From contig NZ_JAATOW010000002.1 in the NCBI RefSeq assembly GCF_011806405.1, positions 62,001 to 126,000 on the forward strand: a stretch of DNA of 64,000 nt, in the 5' to 3' direction. Below, piece by piece: positions 1 to 64,000 of the stretch. A program made the position numbers and the translations under genes. Every line of letters starts with the position of its first letter. Positions within the stretch are counted from its first letter, which is position 1. The notes below the pieces were generated by a model, which was not told where the DNA came from, searched no databases, and saw only the letters and a program-made list of their open reading frames with translations. The stretch comes from Pseudooceanicola sp. HF7. GTDB taxonomy: Bacteria > Pseudomonadota > Alphaproteobacteria > Rhodobacterales > Rhodobacteraceae.

Positions 1-714
1 GCCGGTGATCGCGGCTTCGCCCGGTTCCAGGTAGACCTGCACGCCGTTGTCATCCGCAAAGCGGCGCAGGCGTTCGGCCAGGCGGTGCAGCGGGTAGCCT
101 TCGCCGGTGAAGTGAATGCCGCCCCCAAGAGAGATCCAGTCCATGCGGCGGATCAGGTGGCCGAAGCGTTGCTCGATCACGCCCAGCATGGTGTCGAAGC
201 GGTCGAAATCGCCGTTCTCGCAGTTGTTGTGGAACATGAAGCCAGAGATCATGTCGATCACCGGTTCGATGTCCTCGGGCGCGTGTTCGCCCAGGCGCGA
301 GAAGGGGCGCGCCGGATCGGCCAGGTCGAAATCAGAGGTGGAGACACCGGGATTGACCCGCAGGCCACGGGTGTGGTTGCGGCTAACCTCTTCAAAACGT
401 TGAAGTTGTGCGGCGGTGTTGAAGATCACCTTGTCGGACGAGGCCAGCACCTCCTCGATCTCGTGATCGGCCCAGGCCACGGAATAGGCATGGGTTTCGC
501 CGGGGAACTTCTCATGCCCCAGCTTGACCTCGTACAGCGAGGAAGAGGTGGTGCCATCCATGTAGTCGGACATGAAGTCAAAGACCGACCAGGTGGCGAA
601 ACATTTCAATGCCAGCAAGCACTTGGCCCCGGAATGCTCCCGCAGCCAGGCGATCTTTTCCATGTTCGGAAGCAGCCGGGATTTGTCGATCAGGTAGTAG
701 GGTGTCTGCAACAT
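1..714 (-). CDS. nspC: Carboxynorspermidine decarboxylase, 3' end outside window
   Basis: Fold-III PLP decarboxylase that converts carboxy(nor)spermidine to (nor)spermidine in the alternative polyamine pathway. The protein opens MLQTPYYLIDKSRLLPNMEK and carries the probable Schiff-base lysine at residue 37 in ALKCF, then GTTSSSLYE, the FMFHNNCEN motif and SLGGGIHF, all typical of NspC. About 238 of roughly 365 residues are present; the C-terminus lies beyond base 1. I chose the ATG at 714 because an AGAAGG sequence sits just upstream and homologues begin close to TPYYLID; an in-frame ATG at 747 would add eleven residues. The upstream gap carries a copy of the 11-bp iteron element. Confidence 0.9.
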   Translation of the reverse strand, partial: MLQTPYYLIDKSRLLPNMEKIAWLREHSGAKCLLALKCFATWSVFDFMSDYMDGTTSSSLYEVKLGHEKFPGETHAYSVAWADHEIEEVLASSDKVIFNTAAQLQRFEEVSRNHTRGLRVNPGVSTSDFDLADPARPFSRLGEHAPEDIEPVIDMISGFMFHNNCENGDFDRFDTMLGVIEQRFGHLIRRMDWISLGGGIHFTGEGYPLHRLAERLRRFADDNGVQVYLEPGEAAITG

Positions 715-836
715 CGTGGAAGCCTTCTGGCGGGGGGCCTGCGTCATCGGTTGGGGCGCGTATAGGGCCCGTGGGGCGTCCGGGCAAGACTTGGGGTTCC
801 CCGGTCGAAGGGCAAGGGAAAAGGCCCGAAAACCCG

Positions 837-979
837 TGTCTGTACCGCGTCGGTATTACGTCTGTATCATGTCGGTATTACGTCGGTGCGCGGCGCACGC
901 TGCGTTAGGCCCGTCGTAAGCGCTGGCCGGGGGCGCAGCCCCCGACGCTTCGAGGGGGCTCGATGCCCGCTCGGAGCGT
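837..979 (+). repeat. Composite iteron-hairpin element, copy 1
   Basis: Five contiguous 11-bp units occupy 837-891 (TGTCTGTACCG, CGTCGGTATTA, CGTCTGTATCA, TGTCGGTATTA, CGTCGGTGCGC). They are followed by a spacer containing GTTAGGCC and TAAGCGCTGG, a hairpin CGGGGGC/GCCCCCG at 928-944, and a second hairpin at 945-979 whose apex reads GGGCTCGATGCCC. The same architecture recurs at 32921 and 63244. This copy sits between two minus-strand genes, downstream of the racemase-type gene and upstream of nspC, so the hairpins may also terminate transcription. Nothing else of note is visible in 715-997. Confidence 0.85.
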
Positions 980-997
980 TCCTCCGGTCAAAGCGCT

Positions 998-1729
998 TCA
1001 GGCGGGCAGGCGGCCCAGCCGTCCGGGGATCACGCCCTCCAGCCCGGCCAGCCGGTGCAGGTGCCAGGCCAGCACCTGGTTGGAGGACAGCACCGGCAGA
1101 TCAAGCTCTGCCTCCAGGTCCGCGATCAGGTCCAGGGTGCGCAGGTTGGTGCAGGACAGGAAGACGCCGCTCGCGCCGCCCTGCGCCACGAGGCTGCGCG
1201 CGGCATCGCGGATCGACTGCGGTGCGATGCGCGCCACCATGGCTTCGCGGGATTCCTCGAAAGAGCCGAAGGCGGCGGTCGCGATGCCGGCCTCTGCCAG
1301 CACCTCTCTCAGCCGGGCAGAGACCGGGGCGATATAGGGTGACAGCAGCGCCAGCCGGGTCACGCCAAGGGCGCGGCAGGCGGCGATCAGGGCAGAGACG
1401 GGTTCCGTCACCGCCGTCGCCCGGGTGCCAAGGCGCAGGCGGCGGGCCACCTCTGCCGGGCCGATCTGTGCGCTGGCAGAGGTGCAGCCATAGGCCAGGG
1501 CATCGAACTGCGCGCCATGGGGCAGCAGGGCGGCGGCCCCGGTCAGGTGGTCGCCCATCTCTGCGATACTGTCCTGGGTGATATCGGTGCCCGATGGGAT
1601 GCGAGAGGCCAGCAGCTGCACGCCCGGCGCCAGCAGGCGGCGAAAATCCGTTTCGATGGTTTCATCCGCCTGCAGGACGATCAGCCCCAGCCGGGGCGTT
1701 TCGGGCAGGCGGTCATAGGCGAACTTCAT
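998..1729 (-). CDS. Asp/Glu racemase superfamily protein (maleate isomerase / arylmalonate decarboxylase-like)
   Basis: About 243 residues from MKFAYDRLPETPRLGLIVLQ. The two half-domain cysteine motifs of this superfamily are visible: ALAYGCTSAS near residue 85 and GVFLSCTNLRT near residue 195. Members include maleate cis-trans isomerase, arylmalonate decarboxylase and EutA of hydroxyectoine utilisation; the exact reaction cannot be read from sequence. Its ATG overlaps the stop of the upstream M24 peptidase gene by four bases (ATGA), so the two are translationally coupled in one operon. A longer frame starting at 1894 is open but overlaps the peptidase gene and has no family match. Confidence 0.85.
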   Translation of the reverse strand: MKFAYDRLPETPRLGLIVLQADETIETDFRRLLAPGVQLLASRIPSGTDITQDSIAEMGDHLTGAAALLPHGAQFDALAYGCTSASAQIGPAEVARRLRLGTRATAVTEPVSALIAACRALGVTRLALLSPYIAPVSARLREVLAEAGIATAAFGSFEESREAMVARIAPQSIRDAARSLVAQGGASGVFLSCTNLRTLDLIADLEAELDLPVLSSNQVLAWHLHRLAGLEGVIPGRLGRLPA

Positions 1730-2871
1730 GCGCCCAGCACCGGGATCTCCGGAGCAGCGGGCGGAGAGAGCCATTGCGGCGCGCCTTCGGTGATCAGGAT
1801 GTTTTCCTCGTGCACCAGCAGCGCGCCGGAGGGCAGGGGGAGCACCGGTTCCAGCGTCAGCACCATGCCTGGGCTGAGCGGCGTTTCCTCCCATGCGACC
1901 AGAGAGGGGCCCTCGGTCAGCTCCATCCCGAGCCCGTGGCCCAGGCGGCCGGGCGCGCCCTGTCCAGGCGTCAGCACGCGGGACATGGCGCGGTAGAGGT
2001 CGGCATGGGTATGGGCGGGGCGGGCGATGTCGAAACCGGCGCGGGTCGCCTCTATCAGGCGGGCGTGGGCGGCCTGCAGCTGGGCGTCGGGCGGGCCAAG
2101 CGCGAAGTTGCGGTTGAAGTCGCAGAAGTAGCCGTCATGGGTCAGGCCGGTATCCAGCATCAGCACGTCGCCATGGCGCAGCGGGGCCGGCGTTGCCGGA
2201 GAGATCACGTCACCATAGCCGCCCGGACCGGTGGCGCCGGCCAGATAGGGCACCCAGTCCGCGCCCTCGTCCAGGCAGAGCATCTGGAAGCGGCGGAAGA
2301 CCTGCTCAAGCGGCACGCCCGGGGCGGCGATCTCCGGCAGGCGGTCAAAGGCCCGGCCCGCGATCGCGCAGGCTTCGGTGATCTTGGCGACCTCGGCAGG
2401 GGATTTGATCTGGCGCAGCCGGGCCAGGATCTCTGCATCGCCGCTGAAGGTGAGGCCCGGTTGCAGCTGGGCCCAATCCGCCAGCGGCAGGCGCAGGTGG
2501 CTTTCGGGGCCGGAGGGCACGCCGATGCGCCCTCCCGGCACCAGCTCGTTCAGCGTGTCGCGCAGCAGGGCCAGACCCCGCGTACCCGGTTCGGGAGAGG
2601 CGAAGCTGCGGATGTCCTTCAGCCAGCACTGGCGCATCAGGTGGGTGCCGATTTCGGGGATCACGGCGACGGGGTCGCCCCGGGCGGGCACCACCAGGAA
2701 CCAGGGGCGCGTTGGGCTTTCCCAGAAACGGGTCAGGAAACCGGTGAAGTAGCGCACGCCGGGTTCCGTGGTCAGCAGCAGCGCGTCCAGCCCGACATCC
2801 GCCATCATCGCCTGGGCCCGGGCGACGCGCGCGCGGTATTCCGAAGGGGGGAAACCGCGCGCCGGGCTCAT
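1726..2871 (-). CDS. M24-family aminopeptidase/hydrolase (Xaa-Pro peptidase or ectoine-hydrolase type)
   Basis: A 381-residue protein with an N-terminal creatinase-like domain and a C-terminal pita-bread metallopeptidase domain. The expected two-metal ligands are visible: Asp and Asp in LDTGLTHDGYFCDFNR, His in LGHGLGMEL, Glu in LTLEPVLPL and Glu in VHEENI. Family members hydrolyse Xaa-Pro peptides or open small rings (creatine amidinohydrolase, ectoine hydrolase DoeA/EutD). It overlaps the genes on both sides by ATGA. The partners, an Asp/Glu-racemase-type enzyme and a PLP ammonia-lyase, suggest a small-molecule catabolic role rather than general peptide turnover; that is inference. Confidence 0.88.
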   Translation of the reverse strand: MSPARGFPPSEYRARVARAQAMMADVGLDALLLTTEPGVRYFTGFLTRFWESPTRPWFLVVPARGDPVAVIPEIGTHLMRQCWLKDIRSFASPEPGTRGLALLRDTLNELVPGGRIGVPSGPESHLRLPLADWAQLQPGLTFSGDAEILARLRQIKSPAEVAKITEACAIAGRAFDRLPEIAAPGVPLEQVFRRFQMLCLDEGADWVPYLAGATGPGGYGDVISPATPAPLRHGDVLMLDTGLTHDGYFCDFNRNFALGPPDAQLQAAHARLIEATRAGFDIARPAHTHADLYRAMSRVLTPGQGAPGRLGHGLGMELTEGPSLVAWEETPLSPGMVLTLEPVLPLPSGALLVHEENILITEGAPQWLSPPAAPEIPVLGA

Positions 2872-3875
2872 TCCGGCCCCTCGGTCAGGAAGGCCAGCAG
2901 CTTGGCTTCCGGGGGCAGGCGGCTGGCGACGATGCCGGCATAGCCGGCCGCGCCCGAGGGCGTGGTGGCAAAGCCCGCATCGGTCATGGCCCGGGTGGCG
3001 GCGGCGGCTTCATCCTCTGTCAGGGTGATGAAGTAATCGGCATCCCGCGCCAGCCCTTTCAGCGCGATCAGCGAGGGTTCCTTGCAATCCAGCCGCCCCA
3101 TGGAGGAGGCCGGACCGCGTGCCATTACCGGCTTGCCCTCTGCGATGGAGCTTTGCAGCGCCGGGGCAAAAGCCGGTTCGACCACGGCGATCTTGGGCGC
3201 GTCCCCCCAGGTCTGGCGGACCAGTGCCGCCATGGCCCCGGCAAAACCGCCCACGCCCGCTTGCAGGAAGACCCCGTCCGGGGCCTCGGGCAGCTGTTCG
3301 ATGGCTTCGGCCATCAGGGCCAGGTAGCCCTCCATCAGGCGGTGGGGGCGGGCGGTGTAGCCGGGCCAGGAACTGTCCGACAGCAGCAGCCCCGCACCGG
3401 CCGCCGCGGCAGAACCGGCGGCCTGCATGGATTGCTCGTAATCATTGCCCGCGCGGATCACCTCTGCGCCGATCTCGCGCAGGCGCTCGGCAAAGGCTTC
3501 GGGCACATTGCGCGCGATATAGACCTGGGCCTTGGCGCCGAAGGCGGCCGCGCCGGCGGCAACCGACAGCCCGTGGTTCCCGGCCGAGGCGGTGACATAG
3601 GTGCGCCCCTCTGCCTGGCCCTCTTCGGCATCGCAGGCGATGACATAGGCCGCGCCAAGCGCCTTGAAGCTGCCCAGTCCCATGCGGTTGCGTTCATCCT
3701 TCAGCCAGAGGCCGGGATGCAGCGCCGGGGCATGGGTGAGCGGCGTGCGCTCATGGACCGGGCAGCGCGTCAGCAGCGCGCGCACGCGGGTCGCATCGGT
3801 GGAAGGAGCCGGGATATCCTCAAGCTCGGGGATATCGAGGCCAATGCCCCGCCAGGGGTTCACGAGAATGGTCAT
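2868..3875 (-). CDS. Diaminopropionate ammonia-lyase-like PLP enzyme
   Basis: Fold-type II PLP enzyme of about 335 residues starting MTILVNPWRGIGL. The PLP lysine lies in LGSFKALGAAYV, followed by the ASAGNHGLSVA phosphate-loop region, EAFAERLREIGAEVI, SSWPGYTARPHRLMEGY, FLQAGVGGFAG and a terminal PSGAAGYAG motif; this order matches diaminopropionate ammonia-lyase (DpaL/YgeX) better than threonine dehydratase. It is shorter than the usual ~400 residues. It is the first gene of the three-gene operon and overlaps the M24 peptidase gene by ATGA. An upstream ATG at 3890 is possible but offers no better ribosome site. Confidence 0.82.
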   Translation of the reverse strand: MTILVNPWRGIGLDIPELEDIPAPSTDATRVRALLTRCPVHERTPLTHAPALHPGLWLKDERNRMGLGSFKALGAAYVIACDAEEGQAEGRTYVTASAGNHGLSVAAGAAAFGAKAQVYIARNVPEAFAERLREIGAEVIRAGNDYEQSMQAAGSAAAAGAGLLLSDSSWPGYTARPHRLMEGYLALMAEAIEQLPEAPDGVFLQAGVGGFAGAMAALVRQTWGDAPKIAVVEPAFAPALQSSIAEGKPVMARGPASSMGRLDCKEPSLIALKGLARDADYFITLTEDEAAAATRAMTDAGFATTPSGAAGYAGIVASRLPPEAKLLAFLTEGPE

Positions 3876-4073
3876 GAAGACAACCTGCATTGCCAGCCTG
3901 CCGCGTCAAGCGCTCTCGTGCGCGGGCGGGCCTGCTTTGGCCGATGCCTGCGGCAGCGGCGCACAGGGGGGCGAACAGGGCGACGGGGGCGGGGAATTGC
4001 CCGCCGGGCCCGGCTGGGTGCTTTCCACCGCTCGCGGCAGGGGCTAGAGATCGGAAAACCAAGGAGGAATGCC

Positions 4074-5312
4074 ATGATCGATCTTCTGATCCGGGGCGCG
4101 CAACTGCCCGATGGCCGCAACGTGGATATCGCCATTGCCGGCGCCAGCATCGCCGAGGTCGCCCCCCGGATCGAGGCCGAGGCCCATGAGGTGATCGAGG
4201 CCGCCGGGCGCCTGGTGTCGCTGCCCTTCGTGGATCCGCATTTTCACATGGATGCCACGCTGAGCTACGGCATCCCGCGCATCAATGCCTCTGGCACCTT
4301 GCTGGAGGGCATCGCCCTTTGGGGCGAGCTGCGCGCGGTGCTGACGCCGGAAGAGGTGGTCGAGCGGGCGCTTGAATACTGCAATATCGCCGTCTCCAAG
4401 GGGATCCTGGCGATCCGCACCCACGTGGATGTGACCGATCCCCGGCTGGCCGGTGTCGAGGGCCTGCTGGAGGTGCGCGAGAAGGTCAAGGACGTGATCG
4501 ACCTGCAGCTTGTCGCCTTCCCGCAGGACGGCTGGTACCGCAGCCAGGGGGCAGAGGAAAACCTGATCCGCGCGCTGGACATGGGCGTCGACGTGGTGGG
4601 CGGCATCCCGCATTTCGAACGCACCCTGGCCGATGGCGCGGCCTCTGTCCGGGCGGCCTGCGAACTGGCGGCGGAGCGGGGCCTGCAGGTCGACCTGCAT
4701 TGCGACGAAAGCGACGATCCCATGTCGCGCCATATCGAGACGCTGGCGGCAGAGACCATCCGCTGCGGTTTGCAGGGCCGGGTGGCGGGCAGCCACCTGA
4801 CCTCCATGCATTCGATGGACAATTACTATGTCGCCAAGTTGCTGCCGCTGATCGCGGAAGCGGGCGTGGCGGCGATCCCCAACCCGCTGATCAACATCAC
4901 TCTGCAGGGCCGCATGGAAAGCTACCCCAAGCGGCGCGGCATGACCCGCGTGCCGGAACTGCTGGAGCACGGCATCCCGGTGGGCTTAGGGCAGGATTGC
5001 ATGATGGATCCCTGGTACCCGCTGGGCACCGCGGACATGCTGGACGTGGCCTTCATGGGGCTGCACGTGGCGCAGCTGACCAGCCCGGCGCAGATGGCGC
5101 AATGCTATGGCCTGGTCACCGAAAGCAGCGCCGGCATCCTGGGGCTGGACTGGGGGATCGAGGCGGGCAAGCCGGCCAACCTGGTGATGCTGGATGCCAC
5201 CACCCCGGTCGAGGCCATCCGCAAGCGCGCCACGCGGCTGGCGGTGATCTCGCGGGGCAAGGTCGTGTCGCGCAGCCCGGCCCCGCAGGCGGAGCTTGCA
5301 ACGGGCTGGTAA
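4074..5312 (+). CDS. Cytosine-deaminase-like metal-dependent amidohydrolase
   Basis: A 412-residue amidohydrolase with the CodA layout: metal ligands in VDPHFHMDATLSYG, the DLHCDESDD motif, HLTSMHSM, and the LGQDCMMDPWYPLG motif carrying the catalytic Asp. It would hydrolytically deaminate cytosine, isocytosine, a triazine or a related cyclic amidine in the cytoplasm. The start is well supported by AAGGAGG at 4061-4067. It is divergent from the DAL/M24/racemase operon, with 198 bp between them for shared control. Substrate is uncertain because CodA relatives deaminate several N-heterocycles. Confidence 0.88.
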   Translation: MIDLLIRGAQLPDGRNVDIAIAGASIAEVAPRIEAEAHEVIEAAGRLVSLPFVDPHFHMDATLSYGIPRINASGTLLEGIALWGELRAVLTPEEVVERALEYCNIAVSKGILAIRTHVDVTDPRLAGVEGLLEVREKVKDVIDLQLVAFPQDGWYRSQGAEENLIRALDMGVDVVGGIPHFERTLADGAASVRAACELAAERGLQVDLHCDESDDPMSRHIETLAAETIRCGLQGRVAGSHLTSMHSMDNYYVAKLLPLIAEAGVAAIPNPLINITLQGRMESYPKRRGMTRVPELLEHGIPVGLGQDCMMDPWYPLGTADMLDVAFMGLHVAQLTSPAQMAQCYGLVTESSAGILGLDWGIEAGKPANLVMLDATTPVEAIRKRATRLAVISRGKVVSRSPAPQAELATGW

Positions 5313-5345
5313 GGCCGCATCAGGGCGGCGGGCAAGGCCGGTGGG

Positions 5346-5367
5346 CCTGCCCGTGCCATTGGGCAGG
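5346..5367. terminator. Possible bidirectional terminator hairpin
   Basis: CCTGCCC at 5346-5352 pairs with GGGCAGG at 5361-5367 in the short gap between two convergent genes. There is no T-run, so this is a structural candidate only. Confidence 0.35.
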
Positions 5368-5407
5368 GGGCATTGGCCCCTTGCGCCGCCCGCAGCGCCC
5401 GGGCCCC

Positions 5408-5986
5408 TCAAGAGGTCTGGAACTGCTTGTCGGGGTCGAAGCCGCACCAATCGGCAGCCTTCAGCCATGTGGCGGTGAACCCGGACAGAAGGAAGCTGTC
5501 GATCACGTGGCTCTGGCCGCCCCGGTGGGTGCCCATCAGAAGCGTGTTCGCGGCCTCAAGGCTTTGCACGGTTTCCGCGACAAGGTAATTCGAAAGCGCC
5601 GCATCGACCTGGTAGATGCCGGAGTCGTCGTACCAGCCGAAAATCTCCATCTCTTCCGCGATCCAGCTTTCCTGGCCGTCGAAGATCATCATCACGTCGT
5701 CGTCCAGCTCCATCGGTGGCGCCATGCCCCGGAAGGTCACGGGCTGGTAGCTGAAGGCGGCGTCAAAGCCGCCTTCGCCCACGGTCAGGCTGACCGTGCC
5801 GATCCCGTCGCCACCGGTCCAGACCCGGCAGGTACGGATGTCGTGTTCGATGTTCTCGACCAGCGCGACGTTCCAGTTTCCATGGGTCCAGTAGGCCAGC
5901 TCACGCTGGTTGGCATGTGCGGCGAGGGAGGGCAGCAAGAGGGCAAGCCCTAGGGCAAGTCCAGTGGCGGTAACGCGCGTCTTCAT
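5408..5986 (-). CDS. Secreted hypothetical protein
   Basis: A 192-residue protein with a clear Sec signal peptide (MKTRVTATGLALGLALLLPSLAAHA) followed by an acidic mature domain of about 167 residues. The mature part has two cysteines, one near residue 54 in RTCRVW and one near the C-terminus in AADWCGF, that could form a disulfide. The C-terminal FLLSGFTATWLKAADWC is faintly like periplasmic IalB-type proteins, but I do not assign a family. A GGAGAG ribosome site precedes the ATG at 5986. It is convergent with the cytosine-deaminase-like gene and divergent from phoA. Confidence 0.7.
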   Translation of the reverse strand: MKTRVTATGLALGLALLLPSLAAHANQRELAYWTHGNWNVALVENIEHDIRTCRVWTGGDGIGTVSLTVGEGGFDAAFSYQPVTFRGMAPPMELDDDVMMIFDGQESWIAEEMEIFGWYDDSGIYQVDAALSNYLVAETVQSLEAANTLLMGTHRGGQSHVIDSFLLSGFTATWLKAADWCGFDPDKQFQTS

Positions 5987-6192
5987 GAACACTCTCCGGG
6001 TTGATCTGCGCAAAGGCTAAGGCGCAGGTGCTAACGGAGCCTTGGCCCGGCTGCCCTTGCCCCTGCCTTCTATCCCGCATTCGCGGAAAATGCGCCCCAT
6101 TGTCAGAACCGGCCCCGCCGGGGCGCTGGCGCGTTCGCTCTGTTCAGGGACGGCATCTTGCGCGTCGCGTTCGCCTGAGCCGCGTATAAAGG

Positions 6193-6247
6193 TTTGTCAT
6201 CTGACGGTCATGGAGCTGTCGTTTATGCGTCATGCGCCTGTCATCCA
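6193..6247 (+). promoter_or_regulatory. Tandem Pho-box-like array
   Basis: GTCAT or its one-base variant GTCGT occurs at 6196, 6207, 6218, 6229 and 6240, an exact 11-bp period over five units, with extended units such as TTTGTCAT and CCTGTCAT. PhoB boxes are CTGTCAT direct repeats with 11-bp spacing, and the downstream gene is alkaline phosphatase, so phosphate-starvation control by PhoB is strongly suggested. The last unit ends about 58 bp before the phoA ATG. Confidence 0.85.
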
Positions 6248-6302
6248 TACGTCCGAAAGCGCCGGTATCTGCCCCCTCGACACGACCAGATCGAGGGATC
6301 CC

Positions 6303-7790
6303 ATGAAACGTTTCGCACTTTCCGCGCTGGCGCTGGCCGCGGCTTCTGCCGCCCAGGCCCAGGAGCTGCCGCAGGCCTCCAGCCAGTGGTTCATCGATGG
6401 CCAGTCCGCCATCGAAGAGCGCCTGGCGCTTGAGCCCAACACCAACAAGGCCCGCAACGTGATCCTGTTCGTGGCGGACGGGCAGGGCGTTGCCACCAAC
6501 TACATGATCCGCCTGTGGAGCGGTCAGCAGGACGGCGGGCTTGGCGATGATTACGTCCAGCCGCAGGAGGCCTTCCCGAACCTGGCGCTGGTCAAGACCT
6601 ACAACATCAACGCCCAGACGCCGGATTCCGCCCCCACTGCCGGGGCGATGAACACCGGCGTGAAGCAGCGTTTCAACCTGATCAACCTGGGCGAAGAGGC
6701 GATCCACGGCGATTGCAGCACCGAGGCCCCCAGTGAGCTGACCCTGTTCTCCGAGATCATGACAGAGGCGGGCAAATCCGTGGGCACCGTGTCCACCGCA
6801 CGCTTGACCCCTGCGACCCCGGCGGCCGTCTATGCCCAGACCGCCAACCGCAACTGGGGAAACGAAGGGCCGGCAGAGGGCACGGACAGCCGGGACATCG
6901 CCACACAGCTGATCGACGCCATGGAAGCGGGCACGGTGGACGTGGCCCTCGGCGGCGGCGCGCGGGCCTTCACTCCCGAAGGCGTGGCCACCCCCAATGG
7001 CGGCAAGGGGCGTCGTCCCGATGACGTGAACCTGGTCGAACGGGCCGCGGGCCTGGGCGTGTCGGTCGCGGGCAACCTGGAAGAGCTGGACGCGGTCGAA
7101 GGCGGCCCGGTGCTGGGTCTCTTCGGGGACAGCCACGCATCTTACGAGGCGGACCGCCCGGCGGGCGAGCCCTCTCTTGCGGATATGACGCGCAAGGCGA
7201 TCGAGGTGCTGAGCGAGAACGAGAACGGCTTCTACCTTGAGATCGAGGCCGGCCGGGTCGACCATGCCAACCACGGCGGCAACGCCAAGCGCGCCATGAT
7301 CGACGGCAAGATGTTCGCCGATGCCATCGCCTTGGCCGACGAGATGACCGATGACGCGGAAACGCTGATCATCGTGACCGCCGACCACGAGCACTCCATC
7401 GCCATGAACGGCTACTGCGGGCGCGGCACGCCGATCGACGGTCTGTGCTACGACGTGGCCAAGGAAGGCATCATGCATTCCGATGACCTAGTGCTGGGCT
7501 CGGACGACAAGCCCTTCACGGTGGTGGGCTACCTGAACGGCGTCGGCTCCATGCTGACCGAGCAGGAAGACGGCACCTTTGCCGCGCCAGAGGGGCGCGC
7601 CGAGGTCACCCAGGAAGAGGCGCAGGACGTCGATTACATTCAGCAGGCGGTGATCCCCAAGAGCTCTGAAAGCCATTCGGGCGTGGACGTGGCTCTTTAT
7701 GCCAAGGGTCCCTGGGCGCATCTTTTCGGCGGCACGATCGAACAGAACGTCATCTTCCACGTCATGAACCACGCGGTGAACCCGCAGTAA
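6303..7790 (+). CDS. phoA: Periplasmic alkaline phosphatase
   Basis: A 495-residue phosphomonoesterase releasing phosphate from organic esters in the periplasm. A Sec signal peptide (MKRFALSALALAAASAAQAQ) precedes the mature enzyme. The catalytic motif DSAPTAGAMNTG places the phosphorylated serine at residue 109; further signatures are VILFVADGQG (first metal Asp), EIEAGRVDHANHGG, TADHEHS and the late SESHSGVDVALYAKGP. Upstream in-frame codons exist, but the signal peptide fixes the start at 6303. The Pho-box-like array immediately upstream fits phosphate-responsive expression. Confidence 0.93.
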   Translation: MKRFALSALALAAASAAQAQELPQASSQWFIDGQSAIEERLALEPNTNKARNVILFVADGQGVATNYMIRLWSGQQDGGLGDDYVQPQEAFPNLALVKTYNINAQTPDSAPTAGAMNTGVKQRFNLINLGEEAIHGDCSTEAPSELTLFSEIMTEAGKSVGTVSTARLTPATPAAVYAQTANRNWGNEGPAEGTDSRDIATQLIDAMEAGTVDVALGGGARAFTPEGVATPNGGKGRRPDDVNLVERAAGLGVSVAGNLEELDAVEGGPVLGLFGDSHASYEADRPAGEPSLADMTRKAIEVLSENENGFYLEIEAGRVDHANHGGNAKRAMIDGKMFADAIALADEMTDDAETLIIVTADHEHSIAMNGYCGRGTPIDGLCYDVAKEGIMHSDDLVLGSDDKPFTVVGYLNGVGSMLTEQEDGTFAAPEGRAEVTQEEAQDVDYIQQAVIPKSSESHSGVDVALYAKGPWAHLFGGTIEQNVIFHVMNHAVNPQ

Positions 7791-7814
7791 GCGGGGCGAT
7801 CCGCGAAGGGGATC

Positions 7815-7837
7815 GGGCTCCGGCAGTGCCGGGGCCC
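7815..7837 (+). terminator. Hairpin after phoA
   Basis: GGGCTCCGGCA at 7815-7825 pairs with TGCCGGGGCCC at 7827-7837 (one mismatch). It lies 25 bp after the phoA stop; the T content that follows is modest. Confidence 0.45.
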
Positions 7838-7936
7838 GGTGCTGTTTCCGGTGCCGTTTTCCGCATCCCCTTTCGACATACCCCAGACGACCCCGGCACG
7901 CCCCTGGCGCGGGCAAGGCCGGGAAAGGAGCCTTCC

Positions 7937-8410
7937 ATGGAGCGCAGAGATTTCCTTCGCCTTGGTCTGAACGCGGGCCTGGGTTTGAGCGCGGGCGCGG
8001 GTCTGGCCCTCACCGGGGCAAAGCCGCTGCTGGCGGCCAATGCCGGGGCGCTCCCAGAAAGCCCCTTCAAGCCGCGCGACCTTTACGAAAAGGACCGCAG
8101 CTTTACCGATTTCGCGCGCGGGCTGCAGGGGCGGCGCGTGACCTTTCGCGGCTTCATGGCCCCGCCGCTGAAGGCGGATGCGGGGTTCTTCGTGCTGACG
8201 CAGCGACCCATGGCCGTCTGCCCCTTCTGTGAAAGCGAGGCCGAGTGGCCCGATGACATCCTGGCGGTCTATACCAAGCGCCCGCGCATCGACGTGACGG
8301 CCTTCAACGTCAAGATCGAGGCGCGCGGACGGCTGGAAATCGGCAGCTACCGCGATCCCCAGACCGGCTTCCTGAGCCTGGTGCGGCTGATGGATGCGAC
8401 CTATGGATGA
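7937..8410 (+). CDS. Tat-exported small protein of an ABC (zinc-linked?) cassette
   Basis: A 157-residue protein with a twin-arginine-type signal (MERRDFLRLGLNAGLGLSAG). The mature part contains GFMAPPLKADAGFFVLTQRP and a CPFC pair at MAVCPFCESEAEWPDDI, a layout I associate with the small periplasmic partner of FtsX/MacB-type ABC cassettes that in Pseudomonas (PA4063-PA4066 type) are controlled by Zur. The ribosome site AAAGGAG precedes 7937. Its stop overlaps the start of the ATPase gene, so it heads a three-gene operon. The zinc link is inference from family and from the His-rich permease. Confidence 0.75.
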   Translation: MERRDFLRLGLNAGLGLSAGAGLALTGAKPLLAANAGALPESPFKPRDLYEKDRSFTDFARGLQGRRVTFRGFMAPPLKADAGFFVLTQRPMAVCPFCESEAEWPDDILAVYTKRPRIDVTAFNVKIEARGRLEIGSYRDPQTGFLSLVRLMDATYG

Positions 8411-9101
8411 GCTGATGTTGCAGGTGCGCGGGCTCTGCGTACGGTCCGAACAGGGCCGGGTGCTGGTGGAGGTCCCCCGGCTGTCGCTGCGCCGCGGAGA
8501 GGCCCTGGGCATTGCCGGGGCAAGCGGGGCGGGGAAATCCACGCTGCTTTTCGCGCTGGCCGGGCTGGTGCCGGGGGCCCGCGGGCAGATCTGCTGGCAG
8601 GGGCAGGATCTGCTGGCCATGCCGGCGCGTCGCCGCGCGGCATTTCGCGCCGATCACATCGGCCTGGTCTTCCAGGATCACATGCTGTTCGAGGAGCTGG
8701 ACGCCCCGGCCAATGCCGCGATCCAGGCCGGGTTCCGCCCACGCGCAGAGCGCGCCGCCCTGCGGGCGGAGGGCGGGCGGTTGCTGGCCGCCCTGGGGCT
8801 GGCGGGCAAGGGCGCTGACGTGGCGCGGCTGTCGGGGGGAGAGCGGCAGCGGGTTGCCGTGGCCCGCGCGCTGGCTCATCGCCCGCCGGTGCTGCTGGCG
8901 GACGAACCCACGGCCAGCCTGGATGCGGCTACCGCAGAGGCGCTGACAGGCGATCTGCTGGCCGACACGGGGCCGGATCGGGGGAGGGCACGGCGCTCCC
9001 TGATCGTGGTCAGCCATGACCCGGCGCTGCTGGCCCGGATGGACCGGGTTATCCGGCTGGATCATGGCCGCATGATCGACCCGGCCGAGGCCGCGGCATG
9101 A
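8403..9101 (+). CDS. ABC transporter ATP-binding protein (LolD/MacB type)
   Basis: A 232-residue ATPase with Walker A GASGAGKST, Q-loop in GLVFQDH, signature LSGGERQR, Walker B VLLADEPTASLD and switch His in VVSHD. It overlaps the Tat protein gene and the permease gene (ATGA at 9098), so the three are translationally linked. The sequence type is that of FtsX-family export or mechanotransmission ATPases rather than uptake systems. Confidence 0.9.
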   Translation: MDELMLQVRGLCVRSEQGRVLVEVPRLSLRRGEALGIAGASGAGKSTLLFALAGLVPGARGQICWQGQDLLAMPARRRAAFRADHIGLVFQDHMLFEELDAPANAAIQAGFRPRAERAALRAEGGRLLAALGLAGKGADVARLSGGERQRVAVARALAHRPPVLLADEPTASLDAATAEALTGDLLADTGPDRGRARRSLIVVSHDPALLARMDRVIRLDHGRMIDPAEAAA

Positions 9102-10468
9102 TGGACCTGTGGTACGGATTGCCCGCAGGGGCGCAGGATGCGCTGATGCTGGCGGCGCTCATCGGCCCGGTGCTGGTGCTGGCGCTGGTCCTATTGCGCG
9201 GGTTCGCCCCCGGCGCGCTGGTGGGCGCGATGCTTTGGCGGTTTCGCTGGCCGGCGGGGATCTTCACGCTGGTCGTGGCCCTGGCAGTCGCCGTGGGCGT
9301 CGGGCTGATCGCGCAGGAACGCGGGCTGCGGCAGGGCACCGCGCGGGCGGCGGACGGCTTTGACATCGTGGTCACCGCGCCGGGCAGCGAGGTGACGATG
9401 ATGCTGGCCGCCGTCTACCTGCAACCCACCGATGCCCCGCTGCTGGATGGCGCGACCTTCGCGGCCATCGCGCAGGATCCCCGTGTCACCCTGGCCGCGC
9501 CCCTGGCCTTCGGCGACAGCTACGGCGCCGCGCCCCTGGTCGGGACAACGGCGGAGTTCGTCTCCCATCTGTCGAGCGGCCCGCTGGCCGAGGGGCGGAT
9601 GTTCGCCGCCCATGCAGAGGCCGTGGCCGGTGCCCATGCAGCGCTGCCCATCGGGGCGCAGTTCACCCCGGCCCATGGGATCGGGGCGGGGGCAGACAGC
9701 CACGCCCATGCCCATGCCGAGTTGACCGTCGTGGGCCGGATGCCCGTCACCGGCACCCCCTGGGACACGGCCCTGATCGTGCCGATCGAGGCCGTCTGGG
9801 AGGTGCATGGCCTGGCCAATGGTCACGCACCGGACGGCGAGGCCGAGGGGGAAGAGACACATGATCACGAACATGCAGACCATCGCCACAGCCAGGCGCC
9901 GCTGGGGCGGCCCTTCGATCCCGCGTACTTCCCCGGCACCCCGGCCATCGTGGTCAAGGCGGACGGTCTGGCGGCCAGCTATGCGCTGCGCTCTGACTGG
10001 ACGCGGGATCAGCAGACCATGGCCTTTTTCCCCGGCGCGGTGCTGGCGCAGCTATACGGGCTGATGGGCAACCTGCGCGCGGCAATGTCCCTGATCGCGC
10101 TTCTGTCACAGGCGCTGGTGGCGGTGAGCGTGCTGGTGGGGCTGTTCATCCTGACCGGGCTTTTTGCCCGCCAGCTGGCCCTGCTGCGCGCGCTTGGCGC
10201 CCCGGCCCGTTACGTGCTGGCCGTGGTCTGGAGCTTCTGCGCCGTGCTGCTGGGCTGCGGGGCGATCCTGGGGCTGGCGGGCGGTTTCGCGGCCTCCTGG
10301 GCGCTGGCGCGGATCCTGAGTGCGCGCACCGGCGTGGCGCTGCCCGCAACCCTTGGTTGGGCAGAGGTCCACTTGGTCGCGGGGTTTGCGCTGGTCGCGC
10401 TGATCTTCGCGCTGGTCCCTGCCATCGGGGCCCTGCGCCAGCCGGTGCTGGCCCGGTTGCGCAGCTGA
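9098..10468 (+). CDS. FtsX/MacB-type ABC permease with His-rich extracytoplasmic loop
   Basis: A 456-residue membrane protein. One N-terminal helix region (ALMLAALIGPVLVLALVLL and GIFTLVVALAVAVGVGL) is followed by a large extracytoplasmic domain, then three C-terminal helices and the FARQLALLRALGAP cytoplasmic motif of FtsX-like permeases. The extracytoplasmic domain holds two His clusters, DSHAHAHAEL and ETHDHEHADHRHSQ, likely to bind Zn or another transition metal. It overlaps the ATPase gene by ATGA. The substrate is unknown; metal homeostasis at the envelope is the best guess. Confidence 0.85.
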   Translation: MMDLWYGLPAGAQDALMLAALIGPVLVLALVLLRGFAPGALVGAMLWRFRWPAGIFTLVVALAVAVGVGLIAQERGLRQGTARAADGFDIVVTAPGSEVTMMLAAVYLQPTDAPLLDGATFAAIAQDPRVTLAAPLAFGDSYGAAPLVGTTAEFVSHLSSGPLAEGRMFAAHAEAVAGAHAALPIGAQFTPAHGIGAGADSHAHAHAELTVVGRMPVTGTPWDTALIVPIEAVWEVHGLANGHAPDGEAEGEETHDHEHADHRHSQAPLGRPFDPAYFPGTPAIVVKADGLAASYALRSDWTRDQQTMAFFPGAVLAQLYGLMGNLRAAMSLIALLSQALVAVSVLVGLFILTGLFARQLALLRALGAPARYVLAVVWSFCAVLLGCGAILGLAGGFAASWALARILSARTGVALPATLGWAEVHLVAGFALVALIFALVPAIGALRQPVLARLRS

Positions 10469-10485
10469 CCGGAAACGTGAAAGAA

Positions 10486-10523
10486 GGGCCGGAACAAGGT
10501 GTGATCCCCCTTGCGTCCGGCCC
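10486..10523 (+). terminator. Hairpin after the ABC operon
   Basis: GGGCCGGA at 10486-10493 pairs perfectly with TCCGGCCC at 10516-10523, with a further CAAGG/CCTTG inside. It lies 17 bp after the permease stop. No T-run follows. Confidence 0.5.
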
Positions 10524-10612
10524 GGTTCAAAAGCCCGGCTCCGGCACCACTTCTGCCTTATTCGCGCGCAGGTCGGGGGGAAAATGCGGTCCTGCTTCGT
10601 TCTGCAGGACAA

Positions 10613-10632
10613 TTGTTTGACATGTCAATCAA
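10613..10632. promoter_or_regulatory. Palindromic operator upstream of marR
   Basis: A 20-bp inverted repeat of the form TTG-t-TTGACATGTCAA-t-CAA, with a single mismatched pair, lies 45-64 bp before the MarR-family ATG. This size and symmetry suit a MarR dimer, so autoregulation is likely. Confidence 0.65.
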
Positions 10633-10676
10633 CCCCCCCTAGTTTTCCGGGGAACCGGAAGAGAGAAAGCTTAAAC

Positions 10677-11228
10677 ATGCCGAAGAGCCAACCCTACTGG
10701 CCGCTGCCCGCATTCCTTGAGGATCCGTCGCAGGGCCTCGCGCAAAGCGAAATGCCGCATGAGGATTACCTGACCTATCGTATCGGCATGTTGTCGGGAG
10801 AATTCAACCGGAATATCTCCAAGTACTTTTCCCGGCACTTCGGCCTGACCCTGGCAGAGGGCCGGGTGCTGGCCCGGCTGGGAAATGCGGGCCCGCTGTC
10901 CTACGGCGAGATCTGCGAGAAGCTGCTGCTGGACGGGGCCCAGATCAGCCGCGCGGCGGCGGCGCTGGTGGACCGGGGCTATATCCGCAAGGGCAATGAT
11001 CCCAAGGATGCCCGGCGCGCGATCTTCGAAGTGACGGAAGAAGGCCATGCGGTCGCCGAAGAAGTCATCCGGATCGGCGTGGCGCGGCAGAAGTTCCTGC
11101 TGGACAAGCTTTCGGCCACGGAACGCAAGACGCTCTATCGGTCGCTGTCAAAGCTGATGGGTGTCATGGCGGAGCTGAACGCCGAAGGCATCCTGCTGGG
11201 AGAGGCCGCCACGCAGGAGATGGTCTGA
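10677..11228 (+). CDS. MarR-family transcriptional regulator
   Basis: A 183-residue winged-helix regulator. The central part shows the MarR helix-turn-helix and wing: LTLAEGRVLARLGN, LSYGEICEKLLLDGAQISRAAAALVDRGYIRKGNDPKDARRAIFEVTEEG. A 5' extension of about 30 residues before the core is unusual but common in some MarR branches. The ATG at 10677 follows GAGAGAAAG. It is monocistronic, with a palindrome upstream and a strong terminator downstream. Its target genes are not evident from the neighbours. Confidence 0.88.
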   Translation: MPKSQPYWPLPAFLEDPSQGLAQSEMPHEDYLTYRIGMLSGEFNRNISKYFSRHFGLTLAEGRVLARLGNAGPLSYGEICEKLLLDGAQISRAAAALVDRGYIRKGNDPKDARRAIFEVTEEGHAVAEEVIRIGVARQKFLLDKLSATERKTLYRSLSKLMGVMAELNAEGILLGEAATQEMV

Positions 11229-11331
11229 GCCGCCCATGGCGCGACCGGCACTGACGGCCTGGACGATCCTTCCGGCAAGATGATCTTCTTCACCACAGGC
11301 AGGCTCTGATCCCTGATCAAAGGACCAGGTT

Positions 11332-11368
11332 GGAACGCGCCCGGAGTTTTCCGGGCGCGTTCCGCTTT
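11332..11368 (+). terminator. Strong intrinsic terminator after marR
   Basis: A perfect 14-bp stem, GGAACGCGCCCGGA at 11332-11345 with its complement at 11350-11363, and a GTTT loop, followed by GCTTTT. It lies between marR and the convergent esterase gene and could work in both directions. Confidence 0.8.
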
Positions 11369-11410
11369 TGGGGGCCGTCCTGCATGGGACCGGTCCGGAA
11401 CGGGGGGAGT

Positions 11411-12292
11411 TCAGTCCGGAACCGGCGCAGGCATGGCCCCGCGGGGGAGTGCGGTGTGAGAAAAGACGAAGTCCAGCGCCTCTGGCAGCGTTTCCTGCCA
11501 GACCTTCCATTCGTGATCGCCATCGACCACGCGGAATTCGACCTGCCTGGGCTGATGCTCACGCAGCTTCTGGTAAAGCACCGCGCCGTGGTAGGCGATG
11601 TCGAAAGTGTCGTGGTCGCCGGAGTTGATATACATCGGCACGACGACATCCTGCGCCAGGTAGTCATCGATATAGGCGGTGTAGTTGAGCTCTGCCCACT
11701 TGTCCGGATCGAAGGCGCCGTCCGGCCCCACGAAGCTGGCACTGCGGTTTCCCGAGGAATGCGAGGGCGGCACCGGCACGTAGGACGCCGGCGAGAGCGC
11801 GGCGGCAGCGGCGAACATCTCTGGATGCTCCAGCGCGAAGTTCACGGTGCCGAAGCCCCCCGCCGACAGGCCCGCGACGGCGCGCCCGGCACGTTCCGGG
11901 ATCACGCGCCAGGTGGCTTCGACATGGGGGATCAGGTCATCGAAAAAGGCGGTTTCGGCCGGTTCGTTGTAGCCATCCACCCACCAGCTGGGAGAGGAGG
12001 GCATGAGGACGACCGCCGGCGGGATGGTGCCTGCCCCGATCTCCTGGTCCAGGATGCTGGCGGCGTTGCCATCGGTGACCCAGGTGCGTTCGTTCCCGCC
12101 ATTGCCATGCAGCAGGTAGAGGTGGGGATATTGCATCTGGCTGTCGTGGTAACCGTCGGGCAGGTAGATCGAATAGACGTAGTCGCGCCCAAGGGTTTCG
12201 GAGGCGAAGTGATAGGTGGCGACCTCTCCGGCCCAGACCGGCGTGGCGCAAAGACTGACCACCGCCAGGGCGGCGGTGTTGCGGATGACCAT
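11411..12292 (-). CDS. Secreted esterase (esterase D / alpha-beta hydrolase family)
   Basis: A 293-residue protein with a signal peptide (MVIRNTAALAVVSLCATPVWAG). The alpha/beta-hydrolase fold is shown by PHLYLLHGNGGNE (oxyanion loop), the nucleophile elbow GLSAGGFGT, an acid in NSGDHDTFD and the catalytic His in VVDGDHEWKVW. Relatives include periplasmic esterases of the Fes/feruloyl-esterase/mycolyltransferase-like group; the substrate is not predictable. The start at 12292 is set by GGGAGGAAAG and the signal peptide. No operon partner. Confidence 0.85.
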   Translation of the reverse strand: MVIRNTAALAVVSLCATPVWAGEVATYHFASETLGRDYVYSIYLPDGYHDSQMQYPHLYLLHGNGGNERTWVTDGNAASILDQEIGAGTIPPAVVLMPSSPSWWVDGYNEPAETAFFDDLIPHVEATWRVIPERAGRAVAGLSAGGFGTVNFALEHPEMFAAAAALSPASYVPVPPSHSSGNRSASFVGPDGAFDPDKWAELNYTAYIDDYLAQDVVVPMYINSGDHDTFDIAYHGAVLYQKLREHQPRQVEFRVVDGDHEWKVWQETLPEALDFVFSHTALPRGAMPAPVPD

Positions 12293-12390
12293 GATGCTTT
12301 CCTCCCTGAGAGCCACGGGGACGTGACAGGGGAATGCAAGCATGACGTGTTTGATTGGTCAAGGATGTATCCGCACGGGCGGGTTTGCCG

Positions 12391-13314
12391 TCAGGCCCAG
12401 GGGGCATCCTCGCCCGGCAGGTGCTGGCCAAAGACATGCTCACGGTGCCATTTCAGGTTGGCCGGATGCGGACGGTCCCTTGGATCGCCGGGCAGGCAGA
12501 GCTTGCCGCCCGGCATGAAGAGCCGTTGCACGACATCAGTGGGCACCTTGTTGCTTGAAATCATGATCGTCTCGTTGTCCTCGGCAACGGAGATCAGGCC
12601 GCGATCGAACATCCAATGGACGGTCGCGGACAGGGCGATGCCGTTGCGGACGGAGTCGCTGCCGTTGTGTTCGACAGGACGGATATGGGCGGCCTGTACC
12701 TCTGGTCGGCCGCCGCCGTTCCGCAGCCGAAGCCCGGAGACGGCGCAGCGGAAGTCATATGCCTCGCGCACCTTGCGGCGGAAGGCGACATCGCGGAAGC
12801 GGCGCCGGGTCAGCCGTTCCACGACCGGGCGGTGAAAAATCGCGGCGGGCTCGGCGATCTCGTGGCCGGGGGGCTGGTAGCGGCCCGCTTCGATCTCTTC
12901 CAGGTTCTGCGGCAGGCCGAGGTCGACGATGCGGGCGAAATCGGCCTCTGGCAGACGCCGGACGGCCAGCTGCTGGGCGCCGCCGGACTTTGGAGTGCCA
13001 TCTGGGTGCATCAGGGCCTGTTCAAGCGGGCGGCCATCGACAAGGCGCGGGACCTCTTGGTCAAAAGGGAGGTAACTGCCGCGCTCAATTAGCGCGAGGT
13101 AGCGGCCTTCGGAACCCGGCTTCTCTATGACGTCCCGGATCTTCGCCACGGCGAAATAGCCCCGTGCTCCGGCCTTGACCGGTTCGTAGTAAACGGCCCA
13201 GTCGCCGATCCCTTCGCGGGCGGCTTTCAGGTAGGATTTCGGAAAATCGTAAACGACGTCGAGCTCATCATCGTATTGCGAGTCGTCTCGATGCAAGAGA
13301 ACCAGTTTAACCAT
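12391..13314 (-). CDS. HNH endonuclease-like protein
   Basis: A 307-residue protein in two parts. The N-terminal ~110 residues (YDFPKSYLKAAREGIGDWAV, GYFAVAKIRDV) look like a modified-base or PUA/EVE-type domain. The C-terminal ~120 residues are an HNH domain: FRCAVSGLRL, VQAAHIRPVEHNGSDSVRNGIALS and HWMFDRGLISV, containing the expected His pair and Asn. Such proteins are often restriction- or defence-related, but no methylase or other defence gene is adjacent. The start codon has only a weak ribosome site. Confidence 0.8.
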   Translation of the reverse strand: MVKLVLLHRDDSQYDDELDVVYDFPKSYLKAAREGIGDWAVYYEPVKAGARGYFAVAKIRDVIEKPGSEGRYLALIERGSYLPFDQEVPRLVDGRPLEQALMHPDGTPKSGGAQQLAVRRLPEADFARIVDLGLPQNLEEIEAGRYQPPGHEIAEPAAIFHRPVVERLTRRRFRDVAFRRKVREAYDFRCAVSGLRLRNGGGRPEVQAAHIRPVEHNGSDSVRNGIALSATVHWMFDRGLISVAEDNETIMISSNKVPTDVVQRLFMPGGKLCLPGDPRDRPHPANLKWHREHVFGQHLPGEDAPWA

Positions 13315-13362
13315 GGCGCCAGGAAACCAAGCCGCCGGGAAAAGGCAATCCCCTTTCGATAC

Positions 13363-14979
13363 TTACGGGCAAATGCGGGCCAGGATCGCGGTGCAGTCGC
13401 TGCCCGCCATTGCCCCGGTGATCCGCCCCGCCTGGCCATCCAGGCGGGTGGCGGTGAAGGCGTCCGCCACCGGCGCGGGCGCGTGGCGGATCAGGAGCGA
13501 GGCTTGCAGCAGCAGGGCAAGGCTTTCGACGAACCAGCGCGCCTCTGCCTCTGGTGGGAGGGCGGGCCAGCGCTGCTTGTGGGCCTTCAGCGCGGCGTCG
13601 TAGCGCGCGTCGCTGCCCAGGGCGGACGAAAGCTCTGCCTGCAGGGTCTCTGCGGCCAGCGGTTCCCGGGCCAGGGTGCGCAGGATGTCCAGGCAGATCA
13701 CGTTGCCGGAGCCCTCCCAGATCCCGTTTAGAGGCGCTTCGCGGTAGAGCAGGGGCATGGGCGTTTCCTCCACGTAGCCCATGCCGCCCAGGGCCTCCAT
13801 CGCCTCGTAGGTCACTTGCGGCGCGCGCTTGTTGTTGTGGAGCTTGGCAAGCGCGACGCTGATGCGGGCGAATGCGCGGTCTTCGGGGCGGGAGCCGTCA
13901 AAGGCGCGGGCGGTGCGCAGGCCCAGGGCCAGGGCGGCTTCGACATCGAGCTGCAGGTCGGCCAGCACCGCCATCATCAGCGGCTGATCGATCAGGCGGC
14001 GCTGGAAGGCGGTGCGGTGGCGGGCCCAGTGGTGCGCTTCTGACAGGGCCGCGCGCATGAGGCCGGCAGGGGCCATGGCGGTATCAAGGCGGGTATGGTG
14101 GACCATCTCTATAATGGTTCGCACGCCGCGCCCCTCTTCGCCGACGGGATAGGCGAGCGTATTGGCGAACTCGATCTCTGCGGAGGCATTGGAACGGTTG
14201 CCGAGCTTGTCCTTGAGCCGCTGGATGCGGAAGGTGTTGCGATCTCCCTCAAGCCAGCGCGGTACCAGGAAGCAGGTCAGCCCGCCGGGGGCCTGGGCCA
14301 GGGTCAGGAACCCGTCGGACATGGGGGCAGAGCAGAACCACTTGTGCCCCGTCAGGCGGTAGGCCTCTCCATCAGGGTGGGCGCAGGTGGTATTGGCCCG
14401 CACGTCCGAGCCGCCCTGTTTTTCCGTCATGGCCATGCCCAGCGTGGCAGCGCGCTTTTGCGTCACGGGCAGGAGGGCGGGATCATAGGCGCGCGCGGTC
14501 AGGCGGGGGTGCCAGAGCTCCGCCAGGCCGGGGGCGGCGGAAAGCGCCGGGGTGGCGGCATAGGTCATGGTCAGCGGGCAGCAGTGGCCCGGTTCCACCT
14601 GGCTGGCGAGGTAGACCATGGCGGCATGGGTGACATGGCCGCCCGCCGCGCCCTCCCAGGCGACGGCGGCGTAACCGGCGCGGGCGGAGACCTCCATGAA
14701 GCGGTGATAGGCGGGGTGAAAGCGCACCTCGTCCAGCCGCCGTCCGGCGCGGTCGAAGAGCTGCAGTTCCGGCCCGTGGCGGTTGGCGTCACGCGCGGCC
14801 TCTGCCATCTCTGCCTTGCCAAGGGTGGCGGCATAGGGTGCCAGGGCCTGCGCCTGGCCGCCGTCCCGCGCGATGGCCTCGCGCAGGGGCTGGTCCTGGG
14901 CCCAGAGGTCACGATCCCCCCGGGCCGGGGGTTGGTTCTGCACCTCGTGGGTGCCCAGGTCACTGCGCGCTCCGCTCAT
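13363..14979 (-). CDS. Acyl-CoA dehydrogenase, AidB family
   Basis: A 538-residue flavoprotein starting MSGARSDLGTHEVQNQPP after GGGAGG. AidB-type features include the N-terminal VQNQPP segment, MAMTEKQGGSDVRANTT, KWFCSAPMSDGFLTLA, RLKDKLGNRSNASAEIEF and the C-terminal WEGSGNVICLDILR. AidB homologues bind DNA and protect against alkylating agents in E. coli, but many alphaproteobacterial members probably act on acyl-CoA. It is on the same strand as the HNH gene, 48 bp upstream of it. Confidence 0.9.
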   Translation of the reverse strand: MSGARSDLGTHEVQNQPPARGDRDLWAQDQPLREAIARDGGQAQALAPYAATLGKAEMAEAARDANRHGPELQLFDRAGRRLDEVRFHPAYHRFMEVSARAGYAAVAWEGAAGGHVTHAAMVYLASQVEPGHCCPLTMTYAATPALSAAPGLAELWHPRLTARAYDPALLPVTQKRAATLGMAMTEKQGGSDVRANTTCAHPDGEAYRLTGHKWFCSAPMSDGFLTLAQAPGGLTCFLVPRWLEGDRNTFRIQRLKDKLGNRSNASAEIEFANTLAYPVGEEGRGVRTIIEMVHHTRLDTAMAPAGLMRAALSEAHHWARHRTAFQRRLIDQPLMMAVLADLQLDVEAALALGLRTARAFDGSRPEDRAFARISVALAKLHNNKRAPQVTYEAMEALGGMGYVEETPMPLLYREAPLNGIWEGSGNVICLDILRTLAREPLAAETLQAELSSALGSDARYDAALKAHKQRWPALPPEAEARWFVESLALLLQASLLIRHAPAPVADAFTATRLDGQAGRITGAMAGSDCTAILARICP

Positions 14980-15044
14980 GGTCGATCCTCCCGTGGGCAA
15001 GCCTAGACCCGGCAGGCCACGGGCGGGAAGCGGAACGTTGCGAC

Positions 15045-16010
15045 CTAGCCGGTTACGCGGGGATCCACCGGGGTGCCGCTGGGGGCGCGCTCCAGCCGCG
15101 CGGGGTTGGACCAGGCGCGCTGTCCCGCCGCATCCAGCACCGTCACGCGGATCCAGGGGGAATTGGCAAAGCGCGCCAGGGGCACCTCTGCGCGGGTCAT
15201 GGAGTGGCCGTGCACCGCCACCGCGGCAGAGCCCGCACCTTGCACGATGACCGAGGCCGCGGCGGAACATTCCACCGTCACGCTGTCCGTCCCGATGCGG
15301 ATATCGCGCAGCTCCGGCCCCTTGCTGGAATAGAAGGCGCCGTCCTTCAGCGCCTGAAGAAGTGCCTCGGGCGTATTCTCGGTGGCCTTGACCATGACCC
15401 AGCCGCCGAAGTGATCGGGTTCTGAGAAATGCGCGTCATCGGTGGCGATCAGGCTGAGGTCGCGCCCCTCGCTCAGCAGCAGGTCCGCGATGGAGAACCC
15501 GTCCGGGCGGTCGCAGCCCATGGCGCAGCCGTGGTTGTAGATTTCCACCGCATGAGCGGCCTGGATGGAGCGCGCATCCGCCAGGGTCAGGCCGGACCAC
15601 TGCGGGTGGGCCACGGCGACGAAGGCCCCGGCCTCTGCCGCGCGGGCGGCGATCTGGGGGCCGGTTTCCTGGCCCGGAACGGGGCGGAAGTGGGGCGCGT
15701 TGCCGGGGGCGAAATCCGTCGGCAGGCCGACGGCCAGGATATGCCAGAGCTCTGCGTTCTCCATCGCGCCGGAATGCAGCTCTGCGCCCAGGAGGGTGGT
15801 GAAGTCTTTCGTGCGGAAGGGGACCGTATCCGCAATGGGGTAGTCGAAGAGACCGATGAAGTGGTCCGTCAGGGCAATGAAATCATAGCCTTCGGCCATG
15901 TAGCGGCGGCAGACCTCTTGCGGGTCGAGCACCCCGTCGGAGAGCGTCGAATGGGTGTGCAGGTTGCCGCGCCAGAAGGATCCGGGGCGGGAAAAGGCGG
16001 TCAGTTGCAT
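15045..16010 (-). CDS. PHP-domain phosphoesterase
   Basis: A 321-residue protein whose first ~200 residues are a PHP metal-dependent phosphoesterase domain: GNLHTHSTLSDG, FIALTDHF, GAELHSG, VAVAHPQWSG and IATDDAHF supply the usual His/Asp metal ligands. The C-terminal ~100 residues form a beta-rich domain ending in a YSSKGPELRDI-linked module. I chose ATG 16010 (GGAG upstream); an ATG at 16028 is an alternative. It is divergent from the TPR gene with 96 bp between. Confidence 0.85.
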   Translation of the reverse strand: MQLTAFSRPGSFWRGNLHTHSTLSDGVLDPQEVCRRYMAEGYDFIALTDHFIGLFDYPIADTVPFRTKDFTTLLGAELHSGAMENAELWHILAVGLPTDFAPGNAPHFRPVPGQETGPQIAARAAEAGAFVAVAHPQWSGLTLADARSIQAAHAVEIYNHGCAMGCDRPDGFSIADLLLSEGRDLSLIATDDAHFSEPDHFGGWVMVKATENTPEALLQALKDGAFYSSKGPELRDIRIGTDSVTVECSAAASVIVQGAGSAAVAVHGHSMTRAEVPLARFANSPWIRVTVLDAAGQRAWSNPARLERAPSGTPVDPRVTG

Positions 16011-16106
16011 TGCGGTCTCCGGACTCATTTCGGGCTGGTTAAGCGCCCAAGGCAATGGTTTCATGACGGCGATGAAACGGGAAGGGCGGGAGCGCTGGAA
16101 AACCGC

Positions 16107-16655
16107 ATGAAGGGTCTGGAAAACTTGCCGGGGATGCTGGCCGCGGGCGACTGGCCGGCGGCAGAGAAGCTGTTGCTGCGCGCCGCGCGGGCCAGGGGTG
16201 CCGGGGTGCCGGTCTTTTACAACCTGGGCCGGGTGATGATGGAGCAGGGCAAGTGGCGCCCCGCCCAAACCTGGCTGAAGCGCGCGCTGGCCGCCGATCC
16301 GCGCCACGCCAATGCCTGGTACGAGCTTGGCCGCGCCGCGCTGGAGCTGGAGGATTTGCAAACGGCTCTGCGCGCCTTTGCAAAGTCGGTCGAGGCGGCG
16401 CCGGGCGATGCGGATGCCCGTATCAGCCTGGGCCGCGTGGCGCTGCGCCTTGGCGATCATGCCCGGGTGAGGGAGGTCCTGGCGCCGCTGGCTGGCCGGG
16501 ATGCCGAGGTGGACGGGATGCTCTATCGCGCCGCGGCAGAGTTGCGCCTGCCGGAGGCGGCCGAATTGCAGGCCGCCCTGTGGCAGCGCGATCCGGCGCA
16601 GGCGCTGAAAGCGGTCACGCGGGCGTCGAAAGGGCGGCTTTCCTTGCAGCTTTGA
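16107..16655 (+). CDS. Tetratricopeptide-repeat protein
   Basis: A 182-residue soluble protein made of TPR motifs. At least two are clear: VFYNLGRVMMEQGKWRPAQ with WLKRALAADPRHA, and AWYELGRAALELEDLQTAL with AFAKSVEAAPGDA, followed by a weaker third. It has no signal peptide. Probably a protein-interaction adaptor. No in-frame Met lies close upstream, which fixes the start. Confidence 0.8.
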   Translation: MKGLENLPGMLAAGDWPAAEKLLLRAARARGAGVPVFYNLGRVMMEQGKWRPAQTWLKRALAADPRHANAWYELGRAALELEDLQTALRAFAKSVEAAPGDADARISLGRVALRLGDHARVREVLAPLAGRDAEVDGMLYRAAAELRLPEAAELQAALWQRDPAQALKAVTRASKGRLSLQL

Positions 16656-16703
16656 GGCCGCGTGGCTTTGCCTTCGCCGGCTGGCTATCAGGCGGCGGGG
16701 GTA

Positions 16704-16722
16704 CGGGGGGCTCTGCCCCCGG
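16704..16722. terminator. GC-rich terminator hairpin between convergent genes
   Basis: GGGGGC, loop TCT, GCCCCC within 16706-16720, placed between the TPR gene and the minus-strand conserved hypothetical. It is of the same type as the hairpins in the dispersed repeats of this window. Confidence 0.55.
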
Positions 16723-16755
16723 ACTTAGCTGCGCTTTGCCTGGCCGGGCGTTCGA

Positions 16756-17460
16756 TCAGTGGCGGAAGTGCTTGCGGTAGGTGCCGGGTTCCGTGCCGAG
16801 CGCCGCCTGCATGTCCCGGTTCGCCTTGATCTGCGCCTCTGTCATCGGGGCGATGTCCAGCGTACTGGTCGCGCGGGGCAGGGGGATGACCTGGGCGATG
16901 GGCGTGCCCGCGGGCAGGGTGCCGGTAAAACCTTCTTCCAGCCAGAGGGCGGGGAAATGCACGTAGCCATCCCGGAAGAGGTCGCAATCGACCTGGCCGG
17001 AGAGGGTCCGGAAGGGCAGGTCCTCTCTGTTGAGGGGATGGGTGAAAAGCAGCGACCAGCCGGCAGGGGCCTCGAGGGTCCAGAAATTCATGAACTTCAG
17101 GATCGAGTTGACCGCCAGCCGGTAGGGCGCTCCGCTGGCCTGTTCGGGCACATGCAGCCCCACCGGCGCGCGGGAGATCAGCGTGTCCGGCAGGGCGGGT
17201 GGATCCCAGTCCCAGGAGACCACGCCGGCCTCGAAATGCAGGTCCGCCGCCAGCGGGATCATGATCCCGAGCGAGAGCGCATCCAGGAAGGGCGGGCAAT
17301 GTTTGAGCGTACGCACCACCGCGCCGCCCAGCGTCGGCGCCGGGGCCTCGGACGGCATGGCGCGCAGCCAGTCGGGCAGGGCCTGGCGCGCTGGCCGGGG
17401 CCGGGGCAGCAGCGGTTCCAGATCCGGGTGGCAGCGGGCGGTGATCAGGGGGGCGTTCAT
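16756..17460 (-). CDS. Conserved hypothetical protein at the end of the transporter operon
   Basis: A 234-residue soluble protein without signal or membrane segments. Visible motifs are LPDWLRAMPSEAP, RTLKHCPPFLDALSLGIMIPLAAD, VVSWDWDPP, KFMNFWTLEAPAGWSLLFTHPLNREDLPFRTLSG and GTLPAGTPIAQVIPLPR. It may belong to the DUF6065-like group, which I cannot confirm. It begins 8 bp after the end of the PotC-like permease gene, so it is probably cotranscribed with that importer; a role in using the imported substrate is inference. Confidence 0.7.
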   Translation of the reverse strand: MNAPLITARCHPDLEPLLPRPRPARQALPDWLRAMPSEAPAPTLGGAVVRTLKHCPPFLDALSLGIMIPLAADLHFEAGVVSWDWDPPALPDTLISRAPVGLHVPEQASGAPYRLAVNSILKFMNFWTLEAPAGWSLLFTHPLNREDLPFRTLSGQVDCDLFRDGYVHFPALWLEEGFTGTLPAGTPIAQVIPLPRATSTLDIAPMTEAQIKANRDMQAALGTEPGTYRKHFRH

Positions 17461-17468
17461 GGGCGCAG

Positions 17469-18302
17469 TCAGCCGCCTTTTCGCTCGCGCGACAAGAGAA
17501 AGGTATGCAAGAGCGCGCCTGCCACGGTGATCGTGATGATGACGGTGCCGATAGCGTTGATCACCGGGGGGTGGCCATTGGGATTGCGGCCCATGGCGCC
17601 GATTTCCGTGGCCAGGGTGCAGGCCCCGCCCTTGGCGAACATGGTGGTGTTGTAATTCTCGATCGAGGCCATGAAGGCGATGACCCCGGCAGAGACCAGC
17701 GCGGGCGCGAGGTAGGGCAGGGTCAGGCGGCGGAAGACGCGGAAAGGCGAGGCCCCGAGGTCGAGCGCGGCTTCCTCAAGCTCGATCGGCTGGCGTTGCA
17801 GGCGGGCCATGAGGATGAGCATCGGGTAGGAGGCGATGAAGGTGACCTGTGCCATGATGATGGTGAAGAGACCGGCATTGATGCCGACCTGGCCCCAGAA
17901 CACCAGCGCGCCCAGGCCCAGCACCACGCCGGGGGCCAGCATGGGCGAAAGAAGCACCCACCAGAGCACGCCATTGGCCTTCGAGCGCCAGCGCGTCAGC
18001 AGCACCGCGCCGGACAGTCCCAGCAGCAGCGCCAGCGGCACCACGATCAGCGCCACCCAGATCGAATTGCCGAAGCAGGAGATCAGCCGGTCGCGATCCA
18101 GCACCCGCAGCACCGGATCGGCGCGCAGCTCGTCCTGGGGCATCCAGAAGAAGCTGTACCACTTGGTCGTGAAGCCGCGCCATTCCGTCACCGAGGGCGG
18201 CGAGATGTTGTTGAAGGAGGAGATCACCATCAGGATCAGAGGGCCGAACATGAAGACCAGGAAGAGCCCTGTGTAGATGTTCAACAGGCGGTCGGATTTC
18301 AT
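17469..18302 (-). CDS. ABC transporter permease, PotC type
   Basis: A 277-residue inner-membrane permease with about six helices and the EAA loop EEAALDLGASPFRVFRRLTLP that contacts the ATPase. It belongs to the spermidine/putrescine-type (PotC) family, although the substrate could be another cationic or N-containing compound. Its ATG overlaps the stop of a 34-codon frame that bridges the gap to the upstream permease gene. The C-terminus ends SRERKGG. Confidence 0.9.
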   Translation of the reverse strand: MKSDRLLNIYTGLFLVFMFGPLILMVISSFNNISPPSVTEWRGFTTKWYSFFWMPQDELRADPVLRVLDRDRLISCFGNSIWVALIVVPLALLLGLSGAVLLTRWRSKANGVLWWVLLSPMLAPGVVLGLGALVFWGQVGINAGLFTIIMAQVTFIASYPMLILMARLQRQPIELEEAALDLGASPFRVFRRLTLPYLAPALVSAGVIAFMASIENYNTTMFAKGGACTLATEIGAMGRNPNGHPPVINAIGTVIITITVAGALLHTFLLSRERKGG

Positions 18303-18403
18303 GCCGCGGTCCTTTGTGCTGCCGGGGCGGGGGGCCAGCCCCCCGTCTCCGTTCCGGAGACTCCCCCCGAAGTATTTCCGGCCAGATGAAGGGATCTGGT
18401 CAT
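18299..18403 (-). CDS. Bridging 34-codon frame spanning a repeat inside the operon
   Basis: The frame begins with an ATG at 18403 that overlaps the PotB-like stop (ATGA) and ends with a TGA overlapping the PotC-like ATG (ATGA at 18302). It encodes MTRSLHLAGNTSGG followed by a Gly/Pro/Ala-rich tail and consists almost wholly of the dispersed hairpin repeat at 18329-18393. It is probably not a functional protein, but translation of it would carry ribosomes from one permease gene to the next. Confidence 0.4.
   Translation of the reverse strand: MTRSLHLAGNTSGGVSGTETGGWPPAPAAQRTAA
18329..18393 (+). repeat. Dispersed hairpin-hairpin-tail repeat (intra-operon copy)
   Basis: GGGGGGC/GCCCCCC hairpin (18329-18344), GTCTCC/GGAGAC hairpin (18345-18361), then TCCCCCC and the tail GAAGTATTTCCGGCCAGATG with AAGGG. 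It is nearly identical in layout and tail to the copy at 44595-44653. It sits between the two permease genes of the importer. Confidence 0.8.
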
Positions 18404-19863
18404 CACTGCACCCTCGCGAAGTCTTTCAGGCGCGTCCGCATGAGCCACATGAAGAGCGCCACCAGAAGGAAGCAGAGTATCGTGTAGCCGAAGCTGTAGG
18501 CGGCGCCGATGTTGGAATTCTCGCTTTCGAAGAACTTGTTGTAGATCGTCTGGGAGAACCATTCCGCCTGCAGCCCCCGGCTGATGATGCGGGGGACGGA
18601 GAAGGCACCGGCGGAAAGCATGAAGGTGGCGATGCAGCCCACGGCGATGCCGGGCTTGGAATGGGGGATGATCACGCGCCAGTGGACGCGCCAGGTCCGG
18701 GCGCCGAGGTCCTCGGCCGCCTCGATCTGGTTGCGGTCCAGCGTCGACATGACGTTGTAGATCGGGAACACCATGAAGAGCACGTAGGTGTAGACGATCA
18801 CCACGAAGATCGTGCCGGGGAAGCGCTTGAACTGGATCGGCTCGCTGATCAGGTGGCTCCACATCAGGAGCGAGTTGATGAGGCCCTGATTGTCGATGAT
18901 CGTGGTCCAGGCGTAGATCCGCATGAGCTCGACGATGGCATAGGGGATCACGAGGCCGACGAAGAGCCAGACGGCCTTGTCCGGGGGCGTGGCCAGGGCG
19001 ACCTTGTAGGCGATGGGGTAGCAGACGATGAGCGCGAACGCCGTGGCCATCAGTGCGAAGGCGATGGTGCGCACGAGGGTGACGAGGCCGAGGCGTTCGT
19101 AGGTCTGGCCCTCGACCTCGTAGCGCAGGCCGAGGAGGCCCAGCATGCGGTTGGAGAGGCGCGCGTCCTCGAGTGCCTTCTGCTCTGCACCCAGGGGGAT
19201 TAGCCGCGGGGCGGCGAGGGCCTGGAAATTCGACAGGGTGAAGGGGAAGGCGTTGGCCTCTTCCGCCTGCAGGCGGGCGAAGAGGTCATCGGCAAGCGCG
19301 GCGATCTGCTGCGCGGTGTCGAGCTGGGTTGGCAGGGGATCTGTGGCAACCACGGCGAGGCTGGGCAGATTGTAGAGCGTGTCTAGGTATTCCGCCGGCG
19401 CGCCGGTGTCGCGGACAAGGCGGGAATGGGTGGTGGCACGGTCACATTGGATGATGAAGCCGCGCCCCTGGCCGGTGGGCGCGGCGCCGCCGATTGAGGG
19501 GGTGCCCATGACGCCGCCGCCAATGGATGGCGTGGCCATGCCGCCGGACGTTGCGCCGCCGATAGAGGGCGTGGCCATGCCGCCGGATGTCGCCCCACCT
19601 ATGCTGGGCACAGCCATGCCGCCGGGCCCCCGCGTGGCGGGGGGCGTGGCGGTCATGTCGCGTTCAAGCAGGGCCGCGCAGGTCTTTGCATCGCGGCTGA
19701 TCCGCAGGGCGATGGAGCTGTCTAGCTCCCGCGCCGGCGGGGTCACCGCGCGCTCCAGCATGGAGAGCTGCGGCAGGACGATCAGCATCAGCCCCCAGGC
19801 TGCCACGGCTAGGAAGAAAAGCGCCGTCAGCCCTGGGCCATATCCCCTCAGCAGCCCCTTCAT
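18403..19863 (-). CDS. ABC transporter permease, PotB type, with repetitive periplasmic insert
   Basis: A 486-residue permease, far longer than the usual ~290. The first helix (residues ~11-32) is followed by a ~240-residue extracytoplasmic insert, then the usual core with EAA loop IEAAEDLGARTWRVHWRVIIP. The insert contains a tandem repeat at residues ~81-127 built on GGMATPSIGGATS, and a Cys in IIQCDR. Large periplasmic inserts occur in some PotB homologues of this group; the repeat is unusual. The gene overlaps the ATPase gene by ATGA. Confidence 0.9.
   Translation of the reverse strand: MKGLLRGYGPGLTALFFLAVAAWGLMLIVLPQLSMLERAVTPPARELDSSIALRISRDAKTCAALLERDMTATPPATRGPGGMAVPSIGGATSGGMATPSIGGATSGGMATPSIGGGVMGTPSIGGAAPTGQGRGFIIQCDRATTHSRLVRDTGAPAEYLDTLYNLPSLAVVATDPLPTQLDTAQQIAALADDLFARLQAEEANAFPFTLSNFQALAAPRLIPLGAEQKALEDARLSNRMLGLLGLRYEVEGQTYERLGLVTLVRTIAFALMATAFALIVCYPIAYKVALATPPDKAVWLFVGLVIPYAIVELMRIYAWTTIIDNQGLINSLLMWSHLISEPIQFKRFPGTIFVVIVYTYVLFMVFPIYNVMSTLDRNQIEAAEDLGARTWRVHWRVIIPHSKPGIAVGCIATFMLSAGAFSVPRIISRGLQAEWFSQTIYNKFFESENSNIGAAYSFGYTILCFLLVALFMWLMRTRLKDFARVQ
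19483..19623 (-). repeat. Tandem coding repeat in the PotB-like permease
   Basis: Four imperfect copies of a unit encoding GGMA(V/T)PSIGGATS, with the last copies shortened to GGVMGTPSIGGA. The DNA unit is about 39 bp, so copy-number variation between strains would stay in frame. Confidence 0.8.
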
Positions 19864-20975
19864 TGCGCGGCCAGCTCGCGGCCGGTGCGGGCCAGCGGGC
19901 CTTCGGGCAGGATCACGGCGCTTTGCGCGGCAAAGCCGATCCGCGCCTCTTGCGCCATGGGGGCCAGGGTGCCGGTGTTGGTCTGGTGCAGGGTCAGGCT
20001 TTGCCCCGTCGGGGTCAGGAATTCATAGGTCACGAAGGCCCCTTCCAGATCGCGGCGCTTCAGGTCGGCGGTGAAGACATTGCCCGGATCGCCAAAGACC
20101 ATCTGTTCGGGGCGCACGAAGAGGATCGCCTGGGCGCCGGGTTCAAGACTCTTGGGATTGCGCCCGACAAGCTGGCCCGAGGCGGTCTCGATCCGCGCCA
20201 TCGCGCCATCGGTGGCCACCACGTGACCGGGCAGGGCGTTGACCTCGCCCACGAAACTGGCGGCAAAGGCGCTTTCGGGGGCGGAATAGATCTCGTCCCC
20301 GGTGCCCACCTGTTCGATGACGCCGTTGTTCATCACCGCTATGCGGTCCGACATGGTCAGCGCTTCGCCCTGGTCGTGGGTGATGTAGATGAAGGTCACG
20401 CCGGTCTTCTTCTGGATCTCGCGCAGCTCGGCCCGCATGTGCTGGCGCAGCTTCAGATCCAGCGCGGAAAGCGGCTCGTCCAGCAGCAGCACAGCCGGCT
20501 CCACCGCCAGCGCCCGCGCGATCGCCACCCGCTGACGCTGCCCGCCTGACAATTCAGAGGGCAGCTTGTCCCCCTGGTCGCCAAGCGCCACCAGCTCCAG
20601 CAATTCCTGGGCGCGCTGCCGCCGCGCCTTCTTGCCCACGCCGCGCGCCTCAAGCCCGAAGGCCACGTTCTCCCAGACCGGCATCAGCGGAAACAGCGCC
20701 AAGTTCTGGAAGATCAGCGCGGTGGGACGGGCGTTGGGGCCGATGCCCTTCATGTCCTCGCCGCCGATCAGCACGCGCCCGTCCGTGGGCTCCACGAAGC
20801 CCGAAACGGTGCGCAGGATCGTCGTCTTGCCACAGCCCGACGGGCCCAGGATGGAAAAGAACTCGCCCGCCTCGACCACCAGGTCGGTCGGCTGCACGGC
20901 GGTAAACCCGTTGGGATAGGTGATCGACACCCCCTCAAGACGCACATCGCGCCCGCGCATCGCCAGGTCAGTCAT
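19860..20975 (-). CDS. ABC transporter ATP-binding protein, PotA type
   Basis: A 371-residue importer ATPase. Walker A GPSGCGKTT, signature LSGGQRQR, Walker B LLLDEPLSALD and switch ITHDQGEA are present, followed by a C-terminal TOBE domain (~residues 245-371) typical of polyamine/thiamine/iron-type systems. A run of hydrophilic residues precedes the core at VSITYPNGF. The gene is separated from the binding-protein gene by 144 bp containing a hairpin, which may lower its expression relative to the binding protein. Confidence 0.92.
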   Translation of the reverse strand: MTDLAMRGRDVRLEGVSITYPNGFTAVQPTDLVVEAGEFFSILGPSGCGKTTILRTVSGFVEPTDGRVLIGGEDMKGIGPNARPTALIFQNLALFPLMPVWENVAFGLEARGVGKKARRQRAQELLELVALGDQGDKLPSELSGGQRQRVAIARALAVEPAVLLLDEPLSALDLKLRQHMRAELREIQKKTGVTFIYITHDQGEALTMSDRIAVMNNGVIEQVGTGDEIYSAPESAFAASFVGEVNALPGHVVATDGAMARIETASGQLVGRNPKSLEPGAQAILFVRPEQMVFGDPGNVFTADLKRRDLEGAFVTYEFLTPTGQSLTLHQTNTGTLAPMAQEARIGFAAQSAVILPEGPLARTGRELAAQ

Positions 20976-21081
20976 GGATTCCCCGATCTCATGGAAAGGC
21001 GCGCCGGCCCCTCTCTTCTTCTTGCTTCATAAACTCCCGCCGGAGGCATCCGACCTTTCGGTGCGACGCAGCGGCGAAAAT

Positions 21082-21111
21082 GGGGGCGCGCAACAGCCGT
21101 CGCGCGCCCCC
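21082..21111 (-). terminator. Partial terminator between binding-protein and ATPase genes
   Basis: GGGGGCGCG and CGCGCCCCC at 21082-21090/21103-21111 form a 9-bp stem. On the minus strand it is followed by ATTTTCG. It is nine bases past the binding-protein stop and probably causes partial termination, giving more binding protein than membrane complex. Confidence 0.65.
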
Positions 21112-21119
21112 CAATCGGA

Positions 21120-22241
21120 TCAGGCGTTGGTGATGATCTCGACCATCTCGTTCACGACAGGCGCGTAGAACGGGGTGTCGGACTGCCACCACCACATGTT
21201 GCCCAGCACTTCCGGCGTGTAGACTTCGTTGAACTGCGCCCGGAACTCTTCAGAGGCAAAGTCCGCGGCACCGGTCACGGCAGAGTTGTAGCCGGTGTTG
21301 TTGGCGAACATACCGCCGACTTCCGGGGTCAGCATGAAGTTCATGAAGGCGATGGCCTGTTCGGTGTTCTCCGCGCCGCGCAGCATCCCGAAGCTGTCGA
21401 GCCAAGTGATTATGCCTTCCTTCGGCGCGCGATAGACGAAATCGGGGTTCTCCCGGTTCAGCAGCAGCCCGGTGGTGTCCCAGGTCTGGCCGATGATGCA
21501 GCCGGCGTCCTTGAAGGCGGCCGTTGCCTCGGTGCCGTTGTTCCAGAAGGCGCCGAAGTGGTCCTTGTTGGCCACCATGAATTCGACCACCTTGCCGAAG
21601 ATGCGGCGGGCGTCTTCCTCGGACTTGTAGACATCGTACATGCGGTTGGACTGCACTTCGCCGATCGCATCCAGGTAGAGGCCGACGCCGATCAGCGCGG
21701 ATTTCTGGCGGAAGGCGGATTTGCCCTCGGTGCCGTCAGCGAACATGTCGCCATAGGAGAGATCCGCATCCGAGATCGGCAGGGCCGCGCGGTTCAGCGT
21801 GATGCCCTCTGTGCCCCAGTCGAATGGCAGGACGACCTGGTTGCCGTTCTGCACGCCGCCAAGAGAGGCGCTGTCGCGCAGGAAGGCGGGGATGACCGCA
21901 TCCGCGTTCACGTCCTCGGGGATCGGCTGGAAGAAGTGTTCGCCGCTGTCGTCGTAGTAGTTCGACACGTTGGTGATGGAGGGGAAGACCACGTCGAAGC
22001 CCTTGCCGCCATTGGCGCGCACGGTCGACTCGGCTTCGTCGTTGGATCCGAAGGTGGTCAGGTCCAGGGTGATGCCGGTCTCCGCCTCGAATTTCTCGGC
22101 GATATTGGGCTGGATGTAATCCTGCCAGGCGAAGATCTTGACCGTGCCGGAAGATGCCAGCGCGTCAGAGGCGCGCAGGACAGCCGGCGCAGCGACCGCG
22201 CCTGCGGTCAGCTTGAGGGCATTGCGGCGTGTGAAAGACAT
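21120..22241 (-). CDS. ABC transporter substrate-binding protein, PotD type
   Basis: A 373-residue periplasmic binding protein with a Tat-like signal (SFTRRNALKLTAGAVAAPAVL). The mature domain starts VKIFAWQDYIQPNIAEKFEAETG and contains FDVVFPS, PFDWGTEGI and GCIIGQTWD, as in PotD/PotF. It is the first gene of the importer operon. A weak GGGGAG ribosome site lies 13 bp before the ATG. Upstream at 22381-22396 is a RutR/TetR-type palindrome. Polyamine specificity is the family default but is not proven. Confidence 0.9.
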   Translation of the reverse strand: MSFTRRNALKLTAGAVAAPAVLRASDALASSGTVKIFAWQDYIQPNIAEKFEAETGITLDLTTFGSNDEAESTVRANGGKGFDVVFPSITNVSNYYDDSGEHFFQPIPEDVNADAVIPAFLRDSASLGGVQNGNQVVLPFDWGTEGITLNRAALPISDADLSYGDMFADGTEGKSAFRQKSALIGVGLYLDAIGEVQSNRMYDVYKSEEDARRIFGKVVEFMVANKDHFGAFWNNGTEATAAFKDAGCIIGQTWDTTGLLLNRENPDFVYRAPKEGIITWLDSFGMLRGAENTEQAIAFMNFMLTPEVGGMFANNTGYNSAVTGAADFASEEFRAQFNEVYTPEVLGNMWWWQSDTPFYAPVVNEMVEIITNA

Positions 22242-22380
22242 TATGACGATAACTCCCCTGTCTGATTAATCTCCGCTCGCCGGGTCAGCATGGCCCTGTC
22301 CCGGTACGGACCTGGCTCGCTTAGACGCGCAGTGACACTTTTCCATGACATTTTTGTTGCAGGTTTATGAAAGCCGGAGC

Positions 22381-22396
22381 TTGACTGTACGGTCAA
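22381..22396. promoter_or_regulatory. RutR/TetR-type palindrome upstream of the importer operon
   Basis: TTGACTGTACGGTCAA is palindromic apart from one base pair and resembles the RutR consensus TTGACCAnnTGGTCAA. It lies about 140 bp before the binding-protein ATG. A gene for a RutR-like regulator ends this window at 64000. Confidence 0.55.
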
Positions 22397-22583
22397 TAAA
22401 AAACTGAGGCGCTGAGCGAAGATGGCTGTGTGGCCGGGCAATCGTGGGCAGCTTGTAGCGCGTCTGGGGCAGGGCAATCAGCCGGCGGTCACTGGCCATT
22501 GCGGCTGGCGCGGCGCGGCGGCCCTTGCCTGCAAGGTCGGGGCTTGAAACCGGTCGGCAGAAAATATGCAGACTGGACTTTTC

Positions 22584-22599
22584 TTGACTGTTTGCTCAA
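22584..22599. promoter_or_regulatory. Second copy of the TTGAC...TCAA site
   Basis: TTGACTGTTTGCTCAA matches the site at 22381 in 13 of 16 bases. It is weaker as a palindrome. It may be a second operator for the importer or for hemP. Confidence 0.35.
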
Positions 22600-22840
22600 C
22601 TTTCCCGAAGGGGCACGGATTGACAATCCTGATCGTATCAGTCAACTTTTCCCTATCCAGCCACTTCGCCATGCGCGGGGAAGCCCGATTCTGAAAATCA
22701 ATAGGATCTGACGATGACCTGCGCTGAGCTCGTCCCTTGTGGATGCCAAGCCCCTTACACGCGAGCGACCCCCAATGTGGGCACCTTCCTGGTGTGCCCC
22801 CCGGGCAAGGGAGCTTGATGCAATGGAGGAGGCAACGAGC

Positions 22841-23077
22841 ATGAAGCCGTATCGGAGCGGTGGCACCCCTGAAGGGGACAACGGCAGCCCGGCTGGAAAA
22901 GAAGGAAACGACCCGATGATGTCTGAGAAAATCGACCGCAAGACCGCGACCCCCGCGATCCCGCAGCATGATGCCGTGGAACTGACGGCGGGCGGCTCTA
23001 CCGCGCAGATCGTCCTGAACGAACAGATCTACACCCTGCGGATCACCCGGGCCGGTAAACTGATCCTGACGAAGTAA
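22841..23077 (+). CDS. hemP: Hemin uptake protein HemP family
   Basis: The C-terminal half, QIVLNEQIYTLRITRAGKLILTK, is the HemP signature. From the ATG at 22841 the protein has 78 residues and is preceded by a very strong GGAGGAGG at 22825-22832; ATGs at 22916 and 22919 would give 53 or 52 residues and have GAAGGAAA upstream, closer to the family length. HemP homologues are found with haem-uptake genes and one has been shown to act in activating such genes; here no haem receptor or transporter is adjacent. A strong terminator follows. Confidence 0.85.
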   Translation: MKPYRSGGTPEGDNGSPAGKEGNDPMMSEKIDRKTATPAIPQHDAVELTAGGSTAQIVLNEQIYTLRITRAGKLILTK

Positions 23078-23116
23078 GCGACCGGGGCAGGGGCATCCTC
23101 CGGAACGGGCAGAAGG

Positions 23117-23141
23117 GCCGCCACGTTGATGGCGGCTTTTT
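23117..23141 (+). terminator. Intrinsic terminator after hemP
   Basis: GCCGCC at 23117-23122 pairs with GGCGGC at 23131-23136 and is followed directly by five T residues. A textbook Rho-independent terminator. Confidence 0.85.
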
Positions 23142-23187
23142 CCTGTCGCAGGCCTGTCCGAACGCGGGCAGCCGCCGGTAGGCGGGG

Positions 23188-24351
23188 CTAGGCCAGGGCC
23201 GCACAGGCGCGGGCGATCACGATTTCCTCGTTCGTCGGAATGACCAGGGTGCGCACCTTTGCGCCCAGGGCAGAAATGTCGCGCTTTGCGGCCGCGTTCC
23301 TGTCTGCGTCCACGGCAATGCCGATCCACGCCATGTCCTGGCAGACCCTTTCGCGGATGGGGGCGGCGTTCTCTCCGATGCCGCCGGTGAAGACCAGCGC
23401 ATCCACGCCCCCCAGTGTCGCGGCCAGTCCGCCTATCTCCCGCTTGATGCGGGCGATGTAATAGGCGATGGCCTCTGCCGCTTCAGGCACATCGGAAGCA
23501 AGCAGCGTGCGCATGTCATGGCTGACCCCCGACATCCCCTTCAGCCCGGAGTGCCGGTAGAGCAGGTCAGAGAGGTCTGGCGCGCTCATCCCCTGATCCA
23601 GCAGGTAAAGCAGCACGCCGGGGTCGATCTGGCCAGACCGGGTGCCCATGGGCAGCCCGTCGATGGTGGAGAACCCCATGGAGGACGCCACGGAGCGCCC
23701 GCCCTTCAGCCCGCAGATGGAGGCGCCGTTGCCCAGGTGTGCGACGATCACGCGGCCCTCTGCGAGCGCGGGTTCGGACTCTGCCAGGTGGCCGGCGATA
23801 TAGCTGTAGCTCAGCCCGTGGAAGCCGTAGCGGCGGATCCCGGCGTCGTAATAGGAGCGCGGCAGGCCAAAGGCATCCTGCACGAAGGGATGGCCCCGGT
23901 GAAAGGCCGTGTCGAAGCAGGCGATCTGGACGGCATCGGGGAAATCCTCCATCGCGGCGCGGATGCCTGAAAGGTTGTGCGGCTGGTGCAGCGGGGCGAA
24001 GGGCACCAGGCTTTCCAGGTAATCAAGCGCCGCGGCGTCCAGGCGCAGCGGTTCTGCGCAACGCGTGCCGCCATGGACGACCCGGTGGCCGACGGCAGTG
24101 ATACTGGTCTGCGGAAAGCAGGTGCGGATCGCATCAAGCGCGCAGAGCAGGGCGCTGGCATGGCTTTCGCCTTCGCTGGGGCTGAGGGCGCGTTCCATCA
24201 GGCGGGCGCCGGTCATGTCCGTGAGACGCAGCGTGGTGCCCGTGCCGATATGATCGACAAGGCCCACGGCCAGCTCCCGCGCGGTGCGGTCGAACAGGGC
24301 AAACTTCAGCGAGGAGGATCCCGCGTTAAGGGTCAGGATCGCCTGGCTCAT
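23188..24351 (-). CDS. ackA: Acetate kinase
   Basis: A 387-residue acetate/propionate kinase that interconverts acetyl phosphate plus ADP with acetate plus ATP. Signatures are the N-terminal LTLNAGSSSLKFALF and the GHRVVHGG, FDTAFH, YGFHGLSY, GNGASICGLKGG, SMGFSTIDGLPMGTRSG and FTGGIGENA motifs. The ATG at 24351 overlaps the stop of the MaoC-Pta gene, giving a coupled Pta-Ack pathway. Longer in-frame starts overlap the neighbouring coding region and are unlikely. Confidence 0.93.
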   Translation of the reverse strand: MSQAILTLNAGSSSLKFALFDRTARELAVGLVDHIGTGTTLRLTDMTGARLMERALSPSEGESHASALLCALDAIRTCFPQTSITAVGHRVVHGGTRCAEPLRLDAAALDYLESLVPFAPLHQPHNLSGIRAAMEDFPDAVQIACFDTAFHRGHPFVQDAFGLPRSYYDAGIRRYGFHGLSYSYIAGHLAESEPALAEGRVIVAHLGNGASICGLKGGRSVASSMGFSTIDGLPMGTRSGQIDPGVLLYLLDQGMSAPDLSDLLYRHSGLKGMSGVSHDMRTLLASDVPEAAEAIAYYIARIKREIGGLAATLGGVDALVFTGGIGENAAPIRERVCQDMAWIGIAVDADRNAAAKRDISALGAKVRTLVIPTNEEIVIARACAALA

Positions 24352-25739
24352 GGCGTGATCCCCGTGATCCGGGCGTGGTGCAGCGCGGCCACCGCGCAAG
24401 AGGCCAGCCGCGCCATGTCGTCATCGGCGCGGGAATTGAGGATGATCGGCACCCTTGCCCCCAGCACCAGCCCGGCGGCTTCGGCGTGCGAAATGTAAGT
24501 CAGCTGTTTGGCCAGCATGTTGCCCGCATCCAGGTTGGGCACGACCAGCACGTCGGCCATGCCCGCGACCGGCGAATGGAGACCCTTGGTGCGGGCCGCC
24601 GCCAGGTCGACGGCGTTGTCCATGGCAAGCGGCCCGTCAACCAGCCCGCCGGTGATCTGCCCGCGCTCTGCCATCTTCGACAGCAGCGCCGCATCGAGGG
24701 AGGAGGGGATATCGGGGTTCACCGTTTCCACGGCAGACAGCACGCCGACCTTGGGTTCCAGGATCCCGATGGAGCGCGCCAGGTCGATGCCGTTCTGCAC
24801 GATATCGACCTTGGTCTTGAGATCCGGAGAGATGTTGATCGCTGCATCCGTCACCAGCAGCGGATGCGGCAGCCCCGGCACATCCATCACGAAGACATGG
24901 GTAAAGCGCCGCCCCATCCGCAGCCCTGTCTGCTTGTCCAGCGTCGGGCGCAGAAGGTCATAGGTGTGCAGGTGCCCCTTCATCAGCGCATGGGCCTTGC
25001 CGGCATGCACCAGGTCCACGGCGCAGCGCGCGGCATCGCGGTGGTGGGCCAGGTCGATGATCTGGATGCCGGTCAGATCTGCGTTCATCTCTTCGGCCAC
25101 CTTGCGGATCTTCGCCTCTGACCCGATCAGGATCGGCTCTATCAGCGTGTGCCGCCTGGCCAGCAGGGCCCCGCCCAGGGAATTGGGCTCTTCGGGGCAG
25201 ACGACGGCGGTCAGCAGCGCGGCAAGCGGCTCTGCTTCTTTCAGGATGCGTTCGAAATGGCGGTGCCGTTGCAGGATCAGCCCCGGCAGGTCGGCGCTGT
25301 CCATGCGGATCTTGCGGGCCGGGGCGTGGACGATCGACGTCCCGCTGAGCACGAGGGCCTCATCCGCGATCCGGCGCACCTCTGTCGCAAGGGTGACGGT
25401 CTTGTCCGCCGGGTCCTTACCGGTGACGGTCACCCGTACCAGCAGTTCATCCCCGGCATGGGCGACGCCGTGGAAATCCACGTTTTGCGATTTGTAGAGC
25501 GTCCCGGCACCGGGCAGCAGCGATCCCAGCACGGCAGAGATCAGCGCGGCAGAGAACATGCCGGGCGTGATCGCCTCTGTCACGCCGTCGCCATCCCCGT
25601 CCGCATAGGCAAGATGCAGCGGGTTGTGATTGCCGGTCACGCTTGCAAAGCCGATCAGGTCATCCTGCGTGCAGAGCCGGCGGAGTTCGGAGCTTTGGCC
25701 GATGGTGAGCTCGTCGAAGGTGAAATTGTCGATCTGCAT
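24348..25739 (-). CDS. Fused MaoC-like domain and phosphate acetyl/butyryltransferase
   Basis: A 463-residue fusion. Residues ~1-140 are a MaoC hot-dog hydratase-like domain (DLIGFASVTGNHNPLHLAYAD, ITPGMFSAALISAVLGSLLPG). Residues ~160-463 are a phosphate acetyl/butyryltransferase (HALMKGHLHTYDLLRP, HVFVMDVPG, TDAAINISPD, VGVLSAVETVNP, DGPLAMDNAVD, GNMLAKQLTYISHAEAAGLVLGA). It exchanges CoA and phosphate on short acyl groups and feeds AckA; the MaoC domain may select or process the acyl-CoA. Annotated elsewhere as bifunctional enoyl-CoA hydratase/phosphate acetyltransferase. Confidence 0.92.
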   Translation of the reverse strand: MQIDNFTFDELTIGQSSELRRLCTQDDLIGFASVTGNHNPLHLAYADGDGDGVTEAITPGMFSAALISAVLGSLLPGAGTLYKSQNVDFHGVAHAGDELLVRVTVTGKDPADKTVTLATEVRRIADEALVLSGTSIVHAPARKIRMDSADLPGLILQRHRHFERILKEAEPLAALLTAVVCPEEPNSLGGALLARRHTLIEPILIGSEAKIRKVAEEMNADLTGIQIIDLAHHRDAARCAVDLVHAGKAHALMKGHLHTYDLLRPTLDKQTGLRMGRRFTHVFVMDVPGLPHPLLVTDAAINISPDLKTKVDIVQNGIDLARSIGILEPKVGVLSAVETVNPDIPSSLDAALLSKMAERGQITGGLVDGPLAMDNAVDLAAARTKGLHSPVAGMADVLVVPNLDAGNMLAKQLTYISHAEAAGLVLGARVPIILNSRADDDMARLASCAVAALHHARITGITP

Positions 25740-25830
25740 CGTGATGTCCCAGGGCTATTTTGCAGGCGCAGCATAGCGCGATGGTTGGCCGGCTTCGTGA
25801 CATGGGTCAAGTGAGGGGCGCAAATGCGGC

Positions 25831-25847
25831 GATGACCTTGCGTCATC
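25831..25847. promoter_or_regulatory. Inverted repeat in the pta/lysR divergent promoter region
   Basis: GATGAC-cttgc-GTCATC is a perfect 6-bp-arm inverted repeat in the 194-bp gap between the divergent MaoC-Pta and LysR genes. It may be an operator for either gene. Confidence 0.4.
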
Positions 25848-25933
25848 AGTCGGGCGGGCAGTGGGCTGGCGGAACGCCCCTTCGCGCGATGGCTGGCGGG
25901 GCACAGATGCCGCTTTTCAAAGGGGCGTGCCCC

Positions 25934-26839
25934 ATGTCAGATGATCGCATGATCGCGAAACTGGAAATGCTCATCGCCCTTGCCAAGGAAAAGCACTTTG
26001 GCCGCGCGGCAGAGAGCCTTGGCATCACGCAGCCCAGCCTGTCCACGGGCATCCGCCAGCTGGAGGACCAGCTGGGCGTGAAACTGGTGCTGCGCGGATC
26101 GCGCTTTGGCGGGCTGACGCCCGAGGGGCAGCGCACGCTGATCTGGGCGCGCAAGATCGTGGGCGATGCTCGGCGCCTGCGCGAAGAGATGCGCTTTACC
26201 CGCGAAGGGCTGTCGGGCCACCTGCGGATCGCGGTGATCCCCACGGCGCTGACCTGGGCCTCTCACTTGGCGACGGCCTTTCGCCAGGCCCACCCCAACG
26301 TCGATTTCACCGTGCTCAGCCGGAACTCTGCCGAGATCCTGGAGATGCTTGAGAACTTCGACGTGGATGCCGGGATCTCTTACCTGGACAACGAACCGCT
26401 GGGCCATGTCTCTACCGCCTTTCTCTATCGAGAGACCTACGCGGCCATCTGCCGGCCGGAGCATCCGCTGGCCGGGCGCAAGCAGCTGGAGTGGCGTGAC
26501 CTTCAGGGGCAGGACCTGTGCCTGCTGACGCCGGACATGCAGAACCGGCGAATCGTCAACAAGGCCTTCGCAGAGGCCGGGATGCAGCCGAAGGCTGTGC
26601 TGGAATCGAACTCCACCGTGGTCCTTGCCAGCCAGGTGGAAGAGGCCGGGCTGGTCACCGTGCTGCCCGATCAGCTGGCGCGGCGGCTGGTCTCTGGCCG
26701 GGCGCTGTCCATGGTGCCGCTGGGCCAGGCCACCCCGGGGCCCGCAGTGGGCCTGGTCGCCCCCTGGCAAGAGCCCCATACCCCGGTGATCCAGGCGCTT
26801 CTGGAGGCTGCGCGCAAGGTGGCCACCGCCGAGGGCTGA
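25934..26839 (+). CDS. LysR-family regulator of the formate dehydrogenase operon
   Basis: A 301-residue LysR protein. The N-terminal helix-turn-helix is FGRAAESLGITQPSLSTGIRQLEDQLGVKLVLRGSR; the effector domain follows from about residue 90. It lies directly upstream of fdsG on the same strand, matching the FdsR arrangement in related bacteria, and an inverted repeat in the gap is a probable binding site. I chose ATG 25934; MIAKLEM at 25949 is an alternative. Confidence 0.88.
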   Translation: MSDDRMIAKLEMLIALAKEKHFGRAAESLGITQPSLSTGIRQLEDQLGVKLVLRGSRFGGLTPEGQRTLIWARKIVGDARRLREEMRFTREGLSGHLRIAVIPTALTWASHLATAFRQAHPNVDFTVLSRNSAEILEMLENFDVDAGISYLDNEPLGHVSTAFLYRETYAAICRPEHPLAGRKQLEWRDLQGQDLCLLTPDMQNRRIVNKAFAEAGMQPKAVLESNSTVVLASQVEEAGLVTVLPDQLARRLVSGRALSMVPLGQATPGPAVGLVAPWQEPHTPVIQALLEAARKVATAEG

Positions 26840-26865
26840 TAGCTTTTGCCAATCGACTGACGGAA

Positions 26866-26885
26866 ATGCGATATTGAAATCGCAT
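26866..26885. promoter_or_regulatory. Inverted-repeat operator upstream of fdsG
   Basis: A perfect 7-bp-arm inverted repeat, ATGCGAT then six bases then ATCGCAT, lies 45 bp before the fdsG ATG and 27 bp after the lysR stop. It fits the dyad-with-spacer form of LysR-type binding sites. Confidence 0.65.
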
Positions 26886-26929
26886 CAAATCTGGCGCATC
26901 CCGCAGGTTCAGCCAGCGAGGAGGACGCC

Positions 26930-27394
26930 ATGGACCCGCAGCCAACCGCAGAGGAAATCAGGGAAATCCTGGGAAAGCATCTGCACCTGGAAGGGCCGCT
27001 GTTGCCGATCCTGCACGATCTTCAGGACACCTTCGGCTACTTGCCCCAAGAGGCGGTGCCCCAGATCGCGGGCGCGCTGAACCTGAGCGTGGCCGAGGTC
27101 ACGGGCGTCATCTCTTTCTACCATGATTTTCGCAAGGCCCCCGCCGGGCGCCACGTGCTGAAGCTGTGCCGGGCAGAGGCCTGCCAATCCATGGGCTCGG
27201 ATGCGCTGGCGGATCGGGTCCTGTCCCTGCTGGGCGTCGACTGGCACGGCACCACGACCGACGGGCGCATCACGGTGGAGCCGGTCTATTGTCTTGGCCT
27301 TTGCGCCTGCGCCCCCGCCGCAATGCTGGATGGCCGCGTCCATGGCGCGCTGACAGAGGCGAAGGCCACGAAGATCCTGGAGGCGCTGGCATGA
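26930..27394 (+). CDS. fdsG: NAD-dependent formate dehydrogenase, gamma subunit
   Basis: A 154-residue NuoE-like subunit carrying a [2Fe-2S] cluster. The four ligands are visible in LCRAEACQSMG and YCLGLCACAPAAML. With FdsB it passes electrons from the molybdenum subunit to NAD+. A strong ribosome site (GAGGAGG) precedes the ATG. It overlaps fdsB by ATGA. Confidence 0.95.
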   Translation: MDPQPTAEEIREILGKHLHLEGPLLPILHDLQDTFGYLPQEAVPQIAGALNLSVAEVTGVISFYHDFRKAPAGRHVLKLCRAEACQSMGSDALADRVLSLLGVDWHGTTTDGRITVEPVYCLGLCACAPAAMLDGRVHGALTEAKATKILEALA

Positions 27395-28908
27395 AGATTT
27401 ATGTTTCCCGCGATTCCGCCGCCAAGGCGTTTGGCGCCGATGAGGTTGCAGAGGCGCTGCAGGAGGAGATCGTCGCACGCGGGCTGCGCGCAGAGGTGAT
27501 CCGCACCGGGTCGCGCGGGATGGTCTGGCTGGAGCCGCTGGTGGAGATCGACGCCGGCCGCGGCCGCATGGCCTATGGCCCGGTCAGCGCCGAAGAGGTG
27601 CCCGCGCTTCTGGACGGCAACATCGACAGCCTTGGCCTGACCGAGGAAATCCCCTTCTTCGCGCGCCAGACCCGCCTGACCTTTGCTCGCTGCGGTCTGA
27701 CCGATCCGCTCAGCCTGGCCGATTACGAGGCCCATGGCGGGCTTGCCGGCCTGCGCCGCGCACTTGAGCTGAGCGCAGAGGCGATCGTGGACGAAGTGAA
27801 GACCTCTGGCCTGCGCGGGCGCGGAGGGGCCGGGTTCCCGACGGGGATCAAGTGGGACACCGTGCGCATGGCCCATGCCGATCAGAAATACATCGTCTGC
27901 AATGCCGACGAGGGCGACAGCGGCACCTTCGCGGACCGCATGATCATGGAAGGCGACCCCTTCACCCTGATTGAGGGCATGGTGATCGCCGGGCTCGGCA
28001 CCGGGGCGACCAGGGGCTATGTCTACACGCGCTCGGAATATCCCGATGCCATCGAGGTGATGGAAGAGGCGGTGCAGATCGCTCGCGCCGCCGGGGTGCT
28101 TGGGCCCGATGTGCTGGGCTCCGGCCGGGCCTTCGACATGGAAATCCGCATGGGGGCCGGCGCCTATGTCTGCGGCGAGGAAACCAGCCTTCTGAACAGC
28201 CTTGAGGGCAAGCGCGGCGTGGTGCGTGCCAAGCCGCCGCTGCCCGCGCTCGAGGGATTCCTGGGCCGCCCGACGGTGGTCAACAACGTGATCAGCCTGG
28301 CCACGGTGCCGGTGATCTTCGAAAAGGGAGCGGCCTTTTACGCGGAGTTCGGGCTGGGACGTTCAAAGGGGACGATCCCGATCCAAATTGCCGGCAACGT
28401 CGCCCATGGCGGCCTGTTCGAGACCGCCTTCGGCATGCCGCTGGGCACGCTGGTCAATGACATCGGCGGCGGCACGGCAAGCGGCCGGCCCGTTAAGGCG
28501 GTTCAGATCGGCGGGCCGCTTGGCGCCTACTTCGGTCAGGAAAAGTTCGACACGCCGTTTGGTTACGAGGATTTCGATGTCCAGGGCGGGCTGATCGGCC
28601 ACGCCGGGCTGGTCGTCTTCGACGATAGCGCGGACATGATGAAAATGGCGCGCTTCGCCATGGAATTCTGCGCCGTGGAAAGCTGCGGGAAATGCACCCC
28701 CTGCCGCATCGGCGCGGTGCGCGGCGTGGAGACGCTGGACCGGATCGCCGCCGGAGACGGCGCGGCGGTGGAGCTGCTGACGGACCTTTGCGAAACGATG
28801 AAGGATGGCTCTCTTTGTGCGCTCGGGGGCTTCACGCCCTATCCGGTGCTCTCGGCCCTGGAAACCTTCCCTGAAGAGTTCGCAGGCACAAGGGAGGCCG
28901 CGGAATGA
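27391..28908 (+). CDS. fdsB: NAD-dependent formate dehydrogenase, beta subunit
   Basis: A 505-residue protein with an N-terminal thioredoxin-like part and a NuoF-like diaphorase core. FMN/NADH motifs GLRGRGGAGFPTG and CNADEGDSGTFADR and the CGEETSLLNSLEGKRG stretch are present. The [4Fe-4S] ligands are in ESCGKCTPCRIG and the later Cys in SLCALGGFT. It is the NAD+-reducing site. The coupled ATG at 27391 fixes the start against a longer open frame. Confidence 0.95.
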   Translation: MKIYVSRDSAAKAFGADEVAEALQEEIVARGLRAEVIRTGSRGMVWLEPLVEIDAGRGRMAYGPVSAEEVPALLDGNIDSLGLTEEIPFFARQTRLTFARCGLTDPLSLADYEAHGGLAGLRRALELSAEAIVDEVKTSGLRGRGGAGFPTGIKWDTVRMAHADQKYIVCNADEGDSGTFADRMIMEGDPFTLIEGMVIAGLGTGATRGYVYTRSEYPDAIEVMEEAVQIARAAGVLGPDVLGSGRAFDMEIRMGAGAYVCGEETSLLNSLEGKRGVVRAKPPLPALEGFLGRPTVVNNVISLATVPVIFEKGAAFYAEFGLGRSKGTIPIQIAGNVAHGGLFETAFGMPLGTLVNDIGGGTASGRPVKAVQIGGPLGAYFGQEKFDTPFGYEDFDVQGGLIGHAGLVVFDDSADMMKMARFAMEFCAVESCGKCTPCRIGAVRGVETLDRIAAGDGAAVELLTDLCETMKDGSLCALGGFTPYPVLSALETFPEEFAGTREAAE

Positions 28909-28997
28909 GCGATCACAGCCAGGACCTTGCCATGACGCCGCTGCGCCACGCCATGCACGACCAGATGCCAGAAAAACTAGCGGAAAAAGGGAGCTGA
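28905..28997 (+). CDS. Possible 30-residue peptide between fdsB and fdsA
   Basis: The ATG overlaps the fdsB stop (ATGA at 28905-28908) and the stop is three bases before the fdsA ATG. The predicted peptide begins MSDHSQDLAMTPLRHAMHDQ, is His/Met-rich and has no known domain. Its 3' end contains the AAAAAGGGAG ribosome site of fdsA. It could be a real micro-protein or simply a coupling frame that keeps ribosomes moving to fdsA. Confidence 0.45.
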   Translation: MSDHSQDLAMTPLRHAMHDQMPEKLAEKGS

Positions 28998-29000
28998 ACC

Positions 29001-31883
29001 ATGAAGGATTTCATCATTCCCTGGGATGACACCGACAAGGGCACGCCGGCAAAGACGGGCAAGCCGGTGCAGCTGCTCGTGGACGGCATCGAAGTGACCG
29101 TGCCGGAGGGGACCTCCGTCATGCGGGCGGCCTCTGAGGCGGGGATCCAGGTGCCCAAGCTCTGCGCGACCGACAGCCTTGAGGCCTTCGGATCCTGCCG
29201 CCTCTGCGTGGTGGAGATCGAGGGACGGCGCGGCACGCCGGCCTCCTGCACCACGCCGGTGCACCCTGGCATGGTGGTGCATACGCAATCCGAGAAGGTG
29301 CGCAGGATCCGCAAGGGCGTGATGGAGCTTTATATCTCTGATCACCCGCTGGATTGCCTGACCTGCGCGGCCAACGGCGATTGCGAGTTGGAGGACATGG
29401 CCGGGGCCGTGGGCCTGCGCGACGTGCGTTATTCCAAGGCCGAGGGGCTGGCGAACCACTTTGAGGTCCGCTCCGGTGGAGAGGCCAACCCGGCCTGGAT
29501 GCCCAAGGACGAAAGCAACCCCTATTTCACCTATGACCCGGCCAAGTGCATCGTCTGCAACCGCTGCGTCCGCGCCTGTGAAGAGGTGCAGGGCACCTTC
29601 GCGCTGACCATCGAGGGGCGCGGCTTCGACAGCCGGGTCTCTGTCGGGGCAGAGAACTTCCTGGAAAGCGATTGCGTCAGCTGCGGCGCCTGCGTGCAGG
29701 CCTGCCCGACGGCGACCTTGCAGGAAAAAAGCGTGATCGACCTGGGCACGCCGGAGCGGTCCGTCGTCACCACCTGCGCCTATTGCGGCGTGGGCTGTTC
29801 CTTCAAGGCAGAGCTGAACGGCACCCAGCTGGTGCGCATGGTGCCATGGAAACACGGGCAGGCGAACCGCGGCCACAGCTGCGTGAAAGGGCGTTTTGCC
29901 TATGGCTATGCAACGCACAAGGACCGCATCCTGAACCCGATGATCCGCGACCGTGTGGACGAGCCCTGGCGCGAGGTGTCCTGGGACGAGGCCCTGACCT
30001 TTGCCGCCGACAAGATGCGCGGCCTGCAGGAAAAGTACGGCCAGAAGAGCATCGGCGTGATCACCTCTTCGCGCTGCACTAACGAGGAAACCTTCCTTGT
30101 GCAGAAGCTGGCGCGCGCGGTCTTCGGCAACAACAACACCGACACCTGCGCCCGCGTCTGCCATTCGCCGACCGGCTACGGCCTGGGCCAGACCTTCGGC
30201 ACCAGCGCGGGCACGCAGGACTTCGACTCGGTCGAGGACAGCGACGTGGTGGTGGTGATCGGCGCCAACCCCACGGATGGCCACCCCGTCTTTGCCTCGC
30301 GCCTGAAAAAACGCCTGCGGGCCGGGGCGAAGCTGATCGTCATCGATCCTCGGCGGATCGACCTGGTGAAATCGCCCCATGTGCAGGCCGCGCATCACCT
30401 ACCGCTGCGCCCGGGCACCAACGTCGCCGTGGTCTCTGCCCTGGCGCATGTGATCGTGACCGAAGGGCTGATGGACGAGGCCTTCATCCGCGAACGCTGC
30501 GACTGGGAAGAATTCATGGAATACGCGGAGTTCATCCGCAACCCGCGCCATTCCCCCGAAGCGACCGAAGCCCTGACAGGCGTTCCCGCGGATGAGCTGC
30601 GCGCTGCGGCCCGGCTCTTTGCGACCGGCGGGAACGGCGCGATCTACTACGGTCTGGGCGTGACTGAGCACAGCCAGGGATCGACCACCGTGATGGGCAT
30701 TGCCAACCTCGCCATGCTGACCGGCAACATCGGTCGCAAGGGGGTGGGTGTGAACCCGCTGCGCGGCCAGAACAACGTTCAGGGCTCCTGCGACATGGGC
30801 TCCTTCCCGCATGAGCTGCCGGGCTATCGCCACGTGAAGGGCCAGGACGTCCGCGATGTCTTCCGCGAGGCCTGGGGGGTGGAGATCGACCCGGAACCGG
30901 GGCTGCGCATTCCCAACATGCTTGATGCCGCCGTGGATGGCACCTTCAAGGGGCTTTACTGCCAGGGCGAGGATATCCTGCAGTCCGATCCGGATACGAA
31001 ACACGTGGCCGCCGGGCTGGCGGCGATGGAATGCGTCATCGTCCATGACCTCTTCCTGAACGAGACGGCGAACTACGCCCATGTCTTCCTACCCGGCTCT
31101 TCCTTCCTGGAAAAGAACGGCACCTTCACCAATGCCGAGCGGCGCATCAACCGCGTGCGCAAGGTGATGGCGCCGCTGAACGGCTACGAGGACTGGGAGG
31201 TCACCCAGGCCCTGGCGAACGCCATGGGCGCAGGCTGGAAATATTCCCATCCTTCGGAAATCATGGAGGAAATCTCTCTCACGACGCCCAGTTTCGCCGG
31301 GGTGTCCTACGAGGTTCTGGAACAGAAGGGATCGGTCCAGTGGCCCTGCAACGAGGCCAATCCCGATGGCACGCCGCTGATGCATGTCGATGGGTTCGTG
31401 CGCGGCAAGGGGCGCTTCATCGTGACCGAATATGTCGCCACGGATGAACGCACGGGCCCGCGCTTCCCGCTGCTGCTGACCACCGGGCGGATCCTGTCGC
31501 AGTACAACGTGGGCGCCCAGACGCGGCGCACGGCGAACTCCGAATGGCATGCGGAGGACCTGCTGGAGATCCACCCCCATGACGCGGAACTGCGCGGCGT
31601 GAAGGAAGGGGACTGGATCCGGCTTGCCTCGCGCTCGGGAGAGACCAGCCTGCGGGCGACGCTCACGGATCGGGTCAGCCCTGGCGTGGTCTATACCACC
31701 TTCCACCACCCCGATACCCAGGCCAACGTGATCACCACCGACTTCTCCGACTGGGCCACGAACTGCCCGGAATACAAGGTGACGGCGGTGCAGGTGTCGC
31801 TGTCGAACGGGCCAACGGACTGGCAGGCAGACTACGCGGCGCAGGCCGAGCGCGCCCGGCGCATCCTGCCGGCAGCCGAATGA
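29001..31883 (+). CDS. fdsA: NAD-dependent formate dehydrogenase, alpha (Mo) subunit
   Basis: A 960-residue catalytic subunit that oxidises formate to CO2. The N-terminal NuoG-like part binds a [2Fe-2S] cluster (LCATDSLEAFGSCRLC) and several [4Fe-4S] clusters (CLTCAANGDCELE, CIVCNRCVRACEE, CVSCGACVQACP, CAYCGVGCSF). The bis-MGD molybdenum domain follows, with the probable metal-ligand Cys at residue 387 in TCARVCHSP and conserved GANPTDGHPVFASR. Length matches the soluble FdsA family. Confidence 0.96.
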   Translation: MKDFIIPWDDTDKGTPAKTGKPVQLLVDGIEVTVPEGTSVMRAASEAGIQVPKLCATDSLEAFGSCRLCVVEIEGRRGTPASCTTPVHPGMVVHTQSEKVRRIRKGVMELYISDHPLDCLTCAANGDCELEDMAGAVGLRDVRYSKAEGLANHFEVRSGGEANPAWMPKDESNPYFTYDPAKCIVCNRCVRACEEVQGTFALTIEGRGFDSRVSVGAENFLESDCVSCGACVQACPTATLQEKSVIDLGTPERSVVTTCAYCGVGCSFKAELNGTQLVRMVPWKHGQANRGHSCVKGRFAYGYATHKDRILNPMIRDRVDEPWREVSWDEALTFAADKMRGLQEKYGQKSIGVITSSRCTNEETFLVQKLARAVFGNNNTDTCARVCHSPTGYGLGQTFGTSAGTQDFDSVEDSDVVVVIGANPTDGHPVFASRLKKRLRAGAKLIVIDPRRIDLVKSPHVQAAHHLPLRPGTNVAVVSALAHVIVTEGLMDEAFIRERCDWEEFMEYAEFIRNPRHSPEATEALTGVPADELRAAARLFATGGNGAIYYGLGVTEHSQGSTTVMGIANLAMLTGNIGRKGVGVNPLRGQNNVQGSCDMGSFPHELPGYRHVKGQDVRDVFREAWGVEIDPEPGLRIPNMLDAAVDGTFKGLYCQGEDILQSDPDTKHVAAGLAAMECVIVHDLFLNETANYAHVFLPGSSFLEKNGTFTNAERRINRVRKVMAPLNGYEDWEVTQALANAMGAGWKYSHPSEIMEEISLTTPSFAGVSYEVLEQKGSVQWPCNEANPDGTPLMHVDGFVRGKGRFIVTEYVATDERTGPRFPLLLTTGRILSQYNVGAQTRRTANSEWHAEDLLEIHPHDAELRGVKEGDWIRLASRSGETSLRATLTDRVSPGVVYTTFHHPDTQANVITTDFSDWATNCPEYKVTAVQVSLSNGPTDWQADYAAQAERARRILPAAE

Positions 31884-32698
31884 TGGCCAGCCCTGTCCTG
31901 AGCTTGCCGGGCCTGGCGGTTGGCCCTGAGGGTGCGCGGGAGGTGAGCCGCGCCTTGCCCGAAGAATGGCCCGTGGCCTTCAGTTTCGATGGCTCCACCC
32001 AGGCCGTGATGATGGCGACTCCGCAGGATCTGGAGGACTTCGCGCTTGGCTTCGCCCTGTCCGAGGGGATCGTCGAAGGCGTTGAGGATATTGCGGAATT
32101 CGAGCTGGTACTGCATGAGGCGGGCAGCGAATGCCGCTTCTGGCTGAAGCCGGGGCGGGGGGCCTCTCTGGAGGCGCGGCGACGGGCCTTTGCCGGGCCG
32201 GTGGGCTGTGGCCTGTGCGGGATCGACTCGCTGGAAGAGGCGAACCGTGCGCTGCCGAAAGTGCCGGTGGGCAAGGTCCTGTCGGCGGCCGAGGTCAGCG
32301 GGGCGGCAGAGGCGCTGCGGGGCGCGCAGCCCTTGCATGACCGCACCCGCGCCGTCCATGCGGCGGGCTTCGTGCAGCCCGGACGCGGGCTGGTACTGGC
32401 GCGGGAGGACGTGGGCCGGCACAATGCCCTGGACAAGCTGATCGGGGCCATGGCGCGCGGCGGGATCGATCCGGCACGCGGTGCCTTCGTGCTGACCAGC
32501 CGGATTTCCATGGAGCTGATCCAGAAGGCCGCTGTCGCGCAATGCCCCGTGATCATTGGGGTTTCCGCCCCCACGGCCCATGCGGTGCGCCTGGCCAAAG
32601 GGGCCGGGATCACCCTGGCGGCCTTTGCCCGCGGGCGCAGTTTCGACCTTTATGCCCACCCCGACCGTATCCGAACCGGAGCCAGCGATGTCGCCTGA
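31880..32698 (+). CDS. fdhD: Formate dehydrogenase sulfurtransferase accessory protein
   Basis: A 272-residue FdhD protein that transfers sulfur to the bis-MGD cofactor of FdsA. The CGLCG pair in GPVGCGLCGIDSLEEA, the AREDVGRHNALDKLIG motif and TSRISMELIQKAA are characteristic. It overlaps fdsA by ATGA; a second ATG at 31883 is equally possible. It overlaps fdsD by 11 bp at its 3' end. Confidence 0.94.
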   Translation: MMASPVLSLPGLAVGPEGAREVSRALPEEWPVAFSFDGSTQAVMMATPQDLEDFALGFALSEGIVEGVEDIAEFELVLHEAGSECRFWLKPGRGASLEARRRAFAGPVGCGLCGIDSLEEANRALPKVPVGKVLSAAEVSGAAEALRGAQPLHDRTRAVHAAGFVQPGRGLVLAREDVGRHNALDKLIGAMARGGIDPARGAFVLTSRISMELIQKAAVAQCPVIIGVSAPTAHAVRLAKGAGITLAAFARGRSFDLYAHPDRIRTGASDVA

Positions 32699-32906
32699 AA
32701 AACTTGTCCTGATGGCCAACCAGATCGCCACCTTCTTCCGCAGCCAGCCGGGGAACGAGCAGGCTGAACGGATCGCGGATCACATCAATGACTTCTGGGA
32801 ACCCAGGATGCGCCGGCAGTTCTTTTCGCATGTGGCGGCGGGCGGAGAGGGGCTGGATCCGCTGGTGCTGGAGGCCGCGACCTTCGTGCGGGAGCCGGCG
32901 GACTGA
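32688..32906 (+). CDS. fdsD: NAD-dependent formate dehydrogenase, delta subunit
   Basis: A 72-residue protein with LVLMANQIATFFRSQPGNEQ and HINDFWEPRMRRQFF, the FdsD signature. FdsD assists maturation or stability of the FdsGBA complex. It begins inside the end of fdhD and is the last gene of the operon; a GC-rich repeat element follows and may serve as its terminator. Confidence 0.92.
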   Translation: MSPEKLVLMANQIATFFRSQPGNEQAERIADHINDFWEPRMRRQFFSHVAAGGEGLDPLVLEAATFVREPAD

Positions 32907-32920
32907 GGGTCTCTGAAACC

Positions 32921-33096
32921 CGTCGGTATCACGTCTGTTTTGCGTCGGTATCACGTCGGTATTACGTCGGTGCGCAGCGAACGGGGGGTTAGGCCTGTCT
33001 TAAGCGCTGGAGGGGGGCTTTGCCCCCCCCACGAAACAGGGGGGCTCGATGCCCCCCCTGTTTCGTTCCCCCCAGAGTTTTTTGGCAAGAAGAAGA
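32921..33096 (+). repeat. Composite iteron-hairpin element, copy 2
   Basis: Five 11-bp units at 32921-32975 (CGTCGGTATCA, CGTCTGTTTTG, CGTCGGTATCA, CGTCGGTATTA, CGTCGGTGCGC) lead into GTTAGGCC and TTAAGCGCTGG. Then come a GGGGGGC/GCCCCCC hairpin (33012-33028) and a 15-bp-arm hairpin at 33031-33066 with apex GGGCTCGATGCCC. A TCCCCCC-AGAGTTTTTTGGC tail follows that resembles the tails at 18361 and 44624. It starts 14 bp after fdsD. Confidence 0.85.
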
Positions 33097-33159
33097 CAGG
33101 TGACGGCGCTTGCATGGGGTGCGGGCGCGCGGGGGGCTTTTGGCGGGACATTTGCGGAT

Positions 33160-33230
33160 ATATTGACTACTAAAATACTCGGGATTGACTTGGTTGAGCT
33201 TTTTAGTCAGTTATGAAGCTGACAAGAATC
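33160..33230 (+). promoter_or_regulatory. AT-rich promoter region of the iron island
   Basis: An abrupt AT-rich stretch contains TGACTACTAAAA and, 29 bases on, TTTTTAGTCA (imperfect inverted arms), plus GTCAG-8-CTGAC at 33206-33225. This is the only obvious promoter region before the imelysin/bfd/bfr genes. An iron-responsive regulator (IscR, RirA or Irr type) is plausible, but I cannot match a consensus with confidence. The rest of 32907-33369 is the repeat element and unremarkable sequence. Confidence 0.4.
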
Positions 33231-33369
33231 CTCGCCCATTCATCCCGACCGATTGAGGGGCGTGCTTTCACAGAGGCCCGACGATGACTTGCCCGGACAG
33301 CAGACCATCCCGCATCTGTCCCGCCGCCCGCACAGGGCAGGGGCGTTTCGCCTTTCCGGGGGCGGGCGC

Positions 33370-33831
33370 GTGAGCCTGCAGCGCGGATCCGAGCCGGTCG
33401 CCACCATCGCGGCCCTGCCTTTTCACGAGGCGCTCGTGATCGGCGCCTTGCGGGCCCGCTGCGACGGGCCCGATGCGGTGGCGGATTTCGAGATGGAGCT
33501 GACCGCGCTTTACGGTCGTGACCGGATGGAGCGCATCAGCGAGCGGCTGGACGAATTCTTCGGCCTGACCTTGCGCCACGTGCGCCGCCCGGTGATGCGG
33601 CATGGACAGACCTGTTCCTGTGTCGGTGCCGATGAGGCGGTCCTGGCGCATCTGGTCTCTCTTTCCACCTCGGGGGACCGGGAGGATGCCATGCTGATGG
33701 CCTGCCTGCTGGTGCGGGCCGATGTGGCGCCGATCGTCGTTTCCCTGGCCCAGACCCTGGGCCTGGAGCTGATACGCCAGCGGCCCGAGGGCCGGGCCTA
33801 TCCCAGTCACACACCGAACACTTTGCATTGA
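33370..33831 (+). CDS. Hypothetical protein preceding the imelysin gene
   Basis: About 153 residues from a GTG at 33370 (MSLQRGSEPVATIAALPFHEAL). It is soluble and has a CSCVGADE motif near residue 82 and an alpha-helical C-terminus (DAMLMACLLVRADVAPIVVSLAQTLGLELIRQ). The frame stays open back to a TTG at 33253, but that N-terminal part looks non-coding. It lies 20 bp upstream of the imelysin gene and is probably cotranscribed. I do not recognise the family. Confidence 0.6.
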   Translation: MSLQRGSEPVATIAALPFHEALVIGALRARCDGPDAVADFEMELTALYGRDRMERISERLDEFFGLTLRHVRRPVMRHGQTCSCVGADEAVLAHLVSLSTSGDREDAMLMACLLVRADVAPIVVSLAQTLGLELIRQRPEGRAYPSHTPNTLH

Positions 33832-33851
33832 CGGAAAAAAGAGGAGTTTCC

Positions 33852-35129
33852 ATGTCCATTCGTACCACTCTTATGGCCACTGCCGCGTTGACCATCCTGC
33901 CGGGCTTCGCGCTTGCCGAGGACATGGCTCCGGAGAAGACGGCTGTCCTTGAGACCTATGCCGATATCGCCGCGGCGTCCTACGGAGACAGCCTGCGCAC
34001 CGCAGAGGCGCTGCAGGCCGCGCTGGCGGCCCTGGTCGAGGCCCCTTCGGCAGAGGCGCTGGCCGCGGCCAAGGCGGCCTGGAAACAGGCCCGCGTGCCC
34101 TACCAGCAGACCGAGGCCTTCCGCTTCGGCAATGCGATCGTGGACGACTGGGAAGGCAAGGTGAACGCCTGGCCGCTTGACGAGGGGCTGATCGACTACG
34201 TGGATCCCTCTTATGGCGGGGCGACGGATGAGAACGCCTTTGCCGTGCTCAACGTGATCGCCAACCCCAGCTTCGAGCTGTCGGGGGAAACCGTCGATGC
34301 CTCTGCCATCACGCCGGATCTGCTGGAGAACACCCTGCAGGAAGCCGATGGCGTGGAAAGCAACGTGGCCACCGGGTATCACGCGATCGAATTCCTGCTC
34401 TGGGGTCAGGATCTGAACGGCACCGATCATGGTGCGGGCGCGCGGCCCTGGACGGATTACGCCACGGGCGAGGACTGCACGGGCGGCAATTGCGACCGTC
34501 GCGGTGAATACCTGACCGCCGCGGCCGATCTGCTGGTGTCGGACCTGGACTGGATGGCGGCGCAATGGGCGACGGGCGGCGAGGCGCGCGAGACCCTGCT
34601 GGCCGATCCGGATGCGGGCATCATCGCCATGCTGACCGGCATGGGCAGCCTGTCCTATGGCGAGCAGGCGGGCGAGCGCATGAAGCTGGGCCTGCTGCTG
34701 AACGATCCCGAGGAAGAGCACGACTGCTTCTCCGACAACACCTACAACAGCCACTTCTATGACGGCCTGGGCATCCACAATGTCTACACCGGTCGCTACG
34801 TCGGCGTGGATGGCACGGTGACGGAGGGGGCGTCGCTCTCCGACCTGGTGGCGGCGGCCGATCCCGAGGTCGACGCGGCGCTGAGCGCCGATCTGAACGC
34901 CACCATGATGAAGCTGACCGAGCTCAAGGTCGCGGCAGAGGGCGGCTTTTCCTACGACATGATGCTGGAGCGTGGCAACGCGGCCGGCGAGGCGCTGATC
35001 ATGGGCGCGGTGGATGCGCTGGTGGCCCAGACCCGCGGCATCGAGCGCGCCGTGGCGGCCCTGCAGCTGGAAGAAATCGGCTTTGAGGGCTCTGACAGCC
35101 TGGATGATCCGGATGCCGTCTTCCAGTGA
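33852..35129 (+). CDS. Imelysin-family periplasmic iron-regulated protein
   Basis: A 425-residue exported protein with a signal peptide (MSIRTTLMATAALTILPGFALA). The imelysin GxHxxE motif is in TGYHAIEFLLWG. A Cys pair in GEDCTGGNCDRRGE and another Cys in EEHDCFSDN may form disulfides. Imelysin/IrpA proteins are expressed under iron limitation and bind or help import iron. It starts the iron island with bfd and bfr downstream. The ribosome site AGAGGAG precedes 33852. Confidence 0.92.
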   Translation: MSIRTTLMATAALTILPGFALAEDMAPEKTAVLETYADIAAASYGDSLRTAEALQAALAALVEAPSAEALAAAKAAWKQARVPYQQTEAFRFGNAIVDDWEGKVNAWPLDEGLIDYVDPSYGGATDENAFAVLNVIANPSFELSGETVDASAITPDLLENTLQEADGVESNVATGYHAIEFLLWGQDLNGTDHGAGARPWTDYATGEDCTGGNCDRRGEYLTAAADLLVSDLDWMAAQWATGGEARETLLADPDAGIIAMLTGMGSLSYGEQAGERMKLGLLLNDPEEEHDCFSDNTYNSHFYDGLGIHNVYTGRYVGVDGTVTEGASLSDLVAAADPEVDAALSADLNATMMKLTELKVAAEGGFSYDMMLERGNAAGEALIMGAVDALVAQTRGIERAVAALQLEEIGFEGSDSLDDPDAVFQ

Positions 35130-35147
35130 TCTGAACTGACGCGATGC

Positions 35148-35178
35148 GCCGGGCGGCGGGGCAGACCCGCCGCCCGGC
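35148..35178 (+). terminator. Hairpin between imelysin and bfd genes
   Basis: GCCGGGCGGCGG at 35148-35159 pairs with CCGCCGCCCGGC at 35167-35178. It lies 18 bp after the imelysin stop with no T-run, so it may attenuate rather than end transcription, or protect the upstream mRNA. Confidence 0.5.
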
Positions 35179-35234
35179 AGCGACACAAGGCCGGGGAAAA
35201 GGCCCCCGATACGAGACGAGAAAGGGCGAGAACC

Positions 35235-35501
35235 ATGATGGTCTGTCACTGCATGAAGATCTCGGACGGCGATATCCGTTCTGCCGTCGACTGGATGCGC
35301 GCCGCGGATCCCGACACGATCATCACGCCTGGCAAGATCTACCGCGCCCTGGGCAAGAAGGCCGAGTGTGGCGGATGTCTGCCACTTTTCATGGACACCA
35401 TGCGCCAATGCGATAGTTTCGAAGTACCGGAAATTCTGCGCGGTCTTCGCCGCGCTACGGGAAAGGAGACATCGAATGAAAGGCGACGCCAAGGTTATTG
35501 A
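35235..35501 (+). CDS. bfd: Bacterioferritin-associated ferredoxin
   Basis: An 88-residue [2Fe-2S] protein. Ligands are the N-terminal CHC (residues 4 and 6) and the CGGC in [12 protein letters not shown]. Bfd reduces the bacterioferritin core so that stored iron can be released. Its last 26 bases overlap the start of bfr in another frame, so the two are coupled. The C-terminal tail after GLRRATGK is longer than usual and is created by this overlap. Confidence 0.9.
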
Positions 35502-35961
35502 ATACCTTAATGCCGCGCTGCGCAGCGAGCTGACCGCGGTCAGCCAGTACTGGCTGCACTACAGGCTTCAGGAAGACTGGGGCTTCGGCAAGATCGCCGC
35601 CAAGTCGCGTGAGGAAAGCATCGAGGAGATGCACCACGCGGACAAGCTGATCGAGCGAATCATTTTCCTGGAAGGGCACCCGAACCTGCAGAAGCTTGAC
35701 AGCCTGCGCATCGGCGAGACCCTCAAGGAGACCCTGGAAGCGGACCTGGCCGCCGAACAGGAAGCCTGGACGCTTTACAAGGAAGCGCGGGAATATTGCG
35801 TGAAAGTAGGCGATTACGTCACCAAGGAGCTCTTTGATCAGCTTCTGGCGGACGAGGAAGGCCATATCGACTTCCTGGAGACCCAGCTGGATCTCTATGG
35901 CACCATCGGTGCAGAGAACTACGGCATGCTGAATGCCTCTCCGGCCAACGAGGCCGAGTAA
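35476..35961 (+). CDS. bfr: Bacterioferritin
   Basis: A 161-residue haem-containing ferritin subunit. All ferroxidase residues are at the canonical positions: Glu18, Glu51, His54, Glu94, Glu127 and His130, with the haem ligand Met52. It forms a 24-mer iron store in the cytoplasm. Start at 35476 gives the exact family numbering. It follows and overlaps bfd; a terminator follows. Confidence 0.96.
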
Positions 35962-36036
35962 GGCGCGCTGAGGCCGCGGGTCGTTCTGCGATCCCGGCTT
36001 CAGGGGCAGCTTGCCGCAACCATGCGAGAGTTGGAG

Positions 36037-36071
36037 GGCCTGCCCCATGCGGGGCGGGCCTTTCGCGTTTT
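36037..36071 (+). terminator. Intrinsic terminator after bfr
   Basis: GGCCTGCCCC at 36037-36046 pairs with GGGGCGGGCC at 36051-36060 (one wobble), followed by TTTCGCGTTTT. The 165 bp after it probably hold a separate promoter for the di-haem oxidoreductase gene. Confidence 0.75.
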
Positions 36072-36236
36072 CGGCGGGCGGGGCGCGACGAAATGCCAGA
36101 GGCTTTTCCGATTGAAACGATCAGGTTTGCGTGGCACTCCGGGTTCCATAACGCTTGATGACAGGGCGCGCGGACCGGGGAGCGGTCGGCCAGCGCCCAA
36201 GAGCAGATCTGAACGGACAGGACGGGAGGCACGGCG

Positions 36237-37796
36237 ATGCGCAGGGGAGCTGGGTGCAGATGGGCTGGGGCAGCCATCATGGGGCTTCTGGCAGGTCCCG
36301 GGATGGCAGAGGATGCCGGGCTGGTGCTTCCTTACCTGAACGAGGTGCCCCGCAGCAGCGCAGAGGCCGAGCGCATCGCCGGTGTGGTCGCGCCCGCCAC
36401 GGATTTCTCTGCGCCGGAGAAGTTCGAGCAGAACGGGGCCGGGGCCGCCACGGTGCGCGCGCGCAGCGATGCGGATGCCTTTTCCATGTCCTCGGCCAAC
36501 ATGCCCTTCGAGCGCGAGCTGGATTTCAAGGTGGGCAACGGGCTGTTCAAGAAGCTCTGGGTCTCTTCTCCGTCCTCCACGCTGGCCAGTGACGGGCTGG
36601 GGCCGCTTTACAATGCGCGCTCCTGCCAGCGCTGCCACCTGAAGGACGGGCGCGGCCATTTGCCGGCCGGACCGGAGGATGATGCCACGTCGCTGTTCCT
36701 GCGGATCTCCGTTCCTGCAGCGCCCGAGGACGATGTCAGCGATATCGAATCCTTCCTGCTGTCGCGGGGAGAAGAGCCGCTGCGCGTGCGACCGCATCCC
36801 AGCTACGGCGGCCAGATGCAGGATTTCGGCGTGGCCGGACAGACGGCGGAATACCGCATCGTCGCGGACTGGGAAGAAGAGGATATCGCGCTGAACGGCG
36901 GGGAAAGCATCACCCTGCGCAACCCCAACTGGGGCGCGACCGATCTGGGTTATGGGCCGCTGGGCCCGGACACGATGCTGTCCCCGCGCCTGGCGCCGCA
37001 GATGATCGGCCTGGGCCTGCTGGAGGCCATCCCGGCAGAGGATATCCTGGCGCTGGCGGATGAGGCGGATGCGGATGGTGACGGGATCTCCGGCAAGCCG
37101 CAGATCGTCTGGTCCTTCGAGGAAGATCGCCCCATGCTGGGCCGCTTCGGCTGGAAGGCCGGGGCGCCAAGCGTGCGCGAACAAAGTGCTGCCGCCTTCG
37201 CCGGGGATATCGGGATCTCTTCGCCGCTCTTCCCCTCGCCCTGGGGCGATTGCACCGAGGCCCAGGCGGCCTGCCGGAACGCCCCGCATGGGGATGGCGA
37301 TGAGCGCGGCACGGAGATCGACGCCGAGGGGCTGGACCTGGTGACCTTCTACAGCCGCAACCTGGGTGTGCCGGAACGCCGCGACGTGGCTGAACCGGCC
37401 GTGCTGAACGGCAAGCGGGTCTTTTACGAGGCCGGCTGCACCTCTTGCCACCAGCCGAAATTTGTCACCGCCAGGCTTGAGGATCAGCCCGAGCAGAGCT
37501 TCCAGCTGATCTGGCCCTATACCGACCTGCTGCTGCATGACATGGGCGAGGGGCTGGCGGACAACCGTCCCGAGGGCCGCGCCAATGGCCGGGAATGGAA
37601 GACGCCTCCGCTTTGGGGGATCGGGCTGACGCGGCAGGTGTCGGGGCACGAGGCCTACCTGCATGACGGGCGCGCGGGTAGCCTTCTGGAAGCCGTGCTC
37701 TGGCATGGCGGAGAGGCCGAGGCCGCCCGTGAGCATGTCGTGGCGCTGGAACCCGAAGACCGCGCCGATCTGATCGCCTTCCTGGAGAGCCTTTGA
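36237..37796 (+). CDS. Periplasmic di-haem oxidoreductase family protein
   Basis: A 519-residue c-type cytochrome with two CxxCH sites, CQRCH near residue 129 and CTSCH near residue 401. The N-terminal hydrophobic stretch ending GMAED is a signal peptide. It belongs to the di-haem oxidoreductase/thiol-oxidoreductase-like family usually found beside imelysins and DUF1513 proteins in marine and alphaproteobacterial iron clusters. A possible role is periplasmic iron redox chemistry; this is inference. CGGGAGGC precedes the start. Confidence 0.9.
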   Translation: MRRGAGCRWAGAAIMGLLAGPGMAEDAGLVLPYLNEVPRSSAEAERIAGVVAPATDFSAPEKFEQNGAGAATVRARSDADAFSMSSANMPFERELDFKVGNGLFKKLWVSSPSSTLASDGLGPLYNARSCQRCHLKDGRGHLPAGPEDDATSLFLRISVPAAPEDDVSDIESFLLSRGEEPLRVRPHPSYGGQMQDFGVAGQTAEYRIVADWEEEDIALNGGESITLRNPNWGATDLGYGPLGPDTMLSPRLAPQMIGLGLLEAIPAEDILALADEADADGDGISGKPQIVWSFEEDRPMLGRFGWKAGAPSVREQSAAAFAGDIGISSPLFPSPWGDCTEAQAACRNAPHGDGDERGTEIDAEGLDLVTFYSRNLGVPERRDVAEPAVLNGKRVFYEAGCTSCHQPKFVTARLEDQPEQSFQLIWPYTDLLLHDMGEGLADNRPEGRANGREWKTPPLWGIGLTRQVSGHEAYLHDGRAGSLLEAVLWHGGEAEAAREHVVALEPEDRADLIAFLESL

Positions 37797-38794
37797 TGAG
37801 ACAGACCGCCTGCGCCGCCCTGATCGCCCTGACCCTGCCGGTGCTTGGCAGCACGGCCATGGCCGGCACGGAGGAGGCGATCGCGGAGCACGTGATGCCC
37901 GCCGTCACCGGCTTTGCCCAGGCCTCCGCCCAGCTGCAGGAGGCCGCCGCGGCAGATTGCACCAGCGCCGCCGTGCAGGGGCCCTACAACGCGGCTTTCG
38001 ATGCCTGGCTGGGGCTGTCCCACCTGCGCTTCGGCCCGCTTGAGGTGGACGGGCGCGTCTCTGCCATCGCCTTCTGGCCCGACAACCGGGGGTTCACCCC
38101 CAAGCAGCTGGGCAGCCTGATCGCGCAGGAGGATCCGGTCGTGAACAGCGCGGAGGATTTCGCCCATGTCTCGGTCGCCGCGCGGGGGCTCTTTGCGCTT
38201 GAGATGATGCTGTACGATCCGCAGTTCGCCTATGAGGATGGCAGCTATTCCTGCACCCTGGTGCAGCGCCTGTCTGCCGATCTGGCCCGCATGGCGCAGG
38301 AAATCGCGACCGACTGGGAAGAGGAGCAGGCGCCGCTGATGCTGAGCGCGGGCGAGCCCTGGAACAACTTCTACCTCAGCCCGGACGAGCCGCTGCAGGT
38401 CTTCTACACCACGCTGCTGACCGGGCTGGAGTTCACCGCCGACACGCGGCTGGGCCGCCCGCTTGGCACCTTCGATCGCCCCCGTCCGCGCCGGGCAGAG
38501 GCCCGCCGGTCAGAGCGGTCGCTGCGCAACGTGGAGCTGTCGCTGATCGCGCTGCGCGATCTGGCGGAGCAGCTGGCGCAGCCGATCCCGATCACCGAAG
38601 AAGCCTTTGACGAGGCGCTGGAAACGGCGCAGGAGCTGGACGATCCGGTCTTTGCCGGGGTGGAGGATCCCACCGGGCGGCTCAAGGTCGAGATCCTGCA
38701 ACAGCGCATCCAGGCGGTGCGGCGCGCGGTCGAGGGAGAGATCGGCGCGCAGCTGAACCTGACGCAGGGCTTCAATTCAGCCGACGGAGACTGA
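37796..38794 (+). CDS. Imelysin-like periplasmic protein
   Basis: A 332-residue exported protein (MRQTACAALIALTLPVLGSTAMAG signal). It resembles the shorter imelysin-like partner of the di-haem oxidoreductase: DAWLGLSHLRFGPLE, FWPDNRGFTPKQ and ARGLFALEMMLYD. A clear GxHxxE motif is absent, as in many of these partners. Its ATG follows the previous stop with a one-base overlap (TGATG). Confidence 0.85.
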   Translation: MRQTACAALIALTLPVLGSTAMAGTEEAIAEHVMPAVTGFAQASAQLQEAAAADCTSAAVQGPYNAAFDAWLGLSHLRFGPLEVDGRVSAIAFWPDNRGFTPKQLGSLIAQEDPVVNSAEDFAHVSVAARGLFALEMMLYDPQFAYEDGSYSCTLVQRLSADLARMAQEIATDWEEEQAPLMLSAGEPWNNFYLSPDEPLQVFYTTLLTGLEFTADTRLGRPLGTFDRPRPRRAEARRSERSLRNVELSLIALRDLAEQLAQPIPITEEAFDEALETAQELDDPVFAGVEDPTGRLKVEILQQRIQAVRRAVEGEIGAQLNLTQGFNSADGD

Positions 38795-38797
38795 TCC

Positions 38798-39868
38798 ATG
38801 ATCCCGCGCCGCGCCTTTCTTGCCGCCCTGGCCGCCGCCGCGACCGCACCCGGCCTGAGCTGGGCCGATGCGGGCAGTCCCGCCTATCTTGCCGCCGCCA
38901 GGGAGGCCGACGGCAGCTATGCGCTGCACGGTCTGGCTGGCGATGGCGCGGCGCTGTTCCGCATTGCGCTGCCCGCACGCGGCCATGCCGGCACCGCCCA
39001 TCCCAAAGCCCCTGAGGCCGTGGCCTTTGCCCGCCGTCCGGGCACCTTCGGGCTGGTGATCGACTGCGTGCACGGCAAGGTCCTGAAGGTGCTGGAAAGC
39101 CCGGAGGGGCGGCATTTCTACGGTCATGGCTGCTTTATCGCCGGGGGTGACATCCTGTGCACCACAGAGAACGATTACACCGCGCGCCGGGGTGTCATCG
39201 GCCTGTGGGACCGGCGGCAGGGCTACCGGCGGATCGGTGAAATCCCAAGCCACGGCATCGGCCCGCATGAGATGCTGGCGCTGCCCGGCGATGTGCTGGT
39301 GGTGGCCAACGGCGGGATCGAGACGCACCCCGACAGGGGCCGCGACAAGCTGAACATCCCCAGCATGCAGCCCAGCCTGGCCTATGTTTCTCCCCAAGGG
39401 GAGCTGCTGGAAGAGCTGCGCCTGCCAGAGGCGCTGCACCGCAATTCCATCCGCCACCTGGCGGCCCGGCCTGACGGGCTGGTGGCCTTTGCCATGCAAT
39501 GGCAGGGCGAGGTGAGCGACCCGGTGCCCTTGCTGGGGCTGCACCGCCGTGGCGCGCCCGCGATCCTGGCCGAGGCCGATCTGGGCGAGCAGATGGCGAT
39601 GCGGGGCTACGCGGGTTCTGTCGCCTTTGACGGCATCGGCGGGCAGGTGGGCATCACCTCTCCGCGCGGGGGGCGGATCCATGTCTTTGATGACACGGGG
39701 GCCTTCGCGGCCAGCCTGCATCGCGGCGACGTCTGCGGGTTGGCGGGCAGCCCGGGGGGCTTCCTTGCGACTGACGGGCAGGGCGGTGTCTGGCAGGCGG
39801 GCGCAGAGGGCCTGAGCGCGGCGCGCCGGGCCGATTGCGCCTGGGACAACCACGTGGTCACCCTGTAA
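38798..39868 (+). CDS. DUF1513 family Tat-exported beta-propeller-like protein
   Basis: A 356-residue protein with a twin-arginine signal (MIPRRAFLAALAAAATAPGLSWA). Repeated short beta motifs (PGTFGLVIDCVHGKVL, GHGCFIAGGDILCTTEND, HGIGPHEMLALPGDVLVVANGGI, PQGELLEELRLP) suggest a propeller. DUF1513 proteins are the usual last member of imelysin/di-haem clusters. Three bases separate it from the preceding gene, so all three are one operon. Confidence 0.88.
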   Translation: MIPRRAFLAALAAAATAPGLSWADAGSPAYLAAAREADGSYALHGLAGDGAALFRIALPARGHAGTAHPKAPEAVAFARRPGTFGLVIDCVHGKVLKVLESPEGRHFYGHGCFIAGGDILCTTENDYTARRGVIGLWDRRQGYRRIGEIPSHGIGPHEMLALPGDVLVVANGGIETHPDRGRDKLNIPSMQPSLAYVSPQGELLEELRLPEALHRNSIRHLAARPDGLVAFAMQWQGEVSDPVPLLGLHRRGAPAILAEADLGEQMAMRGYAGSVAFDGIGGQVGITSPRGGRIHVFDDTGAFAASLHRGDVCGLAGSPGGFLATDGQGGVWQAGAEGLSAARRADCAWDNHVVTL

Positions 39869-40090
39869 GGGCAGACGGCTGAGCCCTGGCGCCGCGCCTT
39901 CTGGCGGGGCGGTCCCTTTGGATGATCCTGTTCTTGGAATGCTCTGCCCGCGTGATGCGGGGCGTTGTCAGGAAGCGGGTCTGGATGCCGGGCGTTCTGC
40001 CCGAATGTCTTGATCCGTCTTTCCTGACCGGTGGGTCTGGGTCCGTTCTGGCCCCCATCGTCCGTCCTTGTCGGCGGCGTGCCGCGTCCT

Positions 40091-40705
40091 TCAGCCCTTG
40101 GTGGCGATCCCGTTCATGAGGTGGTCCAGGAACTTCGCGGACCGCTCTTTCGGGTCGATGGCTTCCTGGTCGTGCTGATGCCAGGACAGTAACCAGTTGA
40201 CCGAGTTAAGGAAGAAGCTGCCGGCTGCATTCGTGTCGATATTGCGCAGGGATCCCTCTGCCGCAGCATCCGACAGCAGCCCGCTGATATATGTCTGCAG
40301 CGCCTCTTCGCGGGAGGTGATATCGCTGCGCAAACCCTCAGGAAGCGCGAGGATATTCGGCCGGGTCAGGAAAGCGCCGTTTTCCACCAGCGTGCGCGTG
40401 ATGAATTCCCGGTAGAAATTGGCGAAACGATCAAGGGCGCTGCCCCCGGATTGTTCGGCCTTGGTGCGGGCGGTTTCCCCGCAGAGGAACGTGACCTGCA
40501 GGCAATCGTAGAGCAGTTCTTCCTTGTTGCGAAAATAGTAATAGAGCGCGGTCTTGGTGACCCCGATCTCATCCGCGATCTCGTCAAGCGAGGTTGCGTG
40601 ATACCCTTTTTCGTTGAACCTGCGAGAGGCGATGCGCAGCGCCGCACGCCGCTTCTGTTCCCTTATCTCTTCCCGTGATGCAACTTCACCGTTCCAACTG
40701 GCCAT
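40091..40705 (-). CDS. TetR-family transcriptional regulator
   Basis: A 204-residue regulator. The N-terminal HTH is RFNEKGYHATSLDEIADEIGVTKTALYYYFRNKEELLYDCL; the C-terminal domain is a TetR ligand pocket of the TetR_C type. It is divergent from the orphan xanthine-dehydrogenase-family gene, and GAAC-att-GTTC (40764-40774) and GTCCC-ca-GGGAC (40794-40805) palindromes lie between them. Probably controls itself and that gene. The 222 bp downstream to the DUF1513 gene hold nothing I recognise. Confidence 0.88.
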   Translation of the reverse strand: MASWNGEVASREEIREQKRRAALRIASRRFNEKGYHATSLDEIADEIGVTKTALYYYFRNKEELLYDCLQVTFLCGETARTKAEQSGGSALDRFANFYREFITRTLVENGAFLTRPNILALPEGLRSDITSREEALQTYISGLLSDAAAEGSLRNIDTNAAGSFFLNSVNWLLSWHQHDQEAIDPKERSAKFLDHLMNGIATKG

Positions 40706-41009
40706 TCGGTCCCCTGAAAAGTCTGTCTCAATTCCTAAAACTCACAAACTAATCCCTGAACACGAACATTGTTCCACAGGGTAAATCTTTACAGTCCCCA
40801 GGGACGGAACTTGCCCCGAAGCCAAAGGCCCGAGCATCGGTAACACCGGGACAATGCTTGGCAATATCCAATCAGCGGTCGGAAGGTCAACTCTGGCTTG
40901 TGCCGAAAAGCGCCTGGATCGGGCCGGGGGAAGGGCGGATCCGGGGACTCGTGAAGCGGGGATCTTGGCGCTAGCCTGCGGGAAACACCACGTGGGGGAA
41001 GGGCATCGG
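40706..41009. promoter_or_regulatory. Divergent promoter region with palindromes
   Basis: The first ~110 bp are AT-richer and contain GAAC-att-GTTC at 40764-40774 inside longer imperfect CCCTG/CAGGG arms, and the perfect GTCCC-ca-GGGAC at 40794-40805. Either may be the TetR operator. No gene seen. Confidence 0.45.
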
Positions 41010-43313
41010 ATGACGCGGAAAGGCCGGATCGAGGACCTGAGGCTGCTGACCGGAAAGGGGCGCTTTACCGACGATTGCGCCGGGGACGGGCGCGCGGGTC
41101 AGCCCCTTTGGGTGACCTTCTTGCGCGCGCCGCATGCAGCGGGCCAGCTGCTGGGCATCGCCACGCAGGAGGCCGCCGCCATGCCGGGCGTGCGGGCGAT
41201 CTTCACGGGCGCGGATCTGGCCGCCGATGGGATCGGGCCCTGCCAACCCGCGATGGCCCTAGAGGGGCCCGATGGGCAGGAATGGCAGGCCACGGAGCGC
41301 CCCCTTCTGGTGCAGGAGCCTATCCGCCACCTGGGCGAACCGCTGGCCATGGTGGTGGCCGAAACCCGGGCGCAGGCCATGGATGCGGCAGAGGCGCTGG
41401 AGGCCGATATCGCGGAACGCCCCACCGTGATCTCCATACCCGAGGCCCGCGCGCCCGAGGCGCCGCTGGTGCATGACAGCCGGCCCGGCAACCTGGGCTA
41501 CCAATGGAGCCGGGGGGACTGGGCGGCGACCGGCGCGGCGCTTGAGGCCTCGGCCCACCTTGTGCGGGTCGATCTTCCGGTCAGCCGGGTGACGGCCATG
41601 GCGCTGGAGCCGCGCGCGGCGCTGGCCTGGCCTGACGGGGAGGGGATGGGCCTGGAGCTGTCGATCCAGAGCCCCACGGGCCTGCGGGACGCGCTGGCCG
41701 GGGCCTTTGACATGGAGGCGGGGCATATCCGCGTGCTGGCGGGCGATGTGGGCGGCTCTTTCGGGATGAAGGCCGGGATGCTGCGCGAAGAAATGCTGGT
41801 CTTCTGGGCCGCGCGCAAGCTGGGCGTGCCGCTGCGCTGGCGGGCGGATCGGTCAGAGGGGTTCCTGTCCGACGAGGCCGGGCGCGACATCCTTGCGACG
41901 GCTGAACTGGGGCTGGATGCAGAGGGCAATTTCACCGCCCTGCGGGTGCATGAGGATGTGAACCTGGGGGCCTATGCCTCTGGCCGGTCGATCACGCCGA
42001 TCCTGAACATCGGCGGCATTGCCGGGGTCTATCGCACGCCGCTGATTGCCGGGCGGATCGATGGCTGGCTGACCCATACGGTGCCCGTCGCGGCCTATCG
42101 CGGCGCGGGCCGCCCCGAGGCGACCTATATCATGGAGCGCCTGGTCGATGCCGCCGCTGCCCAGCTTGGCGTGGACCGGATCGCCCTGAGGCGGCGCAAC
42201 CTGATCCCGCGGGCGGCGATGCCCTGGGCCTCTCCCTTCGTCTTCGATTACGATTGCGGGGATTTCGAGCAGATCCTGGATGCGGCTGTCGCGCGCGCCG
42301 ATGTGGCGGGGTTCGCTGCTCGGCGGGAGGCCAGCGCGCAGAGGGGGCAGCTGCGGGGGCTGGGCCTGGCCTTCTGCATCGAGGCGGCCGGGGGCACGAT
42401 GCTGGGACCGGGCCGGGATTGGACGGACCTTGAGCTGCTGGCGGATGGGCGGCTGCGGATCGCGGCGGGGGCCTTTTCCACCGGCACCGGGTTGGAGACG
42501 GCCTTTAGCGATCTGGTCGCGCAGGAATTGGCAGTGCCGCGGGACCGGGTGGGCTACCTGCAGGGCGACACAGACGTCATGGAGCGCGGCGCCGGGATGG
42601 GGGGATCCGGGGCCATGGTGAAGGGCGCCTCTGCCCTGCGCGGCGCGGTGTCGGAGCTGCTGGAGCTGGCGCGGGCGCGGGCGGCAGAGATGCTGGAGTT
42701 GCCGGAGGCAGAGATCACCTATGAGGCCGGGCTGTTCCGGGGTGCGGGGCGCAACCGCGTGCTGTCCTTTGCCGATATCGCCGCCCATGCCGCAGAGGCC
42801 GGGGTTCGGCTGCGCGCGCGGGGTTCTTTCACCAGCCAGGGCCCGACCTTCCCCAACGGCTGCCATGTCTGCGAGGTCGAGGTCGACCGGGAGACGGGGC
42901 TTGCCCGGCCGGTCGCATATTGCGCGGTGGAGGACATCGGCACCGTGCTCAACCCCCAGCTGGCAGAGGGGCAGCTTCATGGTGGCGTAGCCCAGGCGCT
43001 TGGCCAGGTCTTCATGGAAGAGCTGCGCTACGGGGCAGGGGATGGCCAGCTTCTGACCGGATCGCTGATGGATTATGCCCTGCCGCGCGCGACGGATCTG
43101 CCGGGTTTCAGCACCGCGTTCCTGGGTGTCCCCACGGCGCTGAACCCGCTGGGCGTCAAGGGCGTGGGAGAGGCCGGTTCCGTTGGGGCGCTGGCGGCGG
43201 GGATGCTGGCGGTGCGAGATGCGCTGGCCTTTGTCGGGGTCGAGGCCCCGGAGATGCCCGCAAGCCCCGCGCGGGTCTGGGCCGCCTTGCAGGGCGCCGC
43301 AGCGCGGGGGTGA
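41010..43313 (+). CDS. Xanthine dehydrogenase family molybdopterin-binding subunit (orphan)
   Basis: A 767-residue large subunit of the xanthine oxidase family, which hydroxylates aldehydes, CO or N-heterocycles at a Mo-cytosine/pterin site. It shows GRFTDDC near the N-terminus, GDVGGSFGMKAG, YRGAGRPEATYIMERL, GAGMGGSGAMVKGA and the catalytic Glu near residue 721 in KGVGEAGSVG. No FAD-binding or [2Fe-2S] subunit gene is adjacent, so partners must be encoded elsewhere or the enzyme works differently. GGGGGAAGGG precedes 41010. Confidence 0.88.
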   Translation: MTRKGRIEDLRLLTGKGRFTDDCAGDGRAGQPLWVTFLRAPHAAGQLLGIATQEAAAMPGVRAIFTGADLAADGIGPCQPAMALEGPDGQEWQATERPLLVQEPIRHLGEPLAMVVAETRAQAMDAAEALEADIAERPTVISIPEARAPEAPLVHDSRPGNLGYQWSRGDWAATGAALEASAHLVRVDLPVSRVTAMALEPRAALAWPDGEGMGLELSIQSPTGLRDALAGAFDMEAGHIRVLAGDVGGSFGMKAGMLREEMLVFWAARKLGVPLRWRADRSEGFLSDEAGRDILATAELGLDAEGNFTALRVHEDVNLGAYASGRSITPILNIGGIAGVYRTPLIAGRIDGWLTHTVPVAAYRGAGRPEATYIMERLVDAAAAQLGVDRIALRRRNLIPRAAMPWASPFVFDYDCGDFEQILDAAVARADVAGFAARREASAQRGQLRGLGLAFCIEAAGGTMLGPGRDWTDLELLADGRLRIAAGAFSTGTGLETAFSDLVAQELAVPRDRVGYLQGDTDVMERGAGMGGSGAMVKGASALRGAVSELLELARARAAEMLELPEAEITYEAGLFRGAGRNRVLSFADIAAHAAEAGVRLRARGSFTSQGPTFPNGCHVCEVEVDRETGLARPVAYCAVEDIGTVLNPQLAEGQLHGGVAQALGQVFMEELRYGAGDGQLLTGSLMDYALPRATDLPGFSTAFLGVPTALNPLGVKGVGEAGSVGALAAGMLAVRDALAFVGVEAPEMPASPARVWAALQGAAARG

Positions 43314-43402
43314 AGAGGCAGTTTGCAGGGGCGCTGACGACCCGGTGGGCGTGAAGCGCCCGGACCAGGGTGCCGCCCGGGGGGAGCCGCCGCAGGCCGG
43401 CG

Positions 43403-43459
43403 CGGGGGCAGCGCCCCCGTTCCCCGCCCGCCGCAGGCGATGCGCCCCGGTGGGGCGCA
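43403..43459. terminator. Two GC hairpins between convergent genes
   Basis: CGGGGGC-agc-GCCCCCG at 43403-43419 and TGCGCCCC-ggt-GGGGCGCA at 43441-43459 lie between the convergent XDH-family and nitronate monooxygenase genes. They are probable bidirectional terminators and resemble parts of the dispersed repeats. Confidence 0.6.
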
Positions 43460-43503
43460 GGGGCAGGCCGGCTAAAGGCGCGCAGCCTGGCCCCGTTTCC
43501 TGT

Positions 43504-44481
43504 TCAGCCGCGTTGCCAGCCCAACTGTCCGGCCAGCCGGTCCTGGGCGGCGCGGTACTCTGCCTCGAAACGGTCGACGCGGTCTGCCACGCTTTCCACG
43601 GCGGTGATGGCGCCGATGCCCTGGCCCGATCCCCAGATGTTCTTCCAGGCCTTTGCCGCCCCGAAATCCATCTTGGAGGGATCCGAGCGTTCCAGCGCGT
43701 CCGGGTCCAACCCCGCCCGCGCGATGGAGGGCTTGAGGTAATTGCCCGGCACGCCGGTGAAGAGATCGGAATAGACGATGTCCGAGGCGCCGCTGTCCAC
43801 GATCATCTGCTTGTACTCGGCCTCGGCATTGGCTTCCTGCGTGGCAATGAAGGCCGAGCCCGCGTAGCCCAGGTCCGCCCCCATGGCGAGGGCGGCCAGC
43901 AGGGCATCGCCGCGCGCGATGGCGCCCGACAGGATCAGCGGCCCGTCGAACCAGGCGCGGATCTCCTGCACCAGCGCGAAGGGCGAGAGCGGGCCGGCGT
44001 GGCCCCCCGCGCCGGCGGCCACGGCGATCAGCCCGTCAGCGCCTTTCTCGATCGCCTTGCGGGCGAAACGGTCGTTGATCACGTCATGCAGCACCAGGCC
44101 GCCGCCGGCATGGGCGGCCTCGTTCACCTCGGGGCGCGCGCCGAGGGAGGTGATCCAGATCGGCACCTCGTGCTTCATGCAGATCTCCACGTCGCGTTCC
44201 AGCCGGGTGTTGGAGCGGTGGACGATCTGGTTGACCGCATAGGGGGCCGCCGGACTGTCCGGATTGGCCTGGTTGTGGCGGTCCAGCTCTTCCTTGATCC
44301 GGGTCAGCCAGGCGTCGAGCAGCGGCGGCTCTCCCTCCGCTTCGCGGGCGTTCAGCGCCGGGAAGGAGCCGACGATGCCGGCCTTGCACTGGGCGATGAC
44401 AAGCTCCGGTCCGGAAACGATGAAAAGCGGGCTGCCGATCAGGGGCAGTCGCAGGTTCTGCAGTATGGCTGGCAGGGTCAT
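43504..44481 (-). CDS. Nitronate monooxygenase family flavoprotein
   Basis: A 325-residue FMN-dependent TIM-barrel protein: LPLIGSPLFIVSGPELVIAQCKAG, VAVAAGAGGHAGPLSPFALV, GPLILSGAIARGDALLAALAMGADLGYAGSAFIAT. Class I NMOs oxidise alkyl nitronates such as propionate-3-nitronate; many members are simply detoxifying. It is the third minus-strand gene after hydantoinase A and B, separated from them by 192 bp with a repeat element. Confidence 0.88.
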   Translation of the reverse strand: MTLPAILQNLRLPLIGSPLFIVSGPELVIAQCKAGIVGSFPALNAREAEGEPPLLDAWLTRIKEELDRHNQANPDSPAAPYAVNQIVHRSNTRLERDVEICMKHEVPIWITSLGARPEVNEAAHAGGGLVLHDVINDRFARKAIEKGADGLIAVAAGAGGHAGPLSPFALVQEIRAWFDGPLILSGAIARGDALLAALAMGADLGYAGSAFIATQEANAEAEYKQMIVDSGASDIVYSDLFTGVPGNYLKPSIARAGLDPDALERSDPSKMDFGAAKAWKNIWGSGQGIGAITAVESVADRVDRFEAEYRAAQDRLAGQLGWQRG

Positions 44482-44594
44482 TTGGGTCCTCCTCTTGCGT
44501 CAAGAGGTGGCATGGGGCGGCGGGGCTGTCAGCCGTTTCGCTGCGTCACGAAAGGGGCGCGGTTTGAGCGGGTGGGGGCAGTTGGGGCGCAGGT

Positions 44595-44653
44595 GGGGGC
44601 CAGCCCCCGTCGCCTGCGGCGACTCCCCCGAAGTATTTCGGGCCAGATGAAGG
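44595..44653 (+). repeat. Dispersed hairpin-hairpin-tail repeat
   Basis: GGGGGC-ca-GCCCCC (44595-44608), GTCGCC-tgc-GGCGAC (44609-44623), then TCCCCC and the tail GAAGTATTTCGGGCCAGATG with AAGG. It is the same element as at 18329-18393, with compensatory changes in the second stem (GTCGCC/GGCGAC here, GTCTCC/GGAGAC there), so the stem is conserved as structure. Confidence 0.85.
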
Positions 44654-44673
44654 GGATCCGGTGCCGGGGGCCG

Positions 44674-46407
44674 TCAGTCGCGCAGGCGGGCGGTGGCTGG
44701 CAGGTCGGGGGTGCCGTCCGGGCCAAGAGCGACCGCGAAGAGCTGCTGCGCCTCATCGGCGGTGTAGCGGCCGAGGCGCACGTCTTCGGCCACCTTTTCG
44801 GGTGCGCGGGTTCTGGGATCGCCGTAGCCGCCGCCGCCGGGGGTGCGGACATGGACGAGGTCGCCTGGCTGCAGGGGGATATCCTGTTCCTTGGAGAGGT
44901 GTTCGGGCACGTGGATGGTGCCGTTGCGGTGGATCTCAACCTTGTTGGGGGTGCCGTCCCGGCCCCCCATGGTGCCCGGGGGGCCGAAGCGGCCGTGGTC
45001 CATGACGAAGCTGGCGGTGGCGGTGCCGCGCCGCAGCTCCAGCGCGTAGTCGAGCCCGAAGCCGCCGCGGTGGGACCCCGCGCCGCCCGAGCCCTCGTGC
45101 AGGGCGTAGTGGTGGTAGAGCACGGGGAACTGGGTTTCCATGATCTCCACGGGTGGCGCCTTTGAGATGCCGATGGTGGAGCAGCCGTTGGAGAGGCCGT
45201 CGTGGTCCGCATTGCCGCCGTAGCCGCCGCCCGAGAGCTGGTACATGACGAAATCGCGGTTCTTTTCGGGATCGTGGCCGCCCAGGGCAAAGTTGCCGGA
45301 GGTGCCCGCCGGAGCTGCCGTCACGCGGTTCGGCAGGGCGGGGGCGAGGGCGAGGAAGACGGCCTCTGCGATGCGCTGGCTGACCTCTGCCGCGCAGCCC
45401 GACACGGGGCGGGGGTACTGGGCATCGAGGAAGGTGCCCTCGTAGCCGGTGACGATGAGCGGGTCGAAGGCGCCGGCGGAAATCGGCACCTCCGGGAAGA
45501 TATGGCGCATGGCCAGGTAGACCGAGGAGAGCGTGGTCGCCAGGACCGAGTTCATCGGCCCCATGCAGGGCGCGGAGGAGCCGGTGAAATCGAAGGTGGA
45601 CTGGTCGCCCTGGCGGGTGACGGCGAGGCGGATTTCCAGCGGTTCGTTCACCACGCCGTCGCTGTCGATGAAGGCGGAAGCTTCGAACCGGCCTTCGGGC
45701 AGCAGGGCCAGGCAGGCGCGCATCTGGGCGGCAGCACGCAGGCGCAGTTCGGCGATGGCGGCGGCCACGGTGTCATCCCCGTAGCGGTCCAGCAGCGCGC
45801 CCAGCCGGTCCGCGCCGATCAGCAGGGCGGCAGCCTGTGCCTGGACATCGCCGATGCGCTGGTCCGCGACGCGGATGTTGGAGCAGATGATCTGGTAGAT
45901 CTCCTGGTCGAGCTGGCCCTGCTTGAAAAGTTTCACGGGCGGCAGGCGTAGCCCTTCCTGTTCCACGGCCGTGGCGGAGGCAGAGAAGCCGCCGGGCACG
46001 CTGCCGCCCGTGTCCGGCCAGTGGCCGGTGTTGGAGAGCCAGCAGAAGATCCTGCCATCGCGGTAGAAGGGCGTGACGAAGCGCACGTCCATCAGGTGGG
46101 TGCCGCCGAGGTAGGGATCGTTGACGATGTAGATATCCCCCGGCTGCGGTGCGGCGGTGATCCCGGCCGCGATCCGTTCCGTCAACACGCGGGTGGAATA
46201 TTGCATCGTGCCGACGAAGACCGGCAGCCCCTGGGAGCCTTGCGCGATCAGGGCGCCGTCCTCTGCCGCGTAGATGCCATCGGAGCGGTCGTTGGCCTCT
46301 GCGATGACAGGCGAGAAGGCGGCGCGGGAAAAGCTGAGGTCCATCTCGTCGCAGACCTGTTGCAGGCCGGCCTGGATCACGGAGAGGGTGAGGGGATCAA
46401 GGGTCAT
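44674..46407 (-). CDS. hyuB: Hydantoinase/oxoprolinase subunit B (HyuB)
   Basis: A 577-residue protein of the N-methylhydantoinase B/5-oxoprolinase family. It opens PLTLSVIQAGLQQVCDEMDLSFSRAAFSPVIAEANDRSD and contains YIVNDPYLGGTHLMDVRFVTPFY and GSGGAGSHRGGFGLDY. With HyuA it would hydrolyse a cyclic amide (hydantoin, carboxylated heterocycle or 5-oxoproline analogue) using ATP. It overlaps hyuA by ATGA. Confidence 0.92.
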   Translation of the reverse strand: MTLDPLTLSVIQAGLQQVCDEMDLSFSRAAFSPVIAEANDRSDGIYAAEDGALIAQGSQGLPVFVGTMQYSTRVLTERIAAGITAAPQPGDIYIVNDPYLGGTHLMDVRFVTPFYRDGRIFCWLSNTGHWPDTGGSVPGGFSASATAVEQEGLRLPPVKLFKQGQLDQEIYQIICSNIRVADQRIGDVQAQAAALLIGADRLGALLDRYGDDTVAAAIAELRLRAAAQMRACLALLPEGRFEASAFIDSDGVVNEPLEIRLAVTRQGDQSTFDFTGSSAPCMGPMNSVLATTLSSVYLAMRHIFPEVPISAGAFDPLIVTGYEGTFLDAQYPRPVSGCAAEVSQRIAEAVFLALAPALPNRVTAAPAGTSGNFALGGHDPEKNRDFVMYQLSGGGYGGNADHDGLSNGCSTIGISKAPPVEIMETQFPVLYHHYALHEGSGGAGSHRGGFGLDYALELRRGTATASFVMDHGRFGPPGTMGGRDGTPNKVEIHRNGTIHVPEHLSKEQDIPLQPGDLVHVRTPGGGGYGDPRTRAPEKVAEDVRLGRYTADEAQQLFAVALGPDGTPDLPATARLRD

Positions 46408-48464
46408 TGGGCCGCTCCGATCTGTAGGATGATATTGCCCAGGGCGTCCTGGGTGACGCGGTCGCCGGGCGGGACAAGCACGGTGGTGTCCATCTGCTCC
46501 AGGATCGCGGGGCCGTCGAAGCTGGCCGAGAGGGGCAGGGCGCCGCGCTGGTAGAGCGGGGTCTCCATCACCGTGCCGGCAAAGCGCACGGGCCGGGTGC
46601 CGCGCTGTGCCTCTGCCAGCGTCGCCTTGCGATCGGCGGGGGGCAACAGCGCCGCCGGATCCAGGCTTTCGCGCGTGCCGATGACGGAGGTATTGGCATT
46701 GACCACCGTGGCGCGGATCCGGTCCAGGCGGATGCGGAAGCGGTTGAAGTAGACCTCTTCAAAGGCGGCTTGCAGGGCCTCGCGGGTGATCTCTGGCCCT
46801 TCCAGTTCGACCCGCAGCAGGTGGGTCTGGCCGATGAACTGCATGTCGAGGGAGTGCAGCACCTTCACCTCTGTCACGGAGACCCTTTCGCGCCCGATCA
46901 GCGCGCGGCCCTCTTGAGCCTGGTCTGTCAGGACGCGGGCCAGGGCGGTCATGTCGAGCGTATCGAGCGGGGTGGCCACGGTGCGGGTGAAATCATGGCG
47001 CAGGTCCGCGACAAGGCAGCCGAGCGCATTGGTGATGCCGGGCCGGGCGGGGACAAGCACCCTTGGCACGCCAAGCTCCCGCGCCAGGGCGGCGGCATGC
47101 AGGGGGCCCGCGCCCCCGAAGGCAAAGAGCGCGAAGTCACGCGGATCCGCCCCGAGGGAGAGGGAGACCATGCGGATTGCCCCGGCCATCTTGATATTGG
47201 CCATGTGGATCACGGCCTCTGCGGCCTCTTCCGGGGTCAGGCCCAGGGGATCGCCCAGTTTCTTTGCAAATATGTCCCGCACGCTTTGCAAAGTGATGCC
47301 GCCTTCGACGGATTTCAGGCGGGACGGGTCCAGGCGGCCAAGCAGCAGGTTGGCATCCGAAATCGTCGGTTCTGTCCCGCCGCGCCCGTAGCAGATGGGG
47401 CCGGGGGTGGCGCCGGCGCTTTCGGGGCCGACCTCTAGCAGGCCGGCGGCATTGACCCGCGCGATGGAGCCGCCGCCCGCGCCCACGGTGCGCACGTCCA
47501 CCATGGGGACGTGGATCGGCATGGCATGTTCGACCTCGATCTCGTTGGAGACGGCGGGCTGGGCGTTGCGGATCAGGGCCACGTCGGTGGAGGTCCCGCC
47601 CATGTCGTAGGTCAGCAGGTCGGGCATTCCGGCGGCGCGCCCGGTAAAGGCGGCGGCCATGACGCCCGAGGCCGGGCCGGACATGACGGTGCGCGCGGCC
47701 TCCTGCGCGACGCGGCGGGCCGAGACCATGCCGCCGTTGCCGTTCATCACCAGAAGCTCGCCCTGGTAGCCGCCCTCTGCCAGGCTGCCGGCCAGGTTCT
47801 GGGCGTAAAGGTCAAGGATCGGCTGGACAGAGGCATTGACCGCCGCCGTCACGCCACGTTCGTATTCGCGGCTTTCGGACAGCAGCGCATGGCCAAGGGT
47901 GACATAGGCGTTGGGCCAGACCTCTTTCAGGATCTCGCCCGCGCGCAGCTCATGCGCAGGGTTGCGGTAGGCGTGCAGGAAATGAACCACGACGGAGACA
48001 CATCCCTTGTCCAGCAGGGCGCGGGCGGCGGCGCGCAGGGCGTCTTCGTCAAGCTCGGTGACGACGCGGCCTTCGGCATCCATGCGCTCTGGCACTTCAA
48101 GGCGCAGGTCGCGCGGGATGAGAGGGCGGAAATCGCCCTTCATCCCGTAGGCCTGCGGGCGGGTGCGGCGGCCAAGTTCCAGCACGTCGCGGAAGCCGCG
48201 GGTGGTGATCAGCCCGGTGCGCGCCAGCTTGCGTTCCAGAACGGCATTGGTGGTGGTGGTGGTTCCATGCACGATCAGGTCGGTGCGGGGCAGGTTGGCG
48301 CCCGCTTCCGCCAGGGCCATCATGACCCCGCGCGACTGGTCATCCAGGGTCGAGGGCACCTTGGCCAGCCGCACGTCGCCCGTGGCCGGATCCATCAGCA
48401 CGAGGTCGGTGAAGGTTCCGCCCACATCGACGCCGATGACCGCTCCGCCGCTCTTTTCCGTCAT
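46404..48464 (-). CDS. hyuA: Hydantoinase/oxoprolinase subunit A (HyuA)
   Basis: A 686-residue subunit with an actin-like ATPase fold: VIGVDVGGTFTDLVLMD, VHGTTTTTNAVLERK, VMNGNGGMVSARR, MGGTSTDVALI and FGGAGPLHAAALARELG. It couples ATP hydrolysis to ring opening with HyuB. The ATG at 48464 follows GAGGA; an extended open frame to 48749 runs into the divergent gene. A TGCACACAAAC motif lies 21-31 bp before the start. Confidence 0.92.
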   Translation of the reverse strand: MTEKSGGAVIGVDVGGTFTDLVLMDPATGDVRLAKVPSTLDDQSRGVMMALAEAGANLPRTDLIVHGTTTTTNAVLERKLARTGLITTRGFRDVLELGRRTRPQAYGMKGDFRPLIPRDLRLEVPERMDAEGRVVTELDEDALRAAARALLDKGCVSVVVHFLHAYRNPAHELRAGEILKEVWPNAYVTLGHALLSESREYERGVTAAVNASVQPILDLYAQNLAGSLAEGGYQGELLVMNGNGGMVSARRVAQEAARTVMSGPASGVMAAAFTGRAAGMPDLLTYDMGGTSTDVALIRNAQPAVSNEIEVEHAMPIHVPMVDVRTVGAGGGSIARVNAAGLLEVGPESAGATPGPICYGRGGTEPTISDANLLLGRLDPSRLKSVEGGITLQSVRDIFAKKLGDPLGLTPEEAAEAVIHMANIKMAGAIRMVSLSLGADPRDFALFAFGGAGPLHAAALARELGVPRVLVPARPGITNALGCLVADLRHDFTRTVATPLDTLDMTALARVLTDQAQEGRALIGRERVSVTEVKVLHSLDMQFIGQTHLLRVELEGPEITREALQAAFEEVYFNRFRIRLDRIRATVVNANTSVIGTRESLDPAALLPPADRKATLAEAQRGTRPVRFAGTVMETPLYQRGALPLSASFDGPAILEQMDTTVLVPPGDRVTQDALGNIILQIGAAQ

Positions 48465-48624
48465 GACTGTCCTCGATCTGATCCGTTTGTGTGCAAATGA
48501 TTTTCTGAAGAGCAGCGCCCTGTCAATCTTTGACCGTATCGGGGTGGGCAGGAAAGGCCGCCATTGCCTCTGGATGAGGCCCCGGTCAGGATCGGCGCCG
48601 GGTGGAGCGGTCAAGGCGGGGAAG
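48465..48624. promoter_or_regulatory. Divergent promoter region with shared island motif
   Basis: GTTTGTGTGCA at 48485-48495 (TGCACACAAAC in the hyuA direction) is identical over 11 bases to a sequence in front of the Liv-type binding-protein gene and similar to one in front of the 6-hydroxynicotinate-reductase-like gene. A perfect GTCAA-tct-TTGAC repeat lies at 48522-48534. Confidence 0.6.
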
Positions 48625-50013
48625 ATGATGCATAGGAACATGAGGCTATGCGCGGCCATGCGGGCCGTGCTTTTGGCGGGGCTGCTGGGGGCCCCGGGCG
48701 CGGGGCTGGCCCATGCCTCCGAAGGGGGGATCATCCTGTTGCTGCCCACGGATCTCTACGTGGCGGGTGGTGTTGCCAGCGTGATCGCCACGGTGCTGCT
48801 GATCCTGGCCATTCCGGAGCGCGCGGCGCGGCGGATGTTCCGCCCGGTGGCCCTGGGCCGGGCGCCGGGGATCGGGCGGTTTTCCCTGCTGACCTCGATC
48901 CTGTCGGCGGGGCTTCTTCTATGGGCGGTGATCGAGGGCTTTCACGGCGCCCAGGACCCAAAGCACAATCCGCTGCCCTTGCTGGTCTGGACCGGCATGT
49001 GGGTCTTCCTGTTTGCCGCCCAGGGCGTCTTCGGAGACGTCTGGCGCTGGCTGAACCCATTCCGGGGCAGCTACGGGGTGCTGCGCCTGCTGGGGCTGCC
49101 GCGGCTGCTGCGCTGGCCGGGCTGGCTGGGGCACTGGCCGGCGGTGCTGGTCTGGGTGGGCTTCAGCGCCCTTCTGATGATCGACATTGCCCCGGCGGAT
49201 CCGGACCGCCTGGCGGGCATCGTGCTGGGATATTGGGGGCTGACCCTGGCCGCCTGCGTCACCTTCGGGCCGATCTGGCTGCGCCGGGGCGAGGGGATCT
49301 CTGTCGCGCTTGGCCTTTACGCGCAGCTCACGCCGCTGCGGCGGGCGGGCGGCGCGGTGCGGCTGAGCGCGCCCGGCTGGTCGCTGCTGCGCGGGCCGGT
49401 GCCGGGCTGGTCGCTGGCGCTGCTGATGCTGATCATGCTGGGCACCGGGTCCTTTGACGGTCTGAACGAGACCTTCCGCTGGCTGGCGGCCATCGGGGTC
49501 AACCCGCTGGCCTTCGAGGGGCGCAGCCAGGTGATCACGCAGAACACCCTGGGGCTGGCGCTTTGCGTGGCAGCCCTGGTGGCGGTCTACGGGCTGGCGG
49601 TCCGGGCGGGGCTGTGGCTGGTGGGCGAGCAGCGCTTCGGCCTGGCCTTCCGCATGCTGGCCCCGGCCATCCTGCCCATCGCCTTCGGCTACCACCTGGC
49701 CCATTACCTGCCCGTCGCCCTGGTCGAGGGGCAGTACCTTGCGGATATGGTCAGCCATCTTCTTGGCGGGCCCGGCTACCACGTCACCACCGGGTTTCTT
49801 TTCTCTCCGGACAAGGTGCGGATGATCTTCCTGAGCGAGGCGGGCTTCGTTGTGCTGGGGCATATCCTTGCGATCCTGATGAGCCACGCGGCGGCGCTGC
49901 AGCTGACCGGAAGCCATCGCAGGGCGGCGATCAGCCAGGCGCCGCTGGCGCTTTTCATGATCTTCTACACCTTCTTCGGACTATGGCTTCTGGCCTCTCC
50001 GCGCGGGGCGTGA
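48625..50013 (+). CDS. Multipass membrane protein (FedB / fenitrothion-hydrolase-like family name)
   Basis: A 462-residue membrane protein with about ten hydrophobic helices, an N-terminal signal-like segment ending GLAHASEGG and a conserved LPTDLYVAGG. Later motifs are WTGMWVFLFAAQGVFGDVWRWLNPF and GYHLAHYLPVALVEGQY. Proteins of this type are often auto-labelled fenitrothion hydrolase; I regard the function as unknown. It is divergent from hyuA and lies 160 bp before the binding-protein gene of the importer. MRLCAAM at 48640 is an alternative start. Confidence 0.65.
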   Translation: MMHRNMRLCAAMRAVLLAGLLGAPGAGLAHASEGGIILLLPTDLYVAGGVASVIATVLLILAIPERAARRMFRPVALGRAPGIGRFSLLTSILSAGLLLWAVIEGFHGAQDPKHNPLPLLVWTGMWVFLFAAQGVFGDVWRWLNPFRGSYGVLRLLGLPRLLRWPGWLGHWPAVLVWVGFSALLMIDIAPADPDRLAGIVLGYWGLTLAACVTFGPIWLRRGEGISVALGLYAQLTPLRRAGGAVRLSAPGWSLLRGPVPGWSLALLMLIMLGTGSFDGLNETFRWLAAIGVNPLAFEGRSQVITQNTLGLALCVAALVAVYGLAVRAGLWLVGEQRFGLAFRMLAPAILPIAFGYHLAHYLPVALVEGQYLADMVSHLLGGPGYHVTTGFLFSPDKVRMIFLSEAGFVVLGHILAILMSHAAALQLTGSHRRAAISQAPLALFMIFYTFFGLWLLASPRGA

Positions 50014-50049
50014 GGGGCCGCCTGTTCCTTGGGCAGCAGGCAGAAAGGA

Positions 50050-50069
50050 TGCACACAAACAAGTTTGCC
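50050..50069 (+). promoter_or_regulatory. TGCACACAAAC site upstream of the Liv-type operon
   Basis: TGCACACAAAC (50050-50060) is followed directly by AAGTTTG, making an overlapping CAAAC-aa-GTTTG palindrome. The 11-mer is identical to the one before hyuA. It is 113 bp upstream of the binding-protein ATG. Confidence 0.6.
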
Positions 50070-50172
50070 TCTCACGAGAAACTGGACAGGTCCGTATGCG
50101 CGCCTACAGACTGTAACGCAGGGTCAGCCTAATAAGACCGCCATCAACCTTTCCAACAGGGATTGTCCGAAC

Positions 50173-51498
50173 ATGAGTGACGTGACCAAGAAGACCGGCC
50201 TTGTGGCCGCTTCCGACCATCGTCCGGCGGCGCCGACACGCCGCCAGGCGCTGAAAACGCTTGCTGCCGGGGCGGGTGCCGCGGCGACGATGCCCCTTTG
50301 GGCGCGCTATGCCTCTGCCCAGAGCGCAGAGCCGATCCGCATCGGCTTCGGCAAGCATGCCACCGGGATCGGCGCGGCCTATGGCCGTTGGTACGACCGG
50401 GTCAGCCAGGCGGCCGTGGCCAAGATCAACGGTGACGGCGGCATCAACGGCCGCATGGTCGAACTGGTGACGGAGGATGACGGCACCGATCCCCGCCGCG
50501 CCGCCGAACTGCTTGAGAAATTCGCCAACCAGTCCAACTGCGATATCGCCTACGGCACGCTGTTTTCCCATGTCGTCATCGGCGCCGCACCGCGAGCGGG
50601 TGAGCTGAAGCTGCCCTATTTCGTGGTCTCCGAAGGCCATCACGTGGCCTCCGGCATGTTGAACCGCTGGACCGTCCAGCCGGGCATCACCGACGTAAAA
50701 AGCCAGGTTGCCGCCATGGCCCCATTCATCACCGACATGCTGGGCAAGAAGGTCACCATGATCTTCCCGGATTACGGCTTCGGCTATGATCACCGCGACA
50801 ACCTGACCCCCGCCATCGAGGCGATGGGCGGCGAGGTCGTGGGCAAGATCGCGATCCCGCCGACCGAGACCTCTTTCACCAAGTACTTCCCGCAGATCCC
50901 GCGCGACACCGAGGTGATCTACCACGTCATGGTGGGCCCGGCGGTGCTGACCTTCGTCAAGGAACTGGGCGAATTCTTCGGCCCCTCCCGCCCGGAAATC
51001 TTCGGCTTCATCGATTCACTGGAAGCGGTGGATATCAACTCTCCCGGGCTGGAATTCCTGGAGGGCACCTATTTCTGGGAAGGCATGCCGCGATACCTGC
51101 AGCCCGATGCCCCCGATTACGTCAAGGCCTACCGCGATGCGGTGGGGCTGGATGCAAACGGGGCCAGCACCTCTGACCCATCGGATGTCTCGACGGCGGC
51201 GCATATGTTCGGCTGCTGGGAAACCCTGCATGTCATCAAGGCCGGGATGGAGGCCGCGGGCTACCAGTCCAAGGACGACCGTCAGGCGCTGATCGAAGCC
51301 GTGGAAGCCATGACGGAGATGCCGGCAGGTCCCGCCCATCCGCAGGGCGCCAAGATCTTCAACGGCAAGACCCACCAGGTCTTCGGTCCGCAGTATATCT
51401 CCAAGGTGGAGGGCGGGAAGCTGTCGCTGGTGCATACGGCCAGCGCGGAAGAAACGCTCTATCCTGACGAGGTCGATTATACCACGATGGACTTCTGA
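50173..51498 (+). CDS. ABC transporter substrate-binding protein (branched-chain amino acid / amide type)
   Basis: A 441-residue periplasmic binding protein with a long N-terminus leading to a Tat signal (APTRRQALKTLAAGAGAAATMPLWA). The mature domain starts PIRIGFGKHATGIGAAYGRW and contains INGRMVELVTEDDGTDPRRA, as in LivJ/AmiC/UrtA-type proteins. It heads an operon with VOC, LivH, LivM, LivG and LivF homologues. Location in the hydantoinase island suggests a cyclic amide or N-heterocycle ligand. Confidence 0.9.
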   Translation: MSDVTKKTGLVAASDHRPAAPTRRQALKTLAAGAGAAATMPLWARYASAQSAEPIRIGFGKHATGIGAAYGRWYDRVSQAAVAKINGDGGINGRMVELVTEDDGTDPRRAAELLEKFANQSNCDIAYGTLFSHVVIGAAPRAGELKLPYFVVSEGHHVASGMLNRWTVQPGITDVKSQVAAMAPFITDMLGKKVTMIFPDYGFGYDHRDNLTPAIEAMGGEVVGKIAIPPTETSFTKYFPQIPRDTEVIYHVMVGPAVLTFVKELGEFFGPSRPEIFGFIDSLEAVDINSPGLEFLEGTYFWEGMPRYLQPDAPDYVKAYRDAVGLDANGASTSDPSDVSTAAHMFGCWETLHVIKAGMEAAGYQSKDDRQALIEAVEAMTEMPAGPAHPQGAKIFNGKTHQVFGPQYISKVEGGKLSLVHTASAEETLYPDEVDYTTMDF

Positions 51499-51543
51499 GT
51501 GACCGGGCCCGCAGGATCGCGCGCCCTGACAGGAGAGTGATTT

Positions 51544-51924
51544 ATGCGGGTCCAACCCTTCCTCATGTTCCACGGCACGGCGGCGGAAGCCGCCGAGACC
51601 TATGCCGGGCTTTTCCCCAACGGGTCCTTCAAGGTCACCCAGAGCGGCCCGGACGGCGCGCCGATGGTGCTGGTGGTGAGCCTGGGCGGCCAGGAGCTGA
51701 GCTTCCTGGAAAGCCCGGTGGACCATGGGTTTTCCTTCACGCCGATGATCTCTCTCAAGGTGGATTGCGACACGGTGGAAGAGGTGGACCGCCTCTGGGC
51801 GGCGCTGATCATTGACGGATCCGCCCTGATGGAGCTGGGCGAATATCCTTTCAGCCCGCGGTATGGCTGGCTCACGGATCGTTTCGGCCTGTCCTGGCAG
51901 ATCGGGATTTCCCCTACAGAGTAA
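51544..51924 (+). CDS. VOC / PhnB-like glyoxalase-fold protein inside the importer operon
   Basis: A 126-residue protein of the PhnB/3-demethylubiquinone-methyltransferase-like VOC family: QPFLMFHGTAAEAAETYAGLFP, GGQELSFLESPVDHGFSFTPMISL and FSPRYGWLTDRFGLSWQI. VOC proteins bind metals and act on diverse small molecules. Its place between the binding protein and LivH suggests a part in processing the imported substrate; no reaction can be assigned. Confidence 0.85.
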   Translation: MRVQPFLMFHGTAAEAAETYAGLFPNGSFKVTQSGPDGAPMVLVVSLGGQELSFLESPVDHGFSFTPMISLKVDCDTVEEVDRLWAALIIDGSALMELGEYPFSPRYGWLTDRFGLSWQIGISPTE

Positions 51925-51932
51925 GACTTTAA

Positions 51933-52859
51933 ATGGAATTCGGACCCTACCTATTGCTCGCCTGCCTCGAGGGCGCGGTGCTTGCGGCCGTGCTGGCGTT
52001 GATGGCCTCGGGCCTGTCGCTGGTCTTCGGCGTGATGCGCGTGGTCAACGTGGCGCATGGCGAATTCTACATGCTGGGCGCGGTGGCGGCCTGGGCGGTG
52101 ACATCGATGCTGGGCGCGGGGGCGGTGGCGAACTTCGTTGCCGCCCTGGTGATCGCGCCGCTTGCCGTGGGCCTGCTGGCCGCGGCGGCGGACATGACGA
52201 TCCTGAAGCGGCTGGAGTACGACCCCGAGCGCACGATCGTCGCCACGATCGGCCTGCTCTACGTGATCCAGCAGCTGACGCTGATGACCTATGGGGCGGA
52301 TGCGCGCCCGGTCGTGGCCCCCTTCAACAGCCGCATCGCCCTGCCATGGGTCGAATGGGGCGAGAACGGCCTGAGCCTCTATTATCCCTGGGGGCTGTCG
52401 ACGACCTCTTACAAGCTCTTCGTGATCGTGGCGGCGGTGGTCCTGATCACCGGGCTGCGCCTGTTCATGGCCCATTCCAGGGCCGGCCTGATCATGCGCG
52501 CCACCCAGCTGGACGGAGAGATGGCGACCGCCTTCGGCGTGCCGGTCGAGCGGGTCTACGCGATTGTCTTCGGGGCAGGTGCGGCGCTGGCCGCGCTGGC
52601 GGGCGTGCTGATCGTGCCGATCCAGCAGGCCCATTACCTGATGGGGGGCGACGCGCTGTTGCTGAGCTTCATCGTGGTGATCATCGGCGGGCTGGGCAGC
52701 CTGACCGGCACCGTGGTGGCCGCCATCCTGATCGGGATGAGCGATGGCATCATCTCTGTCTTCTTCTCGCCCACGCTAGCCAAGATCATCGCGACGCTGG
52801 TGGTGGCGCTGGTGCTGGTTTTCCGCCCGCAGGGCCTGTTCGGAGCGAAAGACCGATGA
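51933..52859 (+). CDS. livH: Branched-chain amino acid-type ABC permease, LivH
   Basis: A 308-residue inner-membrane permease with eight or so helices: GLSLVFGVMRVVNVAHGEFYMLGA, RATQLDGEMATAFGVPVERV and SFIVVIIGGLGSLTGTVVAAILIG are LivH signatures. Nine bases separate it from the VOC gene and it overlaps livM by ATGA. Confidence 0.93.
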   Translation: MEFGPYLLLACLEGAVLAAVLALMASGLSLVFGVMRVVNVAHGEFYMLGAVAAWAVTSMLGAGAVANFVAALVIAPLAVGLLAAAADMTILKRLEYDPERTIVATIGLLYVIQQLTLMTYGADARPVVAPFNSRIALPWVEWGENGLSLYYPWGLSTTSYKLFVIVAAVVLITGLRLFMAHSRAGLIMRATQLDGEMATAFGVPVERVYAIVFGAGAALAALAGVLIVPIQQAHYLMGGDALLLSFIVVIIGGLGSLTGTVVAAILIGMSDGIISVFFSPTLAKIIATLVVALVLVFRPQGLFGAKDR

Positions 52860-53791
52860 GCCGCCGGGACTGGAGCCTTCACCTGGGGCTGGTGGCCCTT
52901 CTGTTCGCGCTGAACTGGATCCTGCCGGCCTATCACCACGGGGTCGTGGCGCGTGTCATGGTCCTGGCGGTCTTCGCCATGGGCTACAACGTGGCCTTCG
53001 GCTACACCGGTTTGCTGAGCCTGGGGCACGCGATGTACTTCGCCGCCGGAATGTACGGCACCGGGCTGGTCGCGCTGCACCTGGAGGCCGGGGCCATTCC
53101 GGCCTGGTTCGCGGGCCTGGGCGCGGGGCTGCTGCTGGCGCTGGTGACGGGGCTGCTGGCCCTGCGCACCGCCGGGGTCAGCTTCATGATCGTGACGCTG
53201 ATGTTCGCGCAGGCCTTCTACCTGGGCATCCTCTACTTCGGGGATATCACCCATGGCGACGACGGCTTCGTGGTGCCCAATGCCGCCCGCCGGGTCGCGG
53301 AAGTGGCCCTGTCTGATGCCGGGCCGCGCTACCTGATCGGCTGGGCGCTGTTCTCTGTCACCATGATCGGCACGCTCTGGCTGGTGCGCGCGCCCTTCGG
53401 GCGGGTGCTGGTGGCAATCCGAGAGAACGAGGATCGCGCGCGCCTGCTGGGCTATGACACCGGGCGGCGCAAGCTGGGGGCGCTGGTGATCTCGGGCGGG
53501 ATTTCCGCCGGGGCGGGGGCGGCCTATGCGCTGCTCTTCGGCTACGTCGGGGCCAGTTTCGCGGGTGTGCAATATTCGATCTTCGCGCTGCTCTGGGTGC
53601 TGTTGGGCGGGGCGGGCACGGTGATCGGGCCGCTGGTGGGCACGCTATTCATGTATTACCTCGTCGATCTGTCGACCGAGGTAACGGATGCCTACATGCT
53701 GATCGCCGGCATCGTGCTGATCCTGCTGACGCTCTTCATGCCGCGCGGCATCACCGGGGCCCTGCGCCAAGTCTGGAGGGACCTGCCATGA
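52856..53791 (+). CDS. livM: Branched-chain amino acid-type ABC permease, LivM
   Basis: A 311-residue permease. Features include MGYNVAFGYTGLLSLGHAMYFAAGMYG, RVLVAIRENEDRARLLGYDTGRRKLGALVISGGISAGAG and GGAGTVIGPLVGT. It overlaps both livH and livG by ATGA. The in-frame ATG at 52856 and the overlap fix the start. Confidence 0.93.
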   Translation: MSRRDWSLHLGLVALLFALNWILPAYHHGVVARVMVLAVFAMGYNVAFGYTGLLSLGHAMYFAAGMYGTGLVALHLEAGAIPAWFAGLGAGLLLALVTGLLALRTAGVSFMIVTLMFAQAFYLGILYFGDITHGDDGFVVPNAARRVAEVALSDAGPRYLIGWALFSVTMIGTLWLVRAPFGRVLVAIRENEDRARLLGYDTGRRKLGALVISGGISAGAGAAYALLFGYVGASFAGVQYSIFALLWVLLGGAGTVIGPLVGTLFMYYLVDLSTEVTDAYMLIAGIVLILLTLFMPRGITGALRQVWRDLP

Positions 53792-54519
53792 GCGTGATCC
53801 TTGAAACCACGGGCCTTGGCAAAAGCTTCGACGGGCTGCGGGCCAACAACGACATCAGCTTCAGCCTGCCGGCGCACCAGATCCGGGCGCTGATCGGGCC
53901 GAACGGGGCGGGCAAGACCACCTTCGTGTCGATGCTGATCGGCCGGCTGACCCCCACCGAGGGCGTGATCCGCTTTGACGGGCGCGACGTGACGAAGCTG
54001 CCGGCCCATGAGCGGGTCAAGCTTGGCATGGCCTATACCTTTCAGATCACCTCTGTCTTCGGGCGTCTGAGCGCGCATGAGAACGTCGCCCTGGCCGCCC
54101 GGCGCCGGCTGAGCGATCCCGCCGCGGTGGCGCAGGAGGTGGCCCAGGCGCTTGGCCGCGTGGGGCTGGGGGACAGGGCCGATGCCATCGCCGGGGACCT
54201 GTCCTACGGGCACCAGCGCCTGCTGGAGATCGCCATGGGGCTGGCGCAGAAACCGCGCCTGCTGATCCTGGACGAACCCACGCAAGGCCTGGCGGAAAGT
54301 GAGGTCGAGAGCTTCAAGGCGCTGATCCGGGCGCTGGCGGCGGAAACCACGATCCTGCTGATCGAACACAACATGGCGGTGGTCATGGAGCTTGCGGATC
54401 ACATCACGGTCCTCAACTTCGGAGAGATCCTGGCCGAGGGCTCTCCGCAGGAGATCCACGCCAACCCGGCGGTGCAGGCTGCCTACCTTGGAACAGGAGC
54501 GCCCGATGCTGAAGATTGA
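53788..54519 (+). CDS. livG: Branched-chain amino acid-type ABC ATPase, LivG
   Basis: A 243-residue ATPase with Walker A GPNGAGKTT, a LSYGHQRLLEIAMGLAQKPRLLILDEPTQGL signature/Walker B region and IEHNMAVVMELADHITVL. It energises the importer with LivF. Its 3' end overlaps livF by 14 bp. Confidence 0.93.
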   Translation: MSVILETTGLGKSFDGLRANNDISFSLPAHQIRALIGPNGAGKTTFVSMLIGRLTPTEGVIRFDGRDVTKLPAHERVKLGMAYTFQITSVFGRLSAHENVALAARRRLSDPAAVAQEVAQALGRVGLGDRADAIAGDLSYGHQRLLEIAMGLAQKPRLLILDEPTQGLAESEVESFKALIRALAAETTILLIEHNMAVVMELADHITVLNFGEILAEGSPQEIHANPAVQAAYLGTGAPDAED

Positions 54520-55207
54520 GGCGCTGAGCGCCGGATACGGGCAGGCCATGGTGCTGCGTGATGTCGCGCTGGAGGCCCAGGCCGGAGAGATCACCGTGCT
54601 GATGGGGCGCAATGGCGCGGGCAAGACGACGCTGATGAAATCCATCATGGGGCTGGTGAAGGCCAGCGGAACCGTGACGCTGGACGGGGTCGCGCTGACC
54701 GCGCTGCCGCCCCACCAGGTGCCGCGCCATGGCGTCGGCTACGTGCCACAGGGCCGCCGCCTGTTTTCGGAGCTGACCGTGGCCCAGAACATCGAGATCG
54801 GGCTTGGCGCCGCGCCGGATGCAAGATCCCATGGCGCCCTGCGGGCCGAGGTGCTGGCGCTTTTCCCCCGCCTGGCAGAGCGGATGGACCAGCGGGCCGG
54901 GACGCTTTCGGGCGGCGAACAGCAAATGCTGGCCACCGCGCGGGCGCTTTGCGTGAAGCCCAAGCTGCTGTTGCTGGATGAACCGACGGAGGGGTTGCAG
55001 CCCTCCATGATCGAACAGATCCGGCAGGTGATGCTGGCGATGCGCGACAAGGGGCTTGCGGTGCTGCTGGTGGAGCAGCGCATCGATGCGGTTCTGGGGC
55101 TGGCAGACCGGGTCTTCGTGATCGAGAACGGGCGCAATGCCGAAAGCTTCACCCGCAGCGATCTGGCGGCAGGCGAAGCGCGGCTCAGGTCCCACTTGGG
55201 CGTGTGA
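54506..55207 (+). CDS. livF: Branched-chain amino acid-type ABC ATPase, LivF
   Basis: A 233-residue ATPase: Walker A GRNGAGKTT, GVGYVPQGRRLFSELTV, signature LSGGEQQMLATARALC and Walker B LLLDEPTEGLQP. The ATG at 54506 lies inside the end of livG. It is the last gene of the importer operon; only nine bases separate its stop from that of the convergent marR gene. Confidence 0.93.
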   Translation: MLKIEALSAGYGQAMVLRDVALEAQAGEITVLMGRNGAGKTTLMKSIMGLVKASGTVTLDGVALTALPPHQVPRHGVGYVPQGRRLFSELTVAQNIEIGLGAAPDARSHGALRAEVLALFPRLAERMDQRAGTLSGGEQQMLATARALCVKPKLLLLDEPTEGLQPSMIEQIRQVMLAMRDKGLAVLLVEQRIDAVLGLADRVFVIENGRNAESFTRSDLAAGEARLRSHLGV

Positions 55208-55216
55208 GCGCCCGGC

Positions 55217-55654
55217 TCAGCAGAGCTTGAGCAGCAGCCGGATGAAGGTGCCCTGTTCCTCTTCGGTGAGGGGGGCCAGGGTTTCTTCGGTGATGGCCAT
55301 GGCGGCGCGGGCGGTGCGTTCGTAGACCGCCTGGCCCTCTGCCGTGGGGGACAGGTAATGCCGGCGCCGGTCATCGGGATCGGCCGCCGCATCGACAAGG
55401 CCACGGGCGCGCAGGCGGTCCGCGACCCCCTTGATCGTGGCGGCATCCATGGCCACGGCCCGGCCAAGGGCGTTCTGCGATGTCGGGCCCAGTTCACAGA
55501 GCTTCGCAAGGGCGGCGAATTGCGTTGAGGTCAGGTCCGGAAGCAGCTGGGAGAAGATCGAAAGATGCCTTTGGGACGCGCGACGCAGAAGGAAGCCGAC
55601 CTGCGCTTCCAAACGGTAGGCATTGGATGCCTTATCCTTGAACTCATAATGCAT
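55217..55654 (-). CDS. MarR-family regulator of the catabolic island (predicted)
   Basis: A 145-residue winged-helix protein: QVGFLLRRASQRHLSIF, LTSTQFAALAKLCELGPTSQNALGRAVAMDAATIKGVADRLRARGLVDAAADPDDRRRHYLSPTAEG. It sits between the importer operon and the reductase operon, divergent from the latter. It is the obvious candidate to bind the TGCAYACRAA motif shared by the island promoters; that is inference. Confidence 0.88.
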   Translation of the reverse strand: MHYEFKDKASNAYRLEAQVGFLLRRASQRHLSIFSQLLPDLTSTQFAALAKLCELGPTSQNALGRAVAMDAATIKGVADRLRARGLVDAAADPDDRRRHYLSPTAEGQAVYERTARAAMAITEETLAPLTEEEQGTFIRLLLKLC

Positions 55655-55734
55655 GAACGATCTATTCCCGGCCCCGCTGGGATTGGCAAGGGTGAAAGAG
55701 ATTGACAGAGAACCGGCTCAACCGGCAAAATCTG

Positions 55735-55746
55735 TTTGCATACGAA
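55735..55746 (+). promoter_or_regulatory. Third copy of the island motif upstream of the reductase operon
   Basis: TTTGCATACGAA at 55735-55746 matches TTTGCACACAAA (hyuA promoter) at 10 of 12 bases. It lies in the divergent gap with marR, 53 bp before the reductase-like gene. Confidence 0.5.
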
Positions 55747-55798
55747 TGAAAATTTCCCTGCCAATCCGGGGGGGACGCAAGACAGAGAGAGTGCCTTC

Positions 55799-57235
55799 AT
55801 GGCGGCAGTTGAGAAGGTCAGATGCGATGCCTGCCCGGTCATGTGTTTCGTCGCAGAAGGACGGACGGGGGCCTGTGATCGCTACGCCAACGAAGGCGGC
55901 AGGATCGTGCGCTGCGATCCGGTGACCGTGCTGGACAAGCGGCTGGCCGATGGCACGGAAATCCGGCCCTTCCTGAAGGATGACTGGGACGGCGATCTTG
56001 TGGCGGGGGGCGATCTGTTCGTCTCCGGCCTTGGGGCGGGCACGACCTACCCGGACTTCAAGCCTGCGCCCTTCATCGTCAGCCAGGAGGTTGCGGGCGT
56101 CGACACGGTGACCGTGGTGACAGAGGCGATCTATTCCTACTGCGGCGTCAAGGTGAAGATCGATACCGACCGCCACATCGGCGACGAACGGGCGATTGTC
56201 CGTGCCAAGGGGGAACCCATCGGCATGGTGATGACCGGGGAGTACGGCTCCCAGATGCTGTCCTTGGGCGGTGTGGATCACCTGACCGGGGGCACCAAGC
56301 CCGAGGGGCGGGCGACCTGTGACACGCTCATGGCGCTGTGCAACGCAGAGGCGGTCGAGCTTGAGATCGAGGGCGGCTCGCGTGTGGTCGTGCAGGCGGG
56401 CAGGGCCCCCATCGTGGATGGCAAGCAGGAGACGCGGATGCGGGTGGGCTGCGGCTCTGCCACCATCGGGATCTTCGCGGGGCAATGGAAGGGCCTGGTG
56501 GATGAGGTCGTCGTGGTGGATGACCATATCACCGGCGTCGTTTCGGAACACCAGGCGGGCAAGGTGATCGGCTGGCCCGACACGGGCATCCGCATCAAGG
56601 GCCGCCGCTCCACCCCCGGGCGTTATTTCCAGGTGGCTGAACCGGGGCTGGGCTGGGGCGGTACGGATATCGAGGATCCGCTGACCATCCTGGGCGACTG
56701 GCTGCCCAAGAAGGGCGCGCGACCGGGGCTGACCCTGCTGATGGTCTCCACCACCGGGGAACATGCCGAATACTTCGTCCTGGACGAGGACCTTCAGCCG
56801 CGTCGGCAGGAGATGCCCGAGCGGCTGAAACCCTCTGTCGCCCTGATCCAGGAGAACTGCGAACCGGCGCTTTGCACGGTGCTGTTCTGCGCCGGGGCCG
56901 GGGGATCGCTGCGCGCGGGTGTGACGACGAACCCGGTGCGCCTGACGCGTGCTGTGCAATCGGGCACCGCCCGGGTCACGCTGGGCGGGGCAGAGGCCTA
57001 TCTTTGGCCCGGCGGCGGGATTACGGTCATGGTCGACGTGTTGAAAATGCCGGCGAAGAGCTTTGGCTACGTGCCCACGCCCGCCCTTGTCGCGCCGCTG
57101 GAATTCACCATGCCGCGGGAGATCTACCTGGGCCTTGGCGGCTATGAACAGGCGATCCGCCCGCTGGAGCAGGTTCTGGAAGAGGGCGGCGAATACGGGG
57201 GCGATTTCCGCGCGCTGAGCTGGAAGGCGGTCTGA
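55799..57235 (+). CDS. 6-hydroxynicotinate reductase-like iron-sulfur protein
   Basis: A 478-residue cytoplasmic protein. Residues Cys9, Cys12, Cys16 and Cys26 (RCDACPVMCFVAEGRTGACDR) form a probable [4Fe-4S] site. The long remainder has DAIEDP-free beta-rich motifs such as GTTYPDFKPAPFIVSQEV, VTEAIYSYCGVKVKIDTD and GRYFQVAEPGLGWGGTDI found in proteins named 6-hydroxynicotinate reductase after the Eubacterium barkeri enzyme of anaerobic nicotinate breakdown. It heads a three-gene coupled operon. Whether the substrate here is 6-hydroxynicotinate is open. Confidence 0.8.
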   Translation: MAAVEKVRCDACPVMCFVAEGRTGACDRYANEGGRIVRCDPVTVLDKRLADGTEIRPFLKDDWDGDLVAGGDLFVSGLGAGTTYPDFKPAPFIVSQEVAGVDTVTVVTEAIYSYCGVKVKIDTDRHIGDERAIVRAKGEPIGMVMTGEYGSQMLSLGGVDHLTGGTKPEGRATCDTLMALCNAEAVELEIEGGSRVVVQAGRAPIVDGKQETRMRVGCGSATIGIFAGQWKGLVDEVVVVDDHITGVVSEHQAGKVIGWPDTGIRIKGRRSTPGRYFQVAEPGLGWGGTDIEDPLTILGDWLPKKGARPGLTLLMVSTTGEHAEYFVLDEDLQPRRQEMPERLKPSVALIQENCEPALCTVLFCAGAGGSLRAGVTTNPVRLTRAVQSGTARVTLGGAEAYLWPGGGITVMVDVLKMPAKSFGYVPTPALVAPLEFTMPREIYLGLGGYEQAIRPLEQVLEEGGEYGGDFRALSWKAV

Positions 57236-58056
57236 TGCAGGCCGCGCTGCTGCCCGACGGTGTGCGCCTGCATCTGCAGGCGGGGCCGATCGACCTGATC
57301 CTTTTTGCAGAGGCATCGCGGCGTGAGGCCTGCTATCGCGCCGCCTGCAAACGCTTTGACGGGCTGCTCGAGGAACTGGTGGCCGAACTGCCCGCGCTGC
57401 GCCGAGAGGGGGGCAGGCTTAAGGGGCCTGTGGCGCGCCGGATGGCGGCGGCGGTCGCCCCCTTTTCCCCGGAGTTCATCACCCCCATGGCCGCCGTGGC
57501 GGGCTCTGTCGCCGAAGAGGTGCTGGGCACCATGGCAGGGCAGGCGCCCGAGGCAAAGCTGTGGGTCAACAATGGCGGCGACCTGGCCTGGCAGATCCGC
57601 GCGGGAGAGATGCGCCTGGCCATGGCCGGGGGCGCCCTGGCGGTCCCCGCTGACGCCCCCTGGCGCGGTTGCGCGACATCGGGGCGGGGCGGGCGCAGCC
57701 ACAGCCTTGGCATCGCGGATGCGGTGACGGTGCTGGCAAAAGGCGCCGCGCAGGCGGATGCCGCCGCCACGATGATCGCCAATCGCGTGGACCTGCCGGG
57801 CCACCCGGCGGTGGAGCGCCGCCCCGCCGAGGAGCTGTCACCCGACAGTGACCTGGGCACGCGCCCGGTGACCACCGGGCTGGGGCCGCTGACGGGGGCA
57901 GAGGTGGCGCAGGCGCTGGACAGCGGCGCCGCCTACGCCCAGAAATTGCTTGGGCGGGGGCTGATCGGTGCCGCCCACCTGAGCCTTAACGGGGAGAGCC
58001 GCCAGATCGGGGCCTCCCAGGACATTACATTGGAACTGGAACCGGGCCATGGCTGA
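57235..58056 (+). CDS. UPF0280 family (ApbE-like) protein
   Basis: A 273-residue protein: GPVARRMAAAVAPFSPEFITPMAAVAGSVAEEVLGTM, LWVNNGGDLAWQI and ATSGRGGRSHSLGIADAVTVLA. UPF0280 proteins have an ApbE-like fold; ApbE attaches FMN covalently to target proteins. The ATG overlaps the stop of the reductase-like gene by one base (TGATG), so the products probably act together. Confidence 0.85.
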   Translation: MQAALLPDGVRLHLQAGPIDLILFAEASRREACYRAACKRFDGLLEELVAELPALRREGGRLKGPVARRMAAAVAPFSPEFITPMAAVAGSVAEEVLGTMAGQAPEAKLWVNNGGDLAWQIRAGEMRLAMAGGALAVPADAPWRGCATSGRGGRSHSLGIADAVTVLAKGAAQADAAATMIANRVDLPGHPAVERRPAEELSPDSDLGTRPVTTGLGPLTGAEVAQALDSGAAYAQKLLGRGLIGAAHLSLNGESRQIGASQDITLELEPGHG

Positions 58057-58627
58057 CTTCACCTTGCGCAAGACGATGATTTTCCTTGAAGAGATCCACC
58101 ATGACGGGGGGCCGGCAGGCGGACCGCGCCAGCGGGGCGCGATCCTGGCCCTGGTGAAGAACCCCTTTGCCGGGATCTACGAGGCCGACCTGCAAAGCGC
58201 GATGGATGACCTCAAGCCGCTGGGGCTTGAGATGACCGACAAGCTGATCGCGGCCATGGGCGGGATCGAGGGCATCGACGGCTACGGCAAGGCCGCCATG
58301 TGCGGCACCGGCGGAGAGCTGGAGCATACCGCGCTTTGGCATGTGCCGGGCGGTTACGCCATGCGTGCCCGGCTGGGCGAGGCGCTGGCGATCGTGCCCT
58401 CTGCCATGAAGCAGGGCGGCCCCGGCGTGCGTATCGACGTGCCGCTTGGCCATATCAACGCCGCCTATGTGCGCAGCCATTTCGATGCGATGGAAGTGGG
58501 CCTGCCCGAGGGCCCGCGCGCCGATGAACTGCTGCTGGCCCTGGCGATGAGCCGCGGGCCCCGGATCCATTCCCGGATGGGCGGCCTTGAAGCCGACCAG
58601 GTCAGCAAGTTCGACGGGCTGCGCTGA
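58049..58627 (+). CDS. Amino-acid-synthesis family protein (DUF1185)
   Basis: A 192-residue protein: TMIFLEEIHHDGGPAGGPRQRGAILALVKNPFAGIYEADL, MCGTGGELEHTALWHVPGG, VPSAMKQGGPGVRIDVPLGHINAAYVRSHFDAMEVG. This family has solved structures but no firm function and often sits with heterocycle-degradation genes. It overlaps the UPF0280 gene by eight bases. A perfect hairpin follows the stop. Confidence 0.85.
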   Translation: MADFTLRKTMIFLEEIHHDGGPAGGPRQRGAILALVKNPFAGIYEADLQSAMDDLKPLGLEMTDKLIAAMGGIEGIDGYGKAAMCGTGGELEHTALWHVPGGYAMRARLGEALAIVPSAMKQGGPGVRIDVPLGHINAAYVRSHFDAMEVGLPEGPRADELLLALAMSRGPRIHSRMGGLEADQVSKFDGLR

Positions 58628-58638
58628 GGGCTTGGCGC

Positions 58639-58659
58639 GGGGTGGGTGAAACCCACCCC
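58639..58659. terminator. Bidirectional terminator between convergent genes
   Basis: GGGGTGGGT-gaa-ACCCACCCC, a perfect 9-bp stem, between the DUF1185 gene and the convergent ketopantoate reductase gene. Confidence 0.65.
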
Positions 58660-58671
58660 TGGCAAGGCGTC

Positions 58672-59700
58672 CTAGCCGTGACGTTCGGTGTCGATGGAGC
58701 GCAGGATCGCTGTCACCAGCTCAAGATTGGGGGCGTCGATCCCGTGGCTTTTCGCGACGGAGATGGCGGCGGCGAAGATCGGGTCGATCTCCATCGGGCG
58801 GCCTGCCTCCAGATCCTGCAGGGTCGAGGGCTTGATATCCAGCGTGTCCCGCGCGGCCGCGGCGCGCTGCTCCGGGCCGTAGGGGAAGTCGACGCCCTCT
58901 GCCTTTCCGGTCGCATAGACCTCTGACATGATGCCAACGGCCAGCCGGAACAGCGCCGGATCGGCCAGCGCCCGCGAGATCGGTGCCTGGGCCACCGCGC
59001 AGGTGGAGTTCATGCCCGCGTTGCTCATGAGCTTGGTCCAGAGCGCGTTCTGGTAGGGCTGGGTTTCCTTGATGTCAAAGCCCGCCGCCCGCATCAGGCC
59101 GGCCACGCGCACGACATCGGCGCGGTCCTGGCCGGGCAGGCGGCCCAGGTCGTAATAGCCTTCGTTGTTGCGCTCGATCAGCCCCGGTTCGGGCACATTG
59201 GCGCTGAGAAAGGCGATGGCGCCGATAGCGCGCTCCGGCCCGATGGCCTTCCAGAGCACACCGCCCGGATCGACCTCTTCCGCGCCCTTGGTCCCGCCCT
59301 GCCCATCGGCGACCGGATACCACCAGGGCAGGCCGTTCACGATGCTCATGACGCGGCTGTGGGGCAGCAGGAGGCCCGCGATCTTGTCAGCCATGGCGGG
59401 CAGCTGGTGCCCTTTTAGCGCGGTGATCACCAGGTCCTGCGGCGGCAGGTCGGCGGGATCTTCCACCGCGTGGACTGCGAAGCTGCGCGGCTTGGGATGC
59501 GAAGGGGTGGAAATGCGCAGGCCCTTTTCCTGGATCGCGGCCAGGTGCGGCCCCCGCGCGACGATGGAAATGCTGGCAATTCCAGCGTCTTCCGCACCTG
59601 CGGCCAGCTCTGCCGCGACCGCGCCGCCGATGGCGCCGGCGCCGATGATCGCGATGGACAGGGGCCGGTCCGGCAGCGGGGGAAGGGAGGGCTTGCTCAT
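58672..59700 (-). CDS. Ketopantoate/2-dehydropantoate reductase family protein
   Basis: A 342-residue NADPH-dependent reductase. The Rossmann motif IAIIGAGAIGGAVAAELA lies near residue 17; ITALKGHQLPAMADKI, NGLPWWYP and the C-terminal domain KLMSNAGMNSTCAVAQAPI, EGVDFPYGPEQR, STLQDLEAGRPMEIDPI match the PanE/ApbA family. It may make pantoate for CoA or act on another 2-oxo-acid. The ATG at 59700 fits the start of the homologous region. Confidence 0.88.
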   Translation of the reverse strand: MSKPSLPPLPDRPLSIAIIGAGAIGGAVAAELAAGAEDAGIASISIVARGPHLAAIQEKGLRISTPSHPKPRSFAVHAVEDPADLPPQDLVITALKGHQLPAMADKIAGLLLPHSRVMSIVNGLPWWYPVADGQGGTKGAEEVDPGGVLWKAIGPERAIGAIAFLSANVPEPGLIERNNEGYYDLGRLPGQDRADVVRVAGLMRAAGFDIKETQPYQNALWTKLMSNAGMNSTCAVAQAPISRALADPALFRLAVGIMSEVYATGKAEGVDFPYGPEQRAAAARDTLDIKPSTLQDLEAGRPMEIDPIFAAAISVAKSHGIDAPNLELVTAILRSIDTERHG

Positions 59701-59882
59701 GGGGAAATCCGTTCTGAAAAGCGTTGCAAAGGGTTTCGCATCTGGGGCCCTGGCCTGCAAGTTTTGCCCGCCCCGCGCAATCGGCAAGGGCGGATTTACA
59801 AGGCCTGATTTGCTTGCTAAATGAAACTGCCCCGAATTGCGGGCGGGATTGGCCGAAACGCGGCCCCGACAACAGGCACGGC

Positions 59883-59930
59883 ATGACCGGACAACGATGG
59901 CAAAGCTGGCAATTGACCTGGCGATGGTGA
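59883..59930 (+). CDS. trpL: trp leader peptide
   Basis: A 15-residue peptide, MTGQRWQSWQLTWRW, with four tryptophans, 90 bp before the trpE(G) ATG. Trp-rich leader peptides control trpE(G) by ribosome-mediated attenuation in alphaproteobacteria. A hairpin GGCGA-t-GG/CC-c-TCGCC (59921-59940) overlaps the last Trp codon, and GGCG...GCGCA/TGCGC-CGCC arms lie at about 59965-59999, so alternative pairings are possible. Confidence 0.82.
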   Translation: MTGQRWQSWQLTWRW

Positions 59931-59964
59931 AACCCTCGCCCCTTTGACCTGTTTACCGAAGTTC

Positions 59965-60003
59965 GGCGGCCCCTGCGCAAGACATGTATGCGCCGCCCCC
60001 GCA
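59965..60003 (+). promoter_or_regulatory. Probable trp attenuator hairpin
   Basis: Arms GGCG plus GCGCA and TGCGC plus CGCC can pair around the AGACATGTA loop, with an internal bulge, and the sequence then runs into CCCGCATTTAG. This is where a trp attenuator is expected, 35 bp after the leader stop. The T-run is short. Confidence 0.5.
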
Positions 60004-60020
60004 TTTAGAGACATGACCAG

Positions 60021-62192
60021 ATGACCGACCTCACTTTCCAAACCAAGGGGGGTGTGACCGTCACCCGCCGCGAATTCCCCGCGACCTACATGGTCGATAC
60101 GGATGCCCTGGCGCAACGGCTCGATTCCCGGCGCGGCGTATTGCTTTCGTCCAATTACGAATACCCGGGCCGCTATACCCGTTGGGATTTCGGGTTCGAT
60201 GCACCGCCCCTGCTGATCGAAAGCCGGGGCCGCGCCATGCGGCTGGCGGCGCTGAATGCACGCGGTGAAGTGCTGCTGAAGATCATTGCGCCGGTGGTGA
60301 GCGATCTTGAGGCCGTGGCGGAAACAGAGGTCTCCGATACGGAAATCAAGCTGCAGATCCGCGCGCCGGAGCGGGTCTACAATGAAGAGGAACGCTCGCG
60401 CGCGCCGTCGGTCTTTTCGGTATTGCGCGCGATCGTGGCGCTGTTCTTCTCTGAAGAGGATGGGCACCTGGGGCTTTACGGGGCCTTCGGCTACGATCTG
60501 GCATTCCAGTTCGAACCGATCGAGTTTTCCATGCCTCGCCCCGAAGATCAGCGCGACCTGGTGCTGTTCTTTGCCGATCATATCCTGGTGGGGGACCATT
60601 ATTCGACCTCTGCCACGCGTATTCAGTACGAGTTCGAAAAGGACGGGCATTCCACGGCCGGCGTGCCCGGTGGCAGCCCCGAGGAGCCTTTTGTCAAAGG
60701 CCCCGAGGACCTGCCGCGCGGCGATCACGTGCCGGGCGAATATGCAAAACTGGTAACCTCGGCCAAGGATAGCTTCCGCCGTGGCGATCTGTTCGAGGTG
60801 GTGCCGGGGCAGGTTTTCTATGAAGCCTGCAAGGATAGCCCCTCGGCCATTTACGAGCGGCTGAAAAAGATCAACCCGGCGCCATTCGGCTTCATCATGA
60901 ACCTGGGTGAACAGGAATACCTGGTGGGCGCCAGCCCCGAGATGTTCATTCGCGTCACCGGGCGCCGGGTGGAAACCTGCCCGATTTCCGGCACGATCAA
61001 GCGCGGCCGGGACGCCATCGAGGACAGCGAACAGATCATGAAGCTGCTGCAATCCAAGAAGGATGAAAGCGAGCTCACGATGTGTTCGGACGTGGACCGC
61101 AACGACAAGAGCCGGGTGTGCGAGCCGGGCTCTGTCCGGGTCATCGGCCGCCGCCAGATCGAGATGTATTCCCGCCTGATCCATACCGTTGATCATATCG
61201 AGGGGCGCCTGCGCGCAGGCATGGACAGCATGGATGCCTTCCTGTCCCACGCCTGGGCGGTGACCGTGACCGGCGCGCCAAAGCTCTGGGCCATGCGGTT
61301 CATCGAGAAGCACGAGAAGAGCACCCGCAAGTGGTATGGCGGGGCGGTGGGGGCCGTGCAGTTCGACGGTGGCATGAACACCGGGCTGACCCTGCGCACC
61401 ATCCGGATCAAGGATGGCGTGGCAGAGGTGCGGGCGGGCGCGACGCTGCTGAACGACAGCGATCCCGATGCCGAGGAGGCTGAGACCGAGCTCAAGGCCA
61501 GCGCCATGCGGGCCGCGATCCGGGGCGACGTGCGGGCCAATGACGGGCCGGGGGACGGCAGCCGCCTGCCAAAGGGCAAGGGCCGCCGCCTGCTATTGGT
61601 CGATCACGAAGACAGCTTCGTCCATACGCTGGCGAATTATTTCCGCCAGACCGGGGCAGAGGTGATGACGACCCGCAGCCCGGTGTCCGAAAAGGTGCTG
61701 GACGAATTCAAGCCGGACCTCGTGGTATTGTCGCCGGGGCCGGGAAATCCGTCCGACTTCCAATGCTCACAAACAATTGAATTGGTGCTGAAACGGAAAT
61801 TGGCGCTATTTGGCGTCTGCCTTGGGTTGCAGGCCATTTCCGAATACTTCGGCGCTGAATTGCGTCAATTGGACGAACCCATGCATGGCAAACCGTCCCG
61901 AATTGACATTTCCGATCCCGGTCTGGTCTTTGACGGGCTGGATAAGCAGGTGACCATCGGGCGCTACCATTCCCTGCATGCACTGGCCTCCAGCCTGCCG
62001 GCAGAAATGCGCGTGACTGCAACGACTTCCGACGGGATCGTCATGGGGATCGAACATGCAACGCTGCCAGTGGCCGCGGTGCAGTTCCACCCGGAATCCA
62101 TTATGTCCCTTGGGCAGGATGCGGGAATGCGCATGATTGAGAACGTGGTGGAGCGCCTTGGCGTCACCAGCAAGCAAAAGGATCTTGTCTGA
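60021..62192 (+). CDS. trpE(G): Fused anthranilate synthase components I and II
   Basis: A 723-residue fusion that makes anthranilate from chorismate and glutamine. TrpE domain (~1-510): [81 protein letters not shown] and [11 protein letters not shown]. TrpG glutamine amidotransferase domain (~525-723): nucleophile Cys in FGVCLGLQ, His/Glu in [10 protein letters not shown]. The ribosome site is weak (TAGAG), consistent with a controlled start. Preceded by the trp leader. Confidence 0.95.
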
Positions 62193-62244
62193 GATTAAGC
62201 TTGCGTTAAGCCGCTTGTGAAATTGATCCGCCAGGCGGATCGCG

Positions 62245-62280
62245 CCGGGATCGCAGTGCAGGCTGCGGTCCCGGTTTTCA
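62245..62280 (+). terminator. Intrinsic terminator after trpE(G)
   Basis: CCGGGATCGCAG at 62245-62256 pairs with CTGCGGTCCCGG at 62263-62274 (one wobble) and is followed by TTTTCATTTG. Confidence 0.85.
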
Positions 62281-62368
62281 TTTGATTTGCTGCTGCTTTG
62301 CGTTTGATCTGGTGCCGCTTTCGTTTGATGTGATGCCGTTTTTGCGTTTGATCTACAGCATTCGGCAT
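62281..62368 (+). repeat. Four imperfect ~22-bp tandem repeats upstream of the H-NS gene
   Basis: Units starting TTTGAT at 62281, 62303, 62324 and 62347 (spacing 22, 21, 23), with shared TGnTGCCGnTTT and TTTGCG/TTTCG parts. They are in a locally AT-rich gap that also has a TTAACGTTAA palindrome at 62391-62400. The rest of 62193-62523 holds the trpE(G) terminator and the probable H-NS promoter; no gene. Confidence 0.65.
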
Positions 62369-62523
62369 ATGTTATCCGATGAAGTTTACCTTAACGTTAA
62401 CGGTGGCTTTTCGCCTATTCCCACGTTGCAGATCAATTTTTTTGCTTGTGGAGTGCCGGAATGGCAATGTATTTTCCAATACTCAGGAAATGTCACTCCA
62501 TTTCCGTATGAAAGGAAGATGAA

Positions 62524-62844
62524 ATGCTCGATCTTGATTTGGAGGCCATGGACCTTGGCGATCTGAAGAAATTGCAGACCAAGGTCAATACGGCGATCAA
62601 GACCTACGAAGACCGTCAGCGCAAGGCGGCCCTGGTTGAGCTTGAGGCGAAAGCCGCAGAGATGGGGTTTTCCCTGTCTGAGCTGACCGGACAATCCGGG
62701 CGCAAGGCGAAGGTCAATCCGCCGAAATACCGCAACCCCGAAGACGCTACCCAGACCTGGAGCGGCCGTGGCCGTCAACCGGCATGGATCAAGGAGGCCC
62801 TCGGACGTGGGGACTCCCTCGATCAGTTCCTGATCGTAAAATAA
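62524..62844 (+). CDS. H-NS family nucleoid protein (HvrA type)
   Basis: A 106-residue DNA-binding protein. The N-terminal half is a coiled-coil oligomerisation region (LDLEAMDLGDLKKLQTKVNTAI), and the C-terminal half has the H-NS DNA-binding motif YRNPEDATQTWSGRGRQPAWI. HvrA-like members act as nucleoid-associated silencers. GAAAGGAAGATGAA supplies the ribosome site just before 62524. A strong terminator follows. Confidence 0.93.
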   Translation: MLDLDLEAMDLGDLKKLQTKVNTAIKTYEDRQRKAALVELEAKAAEMGFSLSELTGQSGRKAKVNPPKYRNPEDATQTWSGRGRQPAWIKEALGRGDSLDQFLIVK

Positions 62845-62934
62845 GACCACCGGGCACCGCACACCCGTAGATCTTCATGTTCGGGGGGCCAATTAAGGCG
62901 GCCCGAACCGGTTTCCCACCGTAATCGGGACGAT

Positions 62935-62962
62935 AGGGGCCCACGGGCCCCTTTCGCTTTTT
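62935..62962 (+). terminator. Intrinsic terminator after the H-NS gene
   Basis: AGGGGCCC-ac-GGGCCCCT at 62935-62952, then TTCGCTTTTT. Confidence 0.8.
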
Positions 62963-63243
62963 CCGCCCCCGTTTCGCTGTTTCCAGGTTTCCGGATTGGC
63001 CCATGGAATGGGCGGCAATTCGGATAGGGTCTTGAGCGGAATGGGAAGAGTCGGGGCAGGGAGGTGCCATTCCAACCAGACGACTCACCCGAAATCCTGC
63101 GGGGGGCGGTGCGGGCGCTTTCTGGCACCGTACGGTCCCTGGTAAACAGGATCTGAAGCCCGCGTTCCGCGGGCGGTCAGCGGGATCGGCGCGGCAAGGG
63201 GGCGAATCTGGCCGTTAACGCTGTGAATCCGGGGGAAAATCCA

Positions 63244-63406
63244 CGTCTGTATTACGTCGGTATCGCGTCGGTATTACGTCGGTGCCGGTGTCGGTATTTC
63301 GGCTGGTTAAGCGCGTGCACGCTGGGGCAGGGGAATCCTAGCATGTTCCGGCGCCGGGTGGCTTGGCCACCCTGCCGCGCCGGGGGCTCGATGCCCCGGG
63401 CGGGGC
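63244..63406 (+). repeat. Composite iteron-hairpin element, copy 3
   Basis: Units CGTCTGTATTA, CGTCGGTATCG, CGTCGGTATTA and CGTCGGTGCCG at 63244-63287, then TGTCGGTATTT at 63289-63299 after a one-base insertion. GGTTAAGCGCG follows, then hairpin GGGTGGC-ttg-GCCACCC (63356-63372) and a long hairpin at 63374-63406 with apex GGGGCTCGATGCCCC. It lies upstream of the IMPACT-domain gene. Confidence 0.82.
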
Positions 63407-63478
63407 ACCTCTGGCCGCCCCTCATGCGCCGCCTCTGCCCGGCTTGCGCCCTTTGCGGCTTCGTGGCACGGGAAGGGC

Positions 63479-63835
63479 ATGGCAGATCTGAAGGTGATTG
63501 AAGGCGTTCTGAGCGACCGTGGGTCGAAATACGCCGTGGCGGGCGGCCCCGCCGCCAGCAAGGCCGAGGCCGAGGCGCTGGTCAAGACGCTCAAGCGGAA
63601 GAAGAAGTTTGCCAAGGCCACCCATAACACCTGGGCGGTCCTGCTGGAGGACGGCCCGCTGAAGGCCGATGATGGGGAATCCGGCGCTGGCATGGTGATC
63701 GTGCGCATGCTGGAACGCGAAGGGCTGAGCAACCACGTCATCGTGGTCACGCGCTGGTTCGGCGGCACCCACCTTGGCGGCGACAGGTTCCGCCACGTGC
63801 AAAGCTGCGTGCGCACCTACCTCGATATGCTCTAG
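63479..63835 (+). CDS. IMPACT/YigZ-domain protein, short form
   Basis: A 118-residue protein comprising only the UPF0029/IMPACT domain: KVIEGVLSDRGSKYAVAGG, AKATHNTWAVLLEDG, DDGESGAGMVIVRMLEREGLSNHVIVVTRWFGGTHLGGDRFRHVQSC. Full-length YigZ proteins are about 200 residues with a C-terminal DUF1949 domain, which is absent here. GGGAAGGGC precedes the ATG. Its stop overlaps the stop of the convergent regulator gene by four bases. Confidence 0.88.
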   Translation: MADLKVIEGVLSDRGSKYAVAGGPAASKAEAEALVKTLKRKKKFAKATHNTWAVLLEDGPLKADDGESGAGMVIVRMLEREGLSNHVIVVTRWFGGTHLGGDRFRHVQSCVRTYLDML

Positions 63836-64000
63836 GCGTCCGGTGTCAGCATCCGGGTGAATAGCGTGGTCAGATAGGCCTCTGCCTCGGGGTAGGGATC
63901 GGGTTTCTCCGGGCCCAGCACCGCGCCGACCTGCACTTCGAAATCCGCGTAATGCTGGGTCAGCGACCAGATGGAGAAGATCAGGTGGTGGGGATCGGTG
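63832..64000 (-). CDS. TetR-family regulator, RutR-like, 5' part outside window
   Basis: The last 55 residues of a minus-strand gene: TDPHHLIFSIWSLTQHYADF followed by EVQVGAVLGPEKPDPYPEAE and a stop. The DPHHLxFxxWxxTQHYADFxxQ pattern is that of the C-terminal domain of RutR-type TetR regulators, which sense uracil or thymine in E. coli. The DNA-binding part is beyond base 64000. A RutR-like operator sequence occurs at 22381 in this window. Confidence 0.7.
   Translation of the reverse strand, partial: TDPHHLIFSIWSLTQHYADFEVQVGAVLGPEKPDPYPEAEAYLTTLFTRMLTPDA

Follow-up and report, generated by a model that had tools for sequence, protein, structure and literature searches.

REP and BIME sequences are short palindromes, present in many intergenic copies and preferentially where genes converge, and are associated with a RAYT transposase. 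MatP of E. coli is a ribbon-helix-helix (RHH) protein that has more than 20 specific sites, matS, dispersed on the chromosome; the accessible part of the report places them in the Ter region (PMC12756933). CdbA of Myxococcus, a nucleoid-associated RHH protein, has more than 550 chromosomal sites, with little effect on transcription reported in the portion of the article available (PMC10313047). ParR, as far as the accessible text of two further reports goes, is an RHH protein acting on tandem direct repeats, parC, upstream of its own operon, and the repeats bound by the ParR of R1 are 11 bp long (PMC9426499, PMC5016525).

The current study concerns arrays of tandem 11-bp repeats in Pseudooceanicola sp. 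HF7 and a candidate RHH protein for binding them, a member, like BrnA of the BrnTA systems, of the BrnA family (PF14384). The arrays resemble MatP/matS in pairing an RHH protein with dispersed specific chromosomal sites; however, matS sites lie in Ter and MatP has extra domains, according to the part of the report consulted, whereas these arrays are tandem, cover the whole chromosome and are linked to a BrnA-family protein. CdbA likewise combines an RHH protein with many chromosomal sites, but is described as having moderate specificity and binding c-di-GMP, and regular tandem arrays are not mentioned in the portion of that article available. In layout the arrays resemble ParR/parC, in that tandem 11-bp repeats precede the RHH gene in 29 of 31 orthologs; there, in the text accessible to us, a single centromere per plasmid works with a ParM motor, in contrast to approximately 90 chromosomal arrays here. 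In contrast to BrnTA, no BrnT-like ORF was found beside the gene of the candidate, which is accompanied by dispersed arrays. REP sequences and BIMEs share with the arrays the many short intergenic copies and the bias to convergent ends, but the arrays consist of direct 11-bp repeats, not of palindromic hairpin units, and a candidate protein is linked to them. Because each of MatP/matS, ParMRC, BrnTA and REP fails in a defining feature that was tested, the arrays are not assigned to any of them. No description of such arrays, or of regular chromosome-wide sites in roseobacters, was found in the open-access literature.

The window (the whole stretch of 64,000 nucleotides that was analysed) contains three arrays, all on the forward strand. 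Array 1 (837-891) consists of five contiguous 11-bp units in a form termed class I. It is followed by a spacer (904-926) with GTTAGGCC (904-911) and TAAGCGCTGG (917-926), by a first hairpin (929-943) and by a second hairpin (944-980) that carries GGGCTCGATGCCC at its apex (956-968). The five 11-mers, spacer motifs and two hairpins of the preliminary description are all borne out between 837 and 980, and the RNA fold of 904-985 is unusually stable (z -3.7; none of 200 shuffles equally stable). A 20-mer across two units, allowing up to three mismatches, has 10 matches in the window against 0.00 expected. Array 2 (32921-32975), also of five class I units, precedes a spacer and two hairpins (32988-33066). 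Array 3 (63244-63287) has four units in a second form, class II, with a GTTAAC flank (63214-63219) 30 bp before it, an offset unit, TGTCGGTATTT, after it, a downstream GTTAA flank, GGTTAAG (63305-63311), and a hairpin with the GGGCTCGATGCCC apex (63378-63402), the region of which folds slightly better than shuffles (z -2.0; 6 of 200). The order of parts had been said to recur at 32921 and 63244. There are arrays at both positions, but the full composite is repeated only at 32921; copy 3 comprises an array and the last hairpin with a different spacer, lacking GTTAGGC and TAAGCGCTGG and having GTTAA flanks in their place.

Amongst the 88 arrays found in the genome, GGGCTCGATGCCC lies within 170 bp downstream of 11, TAAGCGCTG within 170 bp downstream of 7, and GTTAGGC within 60 bp of 8. 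The spacer of copy 1 is accordingly an optional module, present near 7-8 of 88 arrays, and both of its hairpins are optional, the second occurring near 11 of 88. As the hairpin and spacer motifs accompany only a minority, the recurring unit is the array and not the composite. The proposed composite of iterons and hairpins stands as regards the 11-bp iterons, which are real and form the core; that iterons plus conserved hairpins make up a single class of element is not supported. All 12 GGGCTCGATGCCC occurrences in the 450 kb examined, which were chosen around arrays, fall within 250 bp of an array, and the motif was not found in 800 kb of P. atlanticus, where there are 21 arrays. The GGGCTCGATGCCC hairpin is an optional feature that has been added locally.

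A further repeated module, in which CCTCCGGCGGGAGTTTT precedes GGCAAGAAGAAG or a close variant of it, lies downstream of several arrays in the same genome (L008, L010, L022, L031, L032, L039 and L045), and a 17-mer of it is absent from the 800 kb of P. atlanticus. Separately, a conserved intergenic stretch of the HF7 genome between yhhQ-like and arfB-like genes (L017:997-1172) is kept in four species (L017, L069, L140 and L173); it resembles the Caulobacter sRNA CC2171 at a score below the Rfam cut-off (37.2 bits against 75, E 1.6e-6).

A profile built from 48 arrays on sequence alone finds 88 in the HF7 genome at 42.5 bits or more, the next match being a 21.4-bit piece of a longer array, and a separate weight matrix also gives 88 in the stretches fetched around them. 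A two-unit pattern has 133 matches on each strand and its reversed form has none. In 800 contiguous kb of P. atlanticus there are 21 arrays, all scoring at least 38.8, with none between 22 and 38.8 and none in the reversed-sequence control, and similar arrays are present in many roseobacter genera. The 11-mers might have been absent elsewhere; instead, 88 arrays are present in this genome, and more in its relatives. An array mostly has four or five units, about one helical turn apart. In class I the array ends in CGTCGGTGCGCWSCGCRCGG, and class II is flanked by GTTAA, which lies within 60 bp on both sides of 22 of the 88 arrays, on one side of 21 and on neither side of 45. Counts over 104-105 arrays of other genera give GTTAAC 32 times within 90 bp upstream (peak -30; 0.3 expected) and 29 times downstream (peak +18; 0.3 expected), and GAATC 31 times upstream (peak -39; 2.3 expected). 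From these counts, the flanks are strongly enriched yet limited to a minority of arrays. The GTTAAC flanks, near -30 and +18, are palindromic; a CtrA-like reading of them was rejected, as only single half-sites are present. The repeated block is one of many short, evenly spaced chromosome tags (for spacing see below) found in many marine roseobacters.

The claim that the element matches no known class holds in so far as Rfam names no family for it: the window gives no match at the gathering score, and a lax threshold yields only chance-level matches. The RNA fold of the array is unremarkable (z -0.57), and pairs changed on both sides number none in the class I array and one in class II. With neither an Rfam family nor a two-sided pair change in class I, the idea that the array acts as RNA was abandoned. 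A scan of the element for sigma-70 promoters and intrinsic terminators found none.

The candidate gene was found by clustering of array neighbours, which brought out one gene at three loci in different species; at each of them an array on the same strand lies 83-86 bp upstream. The HF7 gene lies outside the window (G000:C10:1733-2188, minus strand) and encodes 151 aa. Its product matches PF14384 (BrnA) at 38.9 bits (cut-off 26.1), as do all 24 aligned orthologs at E<=0.01. No BrnT-like ORF was found beside the orthologs (33 loci, approximately 1.5 kb each side, phmmer E 1e-3) with a single BrnT query, which could miss a very diverged BrnT and which matched only beside the canonical BrnA at L290. 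The predicted structure has a strand (residues 55-63) and two helices (64-72 and 77-117), as expected for RHH. Foldseek with the predicted model gave no clear RHH match, and a second structure comparison gave ParD2 (Z 4.1, 2.2 A over 43 residues). A sequence search of the PDB returned no relevant match and PADLOC no match, while the PHROGs hit was confined to an antitoxin family, phrog_4692.

The autocorrelation of the upstream sequence, a motif-free measure over lags 7-15, is best at lag 11 in 29 of the 31 orthologs that could be parsed (of 33), against 3 of 61 control starts from which those overlapping arrays had been left out; amongst the 31, the own-genome L282 and also L294 (which is the gene of L108) came to notice because of their arrays. 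A smaller ortholog set gives lag 11 in 25 of 26. The promoter array lies approximately 60-120 bp upstream in most orthologs (67 bp in P. aestuariivivens), and two, L319 and L320, lack it. The neighbours of the gene differ between species, no ParM-like motor was recognized by eye beside it, and in P. spongiae and P. aestuariivivens it is on a chromosome contig. The preliminary description placed the 11-bp repeats on one helical face for cooperative binding of a protein, possibly a nucleoid protein, and this reading fits, since the promoter of the candidate RHH binder has an array of this kind too. The arrays are most likely bound by one small antitoxin-related RHH protein, and binding together with autoregulation by this protein is, on the sequence evidence, very probable.

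Some more distant homologs also have upstream repeats. In three weaker BrnA-like homologs from other genera, L285, L287 and L288, the best upstream lag is also 11 with other motifs (TCATAACTCTT, GTGCACAGCCC and CATATG), and the 50-aa fragment L292 has a best lag of 11 with no visible repeats. G034 has three CATATG arrays, one of them near its weak homolog. For the weak homologs L286, L290 and L291 the best lag is not 11.

Gene and arrays occur together across the family. In a set of 60 relatives, orthologs above 140 bits are found only in G000 (HF7), G014 and G015, the three genomes with at least 80 arrays; in eight others the homologs are weak (at most 58 bits), and array counts outside the three range from 0 to 23. 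Nearly every one of 394 family genomes represents a different genus; 31 of the 394 carry the gene (E<=1e-20), and 10 or more matches to the TCGG array are found in 22 of these 31 against 7 of the 363 gene-negative genomes (Fisher 4e-23). This test and the co-variation test below ignore shared ancestry, so that independence is overstated amongst related genomes. The seven gene-negative genomes with this many matches are G127, G173, G179, G180, G223, G227 and G285. In the smaller set, G016 has 23 arrays with no gene detectable at E 0.01, and G018 has 12-14 weak arrays and no gene; the absence may reflect decay after loss or, in G016, an assembly gap.

Nine gene-positive genomes have fewer than 10 TCGG matches, and five of these (G114, G152, G163, G231 and G387) show, to a varying degree, arrays of another motif. 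Where the promoter array reads TATGG, G114 has 132 dispersed TATGG matches (12 in the reversed control), G152 has 28 (18 in the control, thus only modestly above it) and G163 only 6. G387, with a CATATG promoter, has this motif at 26 places in 24 loci, against none in the control. The other four show no dispersed set: G113 and G372 have 3 and 1 TCGG matches and none for CATATG, and G141 and G377 have none for TCGG, TATGG or CATATG. G189, with the promoter motif CGTCGGC, has 98 TCGG matches (control 0), nearly all of them TCGGC amongst the matches listed. Where strand residue 7 is Tyr (K.KVTLYLD), CGGTA promoter arrays are found in 14 of 16 orthologs, against 1 of 15 with other residues (p=7e-6). 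The comparison of sequences indicates that the array motif changes together with the predicted DNA-reading beta-strand of the protein. The control with the pattern reversed, GGCT at 11-bp intervals, itself matches 43, 21 and 36 times in G257, G395 and G423 and 0-9 times in other genomes; these matches are possibly further motif variants of the array.

Nearly all arrays are intergenic. With coding calls from a home-made gene caller, 1 of 88 HF7 arrays lies inside a called ORF, and other counts are 0/49, 0/21 and 5/169; in the 800 kb of P. atlanticus all 21 are intergenic, although 89.8% was called coding. The 84 HF7 arrays with both neighbours called comprise 44 in tandem, 28 in convergent and 12 in divergent regions, and a pool of 152 arrays, 49 of them from HF7, includes 44 convergent and 15 divergent. 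Against 399 intergenic regions of P. atlanticus as background, divergent regions are depleted (12/84, p=0.001, and 15/152 pooled, p=4e-9, versus 119/399) and convergent regions enriched (28/84 versus 67/399, p=2e-4). The arrays of P. atlanticus itself are 13 tandem, 4 divergent and 4 convergent. Array orientation relative to the neighbouring genes is kept across species and genera at gltD-like (five loci), arfB-like (four) and lpd-like (four) genes, these and the sec names having been assigned by eye, and the array is amongst the best conserved parts of the lpd spacer. Six HF7 junctions have orthologous, close neighbours in P. atlanticus C1, three with the array and three empty. On these comparisons, some array positions are old and others turn over by gain and loss. 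In species with no strong RHH ortholog, weak arrays are found a short distance before secE-, secG- and lpd-like genes (L083, L076, L072, L077 and L084).

The spacing of arrays along the chromosome is more regular than random intergenic placement. In P. atlanticus the gaps have a CV of 0.45 against 0.97 (p=1e-4; 21 arrays in 800 kb), and in HF7, with one contig entered by its known part, 0.63 against 0.93 (p=8e-4; mean 36 kb within contigs). HF7 has one gap below 8 kb against 9.2 expected, and with a span-based null p=0.013. Spacing is also regular in P. aestuariivivens (p=0.003; mean 147 kb; 26 of 27 matches), in P. spongiae (p=0.007; mean 35 kb; 124 of 141 matches) and in G114 with its TATGG motif (p=0.0017; mean 47 kb; 62 arrays amongst the matches listed). 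When the chromosomes of P. spongiae and P. aestuariivivens are divided into twelfths, each part contains arrays, and density is approximately one per 30-150 kb, depending on the species. Orientation followed no clear rule with respect to replichore (18/26, p=0.08).

The arrays are also chromosomal in their distribution. With the HF7 array and protein as queries, no match was found on 72,556 plasmids, and all 26 P. aestuariivivens arrays amongst the matches listed are on the chromosome. A phage origin was rejected: the protein is absent from viral contigs and the array is found in three stretches only, namely a full array in L367, where the neighbouring genes are ordinary metabolic ones, and two weaker arrays.

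We propose, with a probability of roughly 0.6, that the arrays are tandem sites of a toxin-less chromosomal BrnA-family RHH protein that is autoregulated and has working sites throughout the chromosome. An autoregulated RHH protein coating approximately 90 arrays is suggested by the design of ParR/parC together with the many-site precedents of MatP and CdbA. RHH dimers would load side by side on one DNA face of each array, and the promoter array would set the level of the protein by autoregulation. The approximately 90 further arrays, placed at intervals of a few tens of kb in this genus, would be the working sites, where DNA coated with the protein would form nodes bridging or anchoring the chromosome in the manner of MatP at matS; alternatively, the dispersed arrays could mark DNA as chromosome. 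Arrays would turn over by gain and loss, and their motif would shift with the predicted DNA-reading beta-strand. That protein and arrays organize the chromosome is a guess to which we give even odds.

The arrays could instead be operators of a regulon of approximately 90 genes under a global transcription regulator, of the RHH or the OmpR/PhoB type, the latter also binding 11-bp direct repeats. The array at the RHH gene's own promoter would suit this, as would the conservation of arrays a short way before lpd and, in species whose arrays are weak, before secG and secE (names by eye); some arrays lie within approximately 30 bp of the start codons of lpd, secG, secE and similar housekeeping genes, as regulator sites would. 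However, arrays are depleted in regions with two divergent promoters and enriched in convergent ones, they keep neither a constant orientation nor a constant distance to gene starts, their positions are gained and lost between species of the same genus, and a regulon does not predict regular spacing, which together make this explanation unlikely. The scarcity of arrays in divergent promoter regions also speaks against the multi-gene regulatory cassette envisaged earlier. Four observations favour a structural or marking role over a regulon: arrays are regularly spaced, they avoid divergent promoters, their positions turn over, and they were not matched on plasmids.

Turnover also allows that the arrays may be MITE-like in origin. 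A repeat that is selfish or has been copied passively, possibly with its origin in the RHH promoter and with its spacing due to target immunity or to selection against damage, would account for the three of six comparable P. atlanticus junctions that have no array, for the resemblance by eye of class I arrays to the downstream layout of the promoter, and for the hairpin module that travels with some arrays in HF7 (12 of 12 within 250 bp). Against this, no constant ends or target duplications were seen at arrays, for which a clean empty site was not available, some positions are kept with their orientation across genera, the motif follows the protein in several genomes, and only three viral-contig stretches and no plasmids carry the array; we consider such an origin quite improbable. 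Arrays might otherwise act as a titration buffer that sequesters RHH protein; the autoregulated level of the protein would then reflect the copy number of the chromosome or the state of replication. A promoter array with approximately 90 chromosomal copies and no plasmid match would fit, but titration needs a number of arrays and not their regular spacing, and has no known output gene, so that this explanation is very doubtful.

The proposed RHH protein and its arrays look like an undescribed way of marking or organizing a bacterial chromosome. RHH proteins with dispersed chromosomal sites are known, and there is a fair chance that these arrays and their protein are a new class. It is tentatively suggested that an antitoxin-derived RHH protein here reads self-renewing, evenly spaced chromosomal iteron arrays as a new kind of organizer. 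That the arrays define domains, or mark chromosome as distinct from plasmid, is conceivable at somewhat less than even odds. With similar reserve, the protein and its scattered sites might have changed motif together several times in one family, and the change could, equally tentatively, have come about by the apparent birth and death of arrays.

Roseobacters are common in the sea, and, as far as the open-access literature goes, approximately 80-140 regular protein sites per chromosome have apparently gone undescribed in them. If the arrays do organize the chromosome, the natural variation in spacing, site number and protein specificity would make the function of regular nucleoid anchors testable. 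The findings also suggest that a relative of an antitoxin, lacking the toxin, can acquire a function across the genome, and that the DNA motif of an entire network of protein and sites can change more than once.
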